Origin: Bacteroidota bacterium
GTDB taxonomy: Bacteria > Bacteroidota > Bacteroidia > Palsa-948
DNA: 43,106 nucleotides
Direction: 5' to 3'
Assembly (NCBI GenBank): GCA_023251625.1
Contig: JAHEYK010000010.1
Location: forward strand, 1 to 43,106
Numbering within the stretch: the stretch's first letter is position 1; each line of letters opens with the position of its first letter. Shown here one piece after another: positions 1 to 43,106 of this stretch. The notes under the pieces are model-generated. The model ran no database searches. It had not been told where the DNA came from and saw nothing but the letters and a program-made list of their open reading frames with translations. Position numbers and translations under genes: made by a program.

Positions 1-104
1 GGATATCCATTGTTCAGTTTGCCTTTGTCTTTGGTGCATGTCACCATAAGCACTAATGAAACGGCACTAAGCAAAGTGAGTGTTATGGATGTTTTCCGAA
101 TCAT
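1..104 (-). CDS. N-terminus of an exported protein, probable lipoprotein (partial)
   Basis: This reading frame starts with ATG at 104 and runs off the left edge, leaving 34 codons. The peptide begins MIRKTSITL, has a hydrophobic core rich in Leu, Ser and Val, and then a Cys after Met-Val-Thr followed by a charged stretch (TKDKGK). That is the layout of a lipoprotein signal peptide, although Thr just before the Cys is not the usual small residue. The mature protein is outside the window, so no function can be given. It is divergent from the ydcF-like gene at 190. Confidence 0.55.
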   Translation of the reverse strand, partial: MIRKTSITLTLLSAVSLVLMVTCTKDKGKLNNGY

Positions 105-137
105 GGGTTAAAGGTACAAAACGAAACTATAAGTAGG

Positions 138-167
138 TTTGCCTTGAAAGAATGATTAGTACATTTG
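138..167 (+). promoter_or_regulatory. Bacteroidetes-type promoter for the YdcF-like gene
   Basis: TTTG at 138-141 is followed after 18 bases by TACATTTG at 160-167, matching the Bacteroidetes -33 TTG / -7 TAnnTTTG pattern. The start codon at 190 lies 22 bases downstream, leaving a short leader. Confidence 0.6.
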
Positions 168-189
168 TTCTTCAAAATAAAGCCGAAAG

Positions 190-957
190 ATGTTTTTTTT
201 CATTTCTAAAATAATTTCATTTCTGTTCACTCCAGTCATTTGGGTTTTTGCGCTGCTTTTGCTTGCATTCTTTTTGAATAATGCAAAAACAAAGAAGAAG
301 GTGCTCTTATGGGCGATCGCATTGTTTTATTTTTTCTCCAACTCTTTCGTCCTGGAAGAAATAAATCGAGTATGGGAAATTCCTGCCATGAAATACAAAG
401 ACCTTAAAACATACGATGCCGGCATTGTGCTTGGGGGAATATTGAATTACGATGTGAAATTCGACCGGATACAGTTTGATCGTGGCGCCGACCGATTATT
501 CCAGGCGGTGGAATTATACAAGACGGGCTCTATTAAAAAAATATTTTTTATAGGCGGCAGCGGAAGCATTGAGTTTGCAAACATCAAAGAGGGACTGATC
601 GTTCGCAGATATTTGCTTACGCTTGGAATTCCGGATAAAGATATCTGGATCGAGAATGAGTCGCGCAATACGAGAGAGAATGCGGTTAATGCAGAACAGT
701 TTTTGCGCCAGCACGAGTTTACGGGCGGAAAATTTTTACTCGTGACCTCCGGAATGCATATGCGCAGGGCATTGGCTTGCTTTAAAGCAGTTGGGATAGA
801 AGCTGACCCTTACAGTGTTGATCGTAATGCCAACTCCGAAAGACGATTTACATTAGATCACATGTTTGTGCCCGATGTTCACACATTATGGTTGTGGAAT
901 GCCCTTATACACGAATGGATCGGGATAGTGACTTATAAAATTCAGGGATATGCTTAG
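190..957 (+). CDS. YdcF/SanA/ElyC family (DUF218) membrane protein
   Basis: This 255-residue protein has two N-terminal membrane segments (about residues 8-29 and 36-53), followed by a DUF218 domain from about residue 77 to 235. Family landmarks are the glycine pairs GGILNYD (82-88) and GGSGS (122-126) and the conserved stretch NESRNTRENA (156-165). Relatives such as SanA and ElyC sit in the inner membrane and affect envelope integrity and lipid-carrier or peptidoglycan metabolism, but their chemistry is not well settled, so only the family is assigned. The gene is monocistronic, preceded by a good promoter, and converges on the M1 peptidase gene across a 43-base gap filled by a 7-base-period repeat. 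Confidence 0.85.
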   Translation: MFFFISKIISFLFTPVIWVFALLLLAFFLNNAKTKKKVLLWAIALFYFFSNSFVLEEINRVWEIPAMKYKDLKTYDAGIVLGGILNYDVKFDRIQFDRGADRLFQAVELYKTGSIKKIFFIGGSGSIEFANIKEGLIVRRYLLTLGIPDKDIWIENESRNTRENAVNAEQFLRQHEFTGGKFLLVTSGMHMRRALACFKAVGIEADPYSVDRNANSERRFTLDHMFVPDVHTLWLWNALIHEWIGIVTYKIQGYA

Positions 958-960
958 GAA

Positions 961-1002
961 TGTAAGATGTAAGAGGGGTGATGGAAGATGGGAAAGGCAA
1001 TC
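961..1002. repeat. 7-base-period degenerate repeat array (TGTAAGA type)
   Basis: The array reads TGTAAGA, TGTAAGA, GGGGTGA, TGGAAGA, TGGGAAA, GGCAATC with a strict 7-base period. It fills the gap between the convergent ydcF-like and M1 peptidase genes and touches the stop codon of the latter. A related array in the same orientation lies at the other end of the M1 gene (2662-2696). Confidence 0.6.
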
Positions 1003-2701
1003 AACGATTCTTGAATTGCTTCATTAATTTTTTATTCTCTTTTATGCCGAAAAGCTCCGTATAGTTATTAAAAGAAATTTCTTTGTATGCTTTTCCGTCA
1101 ATTTGGATCTTTTGAATTTTATCGGTTGGCTTTAAAGTGATCTTTATAAGCCCGTCTAAAGCAATTTCAGCAGGCATTTTGAAGGTTGCGTCTGTATATT
1201 CCCAGCGGTAAAAGAAATCGGCCCTATCCCAGTAATATTCAAGAAAAGGCGCTTCCCGTTTGTATAAGTACTGATTGAAGAGCCAGGTGTAATCTTCTCC
1301 GGTCTTTTCATTCACCAGGTTGATGAAGTCCTGCGATGTTACAGTTTTCATTTTATATTTTCTCTGGAAAGACTTTAGGATATTGAAAAACAGAGTGTCG
1401 TTGGCAATTTGTGTTCGTAAGGTGTGCAGCACCCAAGCGCCTTTCTGGTAGCAGTCATTGTTACGGTAATCGAAGTAGCGAACGCCGGTTGGGCCAACTA
1501 CCGGATATTTATTTGCAATGAAAAGCCGGTACACCAGCATGTAGTTATAGTATGCATTTTTGCCTTTTGTGCTTTCTACATAAAGAGCTTCAGCATAGGT
1601 TGCAAAGCCTTCCTGAAGCCATACATCGGCAAAATCAGATGCGCTCACGCTGTTTCCCCACCACTCATGGGCGCTTTCGTGCAGGATGATGTAATCAAAG
1701 CCGTTGTAGCCCTGTTTATAGCCATTGCCATAGGCGATCGCGCTTTGGTGCTCCATGCCTTCGTATGGTGACTCCACCAGTTTATATCCGTCCCTGTACC
1801 AGGGGTACTCGCCAAAAGTTTTTTCATAAAAAGCAATTTGATCTTTCGCCTGAGCTAAATGTACTTTTGCTTTTTCGTAATTTATGGGGAGTACATAATG
1901 ATTTATGGGGAGAGTTTTTCCTGAAGGCATTTTTAAAGAATCTGCCAGGAGTTTGAATTTTCCGATGTAAAGTGTTATGTCATAAAGATTGATAGGGTAG
2001 GAGACGAACCACTTGTAGGTGGTAAGGCTTTCTTTCTCTTCTTTGTCCCGCAGGGTTCCATTGCAAACGGCCATCAGGTCTTTAGCAACGGTTATGTTGA
2101 TGGCAGCGCTGTCAGGTTCATCGTCGGTAACGTCTTTGCAAGGCCACCAGAGGCTTGCACCCTCTGTTTCGCAGGCAATGCCTATCCATGGATTTTTTTC
2201 TTTGTCTTTTTTCCATACAAACCCTCCGTCCCATGGGGCCTTTTTTGCAGCATGTGGTTTACCTTCGTAATCTATCGTTAGTTTAAATTTTTCTCCCTTT
2301 AATATTTTTTCAGGCATGGCTACGTAGATGGCCCCGTATTTACGTGAGCAGTTCAGCTCTTTTCCCTTAAAAGAGATCTTATTCAGTTTCAAGTTCTGAT
2401 GCAGGTCTATCTGCAGGGTGTCGAGATCGGAAAGTGCAGTTGCATTCATTCCAATTACACCCCTCAAGAATTCATTTGTATGATCAACATAAATATTTAA
2501 TTCATAATAAGTTACATTAAAACAAGAACGATATTTATTGGAAGAACCAAGCAGCTTCGTAGATTCTGAAAACTTCGGGTATTTTGAAGCGCGATTCGGG
2601 TTCTTAACATTTACATGAATGCCAAGAAGAAAGCAGGAGGAGAGGCAAACAGTCAGAAGAAAGGCAAATGTAAGATGGCAGAAGGCAGATGGGAATTTCA
2701 A
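1001..2701 (-). CDS. M1 family (aminopeptidase N-like) metallopeptidase, lipoprotein
   Basis: This is a zinc peptidase of the M1 family, predicted to trim peptides at the cell surface. The zinc motif HESAHEWWG (HExxHxWxG) lies near residue 340, with the third ligand Glu about 19 residues later in WLQEGFATYAE. The exopeptidase motif, usually GxMEN, reads GMEH here just upstream. The N-terminus has a signal peptide ending LSSC, a good lipobox. At 566 residues it has the catalytic and N-terminal beta domains but lacks the long C-terminal helical domain of PepN. The only start that keeps the signal peptide is TTG at 2701 (or a non-standard codon before it). The first residues, FPSAFCHLTFAF, are encoded by a 7-base-period repeat. 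It follows valS by 7 bases, so the two are probably co-transcribed. Confidence 0.9.
   Translation of the reverse strand: MKFPSAFCHLTFAFLLTVCLSSCFLLGIHVNVKNPNRASKYPKFSESTKLLGSSNKYRSCFNVTYYELNIYVDHTNEFLRGVIGMNATALSDLDTLQIDLHQNLKLNKISFKGKELNCSRKYGAIYVAMPEKILKGEKFKLTIDYEGKPHAAKKAPWDGGFVWKKDKEKNPWIGIACETEGASLWWPCKDVTDDEPDSAAINITVAKDLMAVCNGTLRDKEEKESLTTYKWFVSYPINLYDITLYIGKFKLLADSLKMPSGKTLPINHYVLPINYEKAKVHLAQAKDQIAFYEKTFGEYPWYRDGYKLVESPYEGMEHQSAIAYGNGYKQGYNGFDYIILHESAHEWWGNSVSASDFADVWLQEGFATYAEALYVESTKGKNAYYNYMLVYRLFIANKYPVVGPTGVRYFDYRNNDCYQKGAWVLHTLRTQIANDTLFFNILKSFQRKYKMKTVTSQDFINLVNEKTGEDYTWLFNQYLYKREAPFLEYYWDRADFFYRWEYTDATFKMPAEIALDGLIKITLKPTDKIQKIQIDGKAYKEISFNNYTELFGIKENKKLMKQFKNR
2662..2696. 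repeat. 7-base-period repeat array overlapping the M1 signal peptide
   Basis: Units read AGGCAAA, TGTAAGA, TGGCAGA, AGGCAGA, TGGGAAT. On the minus strand they are translated as the beginning of the M1 peptidase signal peptide, and they end 5 bases from its apparent TTG start. The pattern matches that of the array at 961-1002 at the other end of the same gene. Confidence 0.6.
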
Positions 2702-2708
2702 AAGAATT

Positions 2709-5369
2709 CTATTTAAGCGAAGCTAATTGTTCTTCTATCGCTTTGATCTTTGCTTCGGCATCGGCTTGCTTTTTCTTTTCGATGTCAAGCACTTCGGGTT
2801 TTGCATTTTGAACGAAGCGTTCGTTGGCAAGTTTTTTCTGAACAGATTGCAGGAAACCTTTGTTGTATTCAAGGTCTTTCGTCAGTTTTTCTTTTTCTTC
2901 TTTTGCATTGAAGTTCTTAGGAAGCTGTATGTAGAATTCAATATTGTTAATGATGAAGGAAACTGCATTTTCAACTTTTGTTTCAATATGATGGATTGCG
3001 CTCAGATTACACAGTTTTTTACCTAATGAATCAAGGCCCGAACTCATTTCATCTGCCTTGAATCGGATGGAGAGTTCTATGGGTTCTTTAGGAGATATGT
3101 TTTTCTCATTACGGATTGCTCTTATTTTAATGACTGATTCAATGAAAACGCTCATGCGTTTCAGAATTGATTCGTTGGCTGCTTTTTTGCCAGGCCACTC
3201 TGTCATCATAATACAGTCCTTTTCTTTTCTTTCGCCAATCTGGTGCCACAACTCTTCGGAAATGAAGGGCATAAAAGGATGAATAATCTTTAAAAGTTTT
3301 TCGAAAAAATTTATGGTAGCATCATAAGTTATTTTGTCGATTGGATTAGGGTTTCCGTCAACAAACTCGGGTTTTACCATTTCAAGATACCAGGCACAGA
3401 AATCATCCCAGATCAATTTATACGTTGTCATTAAGGCTTCTGACATTCTGTATTTGGAATACAAATCGTTTATTAATTCAAGCTGTTCGTTGAACTTCGC
3501 TTCAAACCATTCGACAGCAATTTTATTGCCGTCGGGCTGTTGACTCCCCTCTCCTTGAGGAGAGGGGTTGGGGGTGAGGCTCCAGCCTTTGAGTAAACGG
3601 AATACATTCCAGATTTTGTTGGAGAAATTTCTTCCCTGCTCGCAATTAGCTTCGTCAAAAGGGAGGTCATTGCCTGCCGGAGAGCAGAGGAGCATGCCCA
3701 TGCGAACGCCATCCGCTCCATATTTTTCCATCAGCTCGATCGGATCAGGTGAGTTGCCCAAAGACTTGGACATTTTTCTGCCTTGTTTATCGCGTACAAT
3801 TCCGGTGATGTAAATATTTTTAAAAGGCTTTTCTTTTCTGAACTCATATCCGGCCATGATCATACGTGCTATCCAGAAAAATAATATATCAGGAGCTGAG
3901 ATCAGATCGCTGGTAGGGTAGTAATATTTTATGTCGGCATTGTTCGGATCTTTGAATCCTTCAAAAACTGAAATAGGCCATAACCAGGAAGAGAACCAGG
4001 TATCCAGCACATCTTCATCCTGCTTTAGAGTTTGGGGTGATGAGTCAGGGGTCTGGAGTTTAAAAATATTTTTTGCTTCTGCTTCAGTTTTTGCCACTAC
4101 ACAATTTCCTTTTTCATCATACCAGGCTGGTATGCGCTGTCCCCACCAAAGCTGACGAGAGATGCACCAATCGTGCACATTCTCCATCCAATGCTTGTAC
4201 GTGTTGATGAACTTATCCGGAATGAGTTTTATATCTCCATGTACAACAGCATCTAGGGCTGGCTTGGAGATCTCTTTCATGTTCACAAACCACTGTCGTG
4301 AAAGCTTAGGTTCTATCACTGCATCGGTCCGTTCTGAATAGCCCACCTTATTCTTGATATCTTCTATTTTGACCAGGTTGCCGCGTTCTTCAAGTTCTTT
4401 AATGATTTTCTTTCGGGCGATGAAACGGTCTTCTCCGATATAAAACTTTGCCGCCTCGCTCATCATTCCATTCGGGTTGATCACGTCAATGATCTCGAGC
4501 TTGTGTTTGTTTCCGAGAATATAGTCGTTTGCATCGTGGGCGGGGGTTACTTTCAAGGCCCCGGTACCGAACTCCCGGTCAACGTATTCATCAAAAATTA
4601 TTGGCACCGGGCGTTCAACCATCGGAACTATGGCTCGTTTGCCTTTGAGATGCTTGTAGCGATCGTCCTCAGGATGCACACAGATCGCGCTGTCGCCCAA
4701 AATAGTCTCCGGACGGGTAGTTGCTATGGTTATCCACTCATCCTTGCTCCCTTCGATCTTATAACGAACGTGAAATAGCCTCGAATTGACTTCTTTGTAA
4801 ATAACCTCTTCATCAGAAACTGCTGTCATGCCTGCAGGATCCCAGTTCACCATTCGGTGTCCTCGGTATATATGGCCTTTTTTGTGCAGTTCAATGAACA
4901 CATCAACCACCGCTTCGCTTAGGGAGTCTTCCATGGTGAAACGGGTGCGGTCCCAATCGCAGGAGCAGCCCAATTTTTTTAATTGTTCAAGGATAATGCC
5001 TCCATATTTTTCTTTCCATTCCCACGCATACTTTAAAAACTCTTCTCGGGTTATGTCTGATTTTTTAATGCCTTTTTCTTTCAGCATGGCAACCACCTTT
5101 GCTTCGGTAGCAATGCTGGCATGGTCAGTTCCGGGCACCCAGCAGGCATTTTTGCCAAGCATCCTTGCCCTGCGGATCAACACATCCTGAATGGTGTTAT
5201 TCAACATATGACCCATGTGAAGAACCCCTGTTACGTTGGGAGGAGGAATTACAATGGTGTACGGTTCCCGTTCATCCGGAACTGAACGAAAGAATTTATT
5301 CTTCATCCAGTATGAATACCACTTGTCTTCAACTTCTTTTGGGCTATATGTTTTAGGAATTTCTGCCAT
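2709..5369 (-). CDS. valS: Valyl-tRNA synthetase
   Basis: Class I aminoacyl-tRNA synthetase charging tRNA-Val, 886 residues, the normal length. The N-terminus has the nucleotide-binding HIGH motif as HMGH (residues 51-54) after PPPNVTGVL. The KMSKS loop is near residue 531 in GRKMSKSLGN. An editing (CP1) domain lies between them, and the C-terminus is a Lys/Glu-rich coiled coil typical of ValS. The oddity is at about residues 595-610, at the start of the anticodon-binding domain. After FRLLKGW the chain reads SLTPNPSPQGEGSQQPDG before resuming with IAVEWFE. This segment is encoded by a palindromic intergenic-type repeat (see 3546-3578), so it is an in-frame insertion in an essential gene. M1 peptidase follows 7 bases downstream. 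Confidence 0.97.
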   Translation of the reverse strand: MAEIPKTYSPKEVEDKWYSYWMKNKFFRSVPDEREPYTIVIPPPNVTGVLHMGHMLNNTIQDVLIRRARMLGKNACWVPGTDHASIATEAKVVAMLKEKGIKKSDITREEFLKYAWEWKEKYGGIILEQLKKLGCSCDWDRTRFTMEDSLSEAVVDVFIELHKKGHIYRGHRMVNWDPAGMTAVSDEEVIYKEVNSRLFHVRYKIEGSKDEWITIATTRPETILGDSAICVHPEDDRYKHLKGKRAIVPMVERPVPIIFDEYVDREFGTGALKVTPAHDANDYILGNKHKLEIIDVINPNGMMSEAAKFYIGEDRFIARKKIIKELEERGNLVKIEDIKNKVGYSERTDAVIEPKLSRQWFVNMKEISKPALDAVVHGDIKLIPDKFINTYKHWMENVHDWCISRQLWWGQRIPAWYDEKGNCVVAKTEAEAKNIFKLQTPDSSPQTLKQDEDVLDTWFSSWLWPISVFEGFKDPNNADIKYYYPTSDLISAPDILFFWIARMIMAGYEFRKEKPFKNIYITGIVRDKQGRKMSKSLGNSPDPIELMEKYGADGVRMGMLLCSPAGNDLPFDEANCEQGRNFSNKIWNVFRLLKGWSLTPNPSPQGEGSQQPDGNKIAVEWFEAKFNEQLELINDLYSKYRMSEALMTTYKLIWDDFCAWYLEMVKPEFVDGNPNPIDKITYDATINFFEKLLKIIHPFMPFISEELWHQIGERKEKDCIMMTEWPGKKAANESILKRMSVFIESVIKIRAIRNEKNISPKEPIELSIRFKADEMSSGLDSLGKKLCNLSAIHHIETKVENAVSFIINNIEFYIQLPKNFNAKEEKEKLTKDLEYNKGFLQSVQKKLANERFVQNAKPEVLDIEKKKQADAEAKIKAIEEQLASLK
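3546..3578. repeat. Palindromic repeat A, copy 1, inside valS
   Basis: Perfect 10-base arms CCCCTCTCCT (3546-3555) and AGGAGAGGGG (3558-3567) flank a TG loop, followed by TTGGGGGTGAG. The element is read on the minus strand in valS frame as TPNPSPQGEG. The same palindrome recurs at about 5417, 5502 and 37345. Confidence 0.85.
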
Positions 5370-5416
5370 AAATTAAAGAGGGGCTAAAAATACTAAGAAA
5401 AGAACTCGCTTAGAAC

Positions 5417-5451
5417 TCACCCCAACCCCTCTCTTATAGACAAGAGAGGGG
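5417..5451. repeat. Palindromic repeat A, copy 2
   Basis: CACCCCAA is followed by arms CCCCTCTCTT (5426-5435) and AAGAGAGGGG (5442-5451) around a 6-base loop. The orientation is opposite to copy 1. It lies in the 187-base gap between nadC and valS; a transcript reading through would form a strong hairpin here, possibly a 3' end for nadC-region transcripts. Confidence 0.8.
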
Positions 5452-5501
5452 CTAAACAACCTCGTGTCTTTATTGGATGAATAGTTGTAGCTCGCTGTTT
5501 C

Positions 5502-5555
5502 ACCCTCTCCTGTTTTTAGGAGAGGGTCGGCCTGATTTATCGGGACGGGGAGAGG
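5502..5555. repeat. Palindromic repeat A, copy 3 (diverged)
   Basis: Arms ACCCTCTCCT (5502-5511) and AGGAGAGGGT (5518-5527) flank the loop GTTTTT. A GC-rich tail with GGGACGGGGAGAGG reaches almost to the nadC stop codon at 5557. Together with copy 2 it accounts for most of the nadC-valS spacer; no gene is seen in this gap. Confidence 0.7.
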
Positions 5556-5556
5556 T

Positions 5557-6480
5557 CTATCTGGCCGTTAAAGACATATCCAAGCTTTTGACACTATGGG
5601 TGAGTGCGCCAACTGAAATATAATCAGCTCCGCAGGATGCATATTTACGGATGTTCTTTTCATTTACACCTCCCGAGATTTCGGTTTCATATTTCCTGTT
5701 GATCAACTTTACTGCTTTTTTAATACCCGGAACAGGAAAATTATCGAGCAGTATCCTGTCAATTTTTCCAATAGATAGGATCTCCTGCACTTCTTTCAGA
5801 TTACGCGCTTCAATCTCGATCTTAAGTTTGAGTCCTTTTCTTTTGAGGTACGTATTGGCTGATCCAATGGCCTGTTTTATCCCTCCGGAAAAATCAATAT
5901 GATTGTTCTTGATAAGGATCATATCGTATAGGCCAAAGCGATGATTGTATCCCCCTCCAATTCTTACCGCCCATTTTTCCAATGCGCGTATGCCGGGAGT
6001 GGTTTTGCGCGTGTCAAGCACTTTTGTTTTGTAAGGTTTGCAGAGGCTTACGAATCTGTTTGTCAGAGTGGCAATACCGCTCATGCGTTGCATGCAATTC
6101 AATACAACACGCTCAGCGGTCAGGATAGAACGTGCATTTCCGGATACAGTAAAAGCAATATCTCCTTTTCTAACTAAGGAGCCATCTTGTTTGAGAATAT
6201 TTACTTTTAAGCTCCTGTCAACAGTGGCAAATATCTTTTTTGCAAGTTCAACCCCTGCCAGAACTCCATTTTCTTTAATGAAGAGAGCTGCTTTGTTTTT
6301 TGCTCCGGACGGAATGGTGGACAAGGAGGTGTGATCGCCTGAACTGACCCGTCTGCCATTCGAAGGTTTAAGTGATGGCGGGGAGGTATCTTCTTTAAGT
6401 GCGTGACGGATGAATTGATCCGGATCGAAACTAGTGTGAAGGGAAGAGAAGGAAGGCTGCTTACTCATCCTGCGTTTCAA
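5557..6480 (-). CDS. nadC: Nicotinate-nucleotide pyrophosphorylase (quinolinate phosphoribosyltransferase)
   Basis: NadC converts quinolinate and PRPP to nicotinate mononucleotide, CO2 and pyrophosphate in de novo NAD synthesis. Recognisable family blocks are NCMQRMSGIAT, TRKTTPGIRALEKWAVRIGGG with its substrate-binding Arg/Lys, IKNNHI, and the C-terminal GGVNEKNIRKYA...ADYISVGALTHS. The protein is 307 residues, longer than the usual 270-290. The excess includes about 13-16 residues near positions 32-47: where the family reads EDIGxGDHTS, this one reads KED, then TSPPSLKPSNGRRVSS, then GDHTSLS. Start is ATG at 6480, or Met5 at 6468; both overlap the end of the upstream DUF4783 gene, so the two are probably translated together. 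No nadA or nadB is in the window. Confidence 0.93.
   Translation of the reverse strand: MKRRMSKQPSFSSLHTSFDPDQFIRHALKEDTSPPSLKPSNGRRVSSGDHTSLSTIPSGAKNKAALFIKENGVLAGVELAKKIFATVDRSLKVNILKQDGSLVRKGDIAFTVSGNARSILTAERVVLNCMQRMSGIATLTNRFVSLCKPYKTKVLDTRKTTPGIRALEKWAVRIGGGYNHRFGLYDMILIKNNHIDFSGGIKQAIGSANTYLKRKGLKLKIEIEARNLKEVQEILSIGKIDRILLDNFPVPGIKKAVKLINRKYETEISGGVNEKNIRKYASCGADYISVGALTHSVKSLDMSLTAR
6340..6387 (-). other. In-frame insertion within nadC
   Basis: These 48 bases encode 16 residues rich in Ser, Pro and Arg, placed between the conserved KED and GDHTS of NadC. The DNA has imperfect ends that pair (GACCCGTCTGCCAT against ATGGCGGGGAGGT, about 9 of 13 positions), suggesting a hairpin-type repeat. 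No second copy of this element was found in the window. Confidence 0.5.
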
Positions 6481-6850
6481 ATCGGAGCTGCTGGATAGTT
6501 AAACCGGCTCCATCTTTTTTGAATAGAAAATAGCTCCTGAATTTTTTTCCGGTACTTGTTTCGTAGGCCCCTATGCAAAACTGGTCTCCATTCTTGGAGG
6601 TTCCCTTGTGGATTACAGCAAATGATTTGATGGGGTTCTTTGTAAAAAAATCTTTAAGTATGAGCTCTGCCTGTGCTTTGCTATACACATCTTCTTTATC
6701 CAGGATCTTTATGTCCACATTGGCTGAAAAAAATTTAGCAACGCTGGCAGCATTTCCTGTTTTAACGGCACCGGCCACATCATCTGTTACGTCAATTGCC
6801 GGAGGATGGATCAGCGAGAAAAACATGAGGATGGAAAGAAGAGTGTTCAT
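6461..6850 (-). CDS. DUF4783 domain protein, exported, NTF2-like
   Basis: This 129-residue protein has an N-terminal signal peptide (MNTLLSILMFFSLIHPP) and then one compact domain that fits DUF4783, a Bacteroidetes family with an NTF2-like fold. Typical features are the repeated Ala/Val-rich start, the VDIKILDKEDVYSKAQAE segment and the KNGDQFCIGAYET segment. The function is unknown. Its 3' end overlaps nadC, and a TAATTTTG box lies 62 bases upstream, so it is the first gene of the pair. In many Bacteroidetes this family neighbours nadC, so a housekeeping role is possible but unproven. Confidence 0.7.
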   Translation of the reverse strand: MNTLLSILMFFSLIHPPAIDVTDDVAGAVKTGNAASVAKFFSANVDIKILDKEDVYSKAQAELILKDFFTKNPIKSFAVIHKGTSKNGDQFCIGAYETSTGKKFRSYFLFKKDGAGLTIQQLRFETQDE

Positions 6851-6912
6851 AGGTCTTTTTTTCTATCTATTGAGCAATTATCAAGCCAACGCGATTTTGT
6901 TTGGCTATGTAG

Positions 6913-6941
6913 CAAAATTATACTTTTTTTGCTCCTCCAAA
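6913..6941 (-). promoter_or_regulatory. Promoter for the DUF4783-nadC pair
   Basis: On the minus strand TTTG (6941-6938) is followed after 17 bases by TAATTTTG (6920-6913). The first start codon is at 6850, giving a leader of roughly 55 bases. It lies in the divergent spacer shared with rlmH. Confidence 0.5.
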
Positions 6942-6956
6942 CGATAGCCTTTAAAC

Positions 6957-7415
6957 ATGAATATTACCTTTATCTGCACAGGAAAGACCTCCGAAAAGTA
7001 TGTTTCTGAGGGCATGGGTATTTACCTGGATAGGTTAAAGCACTATTGCAAATTCAGTCTGATAGAGATCGAAGCCGGAAAGGGAAATGAAGCTGAGATC
7101 CGGAAGAAAGAAGCAGCATCTCTTCTGAAAAGGGTAGGAGAGAAGGATTTTCTCGTTTTGTTGGATGAAAAAGGAAAGGAGCTTACATCTCCCGGATTTG
7201 CAGAATTAATGAAACACCATCAGAATATTTCTACAAAAAATATTTTCTTTGTGATTGGCGGTGCTTATGGGTTTTCAGAAGAAATCTATAAAAGAGCAAA
7301 TTTGAAGGTAGCCTTATCCAAGATGACTTTTCCTCATCAGTTGGTCAGGATCCTGTTTTTAGAGCAGCTTTATCGTGCCTTTACGATTTTGAAAGGGGAA
7401 AAATACCATCACTGA
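6957..7415 (+). CDS. rlmH: 23S rRNA pseudouridine-1915 N3-methyltransferase
   Basis: RlmH is a small SPOUT-class methyltransferase that methylates pseudouridine 1915 in helix 69 of 23S rRNA on assembled ribosomes. The 152-residue length is normal. The SAM-binding trefoil-knot motifs are visible: FLVLLDEKGKELTS in the middle, FVIGGAYGFSEE, and the C-terminal SKMTFPHQLVRILFLEQLYR ending KGEKYHH, which is nearly invariant in the family. It is divergent from the DUF4783 gene and overlaps the end of galE by 7 bases on the opposite strand. Confidence 0.96.
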   Translation: MNITFICTGKTSEKYVSEGMGIYLDRLKHYCKFSLIEIEAGKGNEAEIRKKEAASLLKRVGEKDFLVLLDEKGKELTSPGFAELMKHHQNISTKNIFFVIGGAYGFSEEIYKRANLKVALSKMTFPHQLVRILFLEQLYRAFTILKGEKYHH

Positions 7416-8437
7416 TTCTCTCGGGTGCGATATAATTCCCATTTCCAGGCGCTTGCCATCATTTCTTCGATGCTGTATTTAGGTGTCCATCCAAGGAGTT
7501 TCTTTGCTTTAGAGCTGTCTGAGTATATCGCTTCAACATCACCCGGCCTTCGTGTGCCAATCACATAGTTCAGTTTTCTGCCGCTGATTTTTTCAAAAGC
7601 TTTTATTGTTTCAAAAACAGTTACTCCATTGCCTGTTCCAAGGTTAATTATCTCAAAGTTGGTCTTGTTTCCCTTGCCGAATAAAAACTGTAAGGCAAGT
7701 ACATGTGCATTGGCAATATCGGAAACATGAATGTAATCGCGAATGCAGCTGCCGTCCCTGGTTTTGTAGTCGTTTCCGAATACCTGGAATTGTTCCTGTA
7801 TTCCCGCAGCTGTTTGCGTAATTGCCGGAACAATGTTTCCGTAGTTTCCGGTTTGTGCTTCCCCGATCAGGCCGCTTGGGTGTGCACCAACGGGGTTGAA
7901 ATATCGAAGCGAAATACAGTGGATAGCCGGATTCTCTTTTGAGAATTTTGCGATGATCTTTTCACCTTCTTGTTTTGTTTCAGCATAAGGTGATTGTGCT
8001 TTTTGTATGGGTGTTTCTTCATTCACGGGAAGCGTGTCAATGTTTCCATAAACAGCGCAAGAGGACGAGAAAATAAAATTCTTCACACCGAATTCCTTTA
8101 TGCAGGCAAGAATGTTCTTCAGCGATTCGATGTTGTTGTGAACATATAATTCAGGATTTGTAACTGATTCAGGAACAGATTTAAGAGCGGCAAAGTGAAT
8201 GACCCCTTCTATTTCCGGATTCTCTGAGAATATTTTTTTAGTCTTTTTAAGATCGCATAGGTCAATATCATAGTTGTTGATCTCTTTTTTTGTGATCTTC
8301 TTTATTCGTCCGAAAGTTTCCGGCTCGGATCGCATGAAATTATCTGCAGAAATCACCTGCCATGATGTTTTTTCAAGTACTTCTAATATGGTGTGAGAGC
8401 CGATATAACCCGCTCCGCCGGTGATGAGGATTTTCAA
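7409..8437 (-). CDS. galE: UDP-glucose 4-epimerase
   Basis: GalE interconverts UDP-glucose and UDP-galactose (or the N-acetyl forms). The 342-residue protein has the Rossmann motif GGAGYIGSH (7-15), the catalytic Ser in FSSSCAVYG and the Tyr-Lys pair in YAETK (Tyr151, Lys155). The C-terminal block GTRRPGDVEAIYSDSSKAKKLLGW is typical of GalE. Placed at the edge of the polysaccharide locus and 9 bases after the CotH-like gene, it probably supplies galactose-type sugars to it. Confidence 0.94.
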   Translation of the reverse strand: MKILITGGAGYIGSHTILEVLEKTSWQVISADNFMRSEPETFGRIKKITKKEINNYDIDLCDLKKTKKIFSENPEIEGVIHFAALKSVPESVTNPELYVHNNIESLKNILACIKEFGVKNFIFSSSCAVYGNIDTLPVNEETPIQKAQSPYAETKQEGEKIIAKFSKENPAIHCISLRYFNPVGAHPSGLIGEAQTGNYGNIVPAITQTAAGIQEQFQVFGNDYKTRDGSCIRDYIHVSDIANAHVLALQFLFGKGNKTNFEIINLGTGNGVTVFETIKAFEKISGRKLNYVIGTRRPGDVEAIYSDSSKAKKLLGWTPKYSIEEMMASAWKWELYRTRENQ

Positions 8438-8446
8438 AACGATGGA

Positions 8447-10954
8447 TTATTTTGAAGCGTAGATCACTTTATATACATCGTGGGCTTTTGTTTTGAAAGT
8501 ATCATTATCCATGACTAATATAGAGTTTGCTTCTATCAGGTAATTTTTTGAATCGCTGCGAGTATTTTTTACCACTATAACACCGGGACCATACTCTGGT
8601 TTTTTCTGGTAGGCGGCAATAGGATATTTGGCAGAATGAATATTGCTGTTTTGTACATTTACAAATGATTTGTCTTTTGATGCAATTCCGATGAATGATT
8701 TGTTTATCTCAATATTGGAAGCATTGATAGATGCTTTTTCTCCTCCGCTTATGCCTTTATCACCAATATTGTCAAGATGAATATTGCTTACAGTTACACT
8801 TGCTCCTGAAATATCCAGACCGTCATTTCCTGTGTTGCTGACAGTGGTATTTGTAATGCTTCCTCTTCCAAAATCAATGTCAATAGCATCCGACAATGTG
8901 TTCGAAAAAGTACAGCTGTCAATATTAAAAGTACAGCGAACAATATTAATGGCATCTTCTGACTTATTATTATTGAAAGAACAATCTTTAATATTCACAC
9001 TGCAATCGTAAAAGGTAACAGCGCCAGTAACAGACCAATTTCCATCTTTTGGTGCAGCCAGGTTTTCAAACTCTACATATTTCAATTCAGATGTATGCTC
9101 GGCATTTTTTATCACAATCCCCCCGGTACCATCAGAACTGATGCGAATTTTGTTTTTAGGCTGCCCCATTGCAAGTATTTCCGATTCGCAGATGATGTTG
9201 GCATGATCGGAAAGGGAAACGGTTGTGCCGGCCGGGATAATGAACTTAAATCCGGGAGGTATGTATAGATTTTTATTGACCAAGACTTTTTGTTTTCGAA
9301 AAGAGACGGTATTGTCTTTTTTGTTGAAATTCAAAATTATGGTGTCAGGTATTTCAGACACCAAAGCGCTATTGATATTGTCCGCCCTTTCAAACACAAC
9401 AATTTTGTGTTTCATTTTGGTAGAATCCAATCCGTAGATAACAGAGTGCAGCGTAAGTCTTTTGCCCCATTTGCCGGTATCAATTGAGTCGATGTGAAAT
9501 GTATCTGATTCGAATGGCATTAGAAGTTTATCTAGCTTATAGGTAAGCCCTGAATCTAATTTCACAGACTTGAGATTTACGACCAGGGGGCTCATTGATT
9601 TTACGACAAGAATTTTTTCAGACCTGTAAGCTTTTGCGATCAGTCGCGTATCAGTAGTGAACCAATTTTTAATGGTTTGAATATTATCAATTATCAAAGA
9701 GGAATTAAACTCGGGCTGAAATTTCTCGCGGTACAGTTCCGGGTCTATAGCTTCAATCAGGTCCTTATGTTTCTCAAGGAAATGCCTGATAGTGTCATTG
9801 TGGGAATATTCGAATAGATAGAAATTGAATTCTTTTATAAACTCAGCGTCTTTAAATAATAAATAATGAATGGGGTACTTCTTCTGGTTGCTATATACCT
9901 CCCCGGAATAATAGTTATAACCAGGTTGCACTGCAAGTTTTGTTTTATAGCGAACAAAATTCAAAGGGTCCCATGCGATTGGTTCAAATTTATCATTTAT
10001 CGGATTGAAATACATTTTCACATTATGACACACATAGGAGTGGTGTGCCAGAAAAATATCGCAGAGCGCAAAATATTTGGCGAATTTTTTTGTGTTGAAG
10101 CATTGTGAAGGGCCGATCTTCCCGATCCTGAGTGAGCTGAACTTGAACCGTGCTCGATTATAGCATTTTGATAAAGTAGAATCTTTCAGTATTTTCTTTT
10201 CGTTGTAGACATTCAATTCCGGAATCCAGGTACTATTGTATGTGCCGTTATTATCTTCGCAGTCATTTCTGAACCGCATAATGACACCATCTCTGTAATC
10301 TGAAGACTCAACCAATTCTTTGCCAAATCCTTCTTGCAGAAAGTAAATTCCATTGTCCTTTCCGTTTAAAAAAAGCCTAATAAAAAGAATGTCATTAGCT
10401 ATGAATCCTTCTTTGTTAAAAAAATGCGAGAACAGATATCCGTAAAAATTATTTTGGAGAAAGGGACGTTCGAAGGATAATTTCTTTTTTCCAAAAATAG
10501 CCGTATTGCTCTCAACATTGAATCGATAGGATGAGTTTTCGAGACCTCTGTTAAAGTTCGATGGCATATCTCCGCGTATCCTTATTTTTATTTTGTGAAC
10601 TGTATCGTTAAGCTTGATAGTGGCTGAAACAAACTTCCACTGGTTCTGTCCATTCAATATTTGTTGATTCTCTTCGTCAAATTCGAGCTTGTTCGTTCGC
10701 ATACTGTCCAGGTCTGCAAGTTGTTGTTTATCTATTTCCAAATGCAGTTCGGGGAGGTGCAATTTGTCTGCCCTGCCTGAATTAAAGAACCTGTGCACAT
10801 CATTCTGAATTCTCTTTAGCAGCGTTTCTTTCACGTATTCGCGAAGAGGTAGGTCGTTCTGGATATCCTTTACAACTATGTAAATGAACGGGCCCGCCAG
10901 CAACAACAGGAAAATTACTGATGAGAATATGTATTTTTTCGTATTACCCTGCAT
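8447..10954 (-). CDS. Membrane-anchored CotH-kinase-like protein with C-terminal beta-helix
   Basis: About 835 residues. A single N-terminal membrane segment (roughly residues 8-30) anchors it with the rest outside the cytoplasm. Residues about 60-430 resemble the CotH kinase family (atypical protein kinases of spore coats and of many secreted bacterial proteins). Visible landmarks are KIRIRGDMPSN, the NGKDNGIYFLQEGF block, the DIFLAHHSYVCHNVKMYF block and PIAWDPLNF with a likely metal-binding Asp. The last third has repeated short strands such as FNIDSCTFSNTLSDAIDI and ITNTTVSNTGNDGLDISG, typical of a right-handed beta-helix. Start is ATG at 10954; an in-frame TTG at 10966 is less likely because the -7 box covers it. 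It could modify surface polysaccharide or proteins; the substrate is unknown. Confidence 0.75.
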   Translation of the reverse strand: MQGNTKKYIFSSVIFLLLLAGPFIYIVVKDIQNDLPLREYVKETLLKRIQNDVHRFFNSGRADKLHLPELHLEIDKQQLADLDSMRTNKLEFDEENQQILNGQNQWKFVSATIKLNDTVHKIKIRIRGDMPSNFNRGLENSSYRFNVESNTAIFGKKKLSFERPFLQNNFYGYLFSHFFNKEGFIANDILFIRLFLNGKDNGIYFLQEGFGKELVESSDYRDGVIMRFRNDCEDNNGTYNSTWIPELNVYNEKKILKDSTLSKCYNRARFKFSSLRIGKIGPSQCFNTKKFAKYFALCDIFLAHHSYVCHNVKMYFNPINDKFEPIAWDPLNFVRYKTKLAVQPGYNYYSGEVYSNQKKYPIHYLLFKDAEFIKEFNFYLFEYSHNDTIRHFLEKHKDLIEAIDPELYREKFQPEFNSSLIIDNIQTIKNWFTTDTRLIAKAYRSEKILVVKSMSPLVVNLKSVKLDSGLTYKLDKLLMPFESDTFHIDSIDTGKWGKRLTLHSVIYGLDSTKMKHKIVVFERADNINSALVSEIPDTIILNFNKKDNTVSFRKQKVLVNKNLYIPPGFKFIIPAGTTVSLSDHANIICESEILAMGQPKNKIRISSDGTGGIVIKNAEHTSELKYVEFENLAAPKDGNWSVTGAVTFYDCSVNIKDCSFNNNKSEDAINIVRCTFNIDSCTFSNTLSDAIDIDFGRGSITNTTVSNTGNDGLDISGASVTVSNIHLDNIGDKGISGGEKASINASNIEINKSFIGIASKDKSFVNVQNSNIHSAKYPIAAYQKKPEYGPGVIVVKNTRSDSKNYLIEANSILVMDNDTFKTKAHDVYKVIYASK

Positions 10955-10963
10955 AAAAGATTG

Positions 10964-10995
10964 CAAAATTACAATTATATCATTAAGTAGGTCAA
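10964..10995 (-). promoter_or_regulatory. Promoter for the CotH-like gene and galE
   Basis: On the minus strand TTG (10995-10993) and TAATTTTG (10971-10964) are 21 bases apart, a good match to the Bacteroidetes consensus. The ATG at 10954 is only 9 bases after the box, so the transcript would have little or no leader. It starts just inside the end of the preceding gene. Confidence 0.55.
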
Positions 10996-10999
10996 TGAG

Positions 11000-12115
11000 T
11001 TAACTAATATTAGGTTTGGGATGGTTAGTTTTTAAAATGTCATTAAGGAGGCCAAGATATTTCTCTTTTTGTGAGTTGACAGAGTATTTTTCCTCTACCG
11101 TTTTTCTCGCCTCAACTCCAATGCGGTGCCGTAATGTTGGATTTTCGATCAAAGCAGAGATCTTCTCTATCCATTCGCCCTCTTCTTTAGCCAGATAACC
11201 GTTGATGCCGTCTGTTATAATGTCGGAGTTCACGCCCACGGGGGACATGATACATGGAATTTCAAGAGCCATGTATTGCAACCCCTTTAGCCCGCATTTG
11301 CCTTTCGCCCATTCATCATTAGGTAAAGGCATGATTCCTATGTCGAAAGAAGAAAGTTCTTGGATTTCATTTTTCTTATTCCAAGCGATTCCTTTTATAT
11401 TCAGTTCTGTATTTTCATAGGAGGCATCGCCGATTACTTTTATAATAATTTCCTCTCCGTATTTTTCTTTCAGTTTTTTTAGTGCGGGGAGTGCATATTC
11501 AAAATGTTTTATTGTGGTTATGCTTCCGCTCCAGCCTATGCACACTGTTTGTCGTGATTTTTCCCGACTTACTTTTAAATATTCATTCGTGTCTATGGTT
11601 GTAGGGATAATCTTTACATTATTGTTATGATGTTTTGCATAATCCGCGAGGTATTGATTGCCTGCTAAAACCATATCTGATACGGAAATTATTTTAGCTG
11701 TTTTTCCGGGTTCTTTCAACCAATCAAATCTTTTATTTGCATCGGAAACATCGAGATGCCAGATGGCATCATCAAAATCAAAAACGATCTTCGCTCTCGA
11801 ATTCCTGAACTGGCGCTCAAAAAAAGTTGAGCCCGTCAAAAAGGCTTCTCTGAAAATAAAAATTATATCAAATTGATTAGCTCTCCAGGCATCTTTTTGC
11901 CGTTTAATCCAGGCGCGCAGAGCAATAAAAAATTTTTGAAGATATTTCCCTTTCTGATAAAGTACCTTGTCATCAGTTTCAGAAATGATGGGACTTAACT
12001 CGCAATGAAATCCATTCTGCTCAAGAAACGCCATATATTGCTCAAAACGAAAACGCTGACCGGGAGCACGATCTTTACGATGAGAGGCTATGAATAGGAT
12101 CCGTTTCTGCTTCAT
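11000..12115 (-). CDS. Glycosyltransferase, GT4-like
   Basis: GT-B fold glycosyltransferase of about 371 residues. The N-terminal half begins KRILFIASHRKDRAPGQRFRFEQY, and the C-terminal nucleotide-sugar domain contains IGWSGSITT and the GLKGLQYMALEIPCIMS stretch, which is the donor-binding region of family 4. The start is ATG at 12115, which overlaps the stop of the preceding methyltransferase as ATGA; a longer in-frame start at 12139 would lie inside that gene. The sugar donor and acceptor cannot be told. It belongs to the polysaccharide locus and is probably translationally coupled to the methyltransferase. Confidence 0.85.
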   Translation of the reverse strand: MKQKRILFIASHRKDRAPGQRFRFEQYMAFLEQNGFHCELSPIISETDDKVLYQKGKYLQKFFIALRAWIKRQKDAWRANQFDIIFIFREAFLTGSTFFERQFRNSRAKIVFDFDDAIWHLDVSDANKRFDWLKEPGKTAKIISVSDMVLAGNQYLADYAKHHNNNVKIIPTTIDTNEYLKVSREKSRQTVCIGWSGSITTIKHFEYALPALKKLKEKYGEEIIIKVIGDASYENTELNIKGIAWNKKNEIQELSSFDIGIMPLPNDEWAKGKCGLKGLQYMALEIPCIMSPVGVNSDIITDGINGYLAKEEGEWIEKISALIENPTLRHRIGVEARKTVEEKYSVNSQKEKYLGLLNDILKTNHPKPNIS

Positions 12116-13017
12116 ATTTTCTTCCCTATAGCGTGCCAATAGGGTGCATGTTCTGAAAAGATGATCTCGGTTAGCCCGGCCTTCTCCATCATCTTGCGAA
12201 TATTCTCCCGTGAGAAACGCTGCTCTAATGGAGTGCCGAAGCGGTCAAGCGCATCATTTCTGATGATATAAAACCTTTTGTCAATATAAAAGGATAGCGG
12301 TATGTTATTGTACGCTTCGATTCTTAGTACTCGAAGAAGTTTAGCAAGCAATACAAATGGTACATACACAAAAAGCGCAATGGTATCGCATATGAAACGT
12401 TTCCCTATAGGTGGAAGGGACGATATTATTTTTCGAAAAAAATTGGAAAGGTGAAAAAGAAAATGAAAGACAGGCCCACGATTATCAAGGTTGTAGTATA
12501 AATAAAGATGAAAGTAGCCATTTCTTTTTAACTTTTTTACGGCAGACTGTATGGCCCGAAGTGTGTCAGGGACATGATGCAAAACGCCGAGGGAAAAAAT
12601 GAAATCGAAGGAATCGTTGGAGAAGGGAATGTTATCAGCAGAAGCTTTTGTGATGCGAACATTTGAAATCCCTTTTAATAAGCGGGCCGCTGCAAAAACG
12701 GCCTCGGATGGGTCAATTGCTTCGATAAAACCAACGTGGGGAGCAAGATATTTAGTCCAACGGCCAGAGCCACATCCAAGATCAAGGGAGATTTTATCCT
12801 TTCCGAGGATTTTTTCACTTACTATATCAAAATACTGATCACCGGCTGTTTTGATATCTTCGTCATTAAATTGGTTGAAATTTTTCCATTCATCCCCGAA
12901 TGACTTTACAGTTTTATCGTCAATATTATTCACGGTACTATCCTGAAAATCAGCAATGATGAAATCGCCGCACTGGTGAACAAGTAAGGGATTGGAAGAA
13001 AATGGGAGTCCGTGCAT
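12112..13017 (-). CDS. Class I SAM-dependent methyltransferase
   Basis: This 301-residue protein has the SAM-binding glycine loop LDLGCGSGRW at about residue 80, an acidic end of strand 2 in AIDPSE, and motif DFIFSLGVLHHVPD, all typical of Methyltransf_11-type enzymes. The C-terminal part (about 170-300) contains a hydrophobic stretch (IALFVYVPFVLLAKLL) that may sit against the membrane. The target could be a sugar of the polysaccharide or its lipid carrier; the sequence does not decide. It overlaps the downstream glycosyltransferase by 4 bases and follows the epimerase remnant by 6 bases. Confidence 0.85.
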   Translation of the reverse strand: MHGLPFSSNPLLVHQCGDFIIADFQDSTVNNIDDKTVKSFGDEWKNFNQFNDEDIKTAGDQYFDIVSEKILGKDKISLDLGCGSGRWTKYLAPHVGFIEAIDPSEAVFAAARLLKGISNVRITKASADNIPFSNDSFDFIFSLGVLHHVPDTLRAIQSAVKKLKRNGYFHLYLYYNLDNRGPVFHFLFHLSNFFRKIISSLPPIGKRFICDTIALFVYVPFVLLAKLLRVLRIEAYNNIPLSFYIDKRFYIIRNDALDRFGTPLEQRFSRENIRKMMEKAGLTEIIFSEHAPYWHAIGKKI

Positions 13018-13023
13018 TAGTCT

Positions 13024-13332
13024 TCAAGCCAAATAGGGTGAAAGTTTTTCAGCGGTCTCAATCACTTTGAGTCGAGTGCTTTTGCGGATTCGGTTTATTT
13101 GCAGCCATGAAGCAGTTCTAGTTAGGCCGGTTCCAAGGTTTGTATGCGAATTTAGTTTAAATATTTTCCAAGCAACTTCATTGTTACAGGCAGAGCCTTG
13201 CCGTGGATTAATATTTTCAATAAACCCGCCATTTTGGTCGTCTAATACGACCTCATGACCTGAGTAAATAAATCTATTCACGACATGAGCTCCTGTAAGG
13301 CCCGCCCCGCTTGTGACTAATGAAATGGTCAT
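13024..13332 (-). pseudogene. NAD-dependent sugar epimerase remnant with internal deletion
   Basis: About 102 codons remain open. The N-terminal half, ISLVTSGAGLTGAHVVNRF followed by GHEVVLDDQNGGFIENINP, matches the Rossmann start of UDP-sugar epimerases (usual form VTGGAGFIGSH, then a gap, then GG-x-x-ENINP). The C-terminal half, TNLGTGLTRTASWLQ then RKSTRLKVIETAEKLSP, matches the C-terminus of the same family (TGL-R-MA-W and KS-FxNIEIxEKLP). The roughly 200 residues between, including the catalytic Ser and YxxxK, are missing. The first Gly of GGAG is Ser. It is therefore a collapsed remnant, not an active enzyme, though still open in frame. An upstream ATG at 13374 is in frame but lies before the -7 box. 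Confidence 0.75.
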
Positions 13333-13342
13333 GATTTTTCCG

Positions 13343-13350
13343 CAAAGATA
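13343..13350 (-). promoter_or_regulatory. -7 box TATCTTTG ahead of the epimerase remnant
   Basis: TATCTTTG on the minus strand (13350-13343) lies 10 bases before ATG 13332. No TTG is found at a normal distance upstream, so the match is to the -7 box only. If active it would now drive the methyltransferase and glycosyltransferase genes behind the remnant. Confidence 0.4.
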
Positions 13351-13455
13351 ATGGATAAATACTAATGAACGCACTTCAATCCTTGCTGCGATCCATCCGC
13401 TAAATGGTTACTTGCCGGGCTTTGCAGGGGGAAGGATGCATTCCCTTTAGTATAT

Positions 13456-13463
13456 TACCTTTG
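13456..13463 (+). promoter_or_regulatory. -7 box TACCTTTG ahead of the polytopic protein gene
   Basis: TACCTTTG ends 4 bases before the ATG at 13468, which would give a leaderless or nearly leaderless message. No -33 TTG at 17-23 bases is visible. Confidence 0.35.
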
Positions 13464-13467
13464 TCGG

Positions 13468-14832
13468 ATGTACAGTTATGTAATTACCTATTGGGATTGG
13501 CTGTTGTCTCCCGTATACATTTTAATCATCGCAGTGTTTGCTTCCAGAATAAAAAATAAATACATTAAAAAGGATGTCATTTACAAATACTTTCTGTGGG
13601 CCTTATTCGCTAAAATTCTAGGTGCAATTTGCTTATGCTTGGTCTATGTATACTATTATGAGGTGGGAGGAGATACGTTGATGTATGATCATGACAGTTC
13701 AGTATTACTAAAGTTATTTTTTAATAATCCCCAGGACTTTTTTACCGTTTGGTTATCGCCTTTGTCAAAAGAAACTGCTTCTCTTTGTACTTCCGGTACG
13801 GGGTACATAACCTACATAAGGGATTCCAATGCCTTTATGGTTGATAGGCTGCTTGTGCCATTAAAGTTTGTTAGTTTCGATAGTTACTTGGTCTCTTCAA
13901 TTCTGATGGCAGTAGTTAGTTTTTCGGGTTTATGGAAATTGTACAGAGTGTTTTGCGATTTTTATCCAAGCCTTCATAGTCAATTTGCAGTAACAATACT
14001 TTTTGTTCCTTCGGTTATTTTCTGGGGATCAGGGATGCTGAAGGATTCATGGACTATATCCGCAGCCGGATGGTATACATATTCTTTTTATAAAATATTT
14101 ATTAAAAAGGACTTTAGGATTTTTTCATTCGCTGCAATTATAATTTCTGCTGCGATAATGATCTTAATAAAACCTTACATTTTCGTTGCTTTACTTCCGG
14201 GTAGTTTTTTATGGATGGTTTCAAATCGCTTGAGCAGGATTAAGAGCAATTTTCTAAAAGTCATTCTTGGCCCCTTTGTGGTAAGCGTTGGTCTGGGTTT
14301 CGGATTGTTCATTTGGTCTTTCACGAGTTCTTCCCTTGGAAAATACAGTTCCATTGATTCTATGTTGCAAAAGGCAGCCGAAGCTTCAGATGACCTTAAG
14401 CAAGACTATTACGGTGGCAATGCGTTTGATATTGGAAAAATAGATCCCACGGTCATGGGAGTTCTTTCTATGTTTCCAATAGCGACTTTCACTGGTTTGT
14501 TCAGGCCCTTTTTGTGGGAGGCTAAAAATGTATTGATGATCGCCTCCGGATTTGAAAACACCATTGTATTGTGTTTTGCTCTTTACGTCCTTTTTCGCAT
14601 GCCCATAAAGATGATCAAAGAGATTTTTTCGAATCCCCTGGTGTTGTTTTGTTTGATCTTTGCAATTTTTTTCGCCTTTTCGGTTGCAATATCAACCTCA
14701 AATTTTGGTTCTATGGTTAGACTTAGAATTCCTCAAATACCTTTTCTACTTAGCGGGTTGTTGATTATATATTTTCAGCAGCAGGGAGGGGTTGGCGCCA
14801 CTTTTCAAGATCGCAAGAGGGGGGATGTTTAA
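13468..14832 (+). CDS. Polytopic membrane protein, possible polysaccharide polymerase or flippase-like
   Basis: The 454-residue protein has about ten hydrophobic segments, starting with WLLSPVYILIIAVFA and ending with PFLLSGLLIIYF. It has a large loop in the first third (about residues 80-140) and the distinctive stretch VPSVIFWGSGMLKDSW near residue 190. Long loops and position in a glycan locus resemble Wzy-type O-antigen polymerases, but no diagnostic motif is recognised, and proteins of this kind are usually annotated as hypothetical. It lies on the plus strand as a one-gene island between minus-strand blocks and converges with the deacetylase gene 15 bases away. Confidence 0.7.
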   Translation: MYSYVITYWDWLLSPVYILIIAVFASRIKNKYIKKDVIYKYFLWALFAKILGAICLCLVYVYYYEVGGDTLMYDHDSSVLLKLFFNNPQDFFTVWLSPLSKETASLCTSGTGYITYIRDSNAFMVDRLLVPLKFVSFDSYLVSSILMAVVSFSGLWKLYRVFCDFYPSLHSQFAVTILFVPSVIFWGSGMLKDSWTISAAGWYTYSFYKIFIKKDFRIFSFAAIIISAAIMILIKPYIFVALLPGSFLWMVSNRLSRIKSNFLKVILGPFVVSVGLGFGLFIWSFTSSSLGKYSSIDSMLQKAAEASDDLKQDYYGGNAFDIGKIDPTVMGVLSMFPIATFTGLFRPFLWEAKNVLMIASGFENTIVLCFALYVLFRMPIKMIKEIFSNPLVLFCLIFAIFFAFSVAISTSNFGSMVRLRIPQIPFLLSGLLIIYFQQQGGVGATFQDRKRGDV

Positions 14833-14847
14833 TAGTATTGTACCTCT

Positions 14848-15879
14848 TTAATTGAAGAGATATCTAAACAGAAATCCAAGTCTGTTTTTCAAAGCAGAGT
14901 GAAAACCATTGATGAACATAAAGGTTTCTTCAGGTTGTTCAGTGTGAATATTATATCTTGGTATTTTGTACTTGTAAAAAGTTTGGTTCAGGCTTTTTAA
15001 ATTGACGGACCTGTTTTTGACTGCGAAACCAAATTTATAATATCTGGCCGTGGCTTCCAGCGTTTTATTATCGTATCCTCCTATGGGATATGCTATCTTG
15101 TCTGCAGGAACGATATTTCTTTCCTTCAATATATCTCGTGCGATAAGTAGTTCTGATTCTAAATCTTCTGGATTTAGAGACGGCAGGAAAGGATGTGTGT
15201 GTGTGTGGCTCTCTACCGTAAAAAGATCGGGGTGTGCAGCTTTCATTTCATCCACATCAGTCCAGGAAAGTAAGCGATAATGTTGTTCTTGGTTCGATCC
15301 AATTTTGCTTCTTATTTTCTTAATAATCAGATTTCTGTCATCCGGACTGGTTAACAAAAGGAGATTTTTTATACTAGCCGCTGTTTTAAAAAGATCCTTA
15401 TCTCTCTTTAGTCTGAGCAGAATCTTTTTGTTTTCAATTTCAAGTAAAGTGCCATCTTTATTTTTGTCAGCGCCCAGTAATATCGAATCAATTTCACTCG
15501 TCCAGATGGGTTGGTTGTTGGTGATGTTGTTAGTTGGTATAAACAGCGTGACCGGAACGCCGTATTTCAGCAGCACAGGAAATGCATATTCTTTAAAATC
15601 GTAAAAGCCATCATCGAACACGATGCAACAGGCTCTGGTAGAGGGTTTGCTGCTACAAAGTAATTCATCCAAAGAATACAAATGGTAATGTTTTGAAAGG
15701 AGTTTGATGGTGTTTTCAAATGAGCTTGGAGTTAACGGAGGCCAACAGGGGTCCGGTTCCGGGCTTACTCGATGGAATAATACGATAGGGATTCTCCCTC
15801 TCAATATATTTGTAAATAGCATAAGATGGGCAACCCCCGAGTAATAAAGACAATAGAATATTATTTTTCTTACCATCAT
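14848..15879 (-). CDS. Polysaccharide deacetylase (NodB homology, CE4)
   Basis: The protein (343 residues) carries the NodB domain: metal/catalytic motif FDDGFYDF near residue 88, zinc-binding HTHTHPFLPSL near residue 225, and AYPIGGYD for the third motif. CE4 enzymes remove N- or O-acetyl groups from polysaccharides. A short hydrophobic N-terminus (IIFYCLYYSGVAHLMLF) suggests membrane association. The start is ATG 15879 or 15876, directly after the stop of the upstream glycosyltransferase. The His motif is encoded by a (TG)7 run (15194-15207 on the plus strand). It may trim acetyl groups from the exported glycan. Confidence 0.88.
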   Translation of the reverse strand: MMVRKIIFYCLYYSGVAHLMLFTNILRGRIPIVLFHRVSPEPDPCWPPLTPSSFENTIKLLSKHYHLYSLDELLCSSKPSTRACCIVFDDGFYDFKEYAFPVLLKYGVPVTLFIPTNNITNNQPIWTSEIDSILLGADKNKDGTLLEIENKKILLRLKRDKDLFKTAASIKNLLLLTSPDDRNLIIKKIRSKIGSNQEQHYRLLSWTDVDEMKAAHPDLFTVESHTHTHPFLPSLNPEDLESELLIARDILKERNIVPADKIAYPIGGYDNKTLEATARYYKFGFAVKNRSVNLKSLNQTFYKYKIPRYNIHTEQPEETFMFINGFHSALKNRLGFLFRYLFN

Positions 15880-17103
15880 TTATTGGTAGATAGATCTGTA
15901 AATTGTTTCAGTATTCTTTATGTCACGATATTTTCTTGCTATAGAGATGATTTTTTCTTTTATCATTTCTTTCTCCGGAGGGTGGATCAGCGTATCGATA
16001 GTTAATATGGCATTTGAATATTCATTAGAATCTAGTTCCGAAAGAACCGCGCCAATACCGTTCCTTCTAATAATGTCAGAATCATCCCCAATATTGTCAG
16101 GAAGTATCACTGGTAACCCCATCGCCCAGTACTCGCCGTCCTTGATGGGGGAACAATACCGTTTTGATGGAACAGGTTTTACTGGATTTATGGCGAAATC
16201 ACTTATGCTCAGATAATCTATAACTTCTTTTTGACTTAGTGGTCCGGGAAATGAAATAATATTAGCACAATTCAGGCTATATTTATTCGCTAATTCCTCG
16301 ACCTGCCTCCTGGAAATATCTGTAATGAGAATAATTTTAAAGGCATCACCCCAATGCGTTGAAGCGGTTTTGAAAAGTTGAAAGGTCTCGTCTTTTAAAT
16401 AGATGCCTCCAAACTTTCCAACGTAGATGCAAAGAATATCTTTCTGAATGCTAAGTCGCTCCCGTAAAATTCGATTTTCCATCTGACTTCGTGGCTTGAA
16501 AGTAGAAAGATCAACTGCAGTAGATTTGAAGTAAAATTCTTTAGGAACAAGACCATATTTTTGAAGTGAATACTTTTTCATTCCTTCCGATAATGCGATG
16601 ACGGCAGTGGCTTTACTTGTTTGCTTTTTTTCAAAATAAAATAATATTTTGTATGAAAGGCCTTTGAGTTGCCAGGATCCATTCTCAACCATCGATTCTG
16701 CGTGAGGCTCATAACTATCGAGGATCAATTTTTTTTCGGTTATACGAGAAAGAATATAACCAAGCACTCCGGCCGGAGAGCAAAAGCAATGAATGAATTG
16801 GATTTTATTATTGAAGCATAAAAAAATCAGATGAGTCAATGTTATGGGATAAGAGAGTAATGCCATAAATCCAAAGCGGTGGTATCGCTTTCTAATAAGC
16901 GTTATTTTGTGACTTGCGAGCTCTTCAGTAACCTTTCTTTTTTCTGCCTTGGTCATGCTGAAAGATTTTTTCTCCAGCGTTAAGAGAAAGATTCGACTAT
17001 TTTCAGGTAATTCCTTTGAAATAATTTTAAGATAGGGCAGAGCGGCGGATTGCGTCAAGGGCTCTTTGAAGCTCCAATAGGTTAAGGCAAGAACATTTTT
17101 CAT
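15880..17103 (-). CDS. Glycosyltransferase, GT4-like
   Basis: 407 residues with a GT-B layout. The N-terminal half has a hydrophobic region (LLSYPITLTHLIFLCF) that may touch the membrane, and FIHCFCSPAGVLGYIL. The C-terminal domain contains CIYVGKFGGIY and the donor-site region CSPIKDGEYWAMGLPVILPD with its Glu, as in family 4 enzymes. It is immediately followed by the deacetylase with no spacer and lies 24 bases after the GT2 gene, so all three are likely one operon. Donor sugar unknown. Confidence 0.85.
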   Translation of the reverse strand: MKNVLALTYWSFKEPLTQSAALPYLKIISKELPENSRIFLLTLEKKSFSMTKAEKRKVTEELASHKITLIRKRYHRFGFMALLSYPITLTHLIFLCFNNKIQFIHCFCSPAGVLGYILSRITEKKLILDSYEPHAESMVENGSWQLKGLSYKILFYFEKKQTSKATAVIALSEGMKKYSLQKYGLVPKEFYFKSTAVDLSTFKPRSQMENRILRERLSIQKDILCIYVGKFGGIYLKDETFQLFKTASTHWGDAFKIILITDISRRQVEELANKYSLNCANIISFPGPLSQKEVIDYLSISDFAINPVKPVPSKRYCSPIKDGEYWAMGLPVILPDNIGDDSDIIRRNGIGAVLSELDSNEYSNAILTIDTLIHPPEKEMIKEKIISIARKYRDIKNTETIYRSIYQ

Positions 17104-17127
17104 TGCAGTTACGAGTGAGGCCTTCGA

Positions 17128-18006
17128 TTAGTATAATATTTTCTTTGCAAGCCGTAATGCTATTGGTGGATAATGCATCATGCTTTTCAACAAGTATGCA
17201 ATAGATTTAATTTTATTTCCACCGCTCTTCCAAAAGGTACCTGCTAGCATTAAGTACATATTCGAAAAACACTCATCCCGAAATGATTTTGTTTTGAATA
17301 GTTTGTTGCTATCGGCTTTTTGAAACGCAATTAGCGCGTCTTTTTCAAGAAGGTCAATATTTTTGTGCATGTTATTCGGATGGACCCTATAATACCATGT
17401 CACCTCGCCGACCCGACCAATCTTGTATTTGCTAGCCACCCGAAAAAAAAATTCTTGATCTGCATTGTTTGAAAGATCGCTGTCGAATCCACCAACGGCC
17501 TCCACCACTTCCCTTTTTACAAGGCTGCCGCTTGGGCCTGTAACCCATTCTCTCTGACCTAATAAAAGATTGTCCAACAGATAGCCTTCTTCTCCCTGAT
17601 AAAATTCCGGTTTTTTGTTTGAATGCTTGTCGATAACTTGAGTGTCGGAGTGTACAAGGCCAAGGGTCGCGTCTGACGAAAATTTTTTCAATTTTAATTC
17701 CACATCTTTTGTGGTCCAAAGGTCATCTGCGTCTAAAAATGCGATGAAACTCCCTTTTGAAGCCGCGAACCCGGCATTTCGTGCGATAGAAACTCCGGAG
17801 TTTTTTTGATTGAATAATTTTAACCTGGAATCCCGCTTGCAAAATCCTTCAACTAAACTGCTTGTCTTATCGGTTGAGCCATCGTCTACCACAATCACCT
17901 CTAAATTTGAATGCGTTTGATTCAAAACAGATTCAATGGTTTCACCAATATGCATCTCAGCATTGTAGGCAGGAATAATTACTGAAACCAAGGGATTATT
18001 GATCAT
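17128..18006 (-). CDS. Glycosyltransferase family 2
   Basis: This is a GT-A fold inverting glycosyltransferase of 292 residues. The N-terminus is classic family 2: VSVIIPAYNAEMHIGETIESV, then VIVVDDGSTDKT and the metal-binding FLDADDLW (DxD) near residue 95. Downstream EWVTGPSGSLVKREVVEAVGGFD and DQEFFFRVA complete the acceptor side. It probably adds one sugar to the growing repeat unit on the cytoplasmic face of the membrane. It lies 9 bases after the methyltransferase at 18016. Confidence 0.93.
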   Translation of the reverse strand: MINNPLVSVIIPAYNAEMHIGETIESVLNQTHSNLEVIVVDDGSTDKTSSLVEGFCKRDSRLKLFNQKNSGVSIARNAGFAASKGSFIAFLDADDLWTTKDVELKLKKFSSDATLGLVHSDTQVIDKHSNKKPEFYQGEEGYLLDNLLLGQREWVTGPSGSLVKREVVEAVGGFDSDLSNNADQEFFFRVASKYKIGRVGEVTWYYRVHPNNMHKNIDLLEKDALIAFQKADSNKLFKTKSFRDECFSNMYLMLAGTFWKSGGNKIKSIAYLLKSMMHYPPIALRLAKKILY

Positions 18007-18015
18007 GCTTTCAGT

Positions 18016-18786
18016 TTATAATTTGTAACACAAATAGTGAATCCAGTTATCATTGCACGAGTCAATTTTATCAATTGGGATAATTTTTCCCTTTATATCT
18101 ATTGCCTCCACTCGCTGGAATCCGCTTTCCTTTAATAGTGTTAGCTGATGGGAAGGAAGGATGTATGAATTGTGAACTTTAAAATCTTCGCCTCCATCGT
18201 AGACTTGAAAGAATTTTTTCCCGATGTAGTTTGATTCTGGGCCGTTTATCCGGGACACCTTTCTCCGTCTTACGTATTCTGAAAATATTTTTAGTGGATT
18301 TCTCCTCGGCCATTGGAAGCTATAAAGCCTTTTGAGAGCCAAGGTATTATGTGATGAAAAAGCAAAAATACCACCGGGTTCTAATAGGGAATGGATTTCT
18401 GTAAGAAGAGCAACTCTTTCTTCAATACTTTGTAAGCAATCAATGCCATTAAAACTAAACAGAACAAAATCGAATCGATTGATAGAAAGTTTCGGCAAGG
18501 TGGTGACGTCTGCTACAATGAACTGCGCGTTGGAGATACTCCGATATCGGTTCCGGCAGGACTCGATCATTCCGGCAGAAAAATCAACGCCAATATAGGT
18601 TTCAAACAGGGGTGCGAAGAACAGAGTTGTTCTGCCAGCTCCGATTCCAAGATCAAGGATAGATCTTTTATTCTGTTTTGTCGCGATAAGATTAAAAATG
18701 ATCTTCTCTGCTGGAAATAATTTTTTTAGCCCGGAATAGCTATGTACAACTATTTTTGATTCGTAAATTTTCTGGTTTGCGTTCAT
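18016..18786 (-). CDS. Class I SAM-dependent methyltransferase
   Basis: About 256 residues from ATG 18786. An in-frame ATG at 18882 exists but would overlap the divergent gene at 18834 and lies upstream of the -7 box. Motif I is ILDLGIGAGRTTLF, followed by YIGVDFSAGMIESC, FIVADVTTLPKL and DFVLFSFNGIDCL. The last part has a hydrophobic Trp-Ile-His-Tyr-Leu tail. The substrate is unknown; O-methyl capping or decoration of the polysaccharide is a reasonable guess. It heads the run leading to the GT2, GT4 and deacetylase genes. Confidence 0.84.
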   Translation of the reverse strand: MNANQKIYESKIVVHSYSGLKKLFPAEKIIFNLIATKQNKRSILDLGIGAGRTTLFFAPLFETYIGVDFSAGMIESCRNRYRSISNAQFIVADVTTLPKLSINRFDFVLFSFNGIDCLQSIEERVALLTEIHSLLEPGGIFAFSSHNTLALKRLYSFQWPRRNPLKIFSEYVRRRKVSRINGPESNYIGKKFFQVYDGGEDFKVHNSYILPSHQLTLLKESGFQRVEAIDIKGKIIPIDKIDSCNDNWIHYLCYKL

Positions 18787-18810
18787 GTAAAATAAAACTT
18801 CTAACTTAGT

Positions 18811-18818
18811 CAAAGATA
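18811..18818 (-). promoter_or_regulatory. -7 box TATCTTTG ahead of the methyltransferase operon
   Basis: TATCTTTG on the minus strand (18818-18811) lies 24 bases before ATG 18786, in the 47-base spacer between two divergent methyltransferase genes. No clear -33 TTG at the usual distance. Confidence 0.4.
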
Positions 18819-18833
18819 AGTATATATAATTAC

Positions 18834-19562
18834 ATGAGATTGCTAAACCGGTTAAGAAAGGAGTTTCGAAAGGAGATGTCAATTCCTTCTTGGATTTCAG
18901 TCATGATTAATTCAAATTATTTTATTTCCAGGGGGATTGCCAATGGAATAAGAAAGAATGCGCATTATATGACAGGTAAAATGATGGATTTTGGCTGTGG
19001 CATAAAGCCATACCGTTCGCTATTTAGTGTCGTGGATCATGTAGGTGTAGACATTGAAAATACCGGGCATAGCAACAGTCGCGTTTTTGTGGATAAATTT
19101 TACGATGGAAAAACTATCCCATTTGAAAGTGAATATTTTGATTCGATATTTAGCGCGGAAGTATTAACACATATATTTAATGTGGAGGAGATTGTTCCTG
19201 AGCTTAATCGTGTTCTGAAGAAAGGAGGTTTTTTTTTGTTAACTGTGCCTTTTGTCTGGAAAGAAAATGAAAAACCGAATGATAGCGTGAGATATACTTC
19301 ATTTGGTATTGCATATTTGCTCGAGAAACATGGTTTTCAGATCGTTAGTCAGCAGAAATCCGGACATTATCTGACGGTTGTTTTTCAGTTGCTCAATGAT
19401 TACATTTATAGTTCTCTTTTTCCCAATGTCAAAATAGTCAAGGCCCTTTTTACCTTTCTTCTGATTTTTCCATTGAATTGCTTGGGCCTTTTTTTATCAT
19501 CTATCTGTCCGACCAATGCTGATCTTTTTATGAACAGTGTTATTGTCGCTAGAAAAAAATGA
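18834..19562 (+). CDS. Class I SAM-dependent methyltransferase
   Basis: 242 residues. Motif I is MMDFGCGIKPYRSLF, then HVGVDIENTGH, and YFDSIFSAEVLTHIFN followed by LNRVLKKGGFFLLTVPFVW. This is the Methyltransf_11-type arrangement seen in many polysaccharide loci. The C-terminal 60 residues are hydrophobic (ALFTFLLIFPLNCLGLFLS), suggesting attachment to the membrane. It overlaps the next gene by 4 bases (ATGA), so the two form a coupled plus-strand pair inside an otherwise minus-strand block. Confidence 0.86.
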   Translation: MRLLNRLRKEFRKEMSIPSWISVMINSNYFISRGIANGIRKNAHYMTGKMMDFGCGIKPYRSLFSVVDHVGVDIENTGHSNSRVFVDKFYDGKTIPFESEYFDSIFSAEVLTHIFNVEEIVPELNRVLKKGGFFLLTVPFVWKENEKPNDSVRYTSFGIAYLLEKHGFQIVSQQKSGHYLTVVFQLLNDYIYSSLFPNVKIVKALFTFLLIFPLNCLGLFLSSICPTNADLFMNSVIVARKK

Positions 19563-20593
19563 ATACGCCCTTGCTGCCGAATGGGATTGTTGTTTCTTCT
19601 GATTTATCTGCAACAGATAAGGAGTCGATTCGTATTTTTTTTCAAGGAGCCGACCATCCTTCTCATTTTAACAATCCTGCTTGGGCGGAATTAGCAGAAC
19701 CGTATAAAAAGCATTTATTCGTTAGGTTTTATGAAAATGGCAGGTTAACTGCAATAGCCACTGTTTATACCCGCATGTCGCTATGCACTGTTCATTTCGG
19801 GCCGATGGTAGAAGAACTCAAAAGGCTTGATTATTATTTAGCGCAACTTGTTAGGTATTTGAGGGAAAATAAATTTGGATTACTCTTTTTAGAGGTAAAA
19901 TCTGACAGGGAAATAGATACCTCTTCATTTTCAAAAAAGGGAGCTTGGAACACTATTTTAATTTCACTTGAAGGAAGGACTTCGCAGGATATTTTTCAGA
20001 CATTTTCAAAAGGGCACAGGTCGGCAATTAAAAAGGCTTATAAGGAGGGTTTAGAGGCGAGATTTATTTCAGATAGCGCCTTATTGGAGCAATTAGCAAA
20101 GATCTACGATGACATGCATTTTCGAAAGGGGCTCGTTCTTCCATTGCCTGATTCAAAAGCTTCATTTTGTAAAATTGCGGAAGAAAAGTTAGGGGTTGTT
20201 ATCGGAATTTTCAAGCAAGATCAATTAGTAGGAGGAATTATTTGTGTTTCTGAGGGTCAGTCGCTGTTGTATAAGTTCGGGGCCACCGATTTTATGCAAC
20301 ACCATCTGCCTATATTACATATCGCCATCTTTGAAATGATCAAGTACGCTCTGAAAACAAATCACATCACAGTGGATCTCTGCGGGTTTACTCCAAATGC
20401 AAAATCAGGCTCATATGCCAGTGGAATAAATACTTTCAAGAAGGGTTTCGGAGGTGAAGTTGTAGAATTTTCCCGATCGTATATTGTGAAGTTGAATTTT
20501 GTAAAGGCAACCTATTTAGCTTTTGCGCTTATAATGATTAGGATAATTCCATCTTACATCCTTCGATTAATTTATAAAGTTAGGCTGCGCTGA
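19559..20593 (+). CDS. FemAB/GNAT-type transferase
   Basis: The 344-residue protein resembles the FemAB-like GNAT-fold family (aminoacyl- or acyl-transferases). Visible features are SKGHRSAIKKAYKEG near residue 155, DDMHFRKG, the segment VGGIICVSEGQSLLYKFGA, and DLCGFTPNA...INTFKKGFGGEVVEF, which is the typical second-half GNAT signature of FemX-like proteins. In glycan loci such enzymes can attach amino acids or acyl groups to amino sugars; the target here is not known. ATGA-coupled to the methyltransferase before it; its last 14 bases overlap the opposing glycosyltransferase gene. Confidence 0.8.
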   Translation: MNTPLLPNGIVVSSDLSATDKESIRIFFQGADHPSHFNNPAWAELAEPYKKHLFVRFYENGRLTAIATVYTRMSLCTVHFGPMVEELKRLDYYLAQLVRYLRENKFGLLFLEVKSDREIDTSSFSKKGAWNTILISLEGRTSQDIFQTFSKGHRSAIKKAYKEGLEARFISDSALLEQLAKIYDDMHFRKGLVLPLPDSKASFCKIAEEKLGVVIGIFKQDQLVGGIICVSEGQSLLYKFGATDFMQHHLPILHIAIFEMIKYALKTNHITVDLCGFTPNAKSGSYASGINTFKKGFGGEVVEFSRSYIVKLNFVKATYLAFALIMIRIIPSYILRLIYKVRLR

Positions 20594-21689
20594 ATAGGGC
20601 TTTCAAGATTGTTTCGATAAGAACCGGATAACGAACCTTATCTTTGAAGCGATTTAAGTCGCCTCGGTCGGTTTGAATTTTTCCTTCCAACAATAGTTTT
20701 ATATGTTCTATAAATTTCGCCTTAGATTCAGCAACGAAAATATACCTATCATTTAATTCCTGAAGCTCGAAGTTTATGGTTGTAACAGTAGGCAGGTTTT
20801 GGGCAAGATAGTTCATTATTTTCAGAGGAGTCCGATGTTTGTTTTCAATAAGTTTATTTTTGTAAGGAACAATCCCAACTTTTGCAAGCGAAATGAAATT
20901 CTTTAGTGCTGAAGAATGAACACTGCCGGAGTAGATAACATTGGGCAGTTGACAGAGTTCATTAAAAAGATATTTTTCTGAATCGGCTAAAGCCAATGGG
21001 CCAATTAATAGCATTTTGTATTGCGGCAATTCTTTTGCAAATTCTGCCAGAAGTTCAAGGTCAACATCTGCTGTGACAGTTCCAACAAAAATGATGTGAT
21101 AGTCTCCGTATTGCGAGTGAATTTCAACAGTAGCTGCCGGGTCTATCTTTTCTTCTGAGAAGCTAATGCCATGCGGTATATAGAGATATGGCTTTTTACT
21201 TGCTTTGTAATCGTTCAAGTAATAGTTGCTTACAGACACGAGGATATCTGCTTTTTTCTCGATCTCTTTGTCTGACCAAATGTGTTGGTAGGGGTCAACA
21301 ATATGATAGATTCGCTTTATATTTGAAAAAAAGTGAATGTTTACAAATCTAAATGGATCGAATTGCCACCAAATCACCAATTTCTTCTGTCTGGTTGCTT
21401 TTTTTATTTTCCATGAATTGAAAAGATCATTTAGTTTCAAAAAGAGTGTGGGGAACACCCGTATAGGGAAATTATTTTTATAAGAAATAACCGTCAATTT
21501 GGCACTGATGGTTTTCTGTGTAACTGAAAAGGAGAAAAGATTCGATGGGCTCCATTCTCTGTGTGGATTCAAAAAATAAACTTCGTACCCTAGTAAAGCA
21601 AGTTCATTAGCATAATGTTGTTTTGAGAACCAAACATCACCCCAGGGCTCATTCGAAGTTATGATTATAGTTAAAGGCGGAAAGTTCAA
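20580..21689 (-). CDS. Glycosyltransferase, GT4-like
   Basis: 369 residues with GT-B features. The N-terminal acceptor half contains FSKQHYANELALLGYEVYF, VIWWQFDPFRF and HIVDPYQHIWSDKE. The C-terminal donor half has HIIFVGTVTADVD, MLLIGPLALAD, VGIVPYKNK and HRTPLKIMNYLAQNLPTVTT. The start is TTG at 21689; an ATT further up is the only alternative before an in-frame stop, and no ATG fits without losing the first strand. It is the last gene of a long minus-strand operon that begins near 27450. The sugar transferred is unknown. Confidence 0.85.
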   Translation of the reverse strand: MNFPPLTIIITSNEPWGDVWFSKQHYANELALLGYEVYFLNPHREWSPSNLFSFSVTQKTISAKLTVISYKNNFPIRVFPTLFLKLNDLFNSWKIKKATRQKKLVIWWQFDPFRFVNIHFFSNIKRIYHIVDPYQHIWSDKEIEKKADILVSVSNYYLNDYKASKKPYLYIPHGISFSEEKIDPAATVEIHSQYGDYHIIFVGTVTADVDLELLAEFAKELPQYKMLLIGPLALADSEKYLFNELCQLPNVIYSGSVHSSALKNFISLAKVGIVPYKNKLIENKHRTPLKIMNYLAQNLPTVTTINFELQELNDRYIFVAESKAKFIEHIKLLLEGKIQTDRGDLNRFKDKVRYPVLIETILKALFSAA

Positions 21690-21713
21690 GCTTGGAAATA
21701 TTTGGTTAATGTC

Positions 21714-22316
21714 TTAGTCGTTTTTTGCTTTTCGAATGCACCATTGAAAATGGGAATCTATTTTCACCAATTCGTAGTTATGCTTTTTCATGAACTCGTT
21801 GATAGCCTTGAAAACTCCATGATGCCTGTGGCTTGGATCCGGCTGCCAGTCATGACCGGCGATAAGGCCGTCTTTTTTTACTTTTGATCTCAGAACTTCC
21901 AGCTCCCTGTGTGTATCTTCATAGCTGTGTGAAGAATCTAGATATACCCAGTCAAAATAATTATTTTCAAAACTATTTAAGCAATCGATGGAGTTGTCCA
22001 CATGAAATGAGACACCATCGAAACCTGCAAGTAAATTTTTCGCATTATCAAAAGCATCTTTTGTTTTTAATTTCCCAAAATCTGTATAATCACCCCAGTC
22101 AGGGTAATGTTCTCCAAACAATTTCCACCAAACATCAATTAAGTGTAATTTTTTAGGTTGTACAATTTGGGCAATTAACACAGAGAACTCACCTTTAAAT
22201 ACGCCAATTTCCGCACCAACAGAATGTTTTGGAAATATTTTGAGGAAATCTTCCCTGGTAGAGAAATCAGTAATTTTTTTTACCAGGCGCACGATTGCCT
22301 CAAACTTATTGCGCAT
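21714..22316 (-). CDS. SAM-dependent methyltransferase (Methyltransf_24 type)
   Basis: This protein of 200 residues has VGAEIGVFKGEFSVLIA as the SAM loop, then KLHLIDVWW, and the marker FDWVYLDSSHSYEDTHRELE followed by KDGLIAGHDW. That SSHxYE...GGxxxxHD pattern is typical of the Methyltransf_24 family, often found as sugar O-methyltransferases in polysaccharide loci. It lies 18 bases after the GT2 gene and 24 bases before the GT4 gene, inside one operon. The methylated position is unknown. Confidence 0.86.
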   Translation of the reverse strand: MRNKFEAIVRLVKKITDFSTREDFLKIFPKHSVGAEIGVFKGEFSVLIAQIVQPKKLHLIDVWWKLFGEHYPDWGDYTDFGKLKTKDAFDNAKNLLAGFDGVSFHVDNSIDCLNSFENNYFDWVYLDSSHSYEDTHRELEVLRSKVKKDGLIAGHDWQPDPSHRHHGVFKAINEFMKKHNYELVKIDSHFQWCIRKAKND

Positions 22317-22334
22317 CTTCTTTATTGTGTTTTA

Positions 22335-23276
22335 TTATTTTTTGATAAAGAGTAAAAGATAATCCTTCATAAGCATTAAGAGTAAAGATGCTGAAAATCC
22401 TCTAACATGATTCGTTTTTTTTCTCAAAAGTAAATATTGCCTGAATAATTTTATTGGACTACTAATTCGCATGTGCAATCTATACGAATGAAGCAGTGTA
22501 AATTGCAACATTAATTTTCCAACCTTATCGGGGCCCAGTTCCGAGAGAAATGGGTAATAATTCATATACACCACATCAAGCAGTCCGATGTCATTGTAGT
22601 CCCAGTACTTTGAGTTGGTAACTGTTACAGAAATCTTGTAGCAAGGAGCGTACAAGACATCGTACTGCAAAATTCGATTTGCTGCCAGATAAATGAATAA
22701 GTAAACATTTCTGTATTCATCGTATTTTAAGTAGTCGTGCAGCACATTGCTCCTAAGAAACAATATTCCTGAAAGCTGGTGCCCCCAATGAGAATATTTG
22801 AGCATGGAATTAAACCCTTTAGTACCACGCTTCGTATCGAATTTAGCAGGTCTTGGGTCTGATATAATTTTTTTCTTGCCATCAATTTGGTAAATTCCGG
22901 GAATGATGCATCCTAAATTTTGATCAGCGCTGGTAGTTTCAATACAGAATCGCAAATAATCCTCCGGAAGAAAATCATCATCTCCTAAAAACATGAAGTA
23001 CTTCGAATTGCATTTAGACATGAGATACACGAAGTTCTTTTCCATTCCTATGTTTTCATTCTGCCTAAAAAAATCAATACGTATATCCGTGTTAGCACTT
23101 ATAAAAGTTGTAGCAATTTTCTCCGTGTTATCCGAAGAGTGATTGTCGGAAATAATAATTTGAACCTTATCTTGAAGCGAATCTTTCCTTATCTGAACGG
23201 AAAGAAGTTGAAGGTTCTCAGAAAGGTCGCTAGCCCTGTTGAAAGTTGGAATGATAATATCGATCAGGGATTCCAT
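22335..23276 (-). CDS. Glycosyltransferase family 2
   Basis: 313 residues. The GT-A signature is IDIIIPTFNRASDL, then IIISDNHSSDNTE and the metal-binding FLGDDDFLPEDY near residue 98. The C-terminal third is rich in aromatic and basic residues and ends with a hydrophobic segment (SLLLMLMKDYLLLFI), suggesting peripheral membrane attachment. The start overlaps the end of the RfbC-like gene by 13 bases. It probably adds the sugar made by the CDP-sugar genes or a neighbouring residue; this is inference from position. Confidence 0.92.
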   Translation of the reverse strand: MESLIDIIIPTFNRASDLSENLQLLSVQIRKDSLQDKVQIIISDNHSSDNTEKIATTFISANTDIRIDFFRQNENIGMEKNFVYLMSKCNSKYFMFLGDDDFLPEDYLRFCIETTSADQNLGCIIPGIYQIDGKKKIISDPRPAKFDTKRGTKGFNSMLKYSHWGHQLSGILFLRSNVLHDYLKYDEYRNVYLFIYLAANRILQYDVLYAPCYKISVTVTNSKYWDYNDIGLLDVVYMNYYPFLSELGPDKVGKLMLQFTLLHSYRLHMRISSPIKLFRQYLLLRKKTNHVRGFSASLLLMLMKDYLLLFIKK

Positions 23277-23785
23277 TTTTTCCAGCTATTGTCTTTTTGG
23301 GATAGAAGAGGGTTTTTTATTTTCCAGTTCAGCGCAATAGCAGGGTCATCCCATTTGATGCCGCATTCAGCCTGTACGTTATATTGGTTGTCGGAAAGGT
23401 ACAATACGGATGTGTTGTTTTTTAATGTACAATACCCGGTTGCAAAACCTCTTGGAATGAATACACTGTGCATTGGGCTGTCCAATATCAGGGAATCTCC
23501 CTTCGTATATGTTTCAGAGTCTTTTCTTAGATCTATAAATGCAAGCTGAATTATTCCGTCAATGATTCGAAATATCTTTGCTTCCGCAAACATGCCTTTT
23601 TGGTAATGCAATCCCCGTAATGTGTTTTTTCGTAACGATGTTACAAGATTTATTTGTTTTACACTGAAAGAGTTGAGTGCGGGATTAGATGTCTCGAATA
23701 TTTTTGTAAAGGTGCCTCTCTTATCAAGAAAGTGGCTTCCTTCGAAATATGAGACTCCTGTGTCTAATTTTCGGATCAGTTTCAT
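23264..23785 (-). CDS. RfbC/RmlC-like cupin sugar epimerase
   Basis: The 173-residue cupin belongs to the dTDP-4-dehydrorhamnose 3,5-epimerase family. It has KNTLRGLHYQKG with the catalytic-type His, AFIDLRKDSETY, the segment HSVFIPRGFATGYCTL and ECGIKWDDPAIALNW. The usual AHGF of the family reads ATGY here. Because it sits directly behind rfbF, rfbG and a reductase-like gene, and no rmlA/rmlB/rmlD is present, its substrate is more likely a CDP-4-keto-6-deoxyhexose than a dTDP sugar, and it may be a 3-epimerase only. This substrate is inferred from context. The gap to the upstream gene is 6 bases. Confidence 0.82.
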   Translation of the reverse strand: MKLIRKLDTGVSYFEGSHFLDKRGTFTKIFETSNPALNSFSVKQINLVTSLRKNTLRGLHYQKGMFAEAKIFRIIDGIIQLAFIDLRKDSETYTKGDSLILDSPMHSVFIPRGFATGYCTLKNNTSVLYLSDNQYNVQAECGIKWDDPAIALNWKIKNPLLSQKDNSWKKWNP

Positions 23786-23791
23786 TGTGAA

Positions 23792-24706
23792 TTATTTTTC
23801 GAAAAACTCTTTTATCCCTTCATCCAGGGAAATGGAAGGGTTCCATCCCAGCTCCTGTTTAGCCTTGGAATCGTCTAGGGCAAGATAAGGCATGGCTGTA
23901 TCCACTTTTGTTATTGCGTTCAATTCAATCGCGGGAGGCCTTTTAGCCGCTTTAAATATATTTTCGACCAACTCGTTTATGGCAATAATATCTTTTGTGC
24001 CCAAGTTATAGATTCCCTTAGCCTTTTGATCTATTATTTTTAAAACAAATCTGGCAACATCTCTTATGTGGACATACTGCCTTTTCTGGCTGCCCGAGGT
24101 TAGTTTGACAGGCGAATTTTCTAAAATACACCCTTTTACATAATACAGGATGTGTTTGAAATTGCTGCCCCACCCATACACGTTTGGAAGGATAAAGTGG
24201 AGCAGGTCGAATGTCAGTGGTTCATGTATTAAGATGTGGTGTAAAAATTTGGTCAGGTTGCATTTAGAAAGGGCGTAGCTGTTATGAAGCGGGTTGTTGT
24301 GTCGAAGTAAGAAATCTTCATTATACGGTTCAATGGTATTGCAGATGCCAATTTCAAAATAAGAACCGAAAGTGATAAATTTCCCTTTGTATTTTTTTTC
24401 AACTAGATAATTAATGATTCTTACAGGCTCATTGTAATTAACTTCCATGATGAGATCTGCTGGATCCGTATTCCCTGGTTGCAGACCAGCCACAGCACAG
24501 GAAATGATCACATCGAACGCAAGAAGCGTTTCGTTTCTCAGGTCCGTATCGGGAATACGGTAATAGGTATGTGAGGCGTTGATTAATCCAGTTGAATTCC
24601 TTGTGCTGAAAAGATGTAACGAATAATCAGTATTACTCGCTATTTCATTAATTATAGCTTGCGCAAGTGATGCGTTAGATCCAAGGATGGCAATCTTTTT
24701 TTTCAT
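23792..24706 (-). CDS. NAD(P)-dependent sugar epimerase/reductase (extended SDR)
   Basis: About 304 residues from ATG 24706, whose ATG overlaps the rfbG stop as ATGA; a longer in-frame start at 24832 would lie inside rfbG. The N-terminus IAILGSNASLAQAIINEIA is an altered Rossmann loop (Gly-Ser-Asn-Ala-Ser instead of GxxGxxG). The active-site pair is in NSYALSKCNLTKF (YxxxK), and the C-terminus ends with GWNPSISLDEGIKEFF as in RfbJ/RmlD-like enzymes. Likely role: 4-keto reduction or epimerisation of the CDP-sugar produced by RfbG; the exact product is not decided by sequence. Confidence 0.82.
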   Translation of the reverse strand: MKKKIAILGSNASLAQAIINEIASNTDYSLHLFSTRNSTGLINASHTYYRIPDTDLRNETLLAFDVIISCAVAGLQPGNTDPADLIMEVNYNEPVRIINYLVEKKYKGKFITFGSYFEIGICNTIEPYNEDFLLRHNNPLHNSYALSKCNLTKFLHHILIHEPLTFDLLHFILPNVYGWGSNFKHILYYVKGCILENSPVKLTSGSQKRQYVHIRDVARFVLKIIDQKAKGIYNLGTKDIIAINELVENIFKAAKRPPAIELNAITKVDTAMPYLALDDSKAKQELGWNPSISLDEGIKEFFEK

Positions 24707-25785
24707 ATTGAAAAGTAACTCTTGATCTGCGTTAATGTAATATCTGCAGGAGATATTTTTTCGACTAACACCTTTCGATACCATTCGATGGTAAGCATTA
24801 TGCCTGTTCGCGAATCGTATTTTGGGACCCACCCTAAATGCTTCATGGCTTTAGTGCTATCCAGTTTCAGAAGAGATGCTTCATGCGGCTGATCGTCTGT
24901 GTTTACACATTCATACTTGCCGGTTCCCCACATTTTTATTGCGTGCCCTACTAATTCCAGTACTGTTAAAGTGTCATTATCTTTGGGGCCCAAATTCCAT
25001 GCTTCTGAATAACGTACCGGATCTCCTGCAATTTTTGCTCCAAGCAGTAAGTAGCCCGACAGTCCATCTAAAACATGCTGCCAGGGGCGAATGGACCCCG
25101 GGTTTCTTATCTTTACTGCTTTCTTTTGCGTTAATGAATTGATAAGGTCTGGAATGATGCGGTCTTTTGCCCAATCTCCACCTCCAATAACGTTGCCGGC
25201 TCTTGCCGTGGCAACTGATTTTTTGTGCTCATTATAATTTTCGGCATTGAAAAAGCTTCGCCTGAAACTTGATGCGATTATTTCAGCGCATGCTTTACTT
25301 GCACTATACGGGTCATAGCCTCCGAGGGAATCATTTTCCTGATAGGAATAATTTATTTCCCGGTTTTCATATACTTTGTCTGTTGTAACAACGATTACAA
25401 CACACGGTTTTGTCAGTTTTCGAATGCTATTGAGCACATTTACGGTGCCCATTGAATTGACTTCAAATGTATAAGCCGGATCCGAATAGGAGGGTCTCAC
25501 GAGGGACTGTGCTGCCAAATGAAAAATAAAATCGGGCTGAAATTGCGTGATCTCATATTCTAACTTTTCTTGAGCTCTAATGTCGGCAAATACAGACTGA
25601 CATACTTTATCGCAATGCATAAGATTAAATAATGAATCTTTATCCGGATGCAAAGAATAGCCTCTAATCTCAGCTCCAAGAAAGTTCAGTGCTGAGATAA
25701 GCCAGCTGCCTTTAAATCCGGTATGGCCAGTAATAAGTATTTTTTTTCCGGAATATTTTTTTTTCAGGACAGTTTCTATTCCCAT
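24703..25785 (-). CDS. rfbG: CDP-glucose 4,6-dehydratase
   Basis: RfbG converts CDP-glucose to CDP-4-keto-6-deoxyglucose. The start of the enzyme is KKILITGHTGFKGSWL, the family hallmark with an extended Rossmann loop. HLAAQSLVRPSY, NSMGTVNVL, TTDKVYENRE, YDPYSASKACAE (Tyr-Lys pair) and ARAGNVIGGGDWAKDRIIPD are all diagnostic. From ATG 25785 it has 360 residues, the usual size; ATG 25794 is equally possible, and further in-frame codons up to 25860 would lie inside rfbF. The start overlaps the rfbF stop by about 10 bases, and its stop overlaps the next gene as ATGA. Confidence 0.95.
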   Translation of the reverse strand: MGIETVLKKKYSGKKILITGHTGFKGSWLISALNFLGAEIRGYSLHPDKDSLFNLMHCDKVCQSVFADIRAQEKLEYEITQFQPDFIFHLAAQSLVRPSYSDPAYTFEVNSMGTVNVLNSIRKLTKPCVVIVVTTDKVYENREINYSYQENDSLGGYDPYSASKACAEIIASSFRRSFFNAENYNEHKKSVATARAGNVIGGGDWAKDRIIPDLINSLTQKKAVKIRNPGSIRPWQHVLDGLSGYLLLGAKIAGDPVRYSEAWNLGPKDNDTLTVLELVGHAIKMWGTGKYECVNTDDQPHEASLLKLDSTKAMKHLGWVPKYDSRTGIMLTIEWYRKVLVEKISPADITLTQIKSYFSI

Positions 25786-26552
25786 ATTTTCCATTTCGGA
25801 TCGTTTTTCCACATTTCTTCTAATTCCACTTTGTCTCTCATAATGTCCATACATCTCCAAAATCCGGAATGTTTATATGCGGCAAGTTCTTTTGCTTTCA
25901 CCAGTTCCCTCATTGGTTTCTGCTCCCACATTATATTATCCATATCGCCTTTCAGGTACTTAAATACATCCGGGTTCATAACAAAAAAGCCACCATTTAT
26001 CCAGTTTCCTGTACGTGATGGTTTTTCTTCGAAGGAATTAACCATTCCCTTTTCATCGGCCGAAAGGACGCCAAATTTTCCTGAAGGCTGCACGGTTGAA
26101 ACCGTAACCACCCTTTTTTGTTTTCTATGAAACTTAATAAGCTCATCGAGATTAATATTGGCAACCCCATCCCCATAGGTTAGCATGAATGTTTCTTCTC
26201 CCAGGTATTTTCTTATTTTTTGCAAACGACCCGCGGTCATCGTATTTACACCTGTGTCAACCAATGTAACTTTGAAATTTTCAATTTTGCTCTGGTTGAT
26301 TTCAGTTTTATTATTGCTTAGGTCAATCGTAATGTCAGAATTATGAATAAAGTAATTCATAAAATACTCCTTGATCATGTATCCTTTGTAGCCAAGGCAA
26401 ATAATGAACTCATTAAACCCCTGAGTCTGGTATATTTTCATAATATGCCAAAGAATTGGTTTTCCTCCAATTTCTATCATTGGTTTGGGAAGAAGGTGCG
26501 ATTCTTCTGAGATTCTGGATCCTAGCCCACCTGCAAAGATAACTACTTTCAT
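25776..26552 (-). CDS. rfbF: Glucose-1-phosphate cytidylyltransferase
   Basis: RfbF makes CDP-glucose from CTP and glucose 1-phosphate. The 258-residue length is standard. The nucleotidyltransferase signature is VVIFAGGLGSRISEES followed by PKPMIEIGGKPILWHIM, specific to this subfamily, with TYGDGVANI as the metal-binding motif and FVMNPDVFKYL and WMRD-type blocks (FWRCMDIMRDK) at the C-terminus. It begins the CDP-6-deoxyhexose set; rfbG follows with a short overlap. RfbH, which would lead to 3,6-dideoxy sugars, is not in the window. Confidence 0.97.
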   Translation of the reverse strand: MKVVIFAGGLGSRISEESHLLPKPMIEIGGKPILWHIMKIYQTQGFNEFIICLGYKGYMIKEYFMNYFIHNSDITIDLSNNKTEINQSKIENFKVTLVDTGVNTMTAGRLQKIRKYLGEETFMLTYGDGVANINLDELIKFHRKQKRVVTVSTVQPSGKFGVLSADEKGMVNSFEEKPSRTGNWINGGFFVMNPDVFKYLKGDMDNIMWEQKPMRELVKAKELAAYKHSGFWRCMDIMRDKVELEEMWKNDPKWKIWE

Positions 26553-26604
26553 TTCTTTTAAATTTTATAGTTGCGATTTCCTCTTTTGTATTTAAATAAT
26601 ACGT

Positions 26605-27450
26605 CTAATCAAACAGCGAATCGAAGTCGACTTTTGGAAAAACGTCAACATATGTATTCTGATTTGCATTTGCATTGTAAATATTCTTTTTCATATTAAA
26701 TAAATATTTATACTTCCTCATTATATAAGCGTGTCTGGTAAGCTGAAACTCGGAATCGAATTTTGACAGATCAACTTCTTCGGTGTGCAATTTATGCTCC
26801 TTCCTTTTATCAAAAAAATATACGTGAACACCATTGAAAAAATCATGATCAAATCCAAGTAAATATATTTTATCAAAACCCATGAATACGGCTAAGGTAA
26901 CTGCAAGTTCAGAAACTGAATATATTGGGGGAATACGACCTGGGTCTATAGGAATGCTGTTATTGAAACCTTCTTCCAGATCCCAATCCCAGTAATCAAC
27001 CCAATGGATCTTTCTATTTTTAAAAATGTTGTGTTCATCAATCATTTTTTTGTCGTAATAATGCAGAAAAATTTCTGCGTCATGCGTCTTGAGGTCCACA
27101 TCTTTGAGCCAAGAAATAAATTTGTCATCTGTAAAATACTGTCTGTGTCCTTTCGCTAGATCGGGAAGAACGTGGTATTGAGGTTTGAAGATGTGATAAT
27201 CCGGATGAACAAAAGTGTTGCTTACGCTAATCACATATTCTCCTGCAAGTTTTTTCAGATCTTGTTGTTTGATGGATGAGCCTGCTCCCACAATGAAGCA
27301 TCGTTTGCCTACATGCCTGTCTTTAATGGCTTTGGTATTTTCTGTAAGTTGATTAAATGCGGGCCGTGGCCTTTTTTTCTTCAACAGATCGTACACAACC
27401 GGAGGTAATATCCAGTTTTTAATAATATATTTTATTTTTTTTAAGACCAT
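26605..27450 (-). CDS. MptE/DUF115-like protein, possible glycosyltransferase
   Basis: 281 residues. The central part reads GKRCFIVGAGSSIKQQDLKKL then YVISVSNTF, and later FMGFDKIYLLGFDHDFF. This GxGxS plus GFD pattern is shared by the MptE-like/DUF115 family, which includes Maf flagellin glycosylation factors and some sialyltransferase-like enzymes. The N-terminus has a hydrophobic segment (IIKNWILPPVVYDLL). A glycosyltransferase role in the locus is plausible but not shown by known catalytic residues. It leads the operon continuing through rfbF, rfbG and the downstream transferases, and has its own promoter. Confidence 0.7.
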   Translation of the reverse strand: MVLKKIKYIIKNWILPPVVYDLLKKKRPRPAFNQLTENTKAIKDRHVGKRCFIVGAGSSIKQQDLKKLAGEYVISVSNTFVHPDYHIFKPQYHVLPDLAKGHRQYFTDDKFISWLKDVDLKTHDAEIFLHYYDKKMIDEHNIFKNRKIHWVDYWDWDLEEGFNNSIPIDPGRIPPIYSVSELAVTLAVFMGFDKIYLLGFDHDFFNGVHVYFFDKRKEHKLHTEEVDLSKFDSEFQLTRHAYIMRKYKYLFNMKKNIYNANANQNTYVDVFPKVDFDSLFD

Positions 27451-27460
27451 AATGCTAAAT

Positions 27461-27493
27461 CAAACCTAACTCAGTTTTGTTTTAAGCTTCAAA
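27461..27493 (-). promoter_or_regulatory. Promoter for the CDP-sugar/glycosyltransferase operon
   Basis: On the minus strand TTTG (27493-27490) and TAGGTTTG (27468-27461) are 21 bases apart, the best match to the Bacteroidetes consensus in the locus. The ATG at 27450 follows the box by 10 bases. The promoter lies across the end of the upstream acyltransferase gene. Confidence 0.6.
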
Positions 27494-28611
27494 AACGGTG
27501 TTTCAATAAATCTCCATGACAAGACGGCTGCCGTAAAGGTAGCAGATACATAGATAATAAATAATATTGCTGGTGGGATTATATAATCATGAAATGTACG
27601 TTTTATGAAAATCCCAAGAATATATTTGACAAATTCATGCCAAACGTATAGTCCATAGCTTTTTTTACCCACCCAAACCAAGAAAGAGTTCGATAAAACC
27701 TGAATAGTATTGGAGGAGTATACTGCGCTGTGCAAAAGTATCCATAATGGTACCTGAATAATCGTATCATGAAGCGCCATATAAATGCCAGTTCCCCTTG
27801 CCTGATTTGCTCCAAGAATTTCAGTATACAAAATGATGGTAAGAAGAATAGGTATTGTTAAAAATAATAAAGCATTTTTGATATACCCAGCCAATCCATA
27901 ATTCCAGTCGATAAATTTGTATCGATTGTCAATGGCCACCAAACAACCAATGGCAAGGGAGTCTGTGTTTCCCAAAGTATTAAGTCTGAAAATCCAATTG
28001 ATCATCCAGCGAGGGTTTTGGTCCCAAGCGTCATAGGAATGATCAAAAGCACAGCATGTTTTGAATAAAAGAGATGTAATAATAGCGGCAATGCAAATTT
28101 TTAACATTGTCTTAGGCGAGGCTAACAAAAGGACAATAGGTGCCCACACCAGGTAGAATTGTTCCTCAACAGCGAGTGACCACAAGTGATATGCGCTTTG
28201 ATAGGGAGCAGCATGAAGATATAGCTGCCACATACCTGAAAAATTTTGAACAAAAAGAAGATGATAGATGAAATCATCGCGAACACTTTGGAAAAAATAG
28301 GCGGCAAGCAGTATGGCTAAAAAATAGATTGGGAATATTCTTAAAATCCTTCGGAAGTAGAAAATTTTTAAAGCGTGAATAATTTTCAATTCATTATTTT
28401 GAATTTTCTCTCTCAGCGACAGTAAGACTGAAGTTATTAGGTAACCGCTTAGAATAAAAAACAACAGCAAGCCTACTCTGCCAAATTCCAGGATATCATG
28501 GACACCTTGCCAGGGAGCCCAATGGTCAAAAAGAACAAGAAGGATAGCAAGCCCCCTAAGCCCATCAAGACTTTTTATATAAGGAACACTTGGTTTTTCA
28601 TTAATTGACAT
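27466..28611 (-). CDS. Acyltransferase family 3 (OafA/YrhL-like) membrane protein
   Basis: 381 residues with about ten membrane segments. The N-terminus SLDGLRGLAILLVLFDHWAPW contains the family's conserved Arg and His, and LWSLAVEEQFYLVWAP is the second hallmark. This family moves acetyl or other acyl groups across the membrane onto exported sugars; OafA acetylates O-antigen. It lacks the C-terminal SGNH domain of the longer OafA-type proteins. Together with the deacetylase at 14848 the locus holds both an acyl-adding and a possible acyl-removing enzyme. The start is ATG 28611, with 204 bases to the wzt-type gene upstream. Confidence 0.92.
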   Translation of the reverse strand: MSINEKPSVPYIKSLDGLRGLAILLVLFDHWAPWQGVHDILEFGRVGLLLFFILSGYLITSVLLSLREKIQNNELKIIHALKIFYFRRILRIFPIYFLAILLAAYFFQSVRDDFIYHLLFVQNFSGMWQLYLHAAPYQSAYHLWSLAVEEQFYLVWAPIVLLLASPKTMLKICIAAIITSLLFKTCCAFDHSYDAWDQNPRWMINWIFRLNTLGNTDSLAIGCLVAIDNRYKFIDWNYGLAGYIKNALLFLTIPILLTIILYTEILGANQARGTGIYMALHDTIIQVPLWILLHSAVYSSNTIQVLSNSFLVWVGKKSYGLYVWHEFVKYILGIFIKRTFHDYIIPPAILFIIYVSATFTAAVLSWRFIETPFLKLKTKLS

Positions 28612-28792
28612 TCCAGGTTGAAAAAATCTCCGTAATAATCATAAATCCATCTTATCTATTTAAGAATTTCAAACACTTCTTTAAAACCAATCCATTTTTT
28701 TGCGGGTGGTTCATTTTAGATCTGTGAGCTGAAATCGCTTCTTCTTTCTTTCCAATACACTAGAATATCAAAAGAAAATCCCCATTAAACTG

Positions 28793-28806
28793 ACTACTTG
28801 AGTAGT
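28793..28806 (-). terminator. Possible hairpin downstream of the exporter ATPase gene
   Basis: ACTACT (28793-28798) and AGTAGT (28801-28806) form a perfect short hairpin 10 bases after the stop of the Wzt-like gene. There is no strong T tract, so termination is only suggested. The rest of the 204-base spacer (28612-28815) shows no gene. Confidence 0.25.
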
Positions 28807-28815
28807 GTCATGATG

Positions 28816-30051
28816 CTAGTTACTTCTTGTTGTGTCCCAGTTGAACTGCATGGATAAAATGGAATTCTTTTTTTCATAACCTAAATTCTGAAAGATCCCC
28901 ACACTGTCAAAAATATCAATAAATATCTCATCCACTACATCATATACAGTTCTATGAGAAGTAATACCGATGCGTAGCCTGTACGAGCCAACATTTAATA
29001 ATTTTTCAGGAAATTTTATTAGACTTTTATAATGCCCGGTTTGCCTGGTTTTAAGTGTTTCGGGGTTCAACTCGGCTTCATTGGATGTGATGATGTTTTG
29101 GCTTTCTCCGGCCTGTGCTATTGCTACACTCACACTTAAGCCGGTTATTGATTCCCGTATGTCATATTCGATCACCAAAGAAAATGGTTTGTTTAGATCA
29201 AAGGACCCCGCAGGAGAACCATTTTCGTCAATTACTGAAACTTTGAGTATTTGAGCTTCTTTTTTCTTGTTTTCGGCAAAAGTATTTACGACTAAATGTT
29301 TTTTTTCAGATTCCCTCAAATAATAGTCAATTACCTCTTCCATAGTTCCACTATTTGCCGTTGAGCCGTTTTTTAAAAGCACGCCCCTTGTGCAAAGAGT
29401 TTTCATAGCGGTCATGTTATGACTCACGAATATCACGGTTCTCCCTTCATTTTTTGTCACGTCTTCCATTTTCCCCAAGCATTTTTTTTGGAATTCTGCA
29501 TCACCTACAGCCAACACTTCATCGATCAATAAGATCTCCGGCTCAAGAAAAGCGGCAACCGCAAAAGCAAGGCGCAGTTGCATGCCGCTCGAGTAATGTT
29601 TAAGGGGCGTGTCAAGGAATTTCTCGACACCTGAAAAATCAACGATCTCATCGAATTTTTTCTGGATCTCTTTCCGTTTCATTCCAAGGATGGATCCGTT
29701 AAGAAAGATATTTTCCCTTCCTGACAGTTCGCCATGAAAACCTGTTCCCACTTCAAGCAAACTTGCAATCCTGCCCCTTGAGAGGATCTTTCCTTCGGTG
29801 GGAGGAGTTATCTTTGAAAGAATCTTCAGGAGGGTAGATTTTCCGGCTCCGTTCTTGCCTATGATCCCAACCGATTCACCCGGATGTACATCAAACGAAA
29901 CATTTTTCAGTGCCCAGAAGTCTTCGGTGCTGTGATTGTTTTTTCTGCGGAACAATGAAAAAACAGAATCTCTGAGACTTAAATAGGGCTGCAGCTCGTG
30001 ATCGATACGAAATTTTTTGGAGATATTTTTTATTTCTAATATCGGTTTCAT
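28816..30051 (-). CDS. wzt: ABC transporter ATPase of polysaccharide export (Wzt-like)
   Basis: About 411 residues from ATG 30051, which overlaps the permease stop as TGATG; a longer in-frame start at 30129 would lie in the permease gene. The ATPase has Walker A GIIGKNGAGKST, ABC signature HYSSGMQLRLAFA, Walker B EILLIDEVLAVGD and the switch His in VIFVSHNM. After about residue 250 comes a separate beta-rich domain (HLVVNTFAENKKKEAQI to the end) that fits the Wzt C-terminal carbohydrate-binding domain, which recognises the finished chain end. It powers export of lipid-linked polysaccharide with the adjacent permease. Confidence 0.93.
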   Translation of the reverse strand: MKPILEIKNISKKFRIDHELQPYLSLRDSVFSLFRRKNNHSTEDFWALKNVSFDVHPGESVGIIGKNGAGKSTLLKILSKITPPTEGKILSRGRIASLLEVGTGFHGELSGRENIFLNGSILGMKRKEIQKKFDEIVDFSGVEKFLDTPLKHYSSGMQLRLAFAVAAFLEPEILLIDEVLAVGDAEFQKKCLGKMEDVTKNEGRTVIFVSHNMTAMKTLCTRGVLLKNGSTANSGTMEEVIDYYLRESEKKHLVVNTFAENKKKEAQILKVSVIDENGSPAGSFDLNKPFSLVIEYDIRESITGLSVSVAIAQAGESQNIITSNEAELNPETLKTRQTGHYKSLIKFPEKLLNVGSYRLRIGITSHRTVYDVVDEIFIDIFDSVGIFQNLGYEKKNSILSMQFNWDTTRSN

Positions 30052-30899
30052 CAGGAAAGGTCTGCAAAGTAATATTCTGTCTTTCTGAAATAAAATAATC
30101 CTGCAAAAAATAACAAGATCGAAACGCATAGACTCGTCATTACCAATTGTAGATTTACGGCCGAATGAGTTACAGAAGATCGCAGCAAGTCAATCGCGCC
30201 CGCCATAGGATTTAGCATGAGAATTGTTTGTGCCCACTTAAATTTAATAATGGACACTGGGTAGATAACCGGGGTTAGGAAAAGCAGGATTTGGATCAGG
30301 AAAGGGATAACATATCTGAAGTCTCTGTACTTGACATTTATCGCAGAAAGCCAAGTACCAAGCCCAAAAGTGGCTAAAATGGTAATGAATATACTTAGCG
30401 GAAGATAAATAATAATGTTTGGGTTGACAGCCTGACCGTAGTAAATAAGAATTACTATATATACTACCAAAGCCATCAGGAAGTCGAATAGTGCAACAAG
30501 TATTGCCGACATTGGAATTATAAGCCTGGGGAAATAAATTTTTTTGATGATTCCGGAATTTGATACCATGCTGTTAGAGGCGTTTGCAAGTCCAGAAGAA
30601 AAAATATTCCAAAGCAGTAGTCCGGAATAAACAAAAATGGGGTAGGGGGTATTGTTGTCAGTGTGAACTCCCAGTGCTTGTCCAAAAAACATAGTAAACA
30701 CCAGCATTAGCATGAATGGCTGTAGAATTGCCCAAAGTATGCCGAGAATAGTCTGCTTATATTTCACCTTGATATCGCGCCACGTAAAGAAATAAAATAA
30801 CTCACGGAATTCCCAAAGTTCTTTTAAACCAAGCGAAATTTTGCTTGCAGGCCTTATTTCGTATTCCATAATTTGCGTTGAAAAGACAAAGTTAATCAT
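30051..30899 (-). CDS. wzm: ABC-2 type permease of polysaccharide export (Wzm-like)
   Basis: 282 residues with six predicted membrane segments. The segment ELFYFFTWRDIKVKYKQTILGILWAILQP is the signature amphipathic helix plus first membrane span of Wzm/TagG/KpsM permeases (here given in parts: FFTWRDIKVKYKQT and LGILWAILQP). Later NSGIIKKIYFPRLIIP is also family-typical. The start is ATG 30899; ATG 30869 is a possible alternative with a more usual N-terminus. It pairs with the downstream ATPase by a 1-base overlap and exports polysaccharide assembled on undecaprenyl phosphate. Confidence 0.93.
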   Translation of the reverse strand: MINFVFSTQIMEYEIRPASKISLGLKELWEFRELFYFFTWRDIKVKYKQTILGILWAILQPFMLMLVFTMFFGQALGVHTDNNTPYPIFVYSGLLLWNIFSSGLANASNSMVSNSGIIKKIYFPRLIIPMSAILVALFDFLMALVVYIVILIYYGQAVNPNIIIYLPLSIFITILATFGLGTWLSAINVKYRDFRYVIPFLIQILLFLTPVIYPVSIIKFKWAQTILMLNPMAGAIDLLRSSVTHSAVNLQLVMTSLCVSILLFFAGLFYFRKTEYYFADLS

Positions 30900-30938
30900 A
30901 TATTTCGTGCTTATTCTTGATAATTTCTTGTTTTTTTA

Positions 30939-33900
30939 ATGAAAAAGAAAGTAAAATTCATTAACTTTGTATTAATGCTGTTTTCAAAAAAAATAATCTT
31001 CATTAGAATTGCATTTTTGGGTGTTTTCCTTCTATTGTTTAAATCTCAAAATGTCTTTTCTCAATTTTCTCCAACCAATCTTCCCGGATTACAATTATGG
31101 CTTGCGGGGGATAATGGCATTACTTTCAATGGGACAAAAGTAAGCCAATGGAATGACCAGAGTGGCAATAGTAATAATGCTTTTCAGGGTGCGGGCGCGT
31201 CACAGCCGGATACAGCGGGTGTTATAGTACTAAATGACCACAGGGCAGTGAGGTTCGATGGTGTGGATGATTTTTTGTCTCTTACATCTACTCTAACGGT
31301 TGGCACTATGTTTATTGTATCGAATTGGCAAGGAGGCGGGGCTACTTTTCCTTTGTATAATGGATTAATTTGCAGTCCCACAACCGGCTCTCCATTCAAC
31401 TATGTTTTCGTTGGTACAAAGAATACATCTCATTTTGAGACAAGTGGAATGTTTGGGGCAAGTACATATAAAAATTCACAATTAACGATTAATGGTGATT
31501 ACAGTCAGATTTCCGACTATAAAATTCTCGCGGGGATTGGAGCTTCTCCAGTTTCAAATTACTCTTTTGTTATAGGAAATAATCCGTTGGATGTTGGAAA
31601 CAATTTTTGGAATGGGGATATTATGGAAATTATTGTTTATTCAACGGTACTAACTGCGGCTGAACGCCAGCAAGTAGAAAAATACCTGAGCGATAAATAT
31701 GCCCCACCCGTAAATATCGGGCCGGATATTACAGTGAATTATGGATTCTGTCCGGTTATTAAACTAAAAGCTCATCAAGATTGGTTCACGGCATATCAAT
31801 GGAATACTGGAGAGACGGTTGATTCAGCCATGGTGAATGGGGATTCGTCAATTGTACAAGTGACAAATATTTTTGGTTATTCCTCGTCAGATACTGTCAA
31901 GGTAATATATCCGGGAAACCTTTCTCCGTTTGTTGGCAACGCAACTACCATTTGTTATGGAGGTTCTGTTAAATGGGATACGCAGTTGGATAAAACAGGT
32001 TACAGTTTTCTCTGGCAGGACGGATCGACTGATTCGGTATTTGTCATCACTCAAGCAGGGCAGTATTATGTTAGTGTAACTGATACAATTGGTGTTTCAG
32101 GATGTTCGCGAAATTCCTATACAGTTACAGTTGTGGTTGATAATTTTCCGCAAACAGCATCTCTCGGACCTGATATTTCTATTTGCTCAGGAAATTCAAT
32201 CGCGCTAACTTCTGGTGCGGCGCAGGCCCAAAATTATACTTGGTCCCCGGGAGGTCAGAGCACTTCTTCTATAGTGATTACTGCAACAGGCACAAGTACG
32301 TACACACTTATTGTTCAGGACGTAAATTCATGCTCTGCAAAGGACACCATTAATGTTACCGTAGTGGGAACTGCTCCTGTAGTTGGTTTTATTTCCAGTG
32401 TTACCTGTAAAGGAAATACAACTCAATTTACCGATACGAGCACATCTTCTACTGGCATTGCAGCCCGCCTTTGGAATTTTGGGGATGGTTCACCAACAAG
32501 TTCATTGTCTAACCCAATACACCTCTACGCGGACTCCGGGACTTATCTGGTAAGCCTGACCGTAACAACTACTGTAGGATGTTCGAAAAGCATTTTTAAA
32601 AGCATCAAAATATATCCTTTGCCCAAAGCTGATTTCGCCAGTTTGGTTATGCCGGTTGGAGGCAATACGGTATTTACTGATCAAAGCAATTCTTTTGGAT
32701 ACACTCTGGCAAGTTGGAGCTGGAACTTTGGGGATCCTGTAAGTGGGGTAAATAATGTTTCTGCTGTGCAGAATCCTGTCCATCAATATAGCGTAAACGG
32801 AATACATGATATAAAACTAGTTATCCAGACGCAGCAGGGATGCTTCGATTCTATCAGTAAAAGTATTTTTATTTACAATGATCTTCCTTCAATCCCTGGT
32901 TTGGCATTATGGCTTGCCGCTGATAAAGGAATAGTTTCTAGTCCTGTTAGCCAGTGGAAAGACCAGAGTGGAAATAATAATAATGCCTTTCAGAATACGG
33001 TCGCTGCTCAACCCTCACAAACTTCTTTGGTTTCGAAATTGAATGATCACCCTGTTATACGGTTTGACGGTACGAATGATTTTTTATCACTAACTTCTCC
33101 GGCTACCATTGGAAGTATGTTTGTTGTTTCCAATTGGCAGGGAGGCGGGTCATCATTTCCAAATTATAATGGACTAATTTGCAGCTCAGATCTAACAAGC
33201 TTCAACTATGTTTTTACCGGAGCTAAAAATACGAGTCACTTTGAGCTGGGTCTGTTTGGAACTAAAATTTATGAAAATTCTGTAGTAACTGCAACGGGCG
33301 AATACAATCCTTTGGCAGCCTATAAGATCACAGGAGGCATTGCGACAGCAGCTGTTTCGAATTACACCTTCGTAATTGGAAATAACCCTTTGGATCTTTT
33401 TAATAATTTTTGGAATGGTGATGTTGCAGAGGTTATTGCATATTCAACTGTGCTCACTCCCGCTAAGCAAAAACAGGTTGAAAAATATCTTAGTGATAAA
33501 TACGCTCCTCCTGTTAATATTGGTCCGGATATAACCATTAATTATGGATTTTGCCCAGCGATAAAATTAAATGCACACAAAGACTGGCTTACAAGTTATC
33601 AATGGAGTACTGGTTCAACAGTAGATTCGACATTTGTAAGTGGAGACTCTGTTTTTGTTGCTGCTACAAATATTTTCGGCTACATCTCTTCAGATACTTT
33701 GAACGTAATTTACCCTGGAAGTTTTTCACCCTTTTCCGGAAATACAACAACAATTTGTGCCGGAAGCTCTGTGAAATGGGATACTCATTTAGACAAGGCA
33801 GGTTACAGTTTTCTATGGCAGGACGGATCAACCGATTCAGTTTTTACAATCACTCAGGCCGGTACTTATTTTGTAAAAGTGACAGATACGTTGGGCTGTT

Positions 33901-35963
33901 TTCGCGTATCTAAGACCGTAACTGTTACCATAGACAATTTTCCGAATACAACTTCACTGGGCCCGGATACTTCTATCTGTTCGGGAGCGAGCATCAGTTT
34001 GATATCAGGCGCTGCACAGGCAAATTCGTATTCGTGGTCTCCCGGCGGTCAAACAACTTCTTCAATAAATATTATTTCTTCGGGGAGTTACACGGTTGTT
34101 GCCCAAAATGTAAATGGATGCCTTGCAAAGGATACGATCAATATAAATGTAAAAGGTATAATGCCTGCTGCAAGTTTTCTTGTCAATGCGGTCTGTTTTG
34201 GAAATGCAGTCTCATTTTTGGATGGCACAACGGTTCCTTCTCCGGATAGCATTGCCACATGGAGTTGGAATTTTGGCGATGGCACTTCGACAAGTTCAGT
34301 GCCCAATCCTTCTCACTCCTACACCGCTTCGGGCACCTATACAACTTCATTAACTGTTGTTTCTGATTCGGGTTGTACTGCAACCATTCAAAAAACAGAT
34401 ACGGTACATGCAAAACCTAATGCCGATTTTACCATTTTCTCATCTCCGGTTTGTTCGGGAATGATCCAGCAGTTTACAGATGGATCTTCTGTTTCAAGCG
34501 GTACACTGGGCCCATGGAGTTGGAATTTTGGTGATGGAAGTCCTATCAACTCCAATAAAAATCCTAAGCATACTTATTCAGTAGCGGCAACCTATTCAGT
34601 ACAGCTTATAACTTCTACCAATTTTGGCTGTAAAGATACCTTTGCAGATACAGTTCATGTATACCAGACTCCTCCTGTTTCGTTTGTAGCTGATTCCGTT
34701 TGTGTGGGTGGTATTACGTCTTTGTCCGGCAGTTCTTCAGGCAGTATCGGTAATTGGATATGGAATTTTGGCGATGGTTCTCCAAATGTTACTGTTCAAA
34801 ACACATCGCATGGGTATTCACTTCCCGGAACTTATTCGGTGACCCTGCAGATTACATCTACGAGTGGATGCACGAATGCAGATACAGGCAATGTAATCGT
34901 TTATTATTTGCCCAAGCCCGGGTTCACGGCCAATGCTGCTTGCATGAACAGCCCTATGCAGTTCACTGATACGAGCTCAATACTTGCAAGTACGATCACC
35001 GCCTGGAATTGGCAGTTTGGAACATTTACTGATACCCTTCAAAATCCTTCAGCTACTTATACAGCAGCAGGCACTTATTCCGTGACACTCACAGCAACCT
35101 CTGGGCATGGATGTTCTGCAAGTTCGACTCAAACTGTTTTGGTTCATTCAGCCCCAGTTGCGGGTTTCAGTGAAAATCCTACACATGGATTTCCTCAGCA
35201 GCAGGTAGATTTTACGGATACGTCATCAGGTTCAACAAACTTTCACTGGTATTTTGGGGATGGAGGAGAGGATTCTGTTAATCAAAGCCCCAATCATGTA
35301 TATCAGGCCATTGGTACCTATTTAGTTCTTTTGGTGACGCAAAATCAGTTTGGTTGTGTAGATTCTGCTTTTTACAGCATACCTATTGAACCTCCTCTTT
35401 TGGATGTGGCTGTTAAGCAGGTTTTTCAATCTAATTCTTCAAATGTAATTTCTGTTAAAGCATTGTTGCAAAATATGGGAACACAAGATGTTGTTAATAT
35501 GGAGTTGGCTGTGTATCTTGATAACGGAACCTCTGTGCATGAATTTTGGTCAGGTTCGAATTTTTCTACGAAGTTGTATCCATTCAATTCAGCTCTTGCA
35601 CCGGCAAACAACCTTCATAGCATAGTGTGCGTAGAGGTTATCAAGGTGAATGGCAGGCAAGATGATGTGATCTCAAATAATAAAAATTGTACTGCTATTA
35701 CTGATGAATTCGTATTAATAGACCCCTTTCCGAACCCAACTACAGACCTAGTCTCTTTTATGTTTGTGATTCCTGATGCATCCAATGTGAGAGCGGAGAT
35801 ATTTGATGTCAGAGGAAGACTGGTGGATGTTCCCTTCGATAAAAGCGCGGTACAAGGGCTGAATAACATTAATTACAACACTATAAAACTAGACAAGGGC
35901 ATGTATATGTTGAGGCTTTCTTACAAGGATCAAGTAATAACGAAGGTGTTTGTGAAGGAGTAG
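30939..35963 (+). CDS. Large T9SS cargo protein with duplicated LamG-like modules and PKD domains
   Basis: 1674 residues. A signal peptide occupies the first 42 residues (core IIFIRIAFLGVFLLLF, ending VFSQ); ATG 30975 (Met13) would give a shorter, more usual signal and has a TAACTTTG box just upstream. About residues 44-250 form a LamG/concanavalin-like module (LQLWLAGDNGI, WNDQSGNSNNAFQ, RFDGVDDFLSL). An Ig/gliding-type region to about 480 and two PKD domains follow, and the whole module repeats from about 647 to 1070. Five more PKD domains come next (WNFGDG marks several). The last 80 residues are a type A T9SS sorting domain (PFPNPTTDLVSF, AEIFDVRGRLV, GMYMLRLSYKDQ). Likely secreted across the outer membrane and anchored on the surface; an adhesin-like role is inferred. 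Confidence 0.88.
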   Translation: MKKKVKFINFVLMLFSKKIIFIRIAFLGVFLLLFKSQNVFSQFSPTNLPGLQLWLAGDNGITFNGTKVSQWNDQSGNSNNAFQGAGASQPDTAGVIVLNDHRAVRFDGVDDFLSLTSTLTVGTMFIVSNWQGGGATFPLYNGLICSPTTGSPFNYVFVGTKNTSHFETSGMFGASTYKNSQLTINGDYSQISDYKILAGIGASPVSNYSFVIGNNPLDVGNNFWNGDIMEIIVYSTVLTAAERQQVEKYLSDKYAPPVNIGPDITVNYGFCPVIKLKAHQDWFTAYQWNTGETVDSAMVNGDSSIVQVTNIFGYSSSDTVKVIYPGNLSPFVGNATTICYGGSVKWDTQLDKTGYSFLWQDGSTDSVFVITQAGQYYVSVTDTIGVSGCSRNSYTVTVVVDNFPQTASLGPDISICSGNSIALTSGAAQAQNYTWSPGGQSTSSIVITATGTSTYTLIVQDVNSCSAKDTINVTVVGTAPVVGFISSVTCKGNTTQFTDTSTSSTGIAARLWNFGDGSPTSSLSNPIHLYADSGTYLVSLTVTTTVGCSKSIFKSIKIYPLPKADFASLVMPVGGNTVFTDQSNSFGYTLASWSWNFGDPVSGVNNVSAVQNPVHQYSVNGIHDIKLVIQTQQGCFDSISKSIFIYNDLPSIPGLALWLAADKGIVSSPVSQWKDQSGNNNNAFQNTVAAQPSQTSLVSKLNDHPVIRFDGTNDFLSLTSPATIGSMFVVSNWQGGGSSFPNYNGLICSSDLTSFNYVFTGAKNTSHFELGLFGTKIYENSVVTATGEYNPLAAYKITGGIATAAVSNYTFVIGNNPLDLFNNFWNGDVAEVIAYSTVLTPAKQKQVEKYLSDKYAPPVNIGPDITINYGFCPAIKLNAHKDWLTSYQWSTGSTVDSTFVSGDSVFVAATNIFGYISSDTLNVIYPGSFSPFSGNTTTICAGSSVKWDTHLDKAGYSFLWQDGSTDSVFTITQAGTYFVKVTDTLGCFRVSKTVTVTIDNFPNTTSLGPDTSICSGASISLISGAAQANSYSWSPGGQTTSSINIISSGSYTVVAQNVNGCLAKDTININVKGIMPAASFLVNAVCFGNAVSFLDGTTVPSPDSIATWSWNFGDGTSTSSVPNPSHSYTASGTYTTSLTVVSDSGCTATIQKTDTVHAKPNADFTIFSSPVCSGMIQQFTDGSSVSSGTLGPWSWNFGDGSPINSNKNPKHTYSVAATYSVQLITSTNFGCKDTFADTVHVYQTPPVSFVADSVCVGGITSLSGSSSGSIGNWIWNFGDGSPNVTVQNTSHGYSLPGTYSVTLQITSTSGCTNADTGNVIVYYLPKPGFTANAACMNSPMQFTDTSSILASTITAWNWQFGTFTDTLQNPSATYTAAGTYSVTLTATSGHGCSASSTQTVLVHSAPVAGFSENPTHGFPQQQVDFTDTSSGSTNFHWYFGDGGEDSVNQSPNHVYQAIGTYLVLLVTQNQFGCVDSAFYSIPIEPPLLDVAVKQVFQSNSSNVISVKALLQNMGTQDVVNMELAVYLDNGTSVHEFWSGSNFSTKLYPFNSALAPANNLHSIVCVEVIKVNGRQDDVISNNKNCTAITDEFVLIDPFPNPTTDLVSFMFVIPDASNVRAEIFDVRGRLVDVPFDKSAVQGLNNINYNTIKLDKGMYMLRLSYKDQVITKVFVKE

Positions 35964-35967
35964 ATGC

Positions 35968-36002
35968 GGCCAGTAGGCAATGGGCAGTAGGCAAGGAACA
36001 GC
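35968..36002. repeat. 7-base-period degenerate array (AGGCAAT type)
   Basis: Units read GGCCAGT, AGGCAAT, GGGCAGT, AGGCAAG, GAACAGC, with CAGTAGGCAA repeated exactly 14 bases apart. It begins 5 bases after the stop of the T9SS protein. Confidence 0.6.
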
Positions 36003-36041
36003 CGGTGGTTGGGTAACAATCCTCTTATTTCTTCGCAAAAA

Positions 36042-36067
36042 AAATCCCGGAAGTAATTCCAGGATTT
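36042..36067 (-). terminator. Rho-independent terminator after rplS
   Basis: AAATCC-C-GGAA (36042-36052), loop GTAA, and TTCC-A-GGATTT (36057-36067) form a hairpin with one C/A mismatch. On the minus strand it is followed by a run of T (plus-strand A run at 36037-36044), so it terminates rplS transcripts; it may also stop readthrough from the convergent T9SS gene. Confidence 0.7.
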
Positions 36068-36091
36068 CAATAAATATATTTTGATTGATCT

Positions 36092-36466
36092 TTAGGCTAC
36101 TACTTCTGCAGTAACTTCAGCTTCTTTCATTTCATCGATCTTCGCTTTTTTTCCGATCGCACCACGCAGGTAGAAAAGTTTCGCTCTGCGAACTTCACCT
36201 TTCTTATCTACAGCGATTGATTCAATGAAGGGTGAATGCTGGGGGAAAATACGCTCAACACCAACACCATTCGATATTTTTCTGACAGTGAAGGACTTTG
36301 AATTTCCTTGTCCCTTGCGCTGAATAACAATGCCCGTGAACTGCTGTACACGTTCTTTGTCGCCTTCCTTGATCTTATAATTAACAGTGACTGTGTCTCC
36401 TGCTTTGAAATCAGGGATGCTGTGCTTTCCCATGATTTGTGCTTCCGCGTATTTTAATAAGTCCAT
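36092..36466 (-). CDS. rplS: 50S ribosomal protein L19
   Basis: L19 lies at the interface of the 30S and 50S subunits. The protein has 124 residues. Landmarks are [52 protein letters not shown] and [10 protein letters not shown], all conserved in L19. The C-terminus has a short acidic/Ala-rich extension ([13 protein letters not shown]) common in Bacteroidetes. The promoter is at 36494-36522 and the terminator at 36042, so it appears to be transcribed alone, separated from trmD by inverted heptamer arrays. Confidence 0.98.
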
Positions 36467-36493
36467 GACTTGTAGATTTGGTTAAAAGGGACG

Positions 36494-36522
36494 CAAAGAT
36501 AATAGATTTTTTTAAATACAAA
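36494..36522 (-). promoter_or_regulatory. Promoter for rplS
   Basis: On the minus strand TTTG (36522-36519) and TATCTTTG (36501-36494) are 17 bases apart. ATG 36466 lies 27 bases after the box. This is a strong match for a ribosomal protein gene. Confidence 0.65.
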
Positions 36523-36533
36523 CAATATGGTGA

Positions 36534-36636
36534 AAGTCCCAAATTTCAAGTCCCAAATCCCAAATTCCCAAAGAAATCGGATAGTTAATTATACCTTACT
36601 TGGAATTTGAGATTTGGAATTTTATGCTTGGGACTT
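36534..36636. repeat. Inverted pair of 7-base-period arrays between rplS and trmD
   Basis: The left array (36534-36569) reads AAGTCCC, AAATTTC, AAGTCCC, AAATCCC, AAATTCCC. The right array (36600-36636) read on the minus strand gives AAGTCCC, AAGCATA, AAATTCC, AAATCTC, AAATTCC. They face each other across 30 bases and could fold into a long imperfect hairpin. The right array stops one base before the trmD stop codon, and the left array lies 11 bases beyond the rplS promoter. Confidence 0.7.
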
Positions 36637-36637
36637 G

Positions 36638-37336
36638 CTATTTTAGCATCCCTGGCCTCCGTTTCTCAGTTCTTTCCAGCGACTTCTCATGTCTCCATTC
36701 CTCTACATTTTTGGTATTGCCTGAAAGGAGGATATCAGGTACTTTCATTCCCTTGAAATCAGCCGGACGGGTATATGCGGGAGGCGAGATAAGTCCATCC
36801 TGGAAGGAGTCGGTAAGGGCAGAGGTCTCATCCGAAATAACCCCCGGAATGAGCCGAATGATGGTATCGCAAAGAACAGCTGCGGGTAATTCCCCGCCAC
36901 TTAGCACATAATCTCCAATTGAAATTTCTTTAGTGATATAATGTTCGCGTACGCGCTCATCCACCCCTTTATAGTGCCCGCAAAGAATGATGATGTTTTT
37001 TGAAAGAGAAAGATTATTTGCCATTTTCTGATCGAACAGCTCGCCATCCGGACTCATGTAAATGATCTCGTCATACGCTCTTTTTTTCTTCAACGTCTCT
37101 ATGCATTTTGCAATAGGTTCTATCATCATGACCATGCCTGCACCCCCTCCGTACATGTAATCATCCACACTTTTGTGCTTATCAGTTGCGTAATCACGCA
37201 GGTTGATAATGTTGATCTTCACCAGTTTCTTATCAATGCCTCGTTTCACAATGGAGTTCTGAAAAGGGCTTTCAAGCAGTTTTGGTAAAACTGTGATAAT
37301 ATCAATATGCAACGTATTTTGTTTCTTTTTTTTCAT
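36638..37336 (-). CDS. trmD: tRNA (guanine-37-N1)-methyltransferase
   Basis: TrmD methylates G37 next to the anticodon. It is a SPOUT knot protein; [19 protein letters not shown] starts the enzyme, YGGGAGMVM follows, and the SAM-binding knot is seen in [11 protein letters not shown] and [13 protein letters not shown]. Start ATG 37336 gives 232 residues ([10 protein letters not shown]), matching the family. An in-frame ATG at 37399 would add 21 residues encoded by the palindromic repeat at 37345-37380 (reads [11 protein letters not shown]), so the upstream start is rejected as the main one, though it could be used. The C-terminus ([10 protein letters not shown]) is close to the heptamer array. 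Confidence 0.96.
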
Positions 37337-37344
37337 TGAATTTT

Positions 37345-37380
37345 CTCCCCTCTCCTCGAGGAGAGGGGGCGGGGGTGAGG
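37345..37380. repeat. Palindromic repeat A, copy 4, at the trmD start
   Basis: Perfect 11-base arms CCCCTCTCCTC (37347-37357) and GAGGAGAGGGG (37358-37368), without a loop, are followed by a GC-rich tail GGGGGTGAGG. This is the most regular copy. It lies within 10 bases of the trmD start, so a hairpin in the trmD 5' leader could affect its translation. Confidence 0.85.
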
Positions 37381-37450
37381 CGTTAAAAGTAATCAACATA
37401 TTCTCTCTTGAGGTGGGGAAATAAGATTTCTTTATACCGAAACAAAATCT

Positions 37451-37458
37451 TACATTTG
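37451..37458 (+). promoter_or_regulatory. -7 box TACATTTG ahead of the biotin operon
   Basis: TACATTTG lies 18 bases before the bioB ATG. A -33 TTG at 17-23 bases is not evident (only TTTC-like sequence), so the match is to the -7 box alone. No BirA-like operator palindrome was recognised. Confidence 0.45.
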
Positions 37459-37476
37459 TTCTTTCTATAAAAATCT

Positions 37477-38463
37477 ATGAAAAAATATTCTAAAGAAGAG
37501 ATAAAAGAGGTTTATAACACCCCTTTACTGGATCTGGTATTTCGTGCTGCGGCTACACATCGTATGTTTCACGACCCGTCTGAAGTGCAGGTGAGTTCTT
37601 TGCTTTCCATAAAAACTGGTGGATGTCCCGAAGATTGCGGATACTGCCCTCAGGCGGCCCGTTATCAAACGGATGTAAACGTTCATAAAATGCTTTCGGT
37701 AAATGATGTGATGAGCGCTGCTAACAATGCCAAGTCAGGAGGTGCAACCCGCATGTGCCTGGGTGCTGCCTGGAGAGAGGTGCGGGATAATTCTGATTTT
37801 GACAGTGTGCTGGAAATGGTGAAGTCCATCAATAATATGGGGATGGAGGTTTGCTGCACCCTGGGAATGCTCACCGAAGATCAGGCGCAGAAATTGGCTG
37901 ATGCGGGCCTCTATGCATACAACCACAATTTAGATTCCTCAGAAGATTTTTATAAAAAGATAATTACCACACGTAAATACGATGACCGCCTGAACACCAT
38001 CGAGAATGTGCGCAAAGCGAAAGTGACCGTTTGCAGTGGTGGTATCATCGGTATGGGAGAATCGGTGGAAGATCGCATTGAAATGCTTTATACGCTTTCT
38101 AATCTGAACCCTCAGCCCGAATCGGTGCCTATCAACGCCTTGGTTCCGGTAGAAGGAACCCCCCTTGAAAAGCAGGAACTTGTTTCCATCTGGGAGATGC
38201 TGAGAATGATCGCAACTACGCGTATCGTCATGCCTGGATCAGTGGTTCGTCTTTCTGCCGGAAGAACTCAGATGTCGTTGGAAGGGCAAGCTCTTTGTTT
38301 TTTAGCCGGAGCGAATTCCATTTTTGCAGGCGATAAATTGCTGACCACTCCTAATCCTGCGTTTAACGAGGATATGGAAATGTTCAAATTATTCGGATTG
38401 AAATCCAGAGAGGCCTTCAAATATGCGAAAGAATCAGCGCAGCTAGAATCGGTTTCTGCATGA
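37477..38463 (+). CDS. bioB: Biotin synthase
   Basis: BioB is a radical SAM enzyme that inserts sulfur into dethiobiotin. The 4Fe-4S motif CPEDCGYC supplies Cys50, Cys54 and Cys57; [36 protein letters not shown]-like [12 protein letters not shown], and [20 protein letters not shown] are conserved blocks, including the ligand Arg and Asn residues of the 2Fe-2S site. At 328 residues it is of normal length. Its TGA overlaps the following ATG by 4 bases, so the next gene is translationally coupled. Confidence 0.98.
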
Positions 38464-39173
38464 ATAAAAATATATTTATAGCATTACTTTCGGCTATTTA
38501 CCTCAACGTATCTGCGCAAACTGAATATGCATTTCATTCTCAAAAAGGTGACAAATATTTCGTGTCATTGGGCTATGGTTATGGAACGGCACAGTGGAGC
38601 TCTGTCTTTAAGAACACCGAGTTTTATGATAAAGATGGTGCCGTGATCAAATCAGGCGATTTTAATTTTAAAGGCGATAGTCCCATCAAGTATTACGATG
38701 TGAATGTGATGGCTCCTGTCAAGCACGTTCGCTTGGGGCTGGGCATCGCTTTCGAGTATCACTATCTTGCAGAACTCAAAATATATTCCCAGGGAGGCGA
38801 TGCTTATCTGATGTTCAATGAAGGAATGCGTTTTGATAAAGTGTATTTGCAAATAGAGAAACCATTTAAATATGATTCGAAAAAGAAGTATTCATTGAGT
38901 ATGAATGTGAAGCTCGGCATGTTTGGTTATACCAACATGAACCGTTTTAACTTTTTAGGCGAAAAACCTTATCCCTTTACTTGCCTTGTTGCCACTGGCC
39001 TTGTTCTGGACTATGAGATCTACCCGCACGTTTACGCATTTGCGATCCCCAATATTGAATATAAGTTTTACAGCAACACACATACTGACACGCCCGTACA
39101 GGTCATACATCATGTTTTTGCAGAGAGTATACAGGGCGGCATTCGGGTAGACCTGGGTATGTTTTACAATTAA
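38460..39173 (+). CDS. Hypothetical outer-membrane beta-barrel protein in the biotin operon
   Basis: 237 residues with a signal peptide ([20 protein letters not shown], cut after SAQ). The mature chain alternates polar and aromatic residues in many short strands ([47 protein letters not shown]) and ends in a strand finishing LGMFYN, as outer-membrane barrel proteins often do with an aromatic residue near the end. No family is recognised. It is coupled to bioB by ATGA and lies 8 bases before bioF, so it is expressed with biotin synthesis; a role in biotin precursor entry or a purely accidental passenger are both possible. Confidence 0.6.
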
Positions 39174-39181
39174 TTCCTGTT

Positions 39182-40360
39182 GTGAATACAAAATTGGCCA
39201 TAAGCCTCGCCGAAAGAGAAGAGCAGGGCACACTGAGAAAACTCAGCCTGCCGAATGTACTGACCGATTTTTCCTCTAATGATTATTTAGGTTTTGCGCG
39301 AAGTGAAGAATTATTTCAAGGCGTGCAACAGGAGCTTTCTAAACTACGTACCCCGCGTACCGGAATTTTTGGCTCTACCGGTTCGCGCCTGCTTACGGGT
39401 AACTCCGACTATGCTGAAAGGCTTGAAAAATTTATTTCCGAATATCATAAAGCAGAGGCAGGATTGCTTTTTAATTCGGGTTATAGCGCGAATACCGGCC
39501 TGATCTCTTCCGTGGCACAAAAAGAGGATCTGATCTTGTATGATGAGCTTTCGCACGCATCTATTTATGACGGAGTGCGTTTGTCAAAAGCAGATTCATT
39601 CCCTTTTCGTCATAACGATATGGCTCATCTTGAGGAGCGTCTGAAATTTTTTCGAAGTACAAGTGCGACAACAAGCCTGTTTGTGGTTGTGGAGAGCGTA
39701 TATTCCATGGATGGGGATTTTGCCCCGCTGATAGAGATCGTTGATCTGTGCGAAGATTATAATGCCAAATTGATCGTTGATGAGGCACATGCCACCGGCA
39801 TCTTTGGAAAGCGGGGAGAAGGCAAGGTGGTTGAACTCGGACTTGAGAAGGATATCTTTGCCCGTGTACATACTTTCGGAAAGGCACTTGGATGCCATGG
39901 AGCCATTGTTTTAGGAAGTGCCGATCTGCGTAATTATCTTATAAATTTTTCACGCACCTTTATTTATACAACTGCTTTGCCTTTGCATTCTTTGCTGATC
40001 ATAAGATCGGCATATAATATGCTTTCATATAGTCACAATAAAACATTGAATATCAATAGTTTAATAGATTTATTTTTATCTAAAGTTAAATATTATGATA
40101 TAGCCGGATTTCTACGCAGCTCAAGTGCCATCCAATCGATTATAATTGAGGGAAATGAAGAAGTGAAAAAGATATCCGCCCTCGTTCAAAAAGATGGTTA
40201 TGATGTTCGTCCTATTTTGAATCCTACCGTTCCGAAGGGAAAGGAACGTATCCGCATATGCCTGCATGCATTTAATACAGAAGAAGAAATAAATGGTCTT
40301 CTTGTTTCGTTAAAGAAAAACAGAGAGCTGGTTGTTCCTCAAAAACACCCGACTAACTGA
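39182..40360 (+). CDS. bioF: 8-amino-7-oxononanoate synthase
   Basis: BioF condenses pimeloyl-ACP (or CoA) with L-alanine using PLP. The start is GTG at 39182; no ATG lies nearby in frame. Features are FSSNDYLGFA, FGSTGSRLLTGN, YSMDGDFAPL, VDEAHATGIFG (cofactor Asp and His) and the PLP lysine at about residue 234 in FGKALGCHGA. 392 residues is normal. It follows the barrel gene by 8 bases. It needs a pimeloyl thioester, but no bioC or bioH-type gene is found in the window. Confidence 0.96.
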   Translation: MNTKLAISLAEREEQGTLRKLSLPNVLTDFSSNDYLGFARSEELFQGVQQELSKLRTPRTGIFGSTGSRLLTGNSDYAERLEKFISEYHKAEAGLLFNSGYSANTGLISSVAQKEDLILYDELSHASIYDGVRLSKADSFPFRHNDMAHLEERLKFFRSTSATTSLFVVVESVYSMDGDFAPLIEIVDLCEDYNAKLIVDEAHATGIFGKRGEGKVVELGLEKDIFARVHTFGKALGCHGAIVLGSADLRNYLINFSRTFIYTTALPLHSLLIIRSAYNMLSYSHNKTLNINSLIDLFLSKVKYYDIAGFLRSSSAIQSIIIEGNEEVKKISALVQKDGYDVRPILNPTVPKGKERIRICLHAFNTEEEINGLLVSLKKNRELVVPQKHPTN

Positions 40361-40372
40361 TACATCTATTTT

Positions 40373-40380
40373 TAGATTTG
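40373..40380 (+). promoter_or_regulatory. Possible internal -7 box before bioD
   Basis: TAGATTTG lies 18 bases before the bioD ATG in the only sizable gap (38 bases) of the operon. No -33 TTG at the usual distance, so it may be chance. Confidence 0.25.
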
Positions 40381-40398
40381 CAGGATTAATCACTTGAT

Positions 40399-41013
40399 AT
40401 GAGAAAGATCTTTGTGACTGGAATCGGTACTGATGTTGGAAAGACCATCGTATCTTCTATTTTGGTGGAAGCTCTCAAGGCAGATTACTGGAAACCTGTT
40501 CAATCGGGTACGTTTTATTCTACGGATTCCGGAACAGTCAGAAAATTGATCAGCAATGATATATCGGTCATTCATCCCGAAGCCTATTCTTTGAAGGAGC
40601 ATAAATCTCCACATGAAGCCGCGGCAAATGAAAATATAAGAATTGACCCTGATAAGATTGTTTTGCCTGCCTCCTCCAATAAAACACTGGTTATCGAAGG
40701 CGCGGGAGGTGTGATGGTTCCGCTCAATGAAATATATTTTATAATAGACCTGATCAAGAAATTTGAGGCTGAGGTGGTCATTGTGATACAGAATTACCTG
40801 GGCAGTATCAATCATTCCTTGCTTACGATTGATGTGCTTAAGCAACATGGTATAAAGGTTATTGGATTGGTATTTAACGGTTCACCTCACGAGCCGTCTC
40901 AAAATATTATCATGAACTATAGTGGACTTCCCTGCATCGCAAGGATCGTAAAAGAAGATAGAATGGATAAAAATGTTATTCTGAAGTATAAAAAGGATTT
41001 TGAGAATATCTGA
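40399..41013 (+). CDS. bioD: Dethiobiotin synthetase
   Basis: BioD closes the ureido ring of dethiobiotin using CO2 and ATP. The P-loop is GTDVGKT (residues 10-16), followed by YWKPVQSG, HEAA-type block SPHEAAANENIRID, and VIEGAGGVMVPL, the substrate and Mg site. The 204-residue length is typical. Its stop is 3 bases before the bioA ATG. Confidence 0.95.
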   Translation: MRKIFVTGIGTDVGKTIVSSILVEALKADYWKPVQSGTFYSTDSGTVRKLISNDISVIHPEAYSLKEHKSPHEAAANENIRIDPDKIVLPASSNKTLVIEGAGGVMVPLNEIYFIIDLIKKFEAEVVIVIQNYLGSINHSLLTIDVLKQHGIKVIGLVFNGSPHEPSQNIIMNYSGLPCIARIVKEDRMDKNVILKYKKDFENI

Positions 41014-41016
41014 ATT

Positions 41017-42309
41017 ATGTCCCTGAGCTCCCGCGATAAAAAAAATATCTGGCACCCTTATACACAGCACCGGCTTTTTCCTGATTCTATCGGTATTGTT
41101 AAGTCAAAGGGTAGCTATGTGTTTGACGAGCAAGGAAAAAAATATATTGATGCTCTTTCTTCCTGGTGGACTTGCATTCACGGCCATAGCCATCCTTATA
41201 TCGCACAAAAGGTTTCTGCCCAGCTGAAAAAACTGGCACATGTCATCTTTGCCGGATTTACCCATGAACCGGCTGTGCAATTAGCCGAACGTTTGCTTGA
41301 AAAACTTCCGAAGAATCAGAAGAGGATATTTTTTTCGGATGATGGATCTACAGCGGTTGAAGTGGCTTTGAAGATGTCTTTTCAGTATTGGCATAATAAA
41401 GGGGAATCAAAACCCAAGGTCATTGCTTTCAGGAATGCCTACCATGGAGATACCTTTGGTGCCATGTCTGTAAGTGAACGTGGTGCTTTTTCGAAACCAT
41501 TTGAGTCTAATTTGTTTGATGTTATTTTTGTTGAACCTCCTGTTAAAGGGAAAGAACAGCAATCAGTTGAAAATTTCAAATTTCAAATTTCAAGTTTTAA
41601 GTCTCAAGTTGCAGCTTTTATTTTTGAGCCCATCGTTCAGGGTGTTGCAGGGATGGTAATTCATGAGGCAGAAGCACTCAGCGAAATGATCAGGATATGC
41701 AGGGAGAATCAGATATTTACTATTGCGGATGAAGTCTTCACCGGGTTTGGCCGGACCGGAAAATTTTTTGCTTCGGATTACCTTTCTGAAAAAGCGGATA
41801 TGATGTGTCTCTCAAAGGGGCTCACCGGAGGTGCGATGGCTATGGGGGTTACTTCCTGCACAGAGGAAATATTCAATGGTTTTCTTTCGGAAGATAGGAT
41901 GAAGACATTTTTTCACGGGCATTCTTTCACAGCTAATCCCGTTGCCTGTGCTGCCTCGTTGGCAAGTATGGATCTGATGGAAAGAAAGGATACGTGGAAG
42001 AATATTAAGCGAATCGAAAAAAGGCATCAGCAATTTATGAAACAAGTCTCAAGTCTCAAGTCTCAAGTCTCAAGTAAAATTGGGGATATACGATTGTTGG
42101 GAGTCATGCTGGCTATTGAGCTAAAAACATCGGATAAGACCTCTTACTTCAATTCCATCCGCGATAAAGCAGCTAAGTTTTTTTTGGATAAAGGTATTCT
42201 GCTTCGCCCGCTTGGTAATGTTATTTACATCGTTCCTCCCTATTGTATCTCAGATAAGGATTTGAACTACATTTACGATTCAATAATTGAGTTTATTGAA
42301 TCACTTTAA
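41017..42309 (+). CDS. bioA: Adenosylmethionine-8-amino-7-oxononanoate aminotransferase
   Basis: BioA is a PLP aminotransferase making 7,8-diaminononanoate from 8-amino-7-oxononanoate, with SAM as amino donor. Landmarks are IWHPYTQH, SSWWTCIHGHSHP, FFSDDGSTAVEVALKMSFQYW, FRNAYHGDTFGAMS, DEVFTGFGRTG and the PLP Lys near residue 267 in LSKGLTGG. Two segments are encoded by heptamer arrays: NFKFQISSFKSQVA (about residues 186-199) and QVSSLKSQVSS (about 343-353). They fall in loops variable in the family, so the enzyme may still work. The second array has four identical 7-base units and could cause frameshift by slippage. Order after bioD is the usual operon arrangement. Confidence 0.96.
   Translation: MSLSSRDKKNIWHPYTQHRLFPDSIGIVKSKGSYVFDEQGKKYIDALSSWWTCIHGHSHPYIAQKVSAQLKKLAHVIFAGFTHEPAVQLAERLLEKLPKNQKRIFFSDDGSTAVEVALKMSFQYWHNKGESKPKVIAFRNAYHGDTFGAMSVSERGAFSKPFESNLFDVIFVEPPVKGKEQQSVENFKFQISSFKSQVAAFIFEPIVQGVAGMVIHEAEALSEMIRICRENQIFTIADEVFTGFGRTGKFFASDYLSEKADMMCLSKGLTGGAMAMGVTSCTEEIFNGFLSEDRMKTFFHGHSFTANPVACAASLASMDLMERKDTWKNIKRIEKRHQQFMKQVSSLKSQVSSKIGDIRLLGVMLAIELKTSDKTSYFNSIRDKAAKFFLDKGILLRPLGNVIYIVPPYCISDKDLNYIYDSIIEFIESL
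41571..41612. repeat. 7-base-period array translated within bioA (AAATTTC type)
   Basis: Units AAATTTC three times, then AAGTTTT, AAGTCTC, AAGTTGC. In the bioA frame it reads NFKFQISSFKSQVA. It has the same period and related units to the arrays at 36534 and 42044. Confidence 0.75.
42044..42078. repeat. Perfect 7-base tandem repeat in bioA (AAGTCTC x4)
   Basis: Four identical AAGTCTC units (42044-42071) are followed by AAGTAAA. As 7 is not a multiple of 3, gain or loss of one unit would shift the bioA reading frame from about residue 343 on, removing the last 85-90 residues. Confidence 0.85.
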
Positions 42310-42801
42310 ATGAAGGCTCAGCAAATATTCTTTTTCTTGATGATTATTTTTATGGCAGGATGCCATAATTTCAGGTCATGGACAGATGAAGAACGCAAGG
42401 ATTTTAGATTAAAATGTCAGCAAACAGATACATTTAATAATTATAGCTTTTATTTAGCGGGTTTTGAATTTGATGAGATTGATACAATAATTGTGAAGGA
42501 ATACAAAGACACAGTTTTTATTGATTCATTCAGGATATTTCCAAGTAACTCGCAAAGCCCAGATGAAAAAAGGAGAAAAATATTTGTGGCTTCTATTAGT
42601 AATACATTAAATATTAAACATCGATATCAATTTATAATTTCGGGGCAAAAACCTTATGAATTATCCAATATGAAAATGACGATGTGGCCTACATACTCTC
42701 AAGATCAGGAATGTTATGATTGTAGAATGGCGGATTATACAATAGATGGTGTCATTTATCAAGGGTATGGGAATCTAACAATAGCTAAGAGAGATAAATA
42801 G
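42310..42801 (+). CDS. Small hypothetical lipoprotein
   Basis: 163 residues. The N-terminus [18 protein letters not shown] is a lipoprotein signal ending in the lipobox MAGC. The mature protein is polar and contains [22 protein letters not shown], a [12 protein letters not shown] strand, and two closely spaced Cys (ECYDCRM). No known family is recognised. The ATG touches the bioA stop with no spacer, and the biotin carboxylase gene begins one base after its stop, so it is part of the operon. Confidence 0.6.
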
Positions 42802-42802
42802 C

Positions 42803-43106
42803 ATGGTGATAAAAAAAATACTGATAGCTAACCGTGGCGAGATCGCCCTTCGCATTATGCGCTCGTGTAAGGAGATGGGAATATCTACAGTTGCCGTTTT
42901 CTCCGAGGCCGATCGTAATGCACCGTTTGTACGCTATGCAGATGAAGCAGTATGTATTGGCCCTCCGGTATCAGCACAGTCTTATCTCAATGGAGAAAAA
43001 ATAATTGAGGTATGCAAACAGCTGAAAGTGGATGCTGTGCATCCAGGTTATGGTTTCCTTTCTGAGAATGCTGCGTTTGCACGTAATGTGGAAAAGAACG
43101 GAATTG
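42803..43106 (+). CDS. accC: Biotin carboxylase subunit of an acyl-CoA carboxylase (partial)
   Basis: The first 101 codons are present; the gene runs off the right edge. [22 protein letters not shown] and [24 protein letters not shown] are the N-terminal biotin carboxylase signature, and [19 protein letters not shown] follows. It may belong to acetyl-, propionyl- or methylcrotonyl-CoA carboxylase; the details need the missing part. A biotin-using enzyme directly after the biotin genes, one base after the lipoprotein gene, suggests shared expression of cofactor and client enzyme. Confidence 0.9.

Follow-up and report, generated by a model that had tools for sequence, protein, structure and literature searches.

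A CotH-like protein with histidine at the catalytic aspartate position and a C-terminal beta-helix, encoded in a polysaccharide locus of a Bacteroidota bacterium

We present here a gene from a polysaccharide locus of a Bacteroidota bacterium whose product joins a CotH-like domain to a right-handed beta-helix and carries histidine where CotH kinases have their catalytic aspartate. This architecture and the family-wide change from Asp to His are well supported. By sequence comparison, the protein belongs to a CotH-like family, called CotH-His here, that is split from canonical CotH, and it is probably not an ordinary protein kinase. The exchange of the catalytic Asp for a near-invariant His, with the rest of the nucleotide site mostly kept, suggests altered chemistry rather than decay. 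The placement of relatives near genes for a polyphosphate polymerase, DUF4956, and a phosphatase offers a concrete idea, namely, phosphate decoration of surface glycans outside the cytoplasm. Our preferred reading, held tentatively, is that an extracytoplasmic, inner-membrane-anchored protein with a CotH-His domain and an AlgG-like helix modifies a surface polysaccharide by altered CotH chemistry.

Gene, domains, and locus

The window is the whole stretch of DNA analyzed, 43,106 nucleotides of contig JAHEYK010000010.1 (GenBank assembly GCA_023251625.1). Residues are numbered from the TTG codon at 10966; numbering from the in-frame ATG at 10954, the end coordinate given in an earlier, sequence-only reading of this DNA, is lower by 4. 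The relevant features are as follows.

8447..10954, minus strand: CotH-His/beta-helix gene (ATG start; open reading frame open to TTG 10966)
10871..10921, minus strand: predicted N-terminal membrane anchor, residues ~16 to 32 (hydrophobicity peak of 2.62, preceded by KK)
9656..10585, minus strand: CotH-like domain, residues 128 to 437 (PF08757 match)
8459..9322, minus strand: right-handed beta-helix, residues ~549 to 836 (AlphaFold model, VIA-align match to AlgG, family profile)
7409..8437, minus strand: NAD-dependent sugar epimerase/dehydratase family gene, directly downstream (galE in the sequence-only reading)
11000..12139, minus strand: GT4-type glycosyltransferase gene, directly upstream on the same strand
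13468..14832, plus strand: membrane protein of 454 aa, unmatched in Pfam and NCBIfam
28816..30899, minus strand: Wzt/Wzm-type ABC exporter (ABC_tran plus Wzt_C, ABC2_membrane)

The sequence-only reading had described a membrane-anchored CotH-type kinase with a C-terminal beta-helix, lying between galE and a glycosyltransferase gene in a polysaccharide locus. Its account of the domains and the setting is borne out. PF08757 matches the protein at 42.6 bits (E value of 7e-11; curated Pfam cut-off, 23.8), the hydrophobic segment after KK predicts the anchor, and the helix is modeled with confidence (see below). The epimerase and GT4 genes flank the gene directly, its ATG lying 45 bases past the end of the GT4 gene, and the locus contains glycosyltransferases, methyltransferases, epimerases, a polysaccharide deacetylase, sugar-nucleotide genes, a FemAB-like protein, and the Wzm/Wzt exporter. 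A frame or assembly artifact is ruled out because the combination of CotH and beta-helix recurs in other Bacteroidota genomes. Searched alone, the window protein had no match in NCBIfam and none up to an E value of 1 among the sequences of solved structures. A scan for a promoter-like pattern gave a single match, far from the gene and at chance level, which was set aside.

The 454-aa membrane gene was considered as a specific partner of the clade that holds the window protein (window, L044, and L111, also L042) and rejected; it is present in 48 of 60 relatives and so appears to be a gene of the locus. Its comparison with the Wzy-like 440-aa gene in the operons described below showed no relationship (hhalign probability, 1%). 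Since all seven same-genus genomes contain the 454-aa gene and only two of the seven searched (G000 and G002) encode the CotH-His protein, the latter looks accessory to a standing polysaccharide locus. Two other genes of the window are recorded here. The FemAB-family protein (19559 to 20593, plus strand) might attach an amino acid to a sugar, and a 1,674-aa PKD-repeat protein with a type IX secretion sorting tail (30939 to 35963, plus strand) lies beside the Wzm/Wzt genes.

The CotH-His family

The host genome contains five PF08757 genes, of which four are strong matches (155 to 220 bits) and retain the catalytic Asp, as canonical CotHs do, while the window copy is weak (45.5 bits). A profile of the window's family matches the solved CotH structure PDB 5jd9 (E value of 3.5e-14) and aligns with canonical CotH in hhalign with a probability of 99.6% in local mode (E value of 3e-24) and 99.9% in global mode. 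The CotH-His set comprises the 51 proteins scoring above 150 bits against this profile, 23 profile-seeding rows, several close relatives, and a few fragments included; 47 canonical CotHs served for comparison. A quick IQ-TREE analysis covered 96 rows (48 family, 47 canonical, and Bacillus cereus CotH) and separated the two groups by a single branch with an SH-aLRT value of 100. The fragments L143 and a piece from L126, as well as L141 (too few filled columns), are absent from the tree, and B. cereus CotH, L033, one L042 row, and L076 have long branches.

Among public sequences, the closest relative (67% identity) is from a Bacteroidetes metagenome bin (L026). The protein is rare in a phylum sample, with 3 of 296 genomes carrying it at an E value of ≤1e-6, its own genome included, compared with 16 of 60 relatives at ≤1e-3. 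Among the 48 members longer than 380 aa, the N terminus includes a strongly hydrophobic segment in 43, and 17 match a loose lipobox-like pattern, on which basis the protein is predicted to be anchored and extracytoplasmic. One member (L116) has an N-terminal CBM_4_9 carbohydrate-binding domain (30.7 bits; cut-off, 25.9). Viral contigs yielded no relative; a protein scan of them gave two pattern matches, neither confirmed, and a motif scan gave two matches that read as short open reading frames (35 and 47 aa). Within the accessible CotH, VTC, and DUF4956 literature, which excludes the key 2016 CotH paper and any treatment of subfamilies there, neither the His family nor a CotH/beta-helix fusion was found described.

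Catalytic site

According to the accessible parts of two CotH studies, the kinase keeps equivalents of PKA D166, N171, and D184 and sandwiches adenine between Tyr142 and Trp245 (PMC12189002), and B. subtilis CotH is inactive as D228Q and as D251A (PMC7821199). We anchored B. cereus CotH numbering on Trp245, and it agrees at Tyr142. Mapping by hhalign places the site in the window as follows.

10040..10042, minus strand: His309 codon, at the CotH catalytic Asp position (B. cereus D223, B. subtilis D228)
10022..10024, minus strand: Asn315 codon, PKA N171-like, retained (B. cereus N228)
9968..9973, minus strand: Trp332-Asp333 codons, adenine-stacking Trp and DFG-like Asp, retained

In the same mapping, W245 corresponds to Trp332, D246 (B. 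subtilis D251) to Asp333, E123 to Glu212, Y142 to Met230, and K54/K55 to Asn144/Ser145. Position 309 is His in 49 of the 51 family members, with Asp in one (L033) and Phe in one (L029), whereas the same position in the 47 canonical CotHs is Asp in 46 and Ser in 1 (Fisher P of 1e-25 for the His versus Asp split, relatedness ignored). A plain HMMER alignment puts the CotH Asp one residue after the His, a position at which none of the 51 family rows has Asp. The term kinase in the sequence-only reading is thus not supported, as the catalytic Asp is His in the window protein and throughout nearly all of its family, K54 is replaced by Asn, and Met takes the place of one adenine-stacking aromatic residue.

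The surroundings of the His look constrained. E328 is kept in 49 of 51 rows, P329 in 50, R or K at position 317 in 50, and an aromatic residue at position 332 in 46, and S146 is found in all 49 rows with a residue at that position. Because of this conservation, the site looks like one that is maintained with a different chemistry rather than decaying, and it may also be inactive. The retained Asn315, Trp332, Asp333, and Glu212 would be compatible with nucleotide or metal binding.

Two further patterns were considered and dropped. The Asn315-Asp333 pair occurs in 33 of 51 rows and is replaced by Asp-Glu in 12, which might have been independent covariation; all 12 rows form one clade, so the replacement was perhaps a single event. 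The loss of Lys in the window clade (Asn144) is no proof against ATP binding, because both Lys positions vary in canonical CotHs, with K in 31 of 47 (K54) and 37 of 47. The Tyr142 position, Met230 in the window, varies among canonical CotHs too. An AlphaFold model made from two sequences has a pLDDT of <50 over residues 29 to 565, and the CotH crop alone has a mean of 33. The model was therefore set aside for this part, and the absence of CotH from the 50 matches listed in each of two structure comparisons carries no information.

Beta-helix domain

In the AlphaFold model of the helix, ten-residue pLDDT means are 70 to 94 over residues 601 to 820, with one block at 63. Among the chains compared with VIA-align, AlgG is the best match (Z of 27.6; root mean square deviation of 2.5 Å over 285 residues; 12% identity), followed by AlgE4 (Z of 25.2) and other helix proteins (24.9 downward). 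A beta-helix family profile, of which the window sequence is one of the seeds, matches it at 403.5 bits. Pfam gave no match on the window helix at an E value of 0.01; several homologues match PF13229. AlgG-type C5-epimerases have the catalytic motif DPHD. As a plain string, it is absent from the window translation.

Polar residues recur along the helix, as counted in 38 helix sequences, fragments included.

8600..8956, minus strand: conserved polar positions D671/D693/D715/K737, N674/D696/D718, E743, D765, and K789

The first line consists of D671 (35/38), D693 (36/38), D715 (30/38), and K737 (33/37) and the second of N674 (31/38), D696 (33/38), and D718 (34/38), and further along the helix are E743 (26/37), D765 (32/37), and K789 (33/37). 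The 22-residue spacing is about one coil, so residues D671, D693, D715, and K737 are expected to stack.

The domain is present in 33 of 295 relatives, its own genome included. Of the CotH-His set of 51, 29 rows carry it with scores above 105 bits and 2 with a weak score, and the remaining 20 include some that a contig end truncates. Since CotH-His proteins without a helix exist (e.g., L034, L040, L041, and L043), as do five helix proteins with only a degenerate or partial CotH part (L113, L114, L121, L125, and L135), the two halves are separable both ways. The helix is the more similar half in several distant pairs (41% versus 27% for G029; 39% versus 32% for G075), and the order is reversed in the nearest relative (CotH part, 74%; helix, 63%).

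Two observations concern individual loci. At L126:7828-10176, the CotH-His/helix gene appears as separate short open reading frames with the metallophosphatase gene still downstream, possibly a decaying copy or the result of sequencing errors. At L046:562-3939 and L132:2176-5583, canonical CotHs of ~1,130 aa with a weakly similar beta-helix adjoin a CotH-His gene.

Gene neighborhoods in relatives

Genes for the VTC polyphosphate polymerase, DUF4956, and the metallophosphatase were identified with custom profiles seeded on proteins with those Pfam matches, within six open reading frames of helix-bearing genes in 17 genera, where contig ends make absences uncertain. VTC lies near helix genes in 9 of the 17 genera (g2, g20, g30, g31, g185, g223, g249, g96, and g172). 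In three of the nine (g185, g223, and g31), the adjoining helix protein is one of the five with a degenerate or partial CotH part, and VTC may therefore go with the helix half; six genera have a VTC neighbor beside a full CotH-His/helix protein. At L037 (g8), VTC lies beside a CotH-His protein without a helix. Metallophosphatase genes, most with signal-peptide-like starts, are also near helix genes in 9 of 17 genera (g9, g14, g16, g20, g24, g30, g31, g223, and g249). One or the other is found in 13 of 17, and neither is found in g1 (the genus of the window), g191, g36, or g10. The window gene itself has no VTC, DUF4956, or metallophosphatase gene within six open reading frames. Elsewhere in the host genome (~79% complete), VTC and DUF4956 occur together on another contig, and the only match to the metallophosphatase family covers 59 positions (E value of 5e-4).

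The fullest set is found in g20, where DUF4956, VTC, a canonical CotH, a Wzy-like protein, CotH-His/helix, metallophosphatase, and a glycosyltransferase are encoded together. Six of the seven genomes have every member of the set, with a pair of extra genes interposed in two of the six, and in the seventh the contig stops after the metallophosphatase gene. L029 (g30) has the same set plus one extra gene. The canonical CotHs in these operons keep the catalytic Asp. Asp-type and His-type CotHs share one operon at L029, L031, L118 to L120, and L122 to L124.

A Pfam scan of 132 neighbor proteins from 20 loci found VTC seven times and DUF4956, Wzy_C, and Glycos_transf_1 five times each, versus at most two of each among 126 proteins from 20 arbitrary contigs. 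The same scan shows no enrichment of PF00149, with 3 matches among the neighbors and 2 among the controls. Thirteen VTC sequences have invariant basic residues in common. Among 60 relative genomes, 34 contain both VTC and CotH, 4 contain CotH alone, 22 contain neither, and none contains VTC without CotH (Fisher P of 1e-12, relatedness ignored). Within this sample, VTC thus occurs only in CotH-bearing genomes, pointing to a general functional link. Some homologues (e.g., L027, L033, and L038) seem to lie outside polysaccharide loci, judging from the gene names that the gene starts there suggest. Similar arrangements are on record; the accessible text of two reports places CotH, a polyphosphate polymerase, and DUF4956 beside pel operons (PMC7112168) and VTC-domain genes next to a CotH gene in Clostridium perfringens (PMC2879425).

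Interpretation

Modification of a polysaccharide is suggested by the locus, the anchor, and the helix, and an involvement of phosphate by the neighbors in relatives. In the reading that we tentatively prefer, the beta-helix would hold, and perhaps act on, the polysaccharide made and exported by the locus, while the CotH-His domain would bind a phosphate compound through the kept Asn/Asp/Trp site. The glycan would then be modified by this domain, in the simplest case phosphorylated, through a chemistry resting on histidine instead of Asp. As an accessory factor, the protein would help decorate the surface polysaccharide rather than act as a protein kinase of the spore-coat type.

An alternative only slightly less probable reverses the roles, with the CotH-His domain lacking catalysis and serving as a scaffold or as a sensor of nucleotides and the beta-helix acting on the polysaccharide as an epimerase- or lyase-like enzyme. 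The catalytic Asp is lost in 50 of 51 members, the best fold matches are the AlgG and AlgE epimerases (Z of 27.6 and 25.2), and helix residues such as D671, D693, and K737 are conserved one coil apart. The greater similarity of the helix in several distant pairs agrees with this, as do L113, L114, and L121, which keep the helix motifs and a VTC neighbor despite a degenerate CotH part. However, His309 and the residues around it show the conservation of an active site, no motif typical of epimerases or lyases was demonstrated in the helix, and the nearest relative is closer in the CotH part than in the helix (74% versus 63%). The existence of helix-less CotH-His proteins (e.g., L034, L040, L041, and L043) likewise argues for an independent role of the CotH part.

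An ordinary CotH-type kinase acting on a surface protein would account for the PF08757 score above the cut-off and for the retained Asn, DFG-like Asp, and Trp positions, but it is improbable because all but one of the 51 members have another residue in place of the catalytic Asp, and the accessible account of B. subtilis D228Q describes that variant as inactive (PMC7821199). We also doubt that the protein is a nonenzymatic surface structure or an adhesin that merely binds glycan. Beta-helices do occur in nonenzymatic surface and tail proteins, some of them among the fold matches listed, and the anchoring is predicted, but polar residues in register along the helix together with a conserved CotH site exceed what a structural role would seem to need.

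The preferred reading, modification of the polysaccharide by altered CotH chemistry, can be made more specific, in a form that we consider very unlikely. Polyphosphate, synthesized and moved through the membrane by the VTC/DUF4956 pair, would be the donor, His309 would take a phosphate and pass it to the helix-held polysaccharide, and the secreted metallophosphatase would be the counter-enzyme. PPK1 similarly works via a phospho-histidine. If true, a polyphosphate donor would explain how an enzyme with a kinase fold works outside the cell, where ATP is scarce.

Comparison with known systems

A precedent for the setting is the Gram-positive pel-operon set of CotH, polyphosphate polymerase, and DUF4956 (plus DUF4832), which likewise combines a CotH-like gene with these genes beside polysaccharide genes; as far as the accessible description goes, its CotH is described as a CotH orthologue, and, unlike that set, the window copy is without adjacent VTC or DUF4956 (PMC7112168). 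A CotH gene in a polysaccharide operon is as such already in print in the same report. With the CotH spore-coat kinases (B. subtilis; B. cereus 5jd9/5jda), the window protein shares homology over the whole domain and the Asn, DFG-like Asp, Trp, and Glu positions; it differs in the His at the catalytic Asp position, the predicted membrane or lipid anchor, the beta-helix fusion, and a polysaccharide locus instead of the spore coat. The AlgG and AlgE mannuronan C5-epimerases have a right-handed beta-helix as well, but identity is 12%, and the window helix is fused to a CotH-like domain. Other kinase-fold enzymes depart from the ordinary pattern in comparable ways: SelO is an AMP-transferase with a pseudokinase fold, and FAM20B and POMK are glycan kinases. 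By description, the CotH-His protein would resemble these as a kinase-fold protein with altered catalytic residues or a putative glycan substrate.
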